From Dehalococcoidia bacterium (GTDB lineage Bacteria > Chloroflexota > Dehalococcoidia > CAUJGQ01), in NCBI GenBank assembly GCA_035310145.1, contig DATGEL010000110.1:1-38644 (forward strand): a DNA stretch of 38,644 bases, in the 5' to 3' direction. Of this stretch, positions 1 to 38,644 are shown in pieces. Under the pieces are notes generated by a model that saw only the letters and a list, made by a program, of their open reading frames with translations, did no database searches and was not told the DNA's origin. Every line of letters starts with the position of its first letter. The first letter of the stretch is position 1. A program made the position numbers and the translations under genes.

Positions 1-84
1 ATGCTGCAGCACCACAACCAGGCCGACGACGACGTGCTCGAGCTGTTCGCCAGGGAGATCGCGCCGGCGCTGGCCGAGCGCTGA
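1..84 (+). CDS. 3' end of a truncated CDS, possibly LLM-class oxidoreductase
   Basis: Only the last 27 codons lie in the window, reading LELFAREIAPALAER before a TGA. The window begins with an in-frame ATG, but this is probably internal. The tail resembles the C-terminus of luciferase-like (LLM, F420/FMN-dependent) monooxygenases, which often end in 'LFAREVMPAL'. That resemblance is short and the assignment is tentative. It ends 16 bp from the stop of the convergent zinc peptidase gene. Confidence 0.45.
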   Translation: MLQHHNQADDDVLELFAREIAPALAER

Positions 85-100
85 TCAGCCGGTTAGCCGG

Positions 101-1018
101 TCAGATGTTGCCCTTGAAGGTGTCGCAGCTGTCCATGTTGCCGGACTGGTAGCCGGTGGTGAACCACTGCTGCCGCTGCGCCGAGGAGCCGTGCGTCCAG
201 GTCTCCGGCGTCACTTTGCCCTGGAACTGCTTCTGCAGGCGGTCGTCGCCCACGGCCTGGGCGGCGTTCAAGCTGTCGGCGATATTTGCGTCGGTGAGCG
301 GTTGCAGAAAGCCCGTCTGCGCCGCGTGGTTGGCCCAGACGCCGGCGTAGCAGTCGGCCTGCAGCTCCGTGCGCACGGACTGGCCCTCGGCGCCCTGCTG
401 GCTCGAGCCCTGGCCGAGCACGCCGAGCAGGTCCTGCACGTGATGCCCGTACTCGTGCGCCAGCACGTAGCCCTGCGCGAACGAGCCACCCGTTGCGCCG
501 AACTTCGTGCGCAGCTCGTCGAAGAAGCCGAGGTCGATGTACACCAGCTTGTCGACTGGGCAGTAGAACGGCCCGACGTCCTTCGAGGCTGGGCCGCAGC
601 CGGTCTGCGTTTGGCCGCTGAAGAAGACGGTCTTGACCTTCGTGTACTCTTTGCCACGACGCTGGAACTCGTCGGTCCAGTACTTCTGCACGCTGTCCAC
701 GTAGCCGACGATGCGGCAATCTTCCTTGGTGTTGGCGTCCTGGCCGGTCTGGCACGACTGCGCGATGTTGCTGGTCGGCGCCTGGCCGTCGGTGGACTGG
801 TTCTGCAACTGCCCCAGCCCGCCGCCCAACGACGTGCCGCCGCCCGGCAGATTGACGCCGAGCAGCACGGCGATGATCGTGACGAGGATGCCGATCGCGC
901 CGCCGCCGACCGTCATGCCGCCGCCCGGAATGCCGCCCAGCACCCCGCCGCCGCCGCCGGCGCCGCGTTGGTCGGACACCTCCGATGTGTCAAGCTTGGC
1001 ATTTGGATCGAACGACAT
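101..1018 (-). CDS. ypfJ: YpfJ/KPN_02809-family neutral zinc metallopeptidase
   Basis: Predicted membrane-anchored neutral zinc metallopeptidase, 305 aa, the usual length for this family. A short hydrophilic N-terminus (DTSEVSDQRG, residues 10-19) and a glycine-rich linker precede one membrane helix at about 42-54. The catalytic motif HEYGHH is at 188-193 (two His ligands and the general-base Glu), and the downstream ELQADCYAG segment (Glu about 218) supplies the third zinc ligand. The bulk of the enzyme should lie outside the membrane. Physiological substrates of this family are unknown. The start is supported by a GAGG 6 nt upstream. A TATGCT -10-like hexamer sits at 1064-1069 on the minus strand. 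Confidence 0.93.
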   Translation of the reverse strand: MSFDPNAKLDTSEVSDQRGAGGGGGVLGGIPGGGMTVGGGAIGILVTIIAVLLGVNLPGGGTSLGGGLGQLQNQSTDGQAPTSNIAQSCQTGQDANTKEDCRIVGYVDSVQKYWTDEFQRRGKEYTKVKTVFFSGQTQTGCGPASKDVGPFYCPVDKLVYIDLGFFDELRTKFGATGGSFAQGYVLAHEYGHHVQDLLGVLGQGSSQQGAEGQSVRTELQADCYAGVWANHAAQTGFLQPLTDANIADSLNAAQAVGDDRLQKQFQGKVTPETWTHGSSAQRQQWFTTGYQSGNMDSCDTFKGNI

Positions 1019-1063
1019 ATCGAACCTCGATGTAAGGCTCAGATTCCGCCGCGTTGGCGCTCA

Positions 1064-1069
1064 GCATAC
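1064..1069 (-). promoter_or_regulatory. -10-like hexamer upstream of zinc peptidase
   Basis: TATGCT on the minus strand, 46 bp before the peptidase start codon. No convincing -35 box is visible at 16-18 bp, so this is only a candidate. Confidence 0.3.
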
Positions 1070-1130
1070 TCCACCCCCCCGCCATATCGCGAGGCTCGTT
1101 GCCTCCGTGCTCATCGCCGTGGGCGGGCCG

Positions 1131-2036
1131 CTACGGCGCCCCTTCGCGCAGCAGCAATACCGGCAGCCCTGCTCGCACCAGGCGGTCGGCCGTGCTGCCC
1201 AGAGCCAGCCGGCGCAGCCCGCCGCGGCCGCGAGTGGTCATCACGACCAGGTCGAGCTTGCGCTGGCGCACGCAGGCGGCGATGGCATCGGCCGCGCCGC
1301 CGCGCAGCACGGCGGTCTCGCTGGCAACGCCCGCGGGCAGGCGCTGCCGCACCGCGCTCAGATACGCCTGTGCGGCGGCTGTGACCTCATCCTCGAACGT
1401 GTCGACGTTGGGCACGTACGCCGCGCCCGCCGTGAGCGCGGCCAGCCGCCAGGGCTCGGCGCGCAGCAGGACGAGCGTGGCCGTCGTCGCCCGCGCCAGT
1501 TCGGCCGCGGGCGCCAGCGCCAGCTCGGCCCGCGCCGAGCCGTCCAGCGGCACGGCCAGGGCGCGCAGCTGCGCCTGCCGTCGCCCGGCGCCGGGCGGTG
1601 CGCTGGAGAGTAACAGCGGGCCTTCGGTCAGGCGCATCACCTTGTCCGCGACGCTGCCGAGGATAAGCCGGCCCACGCCGCCACGGCCGTGCGTGGCCAT
1701 GACGGTCGTGTGGACGCCGCGCCGCCGCGCGGCGCGCAGGATCTGCTCGGCCGGATCGCCGATCTGGGTGCGGACGCCGGCGACGAGTGCGTCGCCGAGC
1801 CGCTTCGCCGTCGCCTGCAGATAGCCGCGGAGCTGCCGGCGCTCAGCCGCTTCGACGTGGCGCCACTCCTGCGGCGGCAGGCCGAATGCGCCAGGGGCGG
1901 GCTCGCGCGGCACCACGCCGAGCAGCAGCAGCCGGGCGGCGTAGGCGCCCGCCAGCGCCGCCGCGTACGGCAGGGCGCCCTCTGCCAGCTCGGAGCCGTC
2001 GAGCGGGACCAGGATCAGCGCTTCGCTCGCCGCCAT
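1131..2036 (-). CDS. tandem-domain universal stress protein (UspA)
   Basis: Protein of 301 aa made of two UspA domains (about 1-150 and 151-301), as in mycobacterial and Chloroflexota tandem USPs. Each copy has the beta1 'VPLDGS' segment and the ATP-binding signature G-2x-G-9x-G-S/T: 'THGRGGVGRLILGSVADKV' in domain 1 and 'TRGRGGLRRLALGSTADRL' in domain 2. It is therefore probably an ATP-binding cytoplasmic stress protein. The start is well supported by a near-perfect GGAGGTGA ribosome-binding site. It is divergent from signal peptidase I, sharing the 174-bp gap. Confidence 0.93.
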   Translation of the reverse strand: MAASEALILVPLDGSELAEGALPYAAALAGAYAARLLLLGVVPREPAPGAFGLPPQEWRHVEAAERRQLRGYLQATAKRLGDALVAGVRTQIGDPAEQILRAARRRGVHTTVMATHGRGGVGRLILGSVADKVMRLTEGPLLLSSAPPGAGRRQAQLRALAVPLDGSARAELALAPAAELARATTATLVLLRAEPWRLAALTAGAAYVPNVDTFEDEVTAAAQAYLSAVRQRLPAGVASETAVLRGGAADAIAACVRQRKLDLVVMTTRGRGGLRRLALGSTADRLVRAGLPVLLLREGAP

Positions 2037-2210
2037 GCCGTGTCACCTCCGCGGCGGTCGGTCTGGCCGCCGGCGTCCCCTGCACACCGGCACGTTAGCA
2101 CCGCGGTCAACCCGCCGCGGTGGTACTCTCAGTTTCGCTTAAGCTGCGGCACGGCATGATGGATACTGAGAAGGAGCGGCGCGCCGGCACGGGCGCCGCG
2201 CGAGGAGAGC

Positions 2211-2867
2211 ATGACCACGGACAGCCACGAGCCGGCCTCCGACCTGACGGCCGGCCAGAAGTCGGCGTTCGCCGAAGCAGCCTATGCAGAGTTGACCTCT
2301 TTGGAGCCGCCGCTGGACTCCGCGCCGGCCGCGATGCCGCGGACGCCCCGACGCAGCCGCCTCTGGCCCGTGCTGCGTGAGACGCTGCTCAGCGTCGCGA
2401 TCGTCGCCGTGATCTTCGTCGGTACGCGCGAAGTGGCGCAGGGCCGCGAGGTGCTCGGTCCCAGCATGCAGCCCACCTTTCATCAGGGGCAGCGCATCTT
2501 CATTACCAAATATCTCGTCGGCAGTCCCGCACACGGCGACGTCGTCGTCTTCAAGCCGCCGGTGCAAAGCCCGGACGACTACATCAAGCGCGTGATCGGC
2601 GTGCCCGGTGACCACGTCGTGGTGGCGCACGGCACGGTGAGCGTCAATGGCCAGGCGCTCAGCGAAAGCTACGTGCACGGCCAGACCACGACCTGCGGCG
2701 GACAGTACTGCGACGTGACGCTGGGGGCGAATCAGTACTACGTGCTGGGCGACAACCGCGGCAACAGCGCCGATTCGCGCTTCTGGGGGCCGGTGAGCGG
2801 CGACAATATCAAGGGCAAGGCGTGGCTGCGCTTCTACCCGCTGGATGAGTTCAAGTTTGCCCCGTAG
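2211..2867 (+). CDS. lepB: signal peptidase I
   Basis: Type I signal peptidase, 218 aa, which removes signal peptides from exported proteins at the outer face of the membrane. It has a long polar N-terminal tail (1-52), one membrane helix (about 57-71), and the Ser/Lys dyad: Ser85 in 'GPSMQPT' (box B) and Lys126 in 'DDYIKRVIGVPGD' (box D). Box E 'GDNRGNSADSR' follows near the C-terminus. All catalytic boxes are intact. A GAGGAG ribosome-binding site lies just before the ATG. It is likely needed for the secreted proteins encoded elsewhere in the window. Confidence 0.96.
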   Translation: MTTDSHEPASDLTAGQKSAFAEAAYAELTSLEPPLDSAPAAMPRTPRRSRLWPVLRETLLSVAIVAVIFVGTREVAQGREVLGPSMQPTFHQGQRIFITKYLVGSPAHGDVVVFKPPVQSPDDYIKRVIGVPGDHVVVAHGTVSVNGQALSESYVHGQTTTCGGQYCDVTLGANQYYVLGDNRGNSADSRFWGPVSGDNIKGKAWLRFYPLDEFKFAP

Positions 2868-2874
2868 CCGCTGA

Positions 2875-3363
2875 TCAGAGCGCCACGGACAGCTCGATCT
2901 CGTCGTGGATGGGAATGCCGCCGTGGCCCGTCAGCGGGATCTCGGGCTTCAGCCGCCGCGCCTCGTCCACCGCGCCGATGCGCACCGCGGCGATGCGCAT
3001 GCCGAGTCGCTGGTAGAAGCGCAGCGCGTGTGTGTTGTCGTTGGTGGTGATCAGCCAGAGGCGATGGCAGGCGTGGGCGCGGGCGTGCTCGATCGCGGCG
3101 TGCATGAGCGCCGCGCCGAGACCGGAGCCGGGCTCCTCGCTGTTCAGGGTTACGACTTCGCACTCGTCGCCTTCGCGGTAGAGGGTTACCAGACCGGCGA
3201 TCTCGCCGCGCGCTTCCGCCAGATACCCCTCCAGCTCGGCCGGCCGGTGCGTCTTCCCGCGCGAGACGATCACCGGCGCACCCCACCAGCGCGCGATCAG
3301 CGCCTCGATGCGCTCGCGGTCGCCCGGCTCGGTGGGCCGCAGGCGCTCCTGCCAGCTGCTCAT
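2875..3363 (-). CDS. GNAT-family N-acetyltransferase
   Basis: Predicted acetyl-CoA-dependent N-acetyltransferase, 162 aa, single GNAT domain. The acetyl-CoA pyrophosphate loop reads 'EPGSGLGAALMHAAIEHARA' (about 76-95, Q/RxxGxG/A type with Ser-Gly-Leu-Gly) and is followed by the 'ALRFYQRLGMR' beta5/alpha4 motif. The substrate cannot be inferred. It converges on lepB, with only 7 bp between stops. Confidence 0.88.
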   Translation of the reverse strand: MSSWQERLRPTEPGDRERIEALIARWWGAPVIVSRGKTHRPAELEGYLAEARGEIAGLVTLYREGDECEVVTLNSEEPGSGLGAALMHAAIEHARAHACHRLWLITTNDNTHALRFYQRLGMRIAAVRIGAVDEARRLKPEIPLTGHGGIPIHDEIELSVAL

Positions 3364-3430
3364 GCCTCCACCTTTCGCGCCGGCGCCGACGCCCGCGCGG
3401 CCCGGCGACCATCCCCAGCGTAGCCGAAGC

Positions 3431-3844
3431 TCACGGCGCCAGCGAGCGGATGCGCCGCGGCGTAATCTCGATCACGACCCATTGCTCCGGCGTCCGGCCC
3501 CACTCGGCCAGCACCTTCGCCGCTTGCCCGGCCCGGTAATAGCGCGGCGCCAGCCGTTGCGCCAGTGCCCAGCCGCCGTCCAGGACCGCGGCCGTGCCCT
3601 CGATCGTGACCCAGGCTTCGGGCACGCCGGCCGGCTCGGCCACGCAGAGCGCCACCCGCGCGTTCGCCTGCACGCGGTGGATCTTCTCCGAGCCGCGCCC
3701 GGTGAAGATCCGCGCCCGCTCGCCCTCCCACTCGAACCAGACCGGCACGGCCGCCGGGGCGCCGTCGTCGTACAGCGTGATCAGCATGGCGATGCGCGGC
3801 TGGCGCAAAAAGGCGTCGCGCTGCGCGGGGGTCATGGCGGCCAT
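3431..3844 (-). CDS. PPOX-class pyridoxamine 5'-phosphate oxidase-like flavin/F420 protein
   Basis: Protein of 137 aa with the split-barrel flavin-binding fold: 'RIAMLITLYDDGAPAAVPVWFEWEGERARIFTGRGSEKIHRVQANARVALCV' carries the typical beta strands and the Lys-x-x-Arg segment that binds the cofactor phosphate. It ends 'WVVIEITPRRIRS', typical of the PPOX class (TIGR03618-like) rather than true PdxH. It may bind FMN or F420. A GGAG lies 10 nt upstream of the chosen ATG; a second ATG three codons later is possible. Confidence 0.85.
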   Translation of the reverse strand: MAAMTPAQRDAFLRQPRIAMLITLYDDGAPAAVPVWFEWEGERARIFTGRGSEKIHRVQANARVALCVAEPAGVPEAWVTIEGTAAVLDGGWALAQRLAPRYYRAGQAAKVLAEWGRTPEQWVVIEITPRRIRSLAP

Positions 3845-3892
3845 TCGCGGCGGTCTCCTTCCCAGTCGTCTTGCGCCCGCCCGCGGGCATGC

Positions 3893-4387
3893 TCAGCCCG
3901 TGTGCGGGCGTGGGTTCGCCGGTCCGCTGCCCGCGGGCGGCGCCACTGGTGTTGACCGGTCGTTCGGCGCGCGCTGCGCGGGCGACGCGGGATGTATAAA
4001 GCCGATCGTGTTGCGCTTGACCGGCTGCTCGATCGCGCGGATGCGCACCTCGAGCTCGACGTGGTTCATGTGTACGACGAAGCTGCAGGGGTTGCCGTCC
4101 ACATCCAGGCCGTAGATCACGATGATGTTCGGATTGATGTAGCCGAGCTGCGTCACGAGGATCGGCCCGCCGCCGGCGCTGAAGAAGTAAATCTCGAGCT
4201 GCTGGCCGGTCTGCAGATGCTGAAAGACGCTCTCGATGTACTCACGCAGCCGATCGTAGAAGGCGTCGGCCAGGTTCTGGTCGTGCAGCGGCTTGCCCAG
4301 GTCAGGCAGCTCGCGGTGCGCGGCCAGCGGCGCCCAGCATTCCGGTGTCTCGATCTGGCTCAGGTCGGGAAAGTTGCTGGTGGTCAC
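3893..4387 (-). CDS. hypothetical protein, DUF6173-like
   Basis: Protein of 164 aa, soluble, no signal peptide. The core (about 40-130: 'NLADAFYDRLREYIESVFQ', 'LVTQLGYINPNIIVIYGLD', 'VVHMNHVELEVRIRAI') resembles, from memory, the DUF6173 pattern of an amphipathic helix, a G-Y-x-x-P-[ND]-I-I strand and an H-x-x-x-L-x-[VL] strand. The last 30 residues are Pro/Ala-rich and probably disordered. The start is GTG with GGAGG 10 nt upstream. Function unknown. The family match should be treated as a guess until searched. Confidence 0.7.
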   Translation of the reverse strand: MTTSNFPDLSQIETPECWAPLAAHRELPDLGKPLHDQNLADAFYDRLREYIESVFQHLQTGQQLEIYFFSAGGGPILVTQLGYINPNIIVIYGLDVDGNPCSFVVHMNHVELEVRIRAIEQPVKRNTIGFIHPASPAQRAPNDRSTPVAPPAGSGPANPRPHTG

Positions 4388-4422
4388 GAGCGGCGGGCCT
4401 CCGTGGCGCAGGAGTGGATGGC

Positions 4423-4971
4423 TCAGGCGAAGAGCGCGGCCACCGGCGTGCTGAAGCCGGGAAGGACTGGATCGCCTGTCAGCGCGTCACCGACGCGGTA
4501 GATCCGTTGCGTGTCCGATCCTGAGCTGACAACCACGGTGCGCGACTCCGGGTACGCGACCCAAACCAAGCGCACCCCCGCGTTCAGCCACTCGTCGGTC
4601 TTCTGCTGAATCTCGCCCGCGCGGTCACCCGGCGAGACGATCTCGACGACAAAATCAGGGATGATCTCCAGATAGCCGGACGGCGGCCGGTCGCCGGGTA
4701 ATCGGCCCTTCGCAAAGAAGCAGAGATCCGGTGCCCGGATGCGGTCGGGCCTGCGCCCCAGGATAATGCCTGTGTCGCCCGGCAGCACTACGCCGAGATC
4801 GTTCGCCTCCACATACGTCGTGAGGCGCACGTCGAAGCGGTTCATCACCCAGTTGTGTTCCCCACCGGCAGGCGGCATCGGCACTACCTCCCCGTCGAGC
4901 AGTTCCCAGCGGCCCGGCGGCGGGTTCGCTTCGACGTCTTTGATCGTGACGAGCGTCTTTTCGGTGGTCAT
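4423..4971 (-). CDS. Uma2-family (DUF820) restriction-endonuclease-fold protein
   Basis: Protein of 182 aa, standard for Uma2. PD-(D/E)xK-type residues are visible: Glu23 in 'RWELLDGEVV', Asp82 in 'RAPDLCFF', Glu110 in 'FVVEIVSPGD' and Lys124 in 'QQKTDEW', followed by 'AGVRLVWVAYPESRTVVV'. The active site therefore looks complete. These proteins are very numerous in Cyanobacteria and Chloroflexota and have an unproven role; they behave like selfish or accessory nucleases. The RBS GGAGAGG is close to the ATG. Confidence 0.92.
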   Translation of the reverse strand: MTTEKTLVTIKDVEANPPPGRWELLDGEVVPMPPAGGEHNWVMNRFDVRLTTYVEANDLGVVLPGDTGIILGRRPDRIRAPDLCFFAKGRLPGDRPPSGYLEIIPDFVVEIVSPGDRAGEIQQKTDEWLNAGVRLVWVAYPESRTVVVSSGSDTQRIYRVGDALTGDPVLPGFSTPVAALFA

Positions 4972-5038
4972 GGCGGCCTCTCCGGCGGAACGCGGCGTGC
5001 CTTGCGCCTTCAGTGTACGGCGCTGCGTCGCGAGCGTC

Positions 5039-6169
5039 TCAGGCGATGCGGTCGGCCAGGCGGTTGTTCATGCGCAGCCAGCGCGGTTGCGCCGCCCGGC
5101 CGCCCAGGAAATCGAAGATCGCGCCGGCCTGGGCGCCGTCGAGGATGCGGAACCGGCGCGGGCCAATCGGCCGCGCCTGCGCCGGCGCGACGGGCGAGCG
5201 CGTGCCGGTGAAGGGGTTGAGCCGGTCCTCCTCGATGCGCAGGCCGCCGCTTGCAACGCTGAGCGTGTAGCGCGCCAGCGGGCCGTCGTAGCTTCCCGCC
5301 AGCGGCGCCAGCTCGGCCTCAGCAAGCGCGATCTCGCGCGGCTCGCGTCGGCGCAGACCGAGGCAGCGATCGAGCAACCATGCCTCGATCGCGCGGATCA
5401 CGGCGCCGCCCTGGTTGCCGTTGGAAAGTGCGGCGAAGGCGAAGCCGTGCTCAGGCAGCAGCGAGAGTTGCGCCTGGAAGCCGTTGGTGACGCCGCCGTG
5501 CCCAACCCAGGCCGCGCCGCCGTCCATACTGTCCAGCGACCAGCCCAGCCCCCAGTGTGGCGGCTCCGTCGCCTCCACCAGCGGCGTCTGCATCAGCCGC
5601 ACGCTCTCCGGCGAGAGCACGCGGCGACCGTCGTCGCTCGCGCCGTCGCCCAGGTGCGGTGCGGCGAAGCGCAGCAGGTCCCCGACACACGACGTCACGC
5701 CGCCCTGCGGCGCACGGCAGCGCGCCCGCGCCCAGACGTGGGCGACCTCGTTTGTGCCATCGGGCAGCAGGTTGTGGCCGGCGGCGAGCGGGAAGGTGAT
5801 CGCCTCATCGGCGAAGTAGAAGCTGTGCTCCATGCCGAGCGGCGCGAACACGCGCGCACGCACGGCCGTCTCGAACGGCTGGCCGAGCACGACCTCGGCG
5901 ATGCGTCCGGCGAGCTGGAAGCCGAGGTTGCAGTAGGCCCAGACCGCGCCGGGCGGCGCGTACTGGCGCAGCGTGCCGAAGCCGGCGACGGCCCGCGCCA
6001 GGGCGCCCGCGTCCGCGCCGTGATCCTCGAAGCGGTCGCCGAAGAAGCCGCCGGTGTGGGTAAGCAGATGGCGCAGGGTCAGCGTGCGCCACCACCGCCA
6101 GTTCGTCGAGCAGGTTTTGCACGGCCACCATCGCGCCGCCGCCTCGGCTGGCTGATCTGCGGCGCTCAT
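5039..6169 (-). pseudogene. serine hydrolase (class C beta-lactamase fold) lacking its N-terminal catalytic region
   Basis: The frame encodes a beta-lactamase-related serine hydrolase from 'TLRHLLTHTGGFFGDRF' onward. The second motif Tyr-x-Asn is present ('WAYCNLGFQLAG'), as is the third motif His-x-Gly ('VGHGGVTNGF'). The C-terminal lipocalin-like tail is complete. The first motif Ser-x-x-Lys and the roughly 100 residues that normally precede 'TLRHLLTHTGG' are missing. Upstream residues in the same frame (CKTCSTNWRWW...) are not family-like, and the other two frames do not supply the missing part. The ATG at 6169 is only the nearest plausible start. It is most likely a 5'-deleted, inactive gene; the flanking 6.2-6.75 kb is also degraded. 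Confidence 0.75.
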
Positions 6170-6470
6170 CGTAGCAGCGGGCCGCGGTGAGGCGCCCATG
6201 CTGCCGGAGGTAGAAAGACCAGGCCCCACGTTCCACATCGTCTCAGATGGCACATGCGCCGCGCCGGCGGCCACTCCGCAACCGGGACAGCGCCCCAGGC
6301 AGCGTATCCTGGCTGCAAAATGCACGATCGCGGCGGCCCGTGCGCATCGCCGGCGTGGCGTTGCTGCTGCCTGGCAGCGATGAGCCACCGCTGCTCGATC
6401 GGTTTGTGCGGGCGTTCCCAGACGGCTGGGAGCGGGAGCAGCCGGTTCGCCACGGCCGACCCCAGCACAG
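6170..6470. other. non-coding or decayed stretch
   Basis: No reading frame here looks like a real protein on either strand. It sits between the truncated serine hydrolase and a broken small membrane gene, and is probably the remnant of a deletion that removed the hydrolase N-terminus. Confidence 0.4.
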
Positions 6471-6746
6471 ATGCATGCCGCCGGATTGCCCACCGCCGGC
6501 CCGCTCATCTTCACGTTGCTGATGGTGGCCGTGATCTGGCTGGGGTTGGCACTTTCGGCGCGGCTCGACCCGGCGCTCTGGATTCGCCGGCGCTCCGGCC
6601 CCGGCTGGACGCTCAACCTCTAGCACCGCCGTAGCGGGGTCTTTCTTGCGCTGATCGTGGGCTGGCTGGCGCTGGCGCTGTTCGGCCCTGGCCACCCCGA
6701 CGCGCCGGGCATGCGCTCGTTGATGCAGGCGCTCGCTCGGCTCTGA
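6471..6746 (+). pseudogene. small two-helix membrane protein interrupted by an in-frame TAG
   Basis: From the ATG at 6471 the frame runs 50 codons to TAG (6621-6623), then continues open in the same frame for 40 more codons to TGA (6744-6746). Helix 1 is 'LIFTLLMVAVIWLGLALSA'; helix 2, after the TAG, is 'VFLALIVGWLALALF'. Both halves are strongly hydrophobic with basic loops, so the frame was probably one 90-residue protein in which a codon such as CAG became TAG. The 'GPGWTLNL' segment faintly recalls the G-W-T-x-N motif of DUF5808-type membrane proteins. Alternatively the first 50 codons are a functional single-helix protein. Confidence 0.5.
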
Positions 6747-6902
6747 CGCCGCCGCGAATCGTCAATCACTCCCCGCCGCCGGGCGGCTGCCGCTCACGGC
6801 GAGCGCACATTCATGCTGACCGAACGGCCGCGATTCAAGCGCAGCCCTGCGGCTGGCGCTGGCGGATTCGCCGTGTCTTGCCCATTCCGTTACCCGATTT
6901 TC

Positions 6903-6932
6903 TTGACGCGCGGCATATTCGCTGTGCTGAAT
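6903..6932 (+). promoter_or_regulatory. candidate promoter for the LuxR-type regulator
   Basis: TTGACG (6903-6908) and CTGAAT (6927-6932) are separated by 18 bp in a locally AT-richer stretch (about 6890-6965) within otherwise very GC-rich DNA, 94 bp before the regulator start. The -10 is weak, so this is tentative. Confidence 0.3.
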
Positions 6933-7025
6933 GTGTTGGTTGGAGTTAGTCGTTTGTACGGTGGCCACGTTCACTGCTCGGCGATAGCTGAGTGGGTAAG
7001 GGAGCGCCGTCGGCGCGCGATACCG

Positions 7026-7685
7026 ATGCAAATGGGGCAACACCGGCTGTTCTTAATCGGGGCCGATTCGTTGGCCTGGGACGGACTCCGCACGATCGTG
7101 AGCCGCATGCCCGACATGAAGCTCATCGGCGAGGCATTCGATCCGCGCGGCGCGGTGCATGCGGCGACGGCGGCGGCGCCGGATGCCGTGCTGCTCTGCT
7201 CGCCGCTGCAAGGGCGGCCATCATCGGGGCTGGCGCTGGACCTGAATCAGCGCCGGCCGAAGACCAGGGTCATGGTGTTGGCCGAAACGGTCGAGACCGA
7301 TGAGCTGCCGGTGTACGCCTCCGCGCACGTGGCCGGCTACCTCCTTTTGAACGGCCTAAACGCCGCGGCCGTTCAGCTCTGCCTCCGCGCGGTGTTGGAG
7401 GCGAACCTGGTGGTGACGACGGCGGAGGTCGCCCGAGCCCGCGGTGAAGCCTGGCAACGGAGCGTTCCCGCGGTCGCGCAGCCGCCGCCGGCCGCGCTCA
7501 AGGAGCGCGAGCACGCCGTGCTGCGCGGCCTCGCCGCCGGCCTGGCCCGCGAGGAGATCGCCGCGGCGGAACATCTCAGCCTGCGCACCGTGGAGCGCAT
7601 CGTCGCCATGCTGGAGGCGCAGTTCGAGGCGCCCTCCGCCTTCGTACTCGGGATGAAGGCCGCCTCGTTGCGCCTCGTGGGTTGA
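7026..7685 (+). CDS. atypical response regulator with LuxR-type HTH
   Basis: Protein of 219 aa, NarL/LuxR architecture: receiver-like domain at about 5-125, linker, and a LuxR helix-turn-helix at about 158-212 ('LKEREHAVLRGLAAGLAREEIAAAEHLSLRTVERIV'). The receiver is degenerate. The acidic pair after beta1 is reduced to 'LIGADS', the phospho-acceptor position after beta3 ('DAVLLCSP') is Cys58 or Ser59 instead of Asp, and the conserved Thr and Lys are also replaced ('VMVLAE', 'GYLLLN'). It is therefore probably not phosphorylated and acts as an aspartate-less receiver. No cognate kinase is nearby. The frame is open to 6813, but the residues before 7026 look non-coding. No strong RBS is visible. 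It may regulate the surface-protein genes downstream. Confidence 0.8.
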   Translation: MQMGQHRLFLIGADSLAWDGLRTIVSRMPDMKLIGEAFDPRGAVHAATAAAPDAVLLCSPLQGRPSSGLALDLNQRRPKTRVMVLAETVETDELPVYASAHVAGYLLLNGLNAAAVQLCLRAVLEANLVVTTAEVARARGEAWQRSVPAVAQPPPAALKEREHAVLRGLAAGLAREEIAAAEHLSLRTVERIVAMLEAQFEAPSAFVLGMKAASLRLVG

Positions 7686-7758
7686 GCCTGCCCCCGGCGG
7701 TACGGGGCGCTTCCTTCATAGCGAACGTGAGCGCTGGATGACGCCCGAATCCCATCAC

Positions 7759-7828
7759 GTACGCATGGTGGCGACCTCGCGCCAGACCGTGGCGGGTTTC
7801 CGCCAGCGTCGCACGGAAAGATGCGTAC
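7759..7828 (+). ncRNA. candidate structured 5' leader element
   Basis: Nested inverted repeats are visible: outer arms GTACGCAT (7759-7766) and ATGCGTAC (7821-7828), middle arms GCGAC (7771-7775) and GTCGC (7808-7812), and an inner hairpin TGGCGG-GTTT-CCGCCA (7790-7805). The TGGCG arm can alternatively pair with CGCCA at 7780-7784, giving two mutually exclusive hairpins. It ends 76 nt before the start codon of the surface protein gene. I recognise no known riboswitch class. It could be a new leader RNA or chance folding in GC-rich DNA. Confidence 0.35.
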
Positions 7829-7904
7829 ACATTGGCGGGATTCTCCGTAGGCGTGCGGAGCAGGTCAGGGCAGGATTGTTGCACGGAAGAGGGTTCGCCA
7901 GGCC

Positions 7905-9284
7905 ATGAACAGGCTCGCCCGAGCCGGTGCGGCTTCGCTTGCGGCGCTCTGTGCGCTGGCGGGTACGGCTGCCGTGCACGCCCAGGGCCCCGGCGTGCCG
8001 CTGCCGAGCCAGCCGCTGCCCGTGCTTGCCCCACCCCCACTCGCGGCGCTCGCGGCCGCGCCTGCCGTGGCAACGGTGCTCGCGCCGATGGCCGGGGCCG
8101 CGCCGGTACCGGCAATCGGCGCCACCACGACGCCTGCTGTGACCGTTTACCTAGCGCCGCCGGTGGCGCTGCCGCCAGCCGTACGCGCCAGTGCGCCGCC
8201 CGTTTCGGTACCGCCGCTACCCGCGGCCGCGCCGCTCGCACAGGGCGCCACCGCGGCCGTCTCCCAGGCGCTTCAGACCGGCGTAACCGCCGCGACGCCG
8301 CTACAGGCCGTGGCCGCACCGGTCGCAAACGCGGTGACGACGGTCGTACCGGCTGCGGCGCCGCTGCTGCAGCCCCTACAGCCCGTGCTCAACCACCCGG
8401 TGGAGACGATCCGGCCGACGGTGTTCGGCGCCGTAGACACAGTGGACGCGGTCATCGCGCCGATCGTCACGGCCGTCGGCGGCGCGCCGCCGCTCCCACC
8501 CCCACCGCCCGTCGCCGCTCCGCCGGCAACGCCGCCCCTCACGGCGCCGATCGTCGCCCCACCGGCGGCCACCGAGCCACCGGCGCTGGCCACGGCGCAG
8601 CCGCCGAGCGGCGCCCGCTTCCTGCCCGATAGCGCCGCGCCGGGGCCGCAGGCGCAAGCCGTCACGCCCGTGCCGGTAGCGGCCACCGCGGCCGCGACCG
8701 ACGATCCGCCAACGCTGCCGGTCGCCGATCCGGTGGCCTCGACGGCGCCAGTGACGTCGGTTGCCGCGCCGCCCGCTGCGCCGGCCGTCGCACAGCCCGC
8801 CCTGGTCGTGCCGCCGCCTTCGATCGCGCCGGCGGCCGCCGAGCCGGACACGGTGAGCAGCGACGACGATGGCGCTGCCCGGCCGGGCGGAAGCGTCCCA
8901 TCCGCGGCGAACGGCGCCCATGCCTCGGTGGCTGGGCTGGCCGGCGGCGCTCATCCCACCGTGCACGTCAGCACGCAAGCCTTCGGCGTCACCGCCGCGC
9001 CTGCGAGCCTCCCCTCGGAGGCGACGTCCGCGACGGCTTCGCAGGCGGCGCTGCATCCGATGGCACTCATTCCGGCGTCGCCGGCGGGGAACGCCGCGGG
9101 CAGCGCAGGCACGCCACTTGCGGGCGCAGGCGGAGCGGTCGGCCACGCGCCGGGCGGAACCGCCGCGGCCGCCCTGGTGGGACTGCTTGCGATCGCCGCT
9201 CTGGCAGCCTTTCTCGATAGCGTGTTCCGGGCGCTGCGGCGCCCCTTCTCGCTGGTGTATGCGCCCCTGACTCCTCCTGGCTGA
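7905..9284 (+). CDS. secreted Ala/Pro-rich protein with C-terminal membrane anchor
   Basis: Protein of 459 aa. An N-terminal signal peptide (residues 1-26, 'RLARAGAASLAALCALAG...AVHA') is followed by a low-complexity region rich in Ala, Pro, Val and Thr with a polyproline patch ('PPLPPPPPVAAPPATPP'). Near the C-terminus is a hydrophobic helix ('AAAALVGLLAIAALAAFLDSVF') followed by basic residues, so the protein is probably anchored on the outer face of the membrane. No enzymatic motif is visible. No LPxTG-like motif precedes the helix. It shares composition and organisation with the next gene and lies 168 bp from that gene's start. AGAGGG lies 11 nt upstream of the ATG. Confidence 0.75.
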   Translation: MNRLARAGAASLAALCALAGTAAVHAQGPGVPLPSQPLPVLAPPPLAALAAAPAVATVLAPMAGAAPVPAIGATTTPAVTVYLAPPVALPPAVRASAPPVSVPPLPAAAPLAQGATAAVSQALQTGVTAATPLQAVAAPVANAVTTVVPAAAPLLQPLQPVLNHPVETIRPTVFGAVDTVDAVIAPIVTAVGGAPPLPPPPPVAAPPATPPLTAPIVAPPAATEPPALATAQPPSGARFLPDSAAPGPQAQAVTPVPVAATAAATDDPPTLPVADPVASTAPVTSVAAPPAAPAVAQPALVVPPPSIAPAAAEPDTVSSDDDGAARPGGSVPSAANGAHASVAGLAGGAHPTVHVSTQAFGVTAAPASLPSEATSATASQAALHPMALIPASPAGNAAGSAGTPLAGAGGAVGHAPGGTAAAALVGLLAIAALAAFLDSVFRALRRPFSLVYAPLTPPG

Positions 9285-9452
9285 GACTCTCCGGCGTCCT
9301 TTCACCCATGGGCAAAGTGCGCGGCGGCGCGGTCAGATCCGCCCGCCACAGAATGCGCCGCGCTCTTTCCGGGTGCCGGGACGCCGCCCCATCTCCCGCA
9401 ACGTGACGATGGGATGTGCCCCGCCCTCGCGGCGGTGGCAGGGAGGATCGCG

Positions 9453-11519
9453 GTGCATTGCAAACGGTGGATCCGCGCGGCGGCCGCAGCGGCTACCGGC
9501 GGAATCCTGGGAATCGGCCTGCTCGCGGCGGCGCCACAGCTGGCGTCCGCGGCGTGCGGTTCGGCGCTCGTGGCGGTCTGCCCGCCGCAGTCAGTGAACG
9601 CCACGCCGGGGCAGACGGCGGGCGCCCTCGGCGTAACCATCTCGGTGAACCTCAGCGCCGGACAACCCGGCGCCGCCCCGGCCGCCGCGCCCGCTCAGGC
9701 AAGTGCGCAGATCGCGGCGCCCGTCGTGCCGGCGAGCGCCTCCGTGACCGCGCACTTACCGGCCGCTACGGTGTCACAGCCCCCGGCGGCGGCGGCGGTC
9801 GCGCAGGCCTCGGCGGGACCCAGCACCGCCGCGACCGGTGGTGGCTCCAGCGGTGCGGCGGCTCCGGCGCCGCTGCTCAGCCCGGTGGTGCAGGCGCCGA
9901 TCAACGCCTGTGTGCCGGTGGCCGTGGCGGTGGGCGGTGGCAGCGCGGCGAGTTGCGCCGGCGCGGCCGGCGGCGCCAGCGCCGAGGCAAGCCCCAACAC
10001 GGCCCCCGCGGTTGCGCCGGCCGTGCAGGCGCCGATCAATGCCTGCATCCCGGCGGCAGTGGCGCTGAGCGGCAGCAGCGCAGCAGGCTGTGCGGCTGGC
10101 GGCAGTAGCGCCATCAGCAGCGGCACGGCCGGAACGAACGGCGCAAGCCTGCTCACCCCCGTGGTGCAGGCGCCGGTGAACGGCTGCGCTCCGGTCGCCG
10201 TCGGTGCGCTGGGCGGTACCGCCGGCAGCGGCTGCCAGGCGAGCGGTGGCGCGGCGGCGACCGCCACCGGTCAATCGGGCAGCGTGCCAGCACCGATTGA
10301 CACCGTGGTACAGGCGCCCGTCAACGCATGCCTGCCCGTAGCGGCTGGCGTCGCCGGTGGCAGCGGCGCAGCCGCCTGCTCGACCGGCGGCGCTCGTTCC
10401 GCTGGAAGCGGCCCGAGCGGCGCAGCGCTGATCGGCGGAGTGGCGCAGGTTCCCGTCAACGGGTGTGCGCCGCTGGCGGCCGGCGCGCTGAACGGCAGCG
10501 CCGCTGCGTCCTGCTCGGCCTCCGCCGGCGCGCAGGCCACGAGCAGCGGCAACGGCGGCCTGATCGCTCCGGTTGTGCAGGCGCCGGTGAATGGCTGCGC
10601 CCCGGTCGCCGCGGGTGCGCTGAATGGGACGGGCTCGGCGGCATGCTCGGCGAGCGCCGCCTCCGGCGCCAGCGCCACGAACGACGGCAGCGGCGCCCCG
10701 GCGGGCCTGGCGCCGTCCGTGCAGGCGCCGGTCAACGGCTGCGTTCCCGTGGCGGCCGCCCTGGTCAGCAGCGGCGCTTCGGCCGGCTGCGCCACGGGCG
10801 GCAGCAGCGCCACGGGCAGCGGCAGCGACGGAGAGCTCGGCGAAGGGCTGCTGCCTCTCGTGCAGGCGCCGGTTTCGCTCTGCGTTCCGGCCGCCGTGGG
10901 CTTGCTCGGCGGTGCCAGCTCCACGAGTTGCGCCGCCGCGACGAGCACCACACCACCCCCCGACGACAATCCGCCGCCTGGTGGTAGCACCCCACCCGGC
11001 AGCACCACGCCTCCGGGCAGCAATCCGCCCCCGGGCGAAACCATGCCGCCCGGCAGCACGACGCCGCCGAGCGAAACGGTGCTCCCGACTGTGCCGCCGC
11101 CGCCGGCGCCCATCGCGTCAATACCGGCGCTGCCTCCTGTCGGTGCGTCCTCTCCATCGTCGCCCGTAGCGTTTGCCGCCGCGGCAAGCGCACCAGCGAC
11201 GAACGGCGGCGCTGCGGCGACGAATGGCGCCGGGATCGCGCCTCCGAGCCCGGGCCTGCCGGCTGCGCCCGCGTCGCCTGGACCGATGTTCGTGATCGGA
11301 GCGGCAGCTGGTGGCGCATCCGGTGGTGGCATCGCGCTGCCGGCAACGCGGGCGCAGCCGCATACAGCACCCGCCTCGCTCCGTCTGCCAAACGCCGGTA
11401 CGGGCGGGCTGCTCCACCGGCAGCAGAATCGGCGTGCCGCGGTGCTTTACGCCCTGCTGCTGTCTGCCTGCTGCCTGGCGCTTGGCGGTCTCTCCCTGCT
11501 GCGGATGCGGCGCACCTAA
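9453..11519 (+). CDS. chaplin-like repeat surface protein with LPNAG sorting signal
   Basis: Protein of 688 aa. I chose GTG 9453 because GGGAGG (9441-9446) sits 6 nt upstream; an ATG at 9414 in frame lacks an RBS. The signal peptide ends near 'QLASA'. Eight repeats of about 45 residues follow (about 9870-10945), each built on [VA]-V-Q-A-P-[VI]-N-x-C-x-P-x-A then Gly/Ser-rich and a second Cys 15-16 residues later, joined by Gly/Ser/Ala linkers. The spacing and the VQxPVN start recall chaplin/DUF320 domains. A Pro-rich wall-spanning stretch and an Ala-rich region come next. The C-terminus has LPNAG, a basic patch, a hydrophobic helix ('AVLYALLLSACCLALGGLSLL') and RMRRT, the layout of a sortase signal with Ala in place of Thr. 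Probably a cell-wall-attached, possibly amyloid or disulfide-linked, surface layer protein. No sortase is in the window. Confidence 0.75.
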   Translation: MHCKRWIRAAAAAATGGILGIGLLAAAPQLASAACGSALVAVCPPQSVNATPGQTAGALGVTISVNLSAGQPGAAPAAAPAQASAQIAAPVVPASASVTAHLPAATVSQPPAAAAVAQASAGPSTAATGGGSSGAAAPAPLLSPVVQAPINACVPVAVAVGGGSAASCAGAAGGASAEASPNTAPAVAPAVQAPINACIPAAVALSGSSAAGCAAGGSSAISSGTAGTNGASLLTPVVQAPVNGCAPVAVGALGGTAGSGCQASGGAAATATGQSGSVPAPIDTVVQAPVNACLPVAAGVAGGSGAAACSTGGARSAGSGPSGAALIGGVAQVPVNGCAPLAAGALNGSAAASCSASAGAQATSSGNGGLIAPVVQAPVNGCAPVAAGALNGTGSAACSASAASGASATNDGSGAPAGLAPSVQAPVNGCVPVAAALVSSGASAGCATGGSSATGSGSDGELGEGLLPLVQAPVSLCVPAAVGLLGGASSTSCAAATSTTPPPDDNPPPGGSTPPGSTTPPGSNPPPGETMPPGSTTPPSETVLPTVPPPPAPIASIPALPPVGASSPSSPVAFAAAASAPATNGGAAATNGAGIAPPSPGLPAAPASPGPMFVIGAAAGGASGGGIALPATRAQPHTAPASLRLPNAGTGGLLHRQQNRRAAVLYALLLSACCLALGGLSLLRMRRT
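9870..10945 (+). repeat. eight in-frame coding repeats of about 135 bp
   Basis: The repeats encode the two-cysteine units of the surface protein. Each begins around a GTGCAGGCGCC core (Val-Gln-Ala-Pro). The copies have diverged at the DNA level, so this is an old expansion, not a fresh tandem duplication. Confidence 0.75.
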
Positions 11520-11528
11520 AGCCGTCGC

Positions 11529-11565
11529 GGCCCGCGGCGCCGGTCCCGCACCGGCGCCGCGGGCC
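11529..11565 (+). terminator. strong GC hairpin after the surface protein gene
   Basis: Perfect 16-bp arms, GGCCCGCGGCGCCGGT (11529-11544) and ACCGGCGCCGCGGGCC (11550-11565), with a 5-nt loop, begin 10 bp after the stop codon. No U-tract follows, so it is a terminator or mRNA-stabilising hairpin of the kind common in GC-rich genomes. Confidence 0.55.
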
Positions 11566-11714
11566 GTCCACCGCGTCGTTGATCTGCGACTCCGGACATG
11601 CTACGGGCGGCCCTCCCGACAGCGCCGTGCCCGCACGGGCGCCGCCAATCCACCGCGCACCGCAGGCGCCCCGCCCCCAGCACAGTACTCGCCATCGCAG
11701 CTCGTGAACGAGGT

Positions 11715-12285
11715 ATGGCGATGTCCAGGCTCTCACACCCATTTTCCCGGTGGGAAGCGCGACGGTGGCAGCTTGCAACCGCACTCGTGGCAGCGGCCAC
11801 CCTGCTGCTTCCGCTGCACGCCGTCACCGTATGCAACATGCGCGCCGAATCGCCGCCGACGCCGCGCCGCATCGTCGGTTACGTTCCCGCCTAAGTAGGG
11901 TTGCAAAAGTTCTTGGCAGTTTGTCGACCACGGGCCAGCATCGCTCAGGCCGCGGCGGGGCACCAAGAACTTATGTACACTTACTTCGGAACGCGGCAAC
12001 GGCTACCGTTCCGACCAGATCGACTTCGGCGTGGTGAACACCGTTGCCCATTTCGCTATCCCGCCACGCCGCGATGGCACCCTGGCGCCGCCCGTCTGGG
12101 GACCTTTCCCCGATCCGGCGTCGGCGGCAGCCGCGCACACGGAGGGCGAGTCGAGCGTGCTCGTCGTCGGCGACGACCGGCCGGAGACCGCACAGAGCTT
12201 CGCCGCGGTCGTGCAGCCGGCGCTGCGCCCGGCGTTCGTCGCCGCGGTGGCCGCGCTGGTCGCCGCGGATGGCTACGACGGCGTG
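11715..12285 (+). pseudogene. broken GH18 (chitinase-like) gene
   Basis: Two pieces of one gene. The first (11715-11891) has a signal peptide and reads up to 'RRIVGYVPA'. After a roughly 90-bp insertion and a frame shift, the second (from about 11986) reads 'SERGNGYRSDQIDFGVVNTVAHFAIPP...WGPFPDPA...ADGYDGV'. It parallels the intact GH18 gene at 17704-18897 ('RHVVAYFPIWARNSGYSENDIDFNVVTDVAHFAV...WGPFPDPA...ANGYDGV'). The reading frame stops matching exactly before the catalytic D-x-D-x-E residues, where the sequence passes into a CaiB fragment on the other strand. It thus lacks the active site and two-thirds of the barrel. Confidence 0.85.
11893..11986. mobile_element. short palindromic insertion inside the GH18 pseudogene
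   Basis: Non-coding block of about 90 bp that interrupts the GH18 frame. It contains perfect 10-bp inverted arms AAGTTCTTGG (11907-11916) and CCAAGAACTT (11963-11972), and outer AAGTA/TACTT ends (11893-11897, 11982-11986). It carries no ORF, so it resembles a MITE or REP-like element. The left end contains GGTTGCAAAA, which also starts the inverted repeat at 30825. Confidence 0.55.
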
Positions 12286-12441
12286 CACGAAGGGCGCCAG
12301 CGTGCGCAGGCGGCTGCCGCCCGGCGGCTCGACCGCGATCAGCTCGGCGCCGGCGTCGGCCAGCAGCTTGCCGCAGTAGGCCGCGCCCGGTGCATTCGCC
12401 AGCTCGACCACGCGCAGATCCGTCAGCAGCCCCGTCGCCAT
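12286..12441 (-). pseudogene. N-terminal stub of a CaiB/BaiF (family III) CoA-transferase
   Basis: The first 52 codons read 'LLTDLRVVELANAPGAAYCGKLLADAGAELIAVEPPGG', the standard opening of family III CoA-transferases, with a GGAG ribosome-binding site before the ATG. After 'TLAPFV' the frame enters antisense GH18 sequence and family resemblance stops. A complete family member is about 400 aa, so about 85% is missing, including the catalytic Asp. It is joined tail to tail to the GH18 remnant. Confidence 0.8.
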
Positions 12442-12508
12442 CGCCCCCTCCCGCTCCGCGCGAGCGTCCGGCGCCTACGGTACACCAGGGGCAGCTTCGG
12501 CGCCTCCG

Positions 12509-13054
12509 TCAGCGGTCGTGCAGCGCCTCGGCCCGCGTGATCCGCATCAGGTATTCCGGTTCGGCTTCGCCAGGCACGCGCACGCTCTTCAGATAGCGGA
12601 AGCCCGCCTTCTCGTAGGCACGGATGGCGCTCGCGTTCGACGCCGCCGGTCCGATGATGCAGGCCTCCGCCCCCGCGCGGGCGAAGACCACATCGCGCAG
12701 GAAGCGGCGCAGAACCAGCGCCCCCAGGCCGCGGTGCACATGCTCGGCCTCGCCGATGAACAGATCCACACCGGCCGCGCCGCGCTCGACTTCAACCGCC
12801 GCGGCGTATTCGGGATGGTCGTCGATCAGATAGGTCTGGATGAAGCCGGCCGGCTCGCCCGCAAGCAGGATCGCGTAACACTGCGTCGGCCCGGAATCGG
12901 TGATACGCGGCAGATACTCCGCTTCCACCGCGGCAAGCGACGGCGCCGCATCCCACCAGCGCGCCACGTGCGGCGTGTTGATCCAGCGGTACATCCTCGG
13001 AAGATCGTCGGCTTGAAGCGGACGAAAGGCGATCTGCTCCGCGTTCACCGCCAT
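12509..13054 (-). CDS. GNAT-family N-acetyltransferase (AAC(6')-like)
   Basis: Protein of 181 aa with the organisation of the AacA/IucB-like GNAT group: 'FRPLQADDLPRMYRWINTPHVARWWD' at the N-terminus, 'VDLFIGEAEHVHRGLGALVLRRFL' with the acetyl-CoA loop, and 'NASAIRAYEKAGFRYLKSVRVPGE'. Members acetylate aminoglycosides or siderophore precursors, but the true substrate cannot be told from sequence. Its ATG is 4 nt beyond the stop of the upstream solute-binding protein gene, so the two are probably co-transcribed and coupled. Confidence 0.88.
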   Translation of the reverse strand: MAVNAEQIAFRPLQADDLPRMYRWINTPHVARWWDAAPSLAAVEAEYLPRITDSGPTQCYAILLAGEPAGFIQTYLIDDHPEYAAAVEVERGAAGVDLFIGEAEHVHRGLGALVLRRFLRDVVFARAGAEACIIGPAASNASAIRAYEKAGFRYLKSVRVPGEAEPEYLMRITRAEALHDR

Positions 13055-13058
13055 TCGC

Positions 13059-14891
13059 CTACTTGTTGTTCACCGACATATTGGCGTACTGCTCCGTGCC
13101 GAAGTTGTAGTTGTCGACCACGAAGAAGTTCTGCACCCAGGGCTGCTGGAACGAATACGCCTTCGTGTAGATGATCGGCGGGTAGTACATCTTGTCCGCG
13201 TGCGCCCGCTGCACGTCGTAGACCTCTTGCAGGCGCTTGCTCTCGTCCAGCTCGACCTGCTGCTTCTTCACCAGCGCCGTCAGGTCCGCGTCGTCCACAA
13301 ACTCGGCGTTGCGGTTGCCGTCCTTCGTCAACATGCCCGTCAGGAAGTCGTCCGGATCGGTGAACGGCGTCTGCAAGGCGTAGCCGATGCTGTTCGGCGG
13401 CAGGCCCTGGAAGGCGTAGCCGTGCGCCGGGTCGATCCAGTCCTTCAGGTAGTCCACCGTCACGACCTGAAGCCTGAAGCCGGCGTCGGCGAGCATGCCG
13501 CGAATCGCGTCGGCCGTCGCGTTGTAGAGGTCGCCGTAGGCGTTGTTCGGATAGATGTACTTCAACTGGGTGTCGGCGTGGCCGGCGGCGGCGATTAGCT
13601 GCTTCGCCTGCTGCGGGTCGTGCTTGAACCACTTCGCCGACTCGCCGATCTCCTTGCCCTGCGGGTCCAGGTACCACTTGCCCAGGCCGGGATTGATCAG
13701 GTTGTCCCAGACGCCGCGGCCGCTGTAGATCGCGTCGATCAGCGCCTGCCGGTCGACGGCGAGCGAGGCCGCCTGGCGCACGCGCACGTCTTTGAAGGGG
13801 CTAGAGGCGTCGCTGACGTTGGTGAAGAAGAGCAGCGACATGCCGTCGGGGTCGTATTCGTCCACGTGCGCCTTTGGCACCGCCTTCTTCATGGTATCCA
13901 CGTCCGCGGGCTGCACGCCGAGCACGTCGATGCGGCCGGCCTGAAACTGCGCCTCCTGCGTGGAGCTGTCGGGGATGATGTCGAGCACGGCGCCGTCGGC
14001 GTAGGGCAGCCCTTTCAGGTAGTAGTCTGGGTTCTTCTTCCAGGTGAAGGCCGTGGGCGTGGCGCCGGCGAAGATCCAGGGGCCGACGCCGATCGCCTGC
14101 TGCGACGGATCGATCTTGCCGTCCGTGGCCGCGTCTTTGGACATGATCCACAAGTATTGCGGATTGGCCAGCTTGTTGAGAAACGGCGCATAGGGCAGCT
14201 TCAGCTTCCAGACGAGCGTGCTGTCGTCGGGCGTGGTCAGGCTGTCCACGATCGGCTTGTAGACGCCGTTGTTCACGTTCTTGGCGCTGCCCGTGAAGTA
14301 CTGGTAGCTGGCGTTCACATCGGCCGAGGTGAGGGCACGCGACAGCGGCGGCTGGAAGTTTACCCCCTGCCGCAGCTTCATCGTGTAGGTCAGGCCGTCC
14401 GGCGAGACCTCGTAGCCCTGGACAAGATCCGGCACCGGCGTGCGGTTCAGGGTGATCTGCGGGTCGGCGGCGGCGGCGAAGCGGAAGAGCCGGCCGTAGT
14501 GAAAGCCGGCCAGCCACTGCGAACGGTAGGTCGTGTTCGCCACCGGATCGAGGTTCGCGGTGCCCACGATTACGCCCTGGATCGTGCCGCCGGTCTTGAG
14601 GTTTGCCTGCGCCGTGGGCAGCACGGCCGCACCGGGCGTGCCGGCGGCCGCGGCGGTGGCCGCACTGCTGCTCGCCGCCGCGCGCGTAGCGGATGCCGCG
14701 GCCGTGCCCGCACTCGTGGAGGCCGCGGGCGCGGTGGTGGCTGCACGCTTGTTGTTATTGCTGCTGCACCCCGCCAGGCCCAGCGCCGCGACGCCCGCGG
14801 CCGCCGCGCCGCCCTGCACCAGCCGGCGCCGGTTCAGCCGCCTGCCCGCCAGCCGCGGCCAGTAAGCGTCCGCATCGTACCGATCGCTCAT
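13059..14891 (-). CDS. ABC transporter substrate-binding protein, family 5 (peptide/nickel type)
   Basis: Extracytoplasmic solute-binding lipoprotein of 610 aa (SBP_bac_5). The start is ATG 14891 with GGAG 8 nt upstream; the frame is open further but lacks an RBS. The leader has a twin-arginine-like 'NRRRLVQGG' (residues 20-28), a hydrophobic stretch, and lipobox LAGC with Cys42 as the predicted lipidated residue. An Ala/Thr-rich linker follows. The family signature '...VPDLVQGYEVSPDGLTYTMKLRQGVNFQPPLSRALTSADV' lies in the first lobe, and 'VRQAASLAVDRQALIDAIYSGRG' in the second. The only neighbour in the operon is a GNAT gene. No permease or ATPase is adjacent, so it is an orphan binding protein that may feed the transporters at 27-36 kb. 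Confidence 0.93.
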   Translation of the reverse strand: MSDRYDADAYWPRLAGRRLNRRRLVQGGAAAAGVAALGLAGCSSNNNKRAATTAPAASTSAGTAAASATRAAASSSAATAAAAGTPGAAVLPTAQANLKTGGTIQGVIVGTANLDPVANTTYRSQWLAGFHYGRLFRFAAAADPQITLNRTPVPDLVQGYEVSPDGLTYTMKLRQGVNFQPPLSRALTSADVNASYQYFTGSAKNVNNGVYKPIVDSLTTPDDSTLVWKLKLPYAPFLNKLANPQYLWIMSKDAATDGKIDPSQQAIGVGPWIFAGATPTAFTWKKNPDYYLKGLPYADGAVLDIIPDSSTQEAQFQAGRIDVLGVQPADVDTMKKAVPKAHVDEYDPDGMSLLFFTNVSDASSPFKDVRVRQAASLAVDRQALIDAIYSGRGVWDNLINPGLGKWYLDPQGKEIGESAKWFKHDPQQAKQLIAAAGHADTQLKYIYPNNAYGDLYNATADAIRGMLADAGFRLQVVTVDYLKDWIDPAHGYAFQGLPPNSIGYALQTPFTDPDDFLTGMLTKDGNRNAEFVDDADLTALVKKQQVELDESKRLQEVYDVQRAHADKMYYPPIIYTKAYSFQQPWVQNFFVVDNYNFGTEQYANMSVNNK

Positions 14892-15146
14892 CGCCGTCTC
14901 CTTCGCACGTGAACCGAACGCAAGACGCACACATGCAGCAGTGGCGAGGCAAGCCGAGTATACGCCCGCGCCAACGCTTCCAGCGCACGCGCCGGCCCGA
15001 AAGCGAGCGCCCTCCGCATGTGGATTCCGTCACATTCGGCCGTGACGTTGTGAACGGCATTCGGCGGATCGCCGTGCGACCGGCTATGATGCTGGCGGGA
15101 GCATGAGCGCCGCGGCGCTCGTGCCGGCGGATGTGGGGAGGGTGTG

Positions 15147-15494
15147 ATGACGTCCCAACAGTCGGCTGCCCCGCTGGGCGGCCGCTACAAGCAAGGCGTG
15201 CCGGCCATCGACCTGTTCATCGAGCGCGGCACCGAGCGCGTCCCCTGCGACCATCGCTATCACGTGGTCGAGCGCGGCGCCGTCATCGCCAGCTTCAGCA
15301 CCCTGCGCGCCGCCCGGCGCCAGTATCAGGAGCGCCTGCTGGCCGCGAACTACACGCCCACACCGGCGGAGCCGATCAGCGCCGAGGAGCGGCTGCGCAA
15401 GGAGAACCTGGAGCGCGACCTGCTGCGCTCCGCCTCGTACTGGGCCGAGTCGTACCGCTACGGCGGCGGCGGCGGCAAGCTGCGTCATCGCTGA
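15147..15494 (+). CDS. hypothetical small protein
   Basis: Protein of 115 aa, soluble, charged, ending in a Gly-rich, basic tail ('YRYGGGGGKLRHR'). It has a compact beta region ('ERGTERVPCDHRYHVVERGAVIASFSTLRAARRQYQERL') and a helical Glu/Arg-rich C-terminal half. I do not recognise the family. GGGGAGG about 5 nt before the ATG gives good support; a GTG one codon earlier is possible. A TATGAT hexamer at 15085-15090 could be its -10. Its last 10 bp overlap the 3' end of the convergent methyltransferase gene. Confidence 0.7.
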   Translation: MTSQQSAAPLGGRYKQGVPAIDLFIERGTERVPCDHRYHVVERGAVIASFSTLRAARRQYQERLLAANYTPTPAEPISAEERLRKENLERDLLRSASYWAESYRYGGGGGKLRHR

Positions 15495-16105
15495 GGCCGT
15501 CGCGGCCGGCCGTGGAAGATCGCGTTCGCGCCCACCAGGTCCAGCCGTAGCCGCTCGAAGACGCGCTCCAGCCGCGGCACGCGTCCGTCCAGATAGGCAT
15601 CGGCGAACAGGTTGAAGGCCACCGTGCCGCCCGGCAGCAGCCGCGCCGCCAGCGCCCGCAGAAACGGCAGCGCCAGCACGCCGCGCGTCAGCCGGTTGCC
15701 CCGGTACAGATCGACGGCCACGTAGCCGAAGCGCGCGTCCGTGCTGTGCACGTACTGCAGCGCGTCGGCCCGCACCACCGTCAGCGGCAGTTGCGCCAGA
15801 GCAAACTCTCCCCGGGCGAGGCCGATGATCTCGGCGGAGGTGTCCACGCCGGTGATCGGCAGCGGGCCAAACCGCCGCACCAACAGGTGCGCCACCGTGC
15901 CGCCGCCCAGTCCCAGCAGCAGGGCGCTGCGCGGCCGCTGGTCGGGTATCATGGCCTGCCAGTAGCCGCTGGCCGCGTCGTCGGGGTCGACCGACTGCAC
16001 CACGCCGTCCACGAGCAGCGCCCGCCGCCCGGCGCTCTCGCCGATCCACGGCGGCGGCTCAATCCGCGACGGCGGACCTTGCCGATGACCACCACGCTGA
16101 GCCAC
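15485..16105 (-). CDS. spermidine synthase-like methyltransferase
   Basis: About 206 aa. It has the Rossmann-fold features of the spermidine synthase/SAM-dependent family: 'YWQAMIPDQRPRSALLLGLGGGTVAHLLVRRF' (the GxGGG nucleotide-binding loop), 'ITGVDTSAEIIGLAR' (acidic residue after beta2) and 'VVRADALQYV'. The strand before the last helix reads 'YVAVDLYRGNRL', similar to the D-x-F-x-G-x motif of SpeE homologues lacking the N-terminal beta domain. True aminopropyl transfer is unproven. The start is uncertain: GTG 16105 would overlap the divergent VLRF1 gene by 21 bp, and no ATG is available. The longer open frame upstream is antisense to VLRF1 and was discarded. Confidence 0.8.
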   Translation of the reverse strand: MAQRGGHRQGPPSRIEPPPWIGESAGRRALLVDGVVQSVDPDDAASGYWQAMIPDQRPRSALLLGLGGGTVAHLLVRRFGPLPITGVDTSAEIIGLARGEFALAQLPLTVVRADALQYVHSTDARFGYVAVDLYRGNRLTRGVLALPFLRALAARLLPGGTVAFNLFADAYLDGRVPRLERVFERLRLDLVGANAIFHGRPRRPQR

Positions 16106-16825
16106 ACGGACCTCACTCGCGGCCGGCTGCTGCGCCTGCTCGACGCGATCGACAGCGCGGCCGGCGAAATCGCGCTCACCGCCGCCTTGCTGCCGGGCGA
16201 GCCGCTGCCGCCGGCGGTCGCCGCAGTGCCGCACGCGGCGCTGTTGGAAGCATACCGGCAGCGTGCCGAATCCGGCGCCGTGCTCTTTCTCGGCGAGCGC
16301 CGCGGCCGGCTCGTCGTGCCGCCCTATCCGCTGCGCGCCTCGTTCTGCGAACCGGGCGGCCGCACCGCGCCGCTGCGGGACTTGCTTGCCTCGGCGCCGC
16401 GCATCGCCGCGGTGCTGTTGCGGCTGGGCGGCTGGGCGATCGGCGTCTATGACGGCGAGACGCTGGTGCAGTCGCGCAACGACACCCGCTTCGTCAAGAA
16501 TCGCCATCGCAAGGGCGGTCAGAGCCAGCGCCGCTTCGACCGCATCCGCGAGAAGCAGGTGCATGAGCTGTTCGGCGGCCTCTGCGCCGCGGCCGAAGCG
16601 CAACTGGCGCCCTGGCTGGGCCGGCTGGACTACCTCGCCTACGGCGGCGATCGCCACACCGTGCAGGCGGCGCTCAAGGAGTGCCGCTTCCTGCGCGATC
16701 TGCCCTGTTCCGTGCTGCCGCGCTTCCTCAGCGTGCCCGAGCCGCGGCACGAGACGCTGGAACGGCTGCCCGTCCTGCTGAGCACGAGCCACGTCCTCAC
16801 CGTGGAGGAGGCGGCGCCGGCTTAA
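16085..16825 (+). CDS. Vms1/VLRF1-family peptidyl-tRNA hydrolase
   Basis: Protein of 246 aa matching the bacterial (acVLRF1-type) branch of the Vms1/ANKZF1 release-factor-like family. The catalytic loop 'RFVKNRHRKGGQSQRRFDRIREKQVHELF' (about 135-163) carries Gly-Gly-Gln at 144-146, the residue set that positions water for peptidyl-tRNA cleavage in eRF1-like proteins. The preceding 'GGWAIGVYDGETLVQSRNDTRF' strand region is also typical. Family members release stalled nascent chains from split large ribosomal subunits. It is cytoplasmic. The gene is divergent from the methyltransferase and its stop codon touches the convergent cyclic-nucleotide-binding gene (4-bp overlap). Confidence 0.87.
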   Translation: MTTTLSHTDLTRGRLLRLLDAIDSAAGEIALTAALLPGEPLPPAVAAVPHAALLEAYRQRAESGAVLFLGERRGRLVVPPYPLRASFCEPGGRTAPLRDLLASAPRIAAVLLRLGGWAIGVYDGETLVQSRNDTRFVKNRHRKGGQSQRRFDRIREKQVHELFGGLCAAAEAQLAPWLGRLDYLAYGGDRHTVQAALKECRFLRDLPCSVLPRFLSVPEPRHETLERLPVLLSTSHVLTVEEAAPA

Positions 16826-17259
16826 TCGAACGGCAGGGCGTCGGTGGTGGCGCGCAGGCGACTGCTCAGATAGGCGAGCATGCGCTTGGAGACCTCCGGC
16901 GAGGCCTCGACGGTTTGAAGGATCTCCCAGCGAGGGATCACCAGGCAGGTCGTCGCCTTCGTCGCCCGCACCGTGGCGGAGCGCGGCTGGTTGTCGAAGA
17001 TGCTCAGCTCACCGAAGTACTGGCCGTCTTCGAGCGTGGTCACGACGCGGGCAGCGCCCTTCTCCCGCTCCTTCAGCACCTCGACGGAGCCGCGCACGAT
17101 CACATAGAAGCTCTCGGACGGGTCGCCCTCGGCCACGATCGTCTCGCCCGCATCGAAGTCGCGCAGGTCGGCGTTGTGGGCGATGTCCAGCATGTACGCC
17201 CGGCCGAGCTGGCGAAAGAGGGGCACACGGGTGAGCGTGCGCTCGACGTCTGACTGCAT
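16822..17259 (-). CDS. stand-alone cyclic nucleotide-binding (cNMP/CRP-type) domain protein
   Basis: Protein of 145 aa consisting of one cNMP-binding beta-roll with no HTH or channel domain. The phosphate-binding cassette is intact: 'EDGQYFGELSIFDNQPRSATVRA' with Gly83, Glu84 and Arg93. Before it lies 'GETIVAEGDPSESFYVIVRGSVEVL', the classic beta-roll entry. It could bind cAMP or cGMP and act as a small sensor for a partner protein. A TGCTATAGT extended -10 lies at 17311-17319 upstream. Confidence 0.92.
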   Translation of the reverse strand: MQSDVERTLTRVPLFRQLGRAYMLDIAHNADLRDFDAGETIVAEGDPSESFYVIVRGSVEVLKEREKGAARVVTTLEDGQYFGELSIFDNQPRSATVRATKATTCLVIPRWEILQTVEASPEVSKRMLAYLSSRLRATTDALPFD

Positions 17260-17310
17260 CCTCTGCCCTCACGCCGAACGCCGCGCCCGCGGCCCCGGCA
17301 ATCTGTCTCA

Positions 17311-17319
17311 ACTATAGCA
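17311..17319 (-). promoter_or_regulatory. extended -10 promoter element
   Basis: TGCTATAGT on the minus strand (TGn plus TATAGT), 52 bp upstream of the cyclic nucleotide-binding gene. No clear -35 is seen, as is usual for extended -10 promoters. A small CCCGC-TTCG-GCGGG hairpin (17322-17335) lies just upstream. Confidence 0.45.
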
Positions 17320-17703
17320 TTCCCGCTTCGGCGGGCCGGAGCCGCGCGCCGTTCCCTGCCTCGCAGAGGCTCGGCTGTCCCTTCCCCTCATGTTCATGTC
17401 ACGTATCAGCGGAGTCACAGGAGTCACGGGAGCAAAGGCGCGGTTCGAGGACTTTCGGGAGCTCTCGACTAGCCCTCCCTTCGTCGGGCCAGAGGAAAGG
17501 GTTCGCCAAGGAGTGTACTTGGGTGCCGGTGCGTGTTCGTCTGCTCGGCGGCGCCCCCCGTCGTTGCGGCGGGGAGCGTGGGCGCAGCGGCCGCCAGTTG
17601 CAGCGCGTCGGGGCTCACGGCGTGGTGAGCTGGCAGAATCAGCGCATCACGCTGAAGAAGCCGGCGGCGTTGCGCCGGCGCGGCCGCTCGCGCTCCCGTC
17701 GGT
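17320..17703. other. intergenic region without a gene
   Basis: No credible coding frame on either strand. It contains a duplicated GGAGTCAC (17412-17433 area), a short hairpin CCAAG/CTTGG near 17506-17522, and GC-rich inverted repeats toward 17700 that could end GH18 transcription. I found no tRNA or recognised riboswitch. Confidence 0.5.
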
Positions 17704-18897
17704 TCAGCGGCAGGCGCCGGCGGCATGCAGCAGCGGCTGCGAGTTCGCCACTACGTCCTGGCCCAGCCGCCAGACGATCACGCCGCCGATGGCGGCAGAG
17801 ACGACATACCGGCACTTCGCCGCGATCGAGGCCGCGTCGTCGAAGGTAATCACGCCGGGGCCGTCCTGGCGCTGCAGGTAGGGTGTCTGCGTCTGCGCAT
17901 TGCGCCCCTGCGTCCAGCCCCGGTTGACCAGCATGGCGATGTCCTTGTAGTCGGGCGAGCTGCCGTTCGTCGGCGCGGCCAGGGGCGCGTAGACGCCGGT
18001 CGCCTGGTCGTAGCGCTGGCCGAAGAAGGGCAGGCCGATCAACAGCTTTTCAGCCGGCACACCGCGGCCCAGGTAGTAGGCCACGCTGTCGGCGACGTTG
18101 TCCTCACCGGGACGGCCGGGGTGCAGCGCCGCGTTGTCGTCCGCGTAGTGGCTCCAGCCGGCGCCGCCCATGTCGTAGGTCATGGACGAGAACCAGGTCA
18201 GATCGGGCACGATCGCGGCCACGTCGAGCCACTGGCCGCGGTAGTCGGTCGGCGCCGCGGCCAGCGAGAGCGAGCGGTTCGGCCCGAGCGCCGCGCGCAG
18301 AGCGGCGATCAGCGCCGTAAGGTTGTCGCGGTCGGCCGCCGAGTTGGGGAACTCCCAGTCCAGGTCGACGCCGTCGTAGCCGTTGGCATCGACCAGTCGC
18401 AGCAGGTCGCTCACGAACTCCTGCCGCGTGCTCTCGTGTGCGGCCAGGCCGCTGAAGCCGGCGCGGGCCGCCTCGTCGTCGCCGCCCACGACCAGCACGA
18501 TGCGCGCCCCCGCCGCGTGCGTCTTCACGATCAGGGCCGGGTCGGGGAACGGCCCCCAGTCAGGGATCTGGATCGTGCCGTCCGGTCGCGGCGTGACGGC
18601 GAAGTGCGCCACGTCTGTGACGACGTTGAAGTCGATGTCGTTTTCGCTGTAACCGCTGTTACGCGCCCAGATCGGGAAGTAGGCGACGACGTGACGCTGT
18701 ACCGCGGTCTCGGCCCGTGCCGCGGCGGGCTGAGCGGAGATGGCCGCGTGCGACAGCCCACCGGCGCCGAAGGCCGCGGCACCAAGGCTGGCGGCCGCCA
18801 GCGCCGCCGCGCCGAGCAAGCGGTGCAAGGAACGGTGAGGGCGGTGCGTGCACTGAGCGCCGCGCCTGGTGAAAGCGGTGGAGCGGACCAGAGACAT
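17704..18897 (-). CDS. secreted GH18-family glycoside hydrolase (chitinase-like)
   Basis: Protein of 397 aa. An N-terminal basic region and long hydrophobic Ala-rich segment (about 27-52) form a signal peptide. The GH18 barrel starts at 'RHVVAYFPIWA' (68-78). The catalytic motif D-G-x-D-x-D-x-E is intact: 'YDGVDLDWEFP' with Glu182 as the proton donor and Asp178/Asp180 before it. Downstream 'SSMTYDMGGAGWSHYADDNAAL' supplies the conserved Met-Tyr-Asp on beta6, and 'AAIGGVIVWRLGQD' the Trp on beta8. It should hydrolyse beta-1,4-GlcNAc polymers (chitin or peptidoglycan-like glycans) outside the cell; spore-cortex YaaH-type function is another option. Its 5' leader contains a c-di-GMP-I riboswitch and a terminator-like hairpin. 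A related gene at 11.7 kb is broken. Confidence 0.92.
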   Translation of the reverse strand: MSLVRSTAFTRRGAQCTHRPHRSLHRLLGAAALAAASLGAAAFGAGGLSHAAISAQPAAARAETAVQRHVVAYFPIWARNSGYSENDIDFNVVTDVAHFAVTPRPDGTIQIPDWGPFPDPALIVKTHAAGARIVLVVGGDDEAARAGFSGLAAHESTRQEFVSDLLRLVDANGYDGVDLDWEFPNSAADRDNLTALIAALRAALGPNRSLSLAAAPTDYRGQWLDVAAIVPDLTWFSSMTYDMGGAGWSHYADDNAALHPGRPGEDNVADSVAYYLGRGVPAEKLLIGLPFFGQRYDQATGVYAPLAAPTNGSSPDYKDIAMLVNRGWTQGRNAQTQTPYLQRQDGPGVITFDDAASIAAKCRYVVSAAIGGVIVWRLGQDVVANSQPLLHAAGACR

Positions 18898-18918
18898 CGG
18901 GTTCTCGCCTCAAACGCA

Positions 18919-18952
18919 CGAGCCGCTGCCGGGAGAGATCGGCAGCGGCTCG
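18919..18952 (-). terminator. terminator-like hairpin in the GH18 leader (riboswitch expression platform)
   Basis: Perfect 12-bp arms CGAGCCGCTGCC (18919-18930) and GGCAGCGGCTCG (18941-18952) with a 10-nt loop, followed in the mRNA by UGCGUUUG. It lies between the c-di-GMP aptamer and the GH18 start codon (22 nt away). The U-run is weak, so it may act as a transcription terminator or as a barrier near the ribosome-binding site. Confidence 0.6.
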
Positions 18953-18977
18953 CACGAAGAGGGAGGACACCAGGGGT

Positions 18978-19082
18978 CCATGCCTTCGGCGGCCCGGCTG
19001 CCGTGGCCGCTGACGCGGCGGTAGGCCCGTGGCTTTGCGCCCCCGCCTTTCGGCGGGTTTGCCTTTTCGGGGTGATCCCCGG
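18978..19082 (-). promoter_or_regulatory. cyclic-di-GMP-I (GEMM) riboswitch
   Basis: On the minus strand the leader contains the conserved GEMM-I core in order. It starts with AGGCAAACC (19056-19064), then a GAAA tetraloop hairpin CGCCGAAAGGCG, then GGCGCAAAGCCACGGG and CCUAC. A variable hairpin follows (CCGC...GCGG), and finally CGGCAGCCGGGCCGCC (18988-19003), matching the consensus second half. Closing pairs (CACC/GGUG) extend toward 19082 and 18978; exact ends are approximate. In this class the aptamer binds c-di-GMP with the A-rich GCAAA and CGCAAAGCC segments. It lies about 80 nt upstream of the GH18 gene, so the second messenger probably controls a secreted hydrolase. Match made by eye to the known motif. 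Confidence 0.9.
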
Positions 19083-19119
19083 ATACGTGCTGAACGGGGC
19101 AACGATTGCTGAAGTGTTC

Positions 19120-19136
19120 CACCGATAATATCGGTG
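19120..19136 (-). promoter_or_regulatory. perfect palindrome overlapping a -10 box upstream of the riboswitch
   Basis: CACCGATATTATCGGTG is a perfect 17-bp palindrome and contains TATTAT (19125-19130, minus strand), a good -10 hexamer. Transcription from here would start about 30 nt before the aptamer. An operator overlapping the promoter is a reasonable reading. A second imperfect palindrome, CTGTTACTGAAGTGACAG, lies at 19179-19196. Confidence 0.45.
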
Positions 19137-19449
19137 CAAGATCGCGCGGGCATAGGGTTAGGAACAATTCCCGCCAAACTGTTACTGAAGTGACAGGTTC
19201 GCGACGCAGTTCCGGCAGGATGCCGCGCACGGCGCCGTACGCGGCATCCTGCCTTATCCCGGATCGCTAACCCAATCCTTGCCCGGAGCTTCTTGCCAAC
19301 GATCCGCTTCCTTAAGACCTCAAAAGACCTCAAACCTCCCGAATCTCCTGACCAGCCGAAACGGGAAAGGGCCCTGGTGAGGCTGAGGCCGATCTGCGCG
19401 GCGCGTGCGGCGTCGGGCCGCGCCGCGGCGTCGGAGGCGTCGGGGGCTG

Positions 19450-19458
19450 TGCTATCAT
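19450..19458 (+). promoter_or_regulatory. extended -10 promoter element for the DUF4397 gene
   Basis: TGCTATCAT (TGn plus TATCAT) lies 74 bp before the TTG start of the DUF4397 gene. The rest of the 634-bp divergent region (18898-19531) holds the riboswitch, hairpin and palindromes listed separately, and no gene. Confidence 0.45.
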
Positions 19459-19531
19459 CGCCTCTTGAAGCCGAACGGGCGCCCGTGCCCGGCGTGACCG
19501 TCCGTTCCACCGCAGCATCGGGAGGAACCCT

Positions 19532-20566
19532 TTGCCACCAGCGGCGCGGCCGCACCGCCGCGGCGAGCGCGGCCGCTTGGCCTTGCTTGCGCTCGTCACC
19601 GTCCTTGGCGCTCTCTTGCCCTCCCGCCACGCGGCCGTGGCGCAGTCCAGCCCCTCGGGCCGGATCAGCTTCCTGCATCTTTCCGCCGATGCGCCCGCGC
19701 TGGACGTCTACATCGACGGCGGCCGGGCGATCACCGGCCTCGCTTTCGGCGAGACCTCGGAGTATTTCGGCCTGGCGCCGGGCGGCCACCACGTGCAGAT
19801 CACGGCGTCGGGCAGGCTCGACCAGTTGCTGAGCGACACCGCGACGATCGACGCCGGCAGCAGCTACACCTGGGTGATCTCCGGCCTCGTCTCCACCTCC
19901 GATGTCACGATCGCGGTGACCCCGGACCTGCTGATCGCCCGCCACGTGCAGCTCAGCGACAACGCCGGCCTCGCCACCGACGGCCTGCCGCGGCTGCGCA
20001 TCGTCAACGCCTCGCCTGGCTCCGGCAGCTTCGACGTACGGACCGACGCCGGTTTCACGCTTGCCGGCGGACTGAGCTACGGCAACGCCAGCGACTACAC
20101 GGCGCTGCAGCCCGGCAGCTACACGGTGAACGTCTATCCGGCCGGCGGGCAGTCGCCGATCGCTTCGATCGGGGCGCTGGCGGTGCAGGGCCAGAACGCG
20201 TACACGCTGGTGCTGGGCGGCTTGTTGCCCGCGGTGATCGCGCCAAGCCCGGCGAACGAGGTGCAGGCCTTCACATCGGTGCGGCTCACCGATCAGAACG
20301 CGCTGCGCTCGGCGCCGCTGACGCGGGGCTGCAACCAGGTGATCTTCAACCTGCCGGTGGCAACACCGATCGTCAACATCTTGCAGCGTCTGGCCGATCC
20401 GGCGCTGGTGGCCTCGATCTGGCGCTTCGACAACAGCCTGAAGACGCTGCGCGCCGGCTACTTCAGCGATCCGGGCGCGCCGGTAGACTACGGCGCCACC
20501 AGCGCTTCGCCGGAAGCGTCGTTCATCTGCGTCAGCGCCAACACGAGCTGGAACCCGGCGTCGTAA
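19532..20566 (+). CDS. secreted DUF4397-domain protein
   Basis: Protein of 344 aa starting at TTG, with GGAGG (19521-19525) 6 nt upstream. An Arg-rich n-region and hydrophobic segment (about 16-36) form a signal peptide ending near 'AVA-QSS'. Two DUF4397 immunoglobulin-like units follow: 'GRISFLHLSADAPALDVYIDGGRAITGLAFGETSEYFGLAPGGHHVQI' and 'PRLRIVNASPGSGSFDVRTDAGFTLAGGLSYGNASDYTALQPGSYTVNV', both with the family's 'R-x-x-x-x-S/A-x-x-A/G-...-Y-L/T' pattern. The C-terminal 90 residues are not repeat-like and contain two Cys. Function unknown; extracellular, possibly adhesive or structural. Confidence 0.85.
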   Translation: MPPAARPHRRGERGRLALLALVTVLGALLPSRHAAVAQSSPSGRISFLHLSADAPALDVYIDGGRAITGLAFGETSEYFGLAPGGHHVQITASGRLDQLLSDTATIDAGSSYTWVISGLVSTSDVTIAVTPDLLIARHVQLSDNAGLATDGLPRLRIVNASPGSGSFDVRTDAGFTLAGGLSYGNASDYTALQPGSYTVNVYPAGGQSPIASIGALAVQGQNAYTLVLGGLLPAVIAPSPANEVQAFTSVRLTDQNALRSAPLTRGCNQVIFNLPVATPIVNILQRLADPALVASIWRFDNSLKTLRAGYFSDPGAPVDYGATSASPEASFICVSANTSWNPAS

Positions 20567-20570
20567 GACC

Positions 20571-20629
20571 GACGGCGGCCAGCGGCTGCCTCAACCCGGT
20601 CGCGTGCCGGCCGCTGCGTTGCCGCCGTC
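20571..20629. terminator. bidirectional terminator-like hairpin between convergent genes
   Basis: Arms GACGGCGGC (20571-20579) and GCCGCCGTC (20621-20629), with an inner pair CAGCGGC (20580-20586) and GCCGCTG (20610-20616). It starts 5 bp after the DUF4397 stop and covers the 3' end of the selenoprotein gene. No U-tract is evident. Confidence 0.45.
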
Positions 20630-21154
20630 GAGGCCGAGGATGGCGAGCACGTCGGGCAGGACCTCGCTCGCCCGCTCGCGCACCTGCGCGGCGGTCAGGT
20701 TGCCGATCGGGTGCGGCACCTGCGCGTAGCGGTAGCCGGGAAAGCCGTGGCGGCGGGCCATCATATCCGCCGTATGCACGAAGCGCGTGGTGACGATCGC
20801 CGCCGCCGGAATGCCGCGCTTCTCGAAGATCGTGCCGTCGGCCACACTGGCCGCGCTGCATGACCCTCAATCGCCCACGCCGGCGATCACCACCTGGCAC
20901 TTGGCCACCAGCTCGTCCACGATCGCCGCCGGCGCCGGCAACGAAAAGCTCGGCTTAGTGCGGGCCACGACCGTTTCCAGGCCGTAACGCTCGGCCAGCA
21001 ACGCCCCGAGCGCGCCGAGGATCGCGTCGGCGTTGAGCTTGGAGTTGCCGAGCAGGCCAACCGTGGCGCCGTCGAGTGTGGCGAGCCGGCGTGGCGCCAG
21101 CTCGGCGCAGCGCTCCGCGGAGTGCCCTTCGGGGCTGATCAGGATCGATGCCAT
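20591..21154 (-). CDS. UGSC-family selenoprotein, read through an in-frame UGA
   Basis: A normal reading gives two separate ORFs (20870-21154 and a GTG-started one at 20591-20845) in the same frame, parted only by TGA at 20867-20869. Read as selenocysteine (U96), the join becomes 'VVIAGVGDUGSCSAASVADG', the diagnostic Sec-Gly-Ser-Cys redox motif of the UGSC (seleno)protein family, giving a single 187-aa protein. Downstream 'GTIFEKRGIPAAAIVTTRFVHTADMMA' and 'YAQVPHPIGNLT' continue the family pattern. A SECIS-like hairpin follows the UGA (see separate entry). The family is related in motif to glycine/betaine reductase component B; its reaction is unknown. It is the last gene of a minus-strand catabolic cluster, 26 bp after an amidohydrolase. 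GAGG lies 7 nt before the ATG. A nonsense mutation is the alternative. Confidence 0.88.
20840..20852 (-). promoter_or_regulatory. candidate bacterial SECIS hairpin
   Basis: In the mRNA, GGCCA-GUG-UGGCC forms a perfect 5-bp stem with a small apical loop whose first residue is G, located 20 nt after the UGA. Bacterial SECIS elements recognised by SelB are short stem-loops just downstream of the UGA with a G at the start of the loop about 16-37 nt away, so position and loop base both fit. Outer C-G pairs may extend it. Confidence 0.6.
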
Positions 21155-21179
21155 CGCGTCCTCGCTCTCTCCGGCCGTC

Positions 21180-22304
21180 TCAGTTCAGGTCCAGATTGTA
21201 GAGCGTGATCATGTTGCCGCGCAGGAACTTCTCCTTCTCATCGAGCGGGATGTCGCCGAAGTTCTTCTGGATGAACTCCTGGCTGCGCGGCCAAGTCGAG
21301 TCGAAGTGCGGGTAGTCCGAGGCCCAGAGCAGGTTGTCGCTGCCGACCAGGTCGCGCGTGCGCACGCCGGCCACGTCGTCCTGGAAGGTGCAGTAGACCT
21401 GCCGCCGCCAGTAGTCCGTGGCCGACATCTGCATCGCCGGATAGCGGTTGCCCCAGCGGTAGTAGGCCTGGTCCAGCCGCCGGAAGGCGTTGGCGAGCCA
21501 GCCGATGTCGTTCTCGGCCGAGACGAGCTTGAGCCGCGGGTGCCGCTCCAGCACGCCACCGACGATCATCTCCATGATCGTGGTCGTGATGATGCGCGGC
21601 AGGTTCATGTAGCTGGTGATAACGTCCTGCGTCAGGCCGCTGTCTTGCGAGCCGGTGAGGATGTGCATGCAGACCGGCAGGCCCAGCTTCTCCGCCTCCG
21701 CCCAGAATGGCTCCCACGCAGGGTTGGTGTAGCGCAGCTCGGGCGGCGGGTCGGAGGAGATCAGGACGCCGCGCAGGCCGAGCTTCGCCGCCCGCTCCAG
21801 TTCTTTGAGCGCCTCGTGCACGTCGCGGATCGCGACCGAGGCGATGCCCAGCAGCCGGCGTGGGTCGTGCGACTGATACTCGGCCACCCAGTCGTTGTAG
21901 GCGCGGAAGGCGTCGCGCTGCAATTCGGCGTCGGGGTGCTGATACATGAACATGGTGATGCCGGCGAAGAGCACCTCGGCGTCCACGCCGTCGGCGTCCA
22001 TGTCCCTGATCCGCTCGGCCGGGTCCCAGCCGCCGCGCCGCACGGCGGCGTAGCCGCCCCGGCCCCACTCCTCGATCTTCTCCGCCGGGATGCCGGCGCA
22101 GCCGAAGGTGGCGACCGTGGCCGGGCGGATCGGCGGCGCGTTGACGAAGTCGCCCTTCTGCCCGTTCCACTCGTGAATGATCGCGATGCGGTCGCGGAAC
22201 TTCGGTGAGAGATACCGCTGCCACATGTCCACTGGCTCGAGCGTGTGCGAGTCGGCGGAAATGATGCGGATCGCTCGTTCGGCTGCGTTCTTCGTGGCCG
22301 GCAT
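21180..22304 (-). CDS. amidohydrolase-family (ACMSD-like) metal-dependent hydrolase
   Basis: Protein of 374 aa, amidohydrolase_2 TIM barrel. The N-terminal metal motif is 'ISADSHTLEPVDMWQRYL' (Asp18-x-His20, E-P following), the central His is in 'VCMHILTGS', and the late Asp is in 'LLWASDYPHFDSTWP'. These match the decarboxylase/hydrolase group that includes ACMSD and gamma-resorcylate decarboxylase. I chose ATG 22304 because GGAGG sits 5-6 nt upstream; a TTG start seven codons earlier is also open. It lies between a DinB-like gene and the selenoprotein in one apparent operon. Substrate unknown, plausibly an aromatic carboxylate or ring-cleavage product. Confidence 0.9.
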   Translation of the reverse strand: MPATKNAAERAIRIISADSHTLEPVDMWQRYLSPKFRDRIAIIHEWNGQKGDFVNAPPIRPATVATFGCAGIPAEKIEEWGRGGYAAVRRGGWDPAERIRDMDADGVDAEVLFAGITMFMYQHPDAELQRDAFRAYNDWVAEYQSHDPRRLLGIASVAIRDVHEALKELERAAKLGLRGVLISSDPPPELRYTNPAWEPFWAEAEKLGLPVCMHILTGSQDSGLTQDVITSYMNLPRIITTTIMEMIVGGVLERHPRLKLVSAENDIGWLANAFRRLDQAYYRWGNRYPAMQMSATDYWRRQVYCTFQDDVAGVRTRDLVGSDNLLWASDYPHFDSTWPRSQEFIQKNFGDIPLDEKEKFLRGNMITLYNLDLN

Positions 22305-22321
22305 CGCTTCCTCCGCTTCCC

Positions 22322-22738
22322 TCAAGCCTGTCCGAGCGCCCGCTCGATCTCGTCCAGGTGGTCGCCGCGATGCGCCGTGTGCACGCGCCGCCGCGGCGGC
22401 AGTTGCGCCAGCGCCGCGGCCGGCAGCGCCGCCATCAGGCGTTCCAGCGTCGCGGCGGCGGCGATTGCCTGCTCAAGCGCCTCGCGTGGCGGCAGCGTCA
22501 GCCAGAGCGGCAGCCGTGCGGCGTTGATCGCGTCTGCCTCAGGCAACGTCCACCAGGCGGGCGGCAGACCGTGCCGTTGCCAGACCTCCAGCGCCCCGAC
22601 CTGGCGTGCCTCCCAGTAGGCGAGGTGAGCCAGCTTCGCCGCCACGGTCCAACCGTCACCAAGCGGCCGGCGCAACTCTTCGTTGCTCAGCGAGGTCAGC
22701 GCCTGCAGCCGGCCCACCTGCGTCCTGGTCGCCGTCAC
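22322..22738 (-). CDS. DinB-superfamily protein (putative thiol-dependent metalloenzyme)
   Basis: Protein of 138 aa, four-helix DinB fold. Likely metal ligands are His in 'AAKLAHLAYWEARQ' and the two His of 'VHTAHRGDHLDEIERAL' near the C-terminus, the usual H...H-x3-H arrangement. Members include mycothiol- or bacillithiol-dependent isomerases and transferases. The GTG start overlaps the stop of the upstream amidohydrolase by 4 bp (GTGA), so translation is probably coupled. It may be a thiol-dependent isomerase of the same catabolic route, by analogy with maleylpyruvate isomerase. Confidence 0.82.
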   Translation of the reverse strand: MTATRTQVGRLQALTSLSNEELRRPLGDGWTVAAKLAHLAYWEARQVGALEVWQRHGLPPAWWTLPEADAINAARLPLWLTLPPREALEQAIAAAATLERLMAALPAAALAQLPPRRRVHTAHRGDHLDEIERALGQA

Positions 22739-23727
22739 GCTGCCTCGATCTGCAGCAGCCGCGCGGCATTGCCGCCGAGCACGGCCGCCTCAACCGCGGG
22801 CGCAAACCCAACCCGCCGCACCTCATCCACGGGGTGCGGCGGGCCGCCGCCCAGCGGGTAATCGCTGCCCAGCACCAACTTGTCGGAGCCGTACGTCGCC
22901 GCGAGGTAGCCCAGCATCGGCGGATTGTAGGCGATCGTGTCGAACCAGTACTGGTTGACGAACGATGAGGGCGGCCGGCTGATCTTCAGGCCGCGCCCGG
23001 CGCCGAGCCGGTAGCCGTTGTCGAGCCGGCCGATCAGGCTGGGAAAGGCGCCGCCCGCGTGGAAGAGCACGACGCGCAACCGCGGATGGCGCTCCAGCAC
23101 GCCGCCGTAGATCAGCAGCGCCGCCGCCAGGCCGGTGTCGTAAAGATTGCCGACCAGGTTGCCGAAGTTGTAGCGGGTCAGCGCCCCACGCGGCGCCGCC
23201 TCGAAGGGGTGAATGCAGACGAGCAGATCCAGCGCCTCGGCCGCCGCCCAGAACGGTTCGAACTGCGGTTCGTCCAGCCCCTGCTCGCCCACCTTGGGCG
23301 GAATCTCCACGCCGCGCAGGCCGAGCTTGGCCACCCGCTCCAGCTCTTTGGCGGCCAGCTCCGGCGCCTGCAGCGGCGCCGAGGCCAGCGGGCGGAAATG
23401 CGCCGGATCGCGGGCGCCGACCGCGGCCAGCGCGTCGTTGTTGACCTGCGCGATCGCCAGGCCGTGCTCCGGCGCCACGTCGGGATACATGATGAACGGC
23501 ACACAGGAGACGGCCTGCACGCCCACGCCCTCGGCCGCCATGTCCTGCAGGCGCACCTCGGGCCGCAGCATCTTGTCGTTGATCGGCCGCGTGGCCGTCT
23601 CCTGGATCAGGAAGAAGCGGCCGCCGTCGCGCTCGATGATGCGCGTCTCGAAGTGCTTGCCCTCGCGCTCGAGAAAGGCGACGACCTCGGGCGCGATCAT
23701 GTGGTTGTGCAGGTCGATCACGGGCAC
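22735..23727 (-). CDS. ACMSD-like amidohydrolase (decarboxylase/hydrolase)
   Basis: Protein of 330 aa with a complete amidohydrolase_2 metal site: 'VIDLHNHMIAPEVVAFLE' (His7, His9), 'LVCIHPFEAAPRG' (His173), 'VLFHAGGAFPSLIGRL' (His223) and 'LVLGSDYPLGG' (Asp289). The arrangement and 'GVEIPPKVG', 'FWAAAEALDLLVCIHP' stretches are typical of 2-amino-3-carboxymuconate-6-semialdehyde decarboxylase relatives. Start GTG 23727 has GGAGG 7 nt upstream. A promoter-like TGCTATGCT lies in the 57-bp gap after the dioxygenase gene. Following an extradiol dioxygenase, it may decarboxylate or hydrolyse the ring-cleavage product. Confidence 0.92.
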   Translation of the reverse strand: MPVIDLHNHMIAPEVVAFLEREGKHFETRIIERDGGRFFLIQETATRPINDKMLRPEVRLQDMAAEGVGVQAVSCVPFIMYPDVAPEHGLAIAQVNNDALAAVGARDPAHFRPLASAPLQAPELAAKELERVAKLGLRGVEIPPKVGEQGLDEPQFEPFWAAAEALDLLVCIHPFEAAPRGALTRYNFGNLVGNLYDTGLAAALLIYGGVLERHPRLRVVLFHAGGAFPSLIGRLDNGYRLGAGRGLKISRPPSSFVNQYWFDTIAYNPPMLGYLAATYGSDKLVLGSDYPLGGGPPHPVDEVRRVGFAPAVEAAVLGGNAARLLQIEAA

Positions 23728-23766
23728 GAGCGAGCCTCCTGCCGCCGCCGGCGCGCGGCCGGAAGC

Positions 23767-23775
23767 AGCATAGCA
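23767..23775 (-). promoter_or_regulatory. extended -10 promoter element
   Basis: TGCTATGCT on the minus strand, 39 bp upstream of the ACMSD-like gene. It suggests an internal promoter separating this gene from the dioxygenase gene upstream. No -35 is visible. Confidence 0.4.
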
Positions 23776-23784
23776 GGGCGCATT

Positions 23785-24834
23785 CTACGGCCGGAACACG
23801 GCGAAGACCTTGTTGGAGTTGAAGATCCAGCTCTGCACGAACTCGCAAACGTCCGGCTTGCGTCCCAGCGCGTCCATCGCGCCGGCCAGCATCGCCCAGT
23901 TCAGCATCTCCTGCTCGCCCGACTCGACGAAGCTGCTGAGCGGCGTCTGCCGCCAGACATCGTAATTGCCGCCGCTCAGCGCCTCGAACAGGCGGCGATC
24001 GGCGGGCGTGTCGGGGTGAAGCTGGTAGTTCTTGTCCACCAAAAAGGCGTGCGACCAACTGCTGGAGGCGACGAGCGCCGCCGTCCACGGGCTCTCGCGC
24101 ATGGCGCGGGCCACGGCGGCGCCCACCTGCATGCAGCGCGACGGGCTGGGCGAAGGCGGATCGAGATCGCCCTCGCGCGCCGGGTCGGAGAGGGCGCGCC
24201 GGCCGCCGCGCTGGCTGATCACTTTGCTGCCGTAGCAGTTGACCTGGAAGGGCAGGACGGCGTAGGGGAAGCCTTTGCGGTCGTAGTCGAGGAAGAGCAG
24301 CGTGTTGGTGAAGGCGTGCGAGAGCGCGTCGTGCGCCGGCTGGTAGGCGTAGGCGGCGTCGATGTCTTGCTCCAGGAGCCGCCGCGTCAAATACTTGCCC
24401 GCCTCGCGGTTGCCCTTGTAGCGGAACTCCGTGTCCTGCGGCTCGCCCCAGGCGTTGGCGCCCTGGCGATGGGCGAAGGGCCGCGTCACGATCTCGTCGT
24501 AGGCCTCGACGCAGAAGGGCGGGATGATGTCCTCGCGGAAGTTTTCGTACTGGTCGTCGCCGAAGATGATCACCACGTCGGGCTGAAAGCGGTCCAGCTC
24601 CTCGCGCGCCCGACGGAAGTGGCTGACGATCGCGGCGCGGTGCTGCTTTGCCGAGGCGGCGCCGCCGTCGTCGCCGTACTCGGCCCGCATCTCCGGCGGC
24701 CAGTTGGCCGGGTCGCGATAACGTTCCGGCAGCCCCGGATCCTGCATGATCGTGCGCACGAGGCCCGCCAGGTTGGTGTCCACGCCCACCAGCCCCGGAT
24801 AGTGGGTGGTGCCGATGCCCAGAATCTCGCCCAT
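23785..24834 (-). CDS. class III extradiol ring-cleavage dioxygenase, LigB-like subunit
   Basis: Protein of 349 aa matching the catalytic (B) subunit of protocatechuate 4,5-dioxygenase-type enzymes. The N-terminal 'ILGIGTTHYPGLVG' supplies the iron ligand His11. 'PDVVIIFGDDQYENF' and 'FTNTLLFLDYDRKGFPYAVLPFQVNCYG' are typical core strands, and 'AALVASSSWSHAFL' carries the conserved late His. The usual small LigA subunit is absent next to it, so it may act alone or on an unusual substrate. It heads the minus-strand cluster with two amidohydrolases, a DinB-like protein and the selenoprotein. Confidence 0.88.
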   Translation of the reverse strand: MGEILGIGTTHYPGLVGVDTNLAGLVRTIMQDPGLPERYRDPANWPPEMRAEYGDDGGAASAKQHRAAIVSHFRRAREELDRFQPDVVIIFGDDQYENFREDIIPPFCVEAYDEIVTRPFAHRQGANAWGEPQDTEFRYKGNREAGKYLTRRLLEQDIDAAYAYQPAHDALSHAFTNTLLFLDYDRKGFPYAVLPFQVNCYGSKVISQRGGRRALSDPAREGDLDPPSPSPSRCMQVGAAVARAMRESPWTAALVASSSWSHAFLVDKNYQLHPDTPADRRLFEALSGGNYDVWRQTPLSSFVESGEQEMLNWAMLAGAMDALGRKPDVCEFVQSWIFNSNKVFAVFRP

Positions 24835-25210
24835 CGTTCACCTTCTCCGCGCGGCGCTGCACTGCCGCCGGTCGCAGCCGCGGCTGCGCCGCCTGCCGAG
24901 TCGCAGCCAGTCTGCGCTCGCCGGCGCCACGATACATCAGGCCGCGGCGCCAAACTCGCCTCTCTCTGGCTTGTGCGGCGTGCACAAGGCGCAGCAACGT
25001 GCGGCGCTTGTGTCGTCATGCCAACGCGCCGGCCGCCGATCCTGTGTTGAACCCCCAAAGACGGCCGCGCCCACGTCGGCTATACTCCCGCCCACCCGCA
25101 CCGGCTTGCGCCGGACCGCGCGCCGTGGTCGCGTACGCGCCGGCAGCCGCGTGCTCAGAATTCCCGGAGAGATCGTCGAAGGCCGGAGCAGAGTTCGGGC
25201 GGAGGCAGCG
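24835..25210. other. divergent intergenic region
   Basis: No gene is evident in these 376 bp. It should hold promoters for the dioxygenase (minus) and the first solute-binding protein (plus). A GGCTATACT box (hexamer TATACT 25081-25086) is the best -10 candidate for the plus strand, 125 bp before the start codon, without a matching -35. Confidence 0.45.
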
Positions 25211-27016
25211 ATGAGCGAATACCAGCCTCTACGACAACCGGCGCGCCGCATCGGCCGCCGGCAGGCGCTGCGTGGCGGGGTCACGCTGGCCACGGGTACG
25301 GCCGGGGCGTTCCTGCTCGCCTGCAGCGGCAGCAACAATCACAAGGCCGGCACCGCCGCCACGCGGGCGGCCACAAGCGCAGGCGGCGCCGCCTCGCCGG
25401 CGAGCGGCACGCCCGGCGCCGTGGCCAGCGTGACGAGCGCCTCCGCCGAGGGCACGCCGAAGAAGGGCGGGACGTATATCATCGATGGCGGATCGGCCAG
25501 CACCGAACCGCCCGATCCGCACACCTCACTGTTCCGCTCCAACGCCTACTGGTCGTTCATCGGCGACAAGTTGATCGAGCAAGACCAGCAGACGATCGAG
25601 CCGTTGCGCGGCGCCCTGGTCGAAAGCTGGGAGACGCCGGACGCGGCGACGGTGATCCTGCATCCGCGCCAGGGCGTGACCTGGCACGAGGGCAAGGTCA
25701 CCAACGGCCGCGCCTTCAACGCCAACGACATCGCCTTCAACCTGCAGCGCATCGCCGGCCTGCTCAATCCGGACCGCAAGGGGCAGTTCCAGCGCGCCGC
25801 CACGCTCACCGGCCTGAGCAAGGCCGACGTGGTGGACGAAAAGACGGCGAAGGTGACGCTGAGCAGCCCCAACGCCTTCTTCCTCAACGGCATCTCCGAC
25901 TGGCGTAACTGGGCGGTGCCGCCGGAGCTGGTGCAGGCGGACCCGAACTTTTCCAACTACACCGGACTGTGCGGTACCGGCGCCTTCATCTGGGACACCT
26001 ACGACCAGCTCACCGGCGAGGCGCACTTCAAGGCCAACCCCAAATACTGGCGCCAGGGGAAGCCGTACTTCGATGCAGCGCAGGTTCTCGCCTTCACCGA
26101 CACGGCCTCGAACATTGCCGCCTTCATCGGCGGCAAGCTCAGCATCTCCTCCGGGCTCGGCATCGTCGCCTCACGGCGCAAGACCATCCTCCAGCAGAAG
26201 ACGGATACGAAGCAGTACGTCTATCCGGGCATCAGCTGGTACTATCTGCGTTTCAACCAGAACGTGGCGCCGCTGGGCGACCAGCGCGTGCGACAGGCGA
26301 TGTTTCTGGCGCTCGACTACAAGGGGCTCAACGACGGCGTGATCGAGCCCAACTACTGGAACTACTCCGGGCCGCTGCCGGCCGGCTTCCCCGGCACCTG
26401 GACCGCCGACCAGGTCGCGCAGCAGCCGGGCTGGAATCCGGCGACGAAGCAGCAGGATCTCGCCAACGCCAAGCAGATGATGACCGCCGCCGGCTTCGCC
26501 AACGGCAAAGGCGTCAACCTGGAGATCTACACGCTGCCGCTCACCGGCTCGACCGGCTACGCGCCGATCGTGCAGGACCAGTGGAGCAAGGCCTTCCCCG
26601 AGGCCAAGCTCACGATCCGCGAGGCGAAGGACAACGGTGAGTTCGCCGCGACGCTGGGCAAGGCCGACTATCAGATCGTCAACTACATCTCTTCGCCGCC
26701 GCCGAGTCCGATCCTGGAGGCGAGCCTGCATTATCACACCGGTGGCTCGCGCAACTACACGAAATGGACGGATCCGACCGTCGATTCGCTGATCGACAAG
26801 GCCTACACACAGGCAGACGCGACGGCGCGCAACCAGACGATCGATCAGTTGCAGCAGAAGCTGCGCGACCTGATGTGGATCATCCCCATGAACCAGCAGA
26901 AGGCGGTGATGCTGACGCTGCCCAACGTGCGCGGTGTGCAAACGTTCAACCCGGGTTACGGCACGGTCAGCAACTTCGACGCGGCGATCCTCTGTGCCGA
27001 CTTCTGGTTCGCCTGA
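25211..27016 (+). CDS. ABC transporter substrate-binding protein, family 5
   Basis: Solute-binding lipoprotein of 601 aa. ATG 25211 has GGAGG 5 nt upstream. The leader has paired arginines ('RRIGRRQALRGG', 12-23), a hydrophobic segment and lipobox LLAC with Cys38. A low-complexity Ala/Thr/Ser linker (to about 80) precedes the folded domain starting 'KKGGTYIIDGG'. 'VILHPRQGVTWHEGKVTNGRAFNANDIAFNLQRI' is the SBP_bac_5 lobe-1 signature, and 'DQRVRQAMFLALDYKGLNDGV' its later counterpart. It is followed directly by a DppB/DppC-type permease pair with short gaps, so this is the binding component of that transporter. Confidence 0.94.
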   Translation: MSEYQPLRQPARRIGRRQALRGGVTLATGTAGAFLLACSGSNNHKAGTAATRAATSAGGAASPASGTPGAVASVTSASAEGTPKKGGTYIIDGGSASTEPPDPHTSLFRSNAYWSFIGDKLIEQDQQTIEPLRGALVESWETPDAATVILHPRQGVTWHEGKVTNGRAFNANDIAFNLQRIAGLLNPDRKGQFQRAATLTGLSKADVVDEKTAKVTLSSPNAFFLNGISDWRNWAVPPELVQADPNFSNYTGLCGTGAFIWDTYDQLTGEAHFKANPKYWRQGKPYFDAAQVLAFTDTASNIAAFIGGKLSISSGLGIVASRRKTILQQKTDTKQYVYPGISWYYLRFNQNVAPLGDQRVRQAMFLALDYKGLNDGVIEPNYWNYSGPLPAGFPGTWTADQVAQQPGWNPATKQQDLANAKQMMTAAGFANGKGVNLEIYTLPLTGSTGYAPIVQDQWSKAFPEAKLTIREAKDNGEFAATLGKADYQIVNYISSPPPSPILEASLHYHTGGSRNYTKWTDPTVDSLIDKAYTQADATARNQTIDQLQQKLRDLMWIIPMNQQKAVMLTLPNVRGVQTFNPGYGTVSNFDAAILCADFWFA

Positions 27017-27059
27017 GCCGGTCCGTGGTGGCTGAGCGCGGCGGAAAGGCGGCGGGCGG

Positions 27060-28022
27060 GTGACGGGATACATCGTGCGGCGGCTGCTCGCCTTCGTGCC
27101 CACGCTGCTGCTGCTGGTGCTCGCGGTAGTGATCTTCGGTCGCCTGACACCCACCAGCGCCGTCGATATCATTCTCGGCGAGGACAAGGCCTCGCAGACC
27201 AGCCGCGCCCAGCTGGAAGCGCGCCTCGGCCTGGATCAGCCCCTGCCGATCACCTACCTGAATTACACCGGCGGGCTGCTGAAGGGGGATCTGGGCAAGT
27301 CGCTCTACAACGCGCGGCCGGTGACGCGGCTGATCAACGAGCGCATCGAAGTCACGCTGGTGATGACCGCCGGCGGCCTGCTGATCGGCTGGAGCGTCGG
27401 CACGCTGCTCGGCATCCTGGCGGCGGTCAATCAGAACGGCGTGCTGGACTGGGGGCTGCGCGGCATCGCCGTGGTGGGGCTGACGATCCCCAACTTCGCG
27501 CTCGGCACGGCCGTGGTGCTGCTGCCGGCGATCTACTTTCATCATCCGCCGCCGGTGACGTTCATCTCCTTCTCCAAAGACCCGATCGGGCATTTGAGCC
27601 AGTTCATCCTGCCCTGTGCGGTGCTCGGCGTCGGCGTGATCGGCGCCGTCACCCGCATCGTGCGCACGCAGATGCTGGAGGTGCTGCGGCAGGACTACAT
27701 CCGCACGGCGCGGGCGAAGGGAATCTCGGCGCCGAGCGTGGTGGTGCGGCACGCGGTGCGCAACGGCATGATCCCGGTGGTCGTCGTGCTGGGCTTGCAG
27801 ATCGCCGGGGTCATCTCCGGCTCGGTGCTGATCGAAAGCATCTTCGGTCTGCCGGGGATCGGCACGCTGGCGGTGAGCGCGATCAACACCAAGGACTGGC
27901 CGATCGTGCAGGGCATCACCGTGGTCGTCGGCCTCTGGACGATGCTGGTCAACCTGCTCGTGGACATCTCCTACGGCTTCATCGATCCGCGCATCAAAGT
28001 GTCGCAGAGCGGTGTGGGGTAG
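27060..28022 (+). CDS. ABC transporter permease, DppB/OppB type
   Basis: Inner-membrane permease of 320 aa, BPD_transp_1 domain. It opens 'GYIVRRLLAFVPTLLLLVLAVVIFG', typical of DppB, and has about six helices. The ATPase-coupling EAA-like loop reads 'LEVLRQDYIRTARAKGISAPSVVVRHAVRNGMIPVV' (about 204-239). GTG start, 43 bp after the binding-protein stop. The next permease starts at or just after its stop codon, so the two are coupled. No ATPase follows. Confidence 0.94.
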   Translation: MTGYIVRRLLAFVPTLLLLVLAVVIFGRLTPTSAVDIILGEDKASQTSRAQLEARLGLDQPLPITYLNYTGGLLKGDLGKSLYNARPVTRLINERIEVTLVMTAGGLLIGWSVGTLLGILAAVNQNGVLDWGLRGIAVVGLTIPNFALGTAVVLLPAIYFHHPPPVTFISFSKDPIGHLSQFILPCAVLGVGVIGAVTRIVRTQMLEVLRQDYIRTARAKGISAPSVVVRHAVRNGMIPVVVVLGLQIAGVISGSVLIESIFGLPGIGTLAVSAINTKDWPIVQGITVVVGLWTMLVNLLVDISYGFIDPRIKVSQSGVG

Positions 28023-28026
28023 ATCG

Positions 28027-28938
28027 ATGCTGGGCGATGCCGGCGGACTGGGTGCGGCGTCCCTGCTGCGCGAGCGAGCGCCGCGGGAGCGCGGCCGCGT
28101 GCGCACGTTCACGGCCATCGTGCGTGCCAATCCGCTGGGCTCAGCCTGCGCCGTCGTGCTGGTGCTGATCTGCCTGGTCGCGCTCTTCGCCCCGCGGTTG
28201 TCGCCGTACCCGCCGACCTCCACGCACCTGACGGAGCAGTTGCAGTCGCCGAACAGCAGGCACCTGCTCGGCACCGACAACCTTGGCCGCGACCAGCTCA
28301 GCCGCATCATCTACGGGGCGCGCATCTCGATGACCGTCGGCCTGGTCAGCATGGTGGTCAGCGGCATCGCGGGCCTGCTGCTGGGCGTGACCGGCGGCTT
28401 TTTCGGCGGTCCCTGGGACTACGCGGTCGGCCGGGTGGTGGAGGTCGTGCAGGCGCTGCCGGGCATTATCCTGTTGCTGGCGCTGGTGGCGATTGCCGGC
28501 CGCAGCGTGCTCGCCATCGGTCTGGTGCTGGGCCTGTTCGCCGGGATCATCGGTTCGCGCATCCTGCGGGCCACGACGCTGACGGTCACGGCGCAGCCGT
28601 TCATCGACGTCGCCCGCTCGCTTGGGGCGGGCCCGCTGCGAATCATGGTGCGGCATATCCTGCCCAACCTGTTTCCGATCGCCATCGTGCTGGCCAGCAT
28701 CAACGTGGGCATGGCGATCCTGGCCGAGGCGGGCTTGAGCTTCCTCGGCTACGGCGTGGCGCCGCCGGCGGCCTCCTGGGGCGGGCTGATCAGCATTCAG
28801 GGGCGCACCTACATGGTGCTGGCGCCCTGGCTGTTCTATGCGCCGGTGCTGGCGTTGATGATCGTGATCTTCTGTTGCAATATGCTGGGCGACTCGCTGC
28901 GCGACCGGCTCGATCCGCGGCTGCGCGGATCCGGCTAG
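28027..28938 (+). CDS. ABC transporter permease, DppC/OppC type
   Basis: Permease of 303 aa pairing with the preceding DppB-type subunit. It has an N-terminal OppC_N segment ('NPLGSACAVVLVLICLVALFAPRLSPYPP'), the conserved 'HLLGTDNLGRDQLSRIIYGARISMTVG' and the coupling loop 'FIDVARSLGAGPLRIMVRHILPNLFPIAIV'. I prefer ATG 28027, 4 nt after the upstream stop; a GTG at 28012 would overlap by 11 bp. The C-terminus 'GDSLRDRLDPRLRGSG' is standard for the family. Confidence 0.93.
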   Translation: MLGDAGGLGAASLLRERAPRERGRVRTFTAIVRANPLGSACAVVLVLICLVALFAPRLSPYPPTSTHLTEQLQSPNSRHLLGTDNLGRDQLSRIIYGARISMTVGLVSMVVSGIAGLLLGVTGGFFGGPWDYAVGRVVEVVQALPGIILLLALVAIAGRSVLAIGLVLGLFAGIIGSRILRATTLTVTAQPFIDVARSLGAGPLRIMVRHILPNLFPIAIVLASINVGMAILAEAGLSFLGYGVAPPAASWGGLISIQGRTYMVLAPWLFYAPVLALMIVIFCCNMLGDSLRDRLDPRLRGSG

Positions 28939-29068
28939 CCCGCATAACCGCGGGACCGGGGCCGCTTGTTCGGGTAGAACATGGCGCCGAGGCAGGCGGA
29001 TTTCACGGCGGGCCGCGGGTCAGATCAGGCAGAACGACGGCGACGAGCAGGATTCATCGGAGGCAGCG

Positions 29069-30808
29069 ATGGAGCGGTATCAACCAGTGCTGGGAAGGCT
29101 GCGCCGGTACGGCCGCCGGCAGGTGTTGCGTGGCAGCGTGGGTGTGATGGCCGGCTCGGCCGGCGCCTGGCTGCTGGCCTGCAGCGGCAGCAACAACAAT
29201 GCCAGGCAGCCGGCGCAGACCGCCACCACGGGCGGCGCTTCGCCTGCGCCGGCGGGCGCCGCGTCCGCCGCCGCGAGCGCCGCCGCCAAGGCGGCCACGG
29301 CCGCTCCCAAGCGCGGCGGGCGCCTGAAGCAGGCCTACGTCAACTCGACGCAGAGCCTCAATCCGGTGACGGACTCGGGGCAGCGCCTCAGCCTGGGCGC
29401 CATGCACGTCTGGGACCGGCTGATCTCCACGCGGCTGAACAAGGACACCGCGAAAGAGTACGTGCTGGAGGCGGCGCAGAGCGTGGAGCTGACCGATCCC
29501 ACGACGGTGATCTTCAAGCTGAAGCCCGGCATGACCTACCACAACCGTGCCCCGGTCGACGGCCGCGCCGTGGAAGCCGACGACGTCGTGAAGAGCGAGA
29601 TCTACGTGCGCGACGAGAAGCGGGCGGGCAACAACGCCTTTCAGACCGGCTCGATGGACAGCGTGACGGCGCCGGACACGCAGACCGTCGTCTTCAAGCT
29701 GAAAGGGCCGAACGCCTACCTTTTCTCCGGCACGCAGCTCGCCGATCCCGGAGCGCAGTGCATCTTCCCGCGCGAGCTGATCGGCAACCTCGACATGGCC
29801 TGGTCCGTCGGCAGCGGCCCGTACGAGATGGTGGACTACCAGATGAACGTGCACTATCTCTACCGGCGCTTTGCCGGCTATCACGAGGCGAGCAAGGGGC
29901 TGCCCTACATCGACGAACGCGAGTTTACGGTGATCACCGACTCGGCCGCGCAGGAAGCCGCGTTCCGCAGCGAGCAGATCCATCTCTGGCTGATTCCCGT
30001 CAACAACATGCTGGACCCGGTCAAGCGCGACCTGGGCAGCAAGATCGAGATCGACCAGTATCTCGGCCTCTCGATGCAGACGATCAATGCCAATGTCACG
30101 CGGCCGCCGTGGAACGACGCGCGCGTGCGCGAGGCGCTGTACCGCGTGGCGAACCGCCAGCAGTACCTGGACCTGATCCAGGGGGGCGAGGGCGTGGTGC
30201 CGCCGGGGCCGATGCCGGCGGGGCTGGCCGACTACCAGCTCGATCCGAAGGACACGCAGAAGTACTTCCAACAGGATCCAAAAGCGGCGAAGCAGTTGCT
30301 CGACGCCGCCGGCTTCGACTTCAACCACGAGATCGAGATCAGCACGATCGACACGCCGCAGAACGACCAGGGCTGCCAGATCCTGCAGCAGCAGCTTTCG
30401 CAGGCCGGCGTCAAATCGAAGGTCTTGCCCATGCCGCTGGCGGAGTGGCTGCAGGGCAAGATCGTGACCGGCAACTGGGACACGTTCGTCGCCTACTGGC
30501 CGGGCTACGACTCGCCGCAGGTGCCGCTGCGGCTGCAGGCGACCGAGACCCGGCACGTGCACAAGTACGCCGGGCTGAAAGACCCGGCGATCGACAAGCT
30601 GATCGACCAGTCGGAGATCACACTGGACAAGGACGCGCGCATCAAGCTGGTCAAGGACATCCAGATCGCCCTGCTGGAAAAGTACACGCCGATGATCTAC
30701 ACCCAGAACACCACGACCTATCAGCCTCGCTGGAAGTACGTGCGCGACTACGAGGTCACGCCCGCAACGATTCCGATGTACCGCGTCGAGATGTGGCTGA
30801 ACCAGTAG
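29069..30808 (+). CDS. ABC transporter substrate-binding protein, family 5
   Basis: Solute-binding lipoprotein of 579 aa. Its ribosome-binding region GGAGGCAGCGATG is identical to that of the 25211 gene. Leader 'LRRYGRRQVLRGS' then lipobox LLAC (Cys38), Ala-rich linker, and mature domain from 'PKRGGRLKQAYVNS'. Family motifs include 'DPTTVIFKLKPGMTYHNRAPVDGRAVEADDVVKSEI' and 'DARVREALYRVANRQQYLDLI'. It follows a complete permease pair after 130 bp, so it may be a second binding protein for that transporter or supply another. It ends 16 bp before a large inverted repeat. Confidence 0.94.
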   Translation: MERYQPVLGRLRRYGRRQVLRGSVGVMAGSAGAWLLACSGSNNNARQPAQTATTGGASPAPAGAASAAASAAAKAATAAPKRGGRLKQAYVNSTQSLNPVTDSGQRLSLGAMHVWDRLISTRLNKDTAKEYVLEAAQSVELTDPTTVIFKLKPGMTYHNRAPVDGRAVEADDVVKSEIYVRDEKRAGNNAFQTGSMDSVTAPDTQTVVFKLKGPNAYLFSGTQLADPGAQCIFPRELIGNLDMAWSVGSGPYEMVDYQMNVHYLYRRFAGYHEASKGLPYIDEREFTVITDSAAQEAAFRSEQIHLWLIPVNNMLDPVKRDLGSKIEIDQYLGLSMQTINANVTRPPWNDARVREALYRVANRQQYLDLIQGGEGVVPPGPMPAGLADYQLDPKDTQKYFQQDPKAAKQLLDAAGFDFNHEIEISTIDTPQNDQGCQILQQQLSQAGVKSKVLPMPLAEWLQGKIVTGNWDTFVAYWPGYDSPQVPLRLQATETRHVHKYAGLKDPAIDKLIDQSEITLDKDARIKLVKDIQIALLEKYTPMIYTQNTTTYQPRWKYVRDYEVTPATIPMYRVEMWLNQ

Positions 30809-30824
30809 GCCGGCGCGCTAAGAC

Positions 30825-30897
30825 ATGGTTGCAAAACCCGCTGGCGGGTGAATGGCGTGAGTATGCCCCGTGGGCCGGACGCGGGTTTTGCAACCAT
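30825..30897. repeat. 73-bp inverted-repeat element
   Basis: Perfect 17-bp arms ATGGTTGCAAAACCCGC (30825-30841) and GCGGGTTTTGCAACCAT (30881-30897) around a 39-nt centre, in the gap between a binding-protein gene and the MetE-like gene. No ORF. Arms include AT-rich bases unlike the surroundings, and there is no U-tract, so a REP/MITE-like repeat is as likely as a terminator. Confidence 0.75.
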
Positions 30898-30943
30898 CTG
30901 TAAGGAGCGGCGCGGGCCGCGCAACCGGCAGGAGGACTCCAGC

Positions 30944-32080
30944 ATGACGGCAGAGACGCGCACCGGTGTGGCGCGGGCGGAGATCGTGGGCAGCCTCTTG
31001 CGGCCCGACTATCTGAAGGCGGCGCGGCAGGCGGCGCGCGAGGGCAGGCTGGACGGGGCGCAGCTGCGCGAGGTCGAGGACCGCGCCGTGATCGAGGCGA
31101 TCGCCTTGCAGGAGCGCCTCGGCCTCGACGTGATCAGCGACGGCGAGCTGCGCCGCGCCGGCTGGAACTCGCCGCTGCGCACCGTGCTCTCCGGCTTCAG
31201 CGCCATGCAGGGCGGATCGGGCTACAGCTGGCGCACCGGCGACGCCGAACACGCGCAGGTGCGCGACGACCGCGGCGGCTCGTGGCCCTTCGTCACTCAG
31301 CGCGTGAAGATGCAGAGCGACGCGGCACAGGCCGAGTATCCCTTTCTCAAGGCGCACGCGCACCGCCGCACCAAGTACACCTTCCCCGCGCCGAGCTATT
31401 ACCGCACGCACTGGCACGAGCAGCACTCCAGCGCCGCCTACCCCACGGTGGAGGGGTTCCTCGCCGAGATCCGCGACTTCACGCGCCGGGTGGTGCGCGA
31501 CGTGGCGGCGATGGGCTGCGACTACATTCAGCTCGATGCGCCGAACTACGGCCGCGCCTGCGACCCCGACTTCCAGGCGCTGATGCAGAGCCAGGGGCGC
31601 ACGGGCGCGATCGCGGACCTGCAGTTCGACGGCGAACTCGACAACTCGGTCTTCGACGGCGTCGCGGGCATCACCCGCGCCATGCACATCTGCCGCGGCA
31701 ACGGCGCCGGCGCTTGGAACGCGCAGGGCGGCTACGGCGCGATCGCCGCGCCACTCTTCCCGCTGCTGAGCAACGTCGACGTGCTGCTGCTGGAGTACGA
31801 CACGCCGCGCGCCGGCGACTTCAGCCCGCTGCGCGAGCTGCTGCCGCGGCAGCGCGCGGTGCTCGGCCTGCTGACGACCAAAGAAGGCCACCTGGAGGAC
31901 GCGGACACGGTCGCGGCGCGCATTCATGAGGCGCAGCAGTTCCTGCCGCTGGCGCGACTGGCCGTCAGCCCGCAGTGCGGCTTCGCTTCGGCGGAAGCGG
32001 GCAATCCGATCACCGCCGCCGAGCAGGAGGCGAAGCTGCGCCTCGTGGTGCAGACGGCGCGGCGGGTGTGGGGCGGGTGA
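30944..32080 (+). CDS. cobalamin-independent methionine synthase II (MetE C-terminal)-like protein
   Basis: Protein of 378 aa with the MetE catalytic-barrel fold only. 'VGSLLRPDYLKAARQAAREG' opens the barrel; zinc-ligand candidates are His and Cys in 'AMHICRGNGAG' and the late Cys in 'AVSPQCGFASAE'; 'YIQLDAPNYGR' is the conserved mid-barrel strand. Stand-alone members of this group often transfer alkyl groups to thiols other than homocysteine (for example epoxyalkane:coenzyme M transferase), so methionine synthesis should not be assumed. GGAGG lies about 8 nt before the ATG. It lies among transporter genes and may act on the imported compound. Confidence 0.88.
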   Translation: MTAETRTGVARAEIVGSLLRPDYLKAARQAAREGRLDGAQLREVEDRAVIEAIALQERLGLDVISDGELRRAGWNSPLRTVLSGFSAMQGGSGYSWRTGDAEHAQVRDDRGGSWPFVTQRVKMQSDAAQAEYPFLKAHAHRRTKYTFPAPSYYRTHWHEQHSSAAYPTVEGFLAEIRDFTRRVVRDVAAMGCDYIQLDAPNYGRACDPDFQALMQSQGRTGAIADLQFDGELDNSVFDGVAGITRAMHICRGNGAGAWNAQGGYGAIAAPLFPLLSNVDVLLLEYDTPRAGDFSPLRELLPRQRAVLGLLTTKEGHLEDADTVAARIHEAQQFLPLARLAVSPQCGFASAEAGNPITAAEQEAKLRLVVQTARRVWGG

Positions 32081-32404
32081 AACCGGTTGGCCGGCGCAAG
32101 CGTATGGGGTGTTGAAGGCGGTTCGGAACCGTGAAAGTGCAGGGAATCTTGCGGGGCTCGGCCCGATCGACGCTGGATTAACCGTTCCGGCCACGGAACT
32201 CCCGACGCGCGATCGCCCCTCGCCCATCGTGCAACGAGTGGGAGCGGGGCGGAGGAGATGACGTGAGGGCCATCGAGGAGGAGGTGCGGCAGCAAGCGTG
32301 ATTTGAGGATGTGGCGCCGCCGGCAAGCGCTGCCGCGCGGATGCGGCCATTGCGATCGGTGATTAGCGGCAGCGGGCAGCGGCCGTGTGAGGAGAGAGGG
32401 ATCG
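32081..32404. other. intergenic region without a gene
   Basis: No credible frame. It contains a perfect 13-bp palindrome CGGTTCGGAACCG (32119-32131) 38 bp after the MetE-like stop, a possible operator or short hairpin, and a purine-rich stretch GAGGAGAGAGG just before the next start. Confidence 0.45.
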
Positions 32405-34252
32405 ATGAACGGTCAGGAAGAGAACTACTGGACCCGTTCGGCGCAGCGGCGCTACGGCCGTCGCACCTTCCTGCGCGGTGCCGCCTTTGCGGGAACAGGG
32501 CTCATGAGCGCCTGGGCGATCGCCTGCAGCTCGTCCAAGAACAATAAGTCGGCTAGCAACGCGGCCGGCGCGGCGCCGAGCAACGCGGCCGGCGCGGCGA
32601 GATCGGGCAGCCCGGCGCCGGCCGGGGCACAGACGGCGAATACGCCGACCTCGCTGAACGGCCTGATCAACCGCACGGGCAAGAACCCCGCCGGCCAGAC
32701 GCCGGTGAAGGGCGGCACCTACGTCACCTCGATCTTCGCCAACCCGCCGACGCTGGACCCGCTGAAGACCAACTCCGCCAACACGATGGGCGCCGCGAGC
32801 GCCGTCTACAGCCGGCTCTACCGCTTCAAGTCGCCCTGGGATCTCGCCGCGGCGAACAACAAGGAGATCGAGCCGGACCTGGCGCTGAGCTTCGAGGCGC
32901 CGGACGCGCAAACCTGGACCTACAAGCTGCGTCCGGACGCGGCCTTCCACAACGTCGATCCGCTGAACGGCCGTGTCGTCGACTCGGAAGATGTAAAAGC
33001 GTCGTTCACGCGGGCGGTCGATCCGACGTCAGCCAACCACGGCTCGCTGTTGATGATCGACCCGACCAAGATCGAGACGCCGGACAAGACGACGGTCACC
33101 TTCAAGCTCAACTATCCCTACGCGCCCTTCTCCCGCACGATGGCCTCCTCGATCTTCGGTTGGGTGATGCCGCGCGAAGCGTCGAACGGCGGCTTCGACC
33201 CCACGAAGAAGATGATCGGCAGCGGCCCGTTCACGCTGGACAGCTACACGCCCGATGTCTCGATGATCTTCAAGCGCAACCCCAACTGGTTCGAGAAGGG
33301 CCGCCCCTACATCGACCAGGTGAAACAGGTGATCATTCCCGATCCGGCGCAGCGGCTGGCGCAGTTCTCGGCCGGCAACCTGGACAATGTGGGCGTGCTC
33401 CAGGACGACGTGCCGACGATGACCAAGCAGAACGCGAAGGCCGAGATCATCCAGAACATCGGCAACGGCAACGGCATCATGTTCTACCCGCTGGGCGACA
33501 AGAGCTCGATCTTCCAGGACATCCGCGTGCGCCAGGCGATCTCGCTGGCCGTGGACCGCAACGCCTACGGCAAGGTCTACTACGGCGATAAGTACATCCG
33601 CACCTTCCTGGTGACGCCGGACTTCGGCAAATGGGTGATCACCTGGGAGGAGATTCCGAAGGACGTGCAGCAGTGGTATGACGTGGACGTGAAGCGGGCG
33701 AAACAGTTGATGGACGCGGCCGGCGGCGCGAAGCTCTCGACCAAGTTCCTGATGCCGGTGGGCAGCCCGGCCGACCCGCTCTTGAAGAACCAGAGCGAGA
33801 CGGTCAACAGCATGCTCAGCGCCCTGCCCTGGAAGATGACCTACGTGCCGATCGACTACATCAAGGACTGGCAGAACAGCGGCAAGGGCTACCTCTACGC
33901 TGGCGTGCCGGTCGATTCGATGGCCTGGTGGGGGCTGGCAATCCGCACGGACGTGGACGAGTATTTGTACGGCTTCTGGCACTCCAAGGGCAGCACCAAC
34001 ATCTCCCAGCTCAAGGATCCGAAGCTCGACGCGATGATCGACAAGGCGCGGACGCTGCTCAACGAAGACGATCGCCTCAAGGCATCGAAGGACGTGCAGC
34101 AGTACCTGATGGCCCAGGTCTACTGCCTCACGGCGATGGTGAACGGTGTGGGCTACACCTTCCTGCAGCCGCGCGTGGCGAACTTCACCGTGGCCGACGC
34201 GCTGTTCGGCCCCGGGCCGAACGTCTGGGGGAATCTCTGGCTCACCTCGTAG
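32405..34252 (+). CDS. ABC transporter substrate-binding protein, family 5
   Basis: Solute-binding lipoprotein of 615 aa. The leader 'YGRRTFLRGAAFAG' is the clearest twin-arginine motif in the window (R-R-x-F-L), with lipobox AIAC and Cys41. A linker rich in Ala, Ser and Asn follows. The SBP_bac_5 signatures are 'AQTWTYKLRPDAAFHNVDPLNGRVVDSEDVKASFTRA' and 'DIRVRQAISLAVDRNAYGKVYYGDKY'. It is closest in style to the orphan binding protein at 13059. It is followed by its own DppB/DppC pair after a strong hairpin, giving a second transporter unit. Confidence 0.94.
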   Translation: MNGQEENYWTRSAQRRYGRRTFLRGAAFAGTGLMSAWAIACSSSKNNKSASNAAGAAPSNAAGAARSGSPAPAGAQTANTPTSLNGLINRTGKNPAGQTPVKGGTYVTSIFANPPTLDPLKTNSANTMGAASAVYSRLYRFKSPWDLAAANNKEIEPDLALSFEAPDAQTWTYKLRPDAAFHNVDPLNGRVVDSEDVKASFTRAVDPTSANHGSLLMIDPTKIETPDKTTVTFKLNYPYAPFSRTMASSIFGWVMPREASNGGFDPTKKMIGSGPFTLDSYTPDVSMIFKRNPNWFEKGRPYIDQVKQVIIPDPAQRLAQFSAGNLDNVGVLQDDVPTMTKQNAKAEIIQNIGNGNGIMFYPLGDKSSIFQDIRVRQAISLAVDRNAYGKVYYGDKYIRTFLVTPDFGKWVITWEEIPKDVQQWYDVDVKRAKQLMDAAGGAKLSTKFLMPVGSPADPLLKNQSETVNSMLSALPWKMTYVPIDYIKDWQNSGKGYLYAGVPVDSMAWWGLAIRTDVDEYLYGFWHSKGSTNISQLKDPKLDAMIDKARTLLNEDDRLKASKDVQQYLMAQVYCLTAMVNGVGYTFLQPRVANFTVADALFGPGPNVWGNLWLTS

Positions 34253-34257
34253 CACGG

Positions 34258-34299
34258 AGCCGGCCGCTGCGCGCCGCCAGCCGGCGGCGCGCACCGGCT
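34258..34299 (+). terminator. intra-operon hairpin after the binding-protein gene
   Basis: Perfect 11-bp arms TGCGCGCCGCC (34268-34278) and GGCGGCGCGCA (34283-34293) with a 4-nt loop, extended by AGCCGG/CCGGCT outside. It lies just after the stop codon and before the permease gene. Such hairpins often stabilise binding-protein mRNA or partly terminate, giving more binding protein than permease. Confidence 0.6.
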
Positions 34300-34387
34300 G
34301 CGGGCGCGTAGACTGGCGGCAGGCCGTTCGTCCCTGGCGGTGTGCGGACGCCAGCGCGGAGCCGGCCCGGTCAACTGGGGACAGCGC

Positions 34388-35332
34388 ATGGGAACGTACC
34401 TGACACAGCGTCTCTGCCTGATGCTGATCACCCTGCTCGGCGTCTCGCTGCTCGTCTTCGCCATCCTGCGCGTGATTCCGGGCGGCGTGGAGACGGCGAT
34501 CCTCGGCGATACGGCTACGCCCGAGCAGTTCGCCGCCGTGCGCCACGAGCTTGGCCTCGACAAGCCGATCCTGGCGCAGTACGGTACCTGGCTCGGTAGC
34601 GTGCTGCACGGCGATCTCGGCACCTCGGTGGTGAGCAAGCGCTCGATCGGCTCCGACATGGCCGCGCGCATGCCGGTGACGCTGGAGCTGGGCGGGCTGG
34701 CGCTGCTGTTCTCGCTGGCGATCGCCGTGCCGGTCGGCGTGCTTTCCGCGGTGCGCCAGGACACGGTAAGCGACTACGCCGCACGATCGCTGGCGATCGC
34801 CGCGCTCTCGATCCCAAGCTTCTGGATCGGCACGCTGGTGATCACCTTCGGCGCCCGCTGGTTCGGCTACGCGCCGCCGCTCACTTACGTGAAGCCCTGG
34901 GACGATCTGTTTTCCAACCTGCAAACGATCGTGCCGCCTTCGTTCATCCTCGGGCTCGCGCTCTCGGGCACCGTGATGCGCCTGACGCGCGCCCAGATGC
35001 TGGAGGTGCTGCGGCAGGACTACATTCGCACCGCCTGGGCGAAGGGGCTGCGCGAACGCTCCGTCGTGCGCCGCCATGCGGTGCGCAACGCGGCGATCCC
35101 GATCATTACGCTGATCGGCCTACAGGTGCCGTTCCTCTTTGGCGGCACGGTGGTGCTGGAGCAGATCTTCAGTGTGCCGGGTACCGGCCGTTACCTGATC
35201 ACGGCGGTGACCAACCGCGACTTCCAGGTGATTCAGGCCGTGGTGCTGCTGATCGCCTTCGTGGTGGTGCTTTCGAACCTGCTGGTGGATCTGACCTACT
35301 CGTTGCTCGACCCCCGCATCCGCTATGGATGA
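34388..35332 (+). CDS. ABC transporter permease, DppB/OppB type
   Basis: Permease of 314 aa. It opens 'YLTQRLCLMLITLLGVSLLVFAILRVIPGG', then the DppB-typical 'LGLDKPILAQYGTWLGSVLHGDLGTSV'. The coupling loop 'LEVLRQDYIRTAWAKGLRERSVVRRHAVRNAAIPII' is nearly the same as in the 27060 permease. ATG 34388 is chosen by alignment of the N-terminal helix; the longer frame upstream is not family-like. Confidence 0.94.
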   Translation: MGTYLTQRLCLMLITLLGVSLLVFAILRVIPGGVETAILGDTATPEQFAAVRHELGLDKPILAQYGTWLGSVLHGDLGTSVVSKRSIGSDMAARMPVTLELGGLALLFSLAIAVPVGVLSAVRQDTVSDYAARSLAIAALSIPSFWIGTLVITFGARWFGYAPPLTYVKPWDDLFSNLQTIVPPSFILGLALSGTVMRLTRAQMLEVLRQDYIRTAWAKGLRERSVVRRHAVRNAAIPIITLIGLQVPFLFGGTVVLEQIFSVPGTGRYLITAVTNRDFQVIQAVVLLIAFVVVLSNLLVDLTYSLLDPRIRYG

Positions 35333-35359
35333 GGGCGTAGGGCGTAGGGCGTAGGGTGG
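35333..35359 (+). repeat. heptanucleotide tandem repeat GGGCGTA
   Basis: Three perfect copies of GGGCGTA (35333-35353) and a degenerate fourth, immediately after the permease stop. Slippage-prone intergenic microsatellite. Confidence 0.85.
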
Positions 35360-35467
35360 AATACGCATGAGCGGATCGTGGGGGACGATCCGGCGCCCGG
35401 TGAGCCAGGCACAGGCTTCGGCAGAGCCGGTTCACTGGTAGCGCTGCCCAAACAGGAGCAGTTGCCC

Positions 35468-36445
35468 ATGGCGAACACCGCACCGCTGCGCGAGGGTCTC
35501 GCCATCGCGCGCGAAGCGCACGACCAGACCGGCGTGGCCGCCTGGCCGGGGCAAGTCCTGCGCTTTGCCCGCCGCAAGCCGCTCGGCGCGGTGGGCGGGG
35601 TGCTGGTGCTGGCCCTCTTCATCGCCGGGCTGTTCGCCTCGCTGATCGCGCCCTACGGCTACGACGCGCGCGACTACACCTCGCTGCTCAGCGGCTTCTC
35701 GCCCGCGCACCTGCTCGGCACGGACGACGTCGGCCGCGATATGTTCAGCCGCATCATCTACGGGGCGCGCGTGAGCATGATCGTCGGCGTCTGCACGGTG
35801 ACGCTCTCGACCACGCTGGCGACGGTGGTCGGTGTGATCGCGGGCTACTACGGCGGCGGCGTCGATCTGATCGTGCAGCGGCTCGTGGACGTCTGGATCG
35901 CCTTCCCGGCGATCCTGCTCTTGATCGTCTTCGCCGCCATGTTCGGCACGCCGACCAGCGACTTCAGCATCCCGTTCGGCGCCTTCACGTTGCGGCTCCA
36001 GCCCGCGGACCAGCGCATGTTCCAGATCATCCTGGCGATCGGGCTGATCCTGGCCGGCGGGTTCTCGCGCGTGGTGCGCAGCGCCGTGCTGGCGATGCGC
36101 ACGAACCTGTACATGGAGGCGGCGCGCTCGCTGGGCATCGGCACGCCGCGCATGCTCGTTCGCTATGTGCTGCCCAACGTGCTGCCGACGATCGTGGTGA
36201 TCGCGACGGTGCAGCTCGGCACCGTGATCCTGATCGAGTCGATCATCAGCTTCCTCGGCTTCGGCATTCCCCCGCCGATCCCCACCTGGGGGCAGATGCT
36301 GAGCGGCAACGCGGAGCGCTTCATCAATCGGGCGCCGCTGCTCGCGGTCTGGCCGGGAATCGCGATCTCGCTGGCCGTCTTCGGGTTTAACATGCTGGGC
36401 GATGCGCTGCGCGACGTGCTCGACCCGCGCCTGCGCGGCGGCTGA
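35468..36445 (+). CDS. ABC transporter permease, DppC/OppC type
   Basis: Permease of 325 aa completing the second transporter. The N-terminal OppC_N helix is 'KPLGAVGGVLVLALFIAGLFASLIAPYG', followed by 'HLLGTDDVGRDMFSRIIYGARVSMIVG' and the loop 'YMEAARSLGIGTPRMLVRYVLPNVLPTIVV'. The stretch around 'GTPTSDFSIPFGAFTLRLQPADQRM' is an extra periplasmic insertion compared with the 28027 permease. GGAG lies 10 nt upstream of the ATG. No ATPase gene follows. Confidence 0.94.
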   Translation: MANTAPLREGLAIAREAHDQTGVAAWPGQVLRFARRKPLGAVGGVLVLALFIAGLFASLIAPYGYDARDYTSLLSGFSPAHLLGTDDVGRDMFSRIIYGARVSMIVGVCTVTLSTTLATVVGVIAGYYGGGVDLIVQRLVDVWIAFPAILLLIVFAAMFGTPTSDFSIPFGAFTLRLQPADQRMFQIILAIGLILAGGFSRVVRSAVLAMRTNLYMEAARSLGIGTPRMLVRYVLPNVLPTIVVIATVQLGTVILIESIISFLGFGIPPPIPTWGQMLSGNAERFINRAPLLAVWPGIAISLAVFGFNMLGDALRDVLDPRLRGG

Positions 36446-36548
36446 ACCGGCGAGCGAAGGAACGAACCTCCCGCCGGCGCGCAGGACGGTTGCCGTTCAC
36501 GAACGTCCCTGCCGGCGGACGGCAGAGGGGAAAGGCGAGGTGTAACGC

Positions 36549-37814
36549 ATGCTTACGCAACAAGAGAACCGGCTGCTGACGGAAACCGGGCCGCAGACAC
36601 CGATGGGCGGCCTGCTGCGCCGCTTCTGGCTGCCGGCGCTGCTCTCCAGCGAGTTGCCGCGGCCCGACAGCCCGCCCGTGCGCCTGACGCTGCTCTCCGA
36701 GGACCTGATCGCCTTCCGCGACAGCGAAGGGCGCGTCGGCGTGCTGGATCGCTACTGCCCGCACCGCGGCGCGAGCCTCTTCTGGGGCCGGAACGAGGAG
36801 TGCGGCCTGCGCTGCGTCTACCACGGCTGGAAGTTCGATGTGCAGGGCCACTGCATGGATATGCCCAACGAGCCGGCCGAGCACCGCTTCCGCGACAAGG
36901 TCCAGACCGTCGCCTACCCGACCGAGGAGCGCGGCGGCGTGGTCTGGGTCTACATGGGGCCGAAGGGCACCAGCGCCGTCTTCCCGGAGTTGGAGTGGAC
37001 GCGCGTGCCCGCGAGCCATCGCATCGTCTCCAAGCGCATCCAGGAGTGTAACTACCTGCAGAACGTCGAGGGCGAGGTCGATTCGGCCCACGTCTCGTTC
37101 CTGCACAGTATGGTCGGTTCGGGCGGCGTCACGCCCGGAACCGGCGCCGTGGGCGGCAACTTTACCTTCGACCGCTCCCCGCACTTCAGCATCAAGACGA
37201 CCGACTACGGCCTGATGATCACCGCGCGGCGCAACGCGTCCGAGGGTGGCTTCTACTGGCGGATCACGCCGTATATGATGCCGACCTATACGATCGTGCC
37301 CAACGACCCCGGTGCGCCGCAGACCTTCACCGCGGCCGTGCCGATCGACGACACGCATATGTACGGCTTTTCGGCAACGTGGCACCCGGACCGGGCGCTT
37401 ACGGCAGAGGAGCTGAAGCGCAACGAGCTGGGCCTGGGCGCGCATGTGCGGCTGCTGCCCGGCGGCTTCGACACGCTGGCCAACAAAGCCAACGATTACC
37501 TGATCGACCGCGATTCGCAGCGCACGAAGACCTTCACCGGCATCTACGGCGTGCGCGAGCAGGACATGGCGGTGCAGTCCGACCAGTGGGGGCCGGTCAC
37601 CAGGCGCTGGAAGGAACACCTGGGCACCACCGACCTGGCCGTAATCGCGATGCGGCGGCGGCTGCTGCGCGCGGTGAAGAACCTCCAGCAGGGCATCGCG
37701 CCGCCGGAGGCGAGCAACGGCGACGCCTATCGGGTGCGCTCGGTGGCGATCGTGCTGGGCCAGGACGTGGAGGTCGAGGAAGGCGTGCGCGAGGTGATGC
37801 GGGCGCGGGCCTAA
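36549..37814 (+). CDS. Rieske [2Fe-2S] aromatic ring-hydroxylating oxygenase, alpha subunit
   Basis: Protein of 421 aa of the phthalate 4,5-dioxygenase / carbazole-type (single-component oxygenase) group. The Rieske cluster ligands are Cys70 and His72 in 'YCPHRGASLFWG' and Cys89 and His92 in 'CVYHGWKFDVQG'. The mononuclear iron motif 'NYLQNVEGEVDSAHVSFLH' supplies His181 and His186, with Asp178 bridging. No reductase or ferredoxin gene is nearby, so it must use electron partners encoded elsewhere. It probably hydroxylates or demethylates an aromatic substrate. It follows the transporter by 103 bp and could act on the imported compound before cleavage by the LigB-type enzyme. Confidence 0.93.
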   Translation: MLTQQENRLLTETGPQTPMGGLLRRFWLPALLSSELPRPDSPPVRLTLLSEDLIAFRDSEGRVGVLDRYCPHRGASLFWGRNEECGLRCVYHGWKFDVQGHCMDMPNEPAEHRFRDKVQTVAYPTEERGGVVWVYMGPKGTSAVFPELEWTRVPASHRIVSKRIQECNYLQNVEGEVDSAHVSFLHSMVGSGGVTPGTGAVGGNFTFDRSPHFSIKTTDYGLMITARRNASEGGFYWRITPYMMPTYTIVPNDPGAPQTFTAAVPIDDTHMYGFSATWHPDRALTAEELKRNELGLGAHVRLLPGGFDTLANKANDYLIDRDSQRTKTFTGIYGVREQDMAVQSDQWGPVTRRWKEHLGTTDLAVIAMRRRLLRAVKNLQQGIAPPEASNGDAYRVRSVAIVLGQDVEVEEGVREVMRARA

Positions 37815-37858
37815 CCCCGCCGCGGGCCTATGCCTCCCTCGCGCGGGCGCTCGGATTT

Positions 37859-37974
37859 CCCTTCCCGACGCGGGAAGGGTGGGGGTCGAGGCGATCCGGC
37901 AGCCCTCTGATATCCCTTTCCTCGTAGGAAAGGGACAGCCTTCGTAGGATAGGGACAGCCTTCGCCTGCGAAGG
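37859..37974. repeat. cluster of three palindromic hairpins
   Basis: Within 116 bp lie CCCTTCCCG/CGGGAAGGG (37859-37867, 37871-37879), CCCTTTCCT/AGGAAAGGG (37914-37922, 37926-37934) and CCTTCGC/GCGAAGG (37959-37965, 37968-37974), each with a loop of 2-3 nt. A direct repeat of GGGACAGCCTTCG occurs between them (37932-37944, 37952-37964). It occupies the Rieske-RidA gap; likely REP-like or a terminator array. Confidence 0.7.
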
Positions 37975-38031
37975 CAGGGATAGGCGAACGCGGCGGGCCG
38001 TACTGGGCCTGCCGGCACGAGGAGAAGGCGC

Positions 38032-38421
38032 ATGGCGAAGCGGCGGCAGTCCATTGACCTCGAAGGGATCGGTCACTCGAACCCGATCCCCTTCGCTTCG
38101 AAGGTCGGCAACATCGTGCGCACCGGCGGCATCTTCGGCATGGACCCGGCCACGCACGCGATGCCGCCCGAGCCGGAGCGGCAGGCGGCACTGATCTTCC
38201 AGCACGTGCGCGCGGTGATGCAGAAGGCCGGCGGCTCGCCGGACGACATCGTTGCGATGACCTTCTGGGTCAAAGACATCCAGTACCGCGAGTTCATCAA
38301 CGCCGAGTGGGTGAAGATGTTCCCGGACGCCGAAAGCCGGCCCTCGCGCCACACGATGACGCAGGCGCTGGGCGGCGCCTCGCTGATCCAGTGCGAGTTC
38401 ATGGCGGTGTTGGCGGAGTAG
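38032..38421 (+). CDS. RidA/YjgF-family protein
   Basis: Protein of 129 aa, full-length single RidA domain: 'SNPIPFASKVGNIVRTGGIFGMDPATH', 'QAALIFQHVRAVMQKAGGSPDDIVAMTFWVKD' and 'SRHTMTQALGGASLIQCEFMAVLAE'. The residue normally Arg105 in E. coli RidA, needed for imine deaminase activity, falls in 'SRPSRHTM', where an Arg is present. The C-terminal 'QCEFMAV' differs slightly from the usual 'xIEIEA'. Members hydrolyse reactive enamines/imines or belong to catabolic operons as aminoacrylate or carbamate-type hydrolases. A GGAGAAGG ribosome-binding site is present. Confidence 0.9.
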   Translation: MAKRRQSIDLEGIGHSNPIPFASKVGNIVRTGGIFGMDPATHAMPPEPERQAALIFQHVRAVMQKAGGSPDDIVAMTFWVKDIQYREFINAEWVKMFPDAESRPSRHTMTQALGGASLIQCEFMAVLAE

Positions 38422-38519
38422 AGCCCCATCTCAAACCGAAGCCTGCCTGCTATGACCATCGGAGTACTCAGAGACTGGGGGATCACTCGCAGTCACATCA
38501 CCACGCCAGCCACCCCAGC

Positions 38520-38635
38520 GGGGGTGACAGGGGGCGTGTCCCCTACGCCCAGCGGAGCTGGCCGGCGAAGGGCGGAAGCCCGACGGTGCAAGCACCGCGG
38601 CCACCGGCCGCGCCAGATTTGGGGGTGACAGGGGG
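38520..38635 (+). repeat. direct repeat GGGGGTGACAGGGGG
   Basis: Two identical 15-bp copies (38520-38534 and 38621-38635), 101 bp apart, each followed by a short C-run that can pair with the G-run (GGGGG/CCCC). No gene is seen in 38422-38644. Looks like a dispersed intergenic repeat; the window ends in the second copy's hairpin. Confidence 0.7.
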
Positions 38636-38644
38636 TTCGCCCCG

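Follow-up and report, generated by a model that had tools for sequence, protein, structure and literature searches.

A UGSC-family selenoprotein gene in a Chloroflexota-like bacterium and its possible relation to GrdB and PrdB

On the minus strand of a 38,644-nucleotide stretch of DNA, hereafter the window, two open reading frames in the same frame are split by a single TGA. This raises the question of whether they are two truncated genes or one gene in which the TGA is read as selenocysteine (Sec) and, if the latter, what the protein does at the end of the row of genes to which it belongs. The window is contig C110 of a draft genome (5.32 Mb in 148 contigs, estimated to be 99.8% complete) of a soil-type Chloroflexota-like bacterium. 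The original prediction, which gave no strand, had joined the two frames into one gene of the UGSC family. The features on which this reading depends are as follows.

20591-21154, minus strand: UGSC-family selenoprotein gene of 187 codons with Sec as codon 96 (from translation, PF24696 and NF041046); ATG at 21154, final stop TGA at 20593-20591
20867-20869, minus strand: in-frame UGA read as selenocysteine (the U of UGSC), conserved in homologues and paralogues
20839-20853, minus strand: SECIS-like hairpin CGGCCA-GUG-UGGCCG, 6 bp with a 3-nt loop beginning with G

The UGA codon and the hairpin behind it

With the UGA translated as Sec, the joined frame reads ...VIAGVGD-U-GSCSAASVADG... and the Pfam model PF24696 matches the protein over its whole length with 191.1 bits (cut-off 25). 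The NCBIfam model NF041046 (UGSC_fam) gives the joined protein 153.9 bits against a curated cut-off of 125, whereas the separate halves score 82.5 and 49.9 bits, both below that cut-off, while matching the same family in the expected order. The joining of the two frames is thus borne out, and the alignment of the 187-aa protein with UGSC homologues spans its whole length. It had also been predicted that standard annotation would call two truncated proteins. The standard code does yield a 95-aa ORF and a remnant in place of the 187-codon gene, but NCBI's own model recognises UGSC proteins, so modern annotation may not miss the gene.

The prediction that this organism makes selenocysteine agrees with the gene content of the genome, in which tRNA-Sec (74.4 bits, anticodon TCA), SelA (520 bits), SelB (325 bits) and SelD (365 bits) were all found. 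SelD (L019:309-1241, G000:C119) is itself a selenoprotein with one in-frame TGA (CGG-U-ASK). A 48-bit match to the tRNA-Sec model (L002) was rejected as tRNA-Sec and is a tRNA-Ser.

The UGA is conserved well beyond this gene. The genome carries four UGSC genes, the window gene and three paralogues, and each of the four has a single TGA, which lies in this motif. A class-wide sample of 393 genomes gave UGSC matches in 132, and all of the matches listed have one TGA each and are free of other stops. Random stops elsewhere in the gene, which had been named as a sign against a Sec codon, are therefore absent among these matches. The UGSC codon is also present in 45 of 45 homologous genes extracted by the pattern U-G-S-C, with family-like sequence on both flanks of the UGA, and in the 39 of them that were aligned the Sec column (39/39) and the motif U/C96-G97-S98-C99 are invariant, the window protein having the motif at the conserved position. 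Because the 45-gene set was chosen by motif, the class-wide listing is the unbiased test of UGA conservation. In a class-wide scan that used strict filters and included some incomplete genomes, 116 of the 132 UGSC genomes yielded a tRNA-Sec, compared to 153 of the 261 others (Fisher P 1.2e-9). Distant homologues with Cys (L113 and L120, D-C-HHGSAC) or Thr (L112, D-T-RSGS) instead of Sec exist, so outlying members of the Pfam family can lack Sec. In one 6.5-Mb genome (G045) the paralogues have expanded greatly, to 15 UGSC matches.

A SECIS-like hairpin had been predicted after the UGA. Its stem and the G at the first position of its loop were found as described, but 13 nt rather than 15 lie between the UGA and the stem, and 19 nt between the UGA and the loop. 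Folded as a single sequence, the window hairpin was modestly better than shuffled sequences (z -2.0), which taken alone is weak evidence, and an Rfam search with the hairpin gave no match. The stronger evidence comes from a test in which the codons of the 45 homologues were redrawn synonymously from the genes' own usage (2000 draws). Stem pairs were formed in 262 of 270 cases compared to 173.7 +/- 6.4 expected (maximum 196), and all six pairs in 37 of the 45 genes compared to 2.6 expected (maximum 10), counts that are not fully independent because the genes are related. Whenever the loop encodes Ser, the codon is AGU (42/42), although elsewhere in these genes AGU is the rarest Ser codon (14/338). 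Val is encoded by GUG wherever the pairing base is C (18/18) and by GUC wherever the preceding Trp codon UGG supplies a G (7/7; P 2e-6). The hairpin is thus conserved among homologues far beyond chance, and the codon pattern argues that it is kept by RNA-level selection on synonymous codons.

The alternative is a Cys-type gene in which a nonsense mutation or a sequencing error has produced the TGA, leaving a pseudogene or two truncated proteins. It would fit the 95-aa ORF and remnant of the standard code and the draft state of the assembly, but it is already contradicted by the same TGA in four of four paralogues and in all 45 homologues extracted, with no other internal stop, by the full Sec machinery and by the maintenance of the hairpin, and can be given almost no weight. 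The UGA at 20869-20867 almost certainly encodes selenocysteine, and the assignment of the window gene as a genuine UGSC-family selenoprotein is as well supported as sequence allows. UGSC was already a named selenoprotein family in 2008, which makes the window gene a new member of it. Its protein does not differ in any way from the family as defined by NF041046 and PF24696, having the full-length match, the UGSC motif and Sec at the defining position. What is unusual is its neighbourhood, with LigB and amidohydrolase genes and without an adjacent partner.

The gene row and the partner protein

The genes around the UGSC gene, given in the direction of its row, are the following.

23785-24834, minus strand: LigB-superfamily protein (PF02900, 55.7 bits), first gene of the row
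22735-23727, minus strand: second amidohydrolase (PF04909, Pfam)
22322-22738, minus strand: DinB_2-like protein, with a 4-nt overlap with each neighbour
21180-22325, minus strand: amidohydrolase (PF04909), 25 nt upstream of the UGSC gene and in the same direction
19532-20566, plus strand: DUF4397 protein, its end convergent to the UGSC gene

Because the DUF4397 gene is convergent, the UGSC gene is the last of its row. A promoter and terminator scan of the row found nothing. The original prediction placed a Sec redox enzyme inside a ring-cleavage-like operon, and of this the gene order stands. However, a His that binds metal (N-D-H) is usual in class III extradiol dioxygenases, and the LigB-like protein has GDDQYENF where this metal-ligand His is expected, which makes ring-cleavage activity doubtful. 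The context is not conserved either: among about 40 other UGSC loci tested, none had a LigB homologue nearby and 2 had homologues of the window amidohydrolases, so a LigB/amidohydrolase setting appears to be rare among UGSC loci. Pfam assignment of 140 neighbour genes of UGSC loci (raw counts) gave rhaM-like 8, DUF6282 4, Amidohydro_2 4, SDR 4, CoA-transferase III 3 and luciferase-like 3. As judged from these domains, UGSC neighbourhoods are a mixed catabolic setting with no single pathway.

At most loci UGSC adjoins, or is fused to, a domain of about 340 aa that has no Pfam family. Of the 393 genomes, 127 have a match to the profile of this partner, and 125 of these also have UGSC (132 UGSC genomes in all); by this count the partner seems almost obligate. 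In the account given by an ocean metagenome study of 2008 (PMC2398784), a domain called 'Unknown_1' is fused to UGSC, and as far as that account goes the partner may be the same domain. The model of the partner has a pLDDT of 90. PDB searches with it returned no convincing relative; weak matches to cyanuric acid hydrolase and fumarate hydratase (TM about 0.2) were not trusted. Three UGSC-partner fusions (L105:1336-3318, L114:277-2301 and L119:1285-3189) have apparent TAT signal peptides, which suggests that they are exported versions.

The partner domain was not found in the window. The closest relative is in a Chloroflexi metagenome assembly (L029), the sole locus returned by a contig search with a single protein, and there UGSC and partner lie side by side. 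The window UGSC protein is 58% identical to the UGSC protein of that locus, compared to at most 43% for the genome's other UGSC copies and the family relative, and the partner at that locus shares 66% identity with an orphan partner on contig C6 (G000:C6:38828-39808, L163:8802-9884), compared to at most 43% for other partners. Since each is the best match to its counterpart at this one locus, the cognate pair appears to be split between the window and contig C6. The genome is a fragmented draft, so the split could in part reflect assembly; both genes are well inside their respective contigs. A second orphan partner gene of the genome (L132, G000:C128:44535-45536) has none of the four UGSC genes nearby.

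These observations bear on whether the window UGSC protein could work in the LigB/amidohydrolase pathway without any partner, for example in an operon-specific reductive step. The 25-nt spacing and the 4-nt overlaps upstream suggest one transcript, the window is without a partner, and amidohydrolases are among the neighbours of other UGSC genes (the 4 of 140 above), all of which speak for such an arrangement. However, the best-matching cognate partner is present elsewhere in the genome and no other locus tested has the LigB context, which makes a partner-free role unlikely.

Fold of the UGSC domain and similarity to GrdB and PrdB

An AlphaFold model of UGSC made with 39 homologues (mean pLDDT 92) shows a strand followed by a helix five times over, and Sec opens the helix that comes after the third strand. 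The fold is thus predicted to be Rossmann-like and not in the thioredoxin order, in which the redox motif comes after strand 1. PDB structure searches with the model returned generic alpha/beta folds and no decisive neighbour.

Two-domain (fusion) UGSC proteins have weak NCBIfam matches to GrdH, GrdF, GrdB and PrdB around the Sec, and for this reason GrdB and PrdB-like genes were collected from the same class. GrdB is selenoprotein B of glycine/sarcosine/betaine reductase and PrdB belongs to D-proline reductase, both of them selenium enzymes of reductive cleavage. These genes also have a UGA directly past the end of the Pfam model. In a single hhalign comparison the UGSC and GrdB profiles aligned with E 6.7e-8 (94.6%) and with Sec on Sec, sharing HP.GN and an E-x-x-G-I-P-like stretch. 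The score of 55.7 compares to a maximum of 19.7 in 60 column shuffles and 21.2 with UGSC reversed, and with the motif masked it was 39-40. The alignment is restricted to the last ~100 GrdB columns, and a Pfam search found no match to PF07355 in the window protein, so it is not a full-length GrdB. A single comparison with PrdB-like profiles also aligned the Sec, more weakly (74.8%, E 2.6e-5). These profile comparisons support, but do not prove, a kinship between the UGSC domain and the Sec-bearing domain of GrdB and PrdB, of which it would be a compact version.

The likeness to GrdB, GrdF and GrdH (PF07355) lies in the placing of Sec in U-G-T/S-x and in the similar stretches downstream. UGSC differs from GrdB in being a single domain of ~180 aa without the long N-terminal part, and in its partner: GrdB requires a pyruvoyl subunit (GrdE) and the acetyl-phosphate-forming protein C. 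PrdB and PrdB-like selenoproteins have UxxC with Sec aligned, but the similarity is weaker and the UGSC partner is not known to be PrdA. In several genomes (L133-L140) the Sec after the PF07355 match is followed by GTD, GTG or GTS and not GTC, so that these GrdB-type genes are missing the second Cys of UxxC.

A different view of the protein was put forward in 2008, when the study cited above (PMC2398784) suggested a thioredoxin-like fold; UGSC would then be a general thiol-disulfide oxidoreductase. The UxxC motif, which is shared with thioredoxin-like selenoproteins (Prx/Trx/Grx-like), is consistent with this, as are the reductant domains fused within the UGSC/partner system. A partner in the genome of the window (L060) has an N-terminal AhpC/thioredoxin-like domain with CPTC (E 3e-5, below the Pfam cut-off), similar N-terminal extensions are present in the partners of L062 and L097, and a UGSC-partner fusion (L127:61-2313) ends in an FtrB-like (ferredoxin-thioredoxin reductase) domain. 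This last fusion also has the N-terminal repeat LTGTEACGTGGCP. However, the predicted topology of UGSC itself, Rossmann-like with Sec after the third of five strand-helix units, differs from the thioredoxin order, and the UGSC profile matches GrdB and PrdB. The 2008 proposal is therefore considered improbable for the UGSC domain.

A model for the window copy and its meaning

Taken together, we consider it likely that the window encodes a Sec-decoded UGSC protein with a GrdB/PrdB-type domain, which would use the partner encoded on contig C6 and serve a reductive step for the catabolic row. SelB and Sec-tRNA would read the UGA at 20869-20867 as Sec under the direction of the hairpin, which begins 13 nt further on. 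In the protein, the selenolate would sit at the N-terminus of its helix and attack an activated bond of a substrate that UGSC either holds jointly with the ~340-aa partner subunit or receives from it; for the window copy this subunit would be supplied from contig C6. The resulting Se adduct, or a selenenylsulfide between Sec and Cys99, would be resolved by thioredoxin-type reductants. As the last gene of the LigB/DinB/amidohydrolase row, the window gene probably contributes a reductive step to the catabolism of a small aromatic or carboxylic acid.

A broader version of this model can be offered more tentatively, at slightly less than even chances. UGSC and its ~340-aa partner may represent a third branch, a compact one, of selenocysteine reductases of the GrdB/PrdB type. 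The enzyme, two-subunit or fused, would be coupled to thioredoxin, would be strongly expanded among these bacteria (up to 15 matches per genome in the class) and would cleave various environmental small molecules reductively. The window copy would in that case have been recruited to the LigB/amidohydrolase row.

UGSC was among the commonest selenoprotein families in aquatic metagenomes by the counts given in the 2008 study (255 sequences in 37 samples; PMC2398784), and a 2026 review (PMC13188914) lists it among the selenoproteins whose functions are largely uncharacterised. New in this study are the Rossmann-like predicted fold with its profile link to GrdB and PrdB, the linkage to the partner and the split cognate pair; of these, the partner and the link to GrdB merit follow-up. 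The proposed homology to GrdB and PrdB, the near-obligate partner and the fused reductant domains together give a testable hypothesis for a widespread selenium-dependent enzyme.
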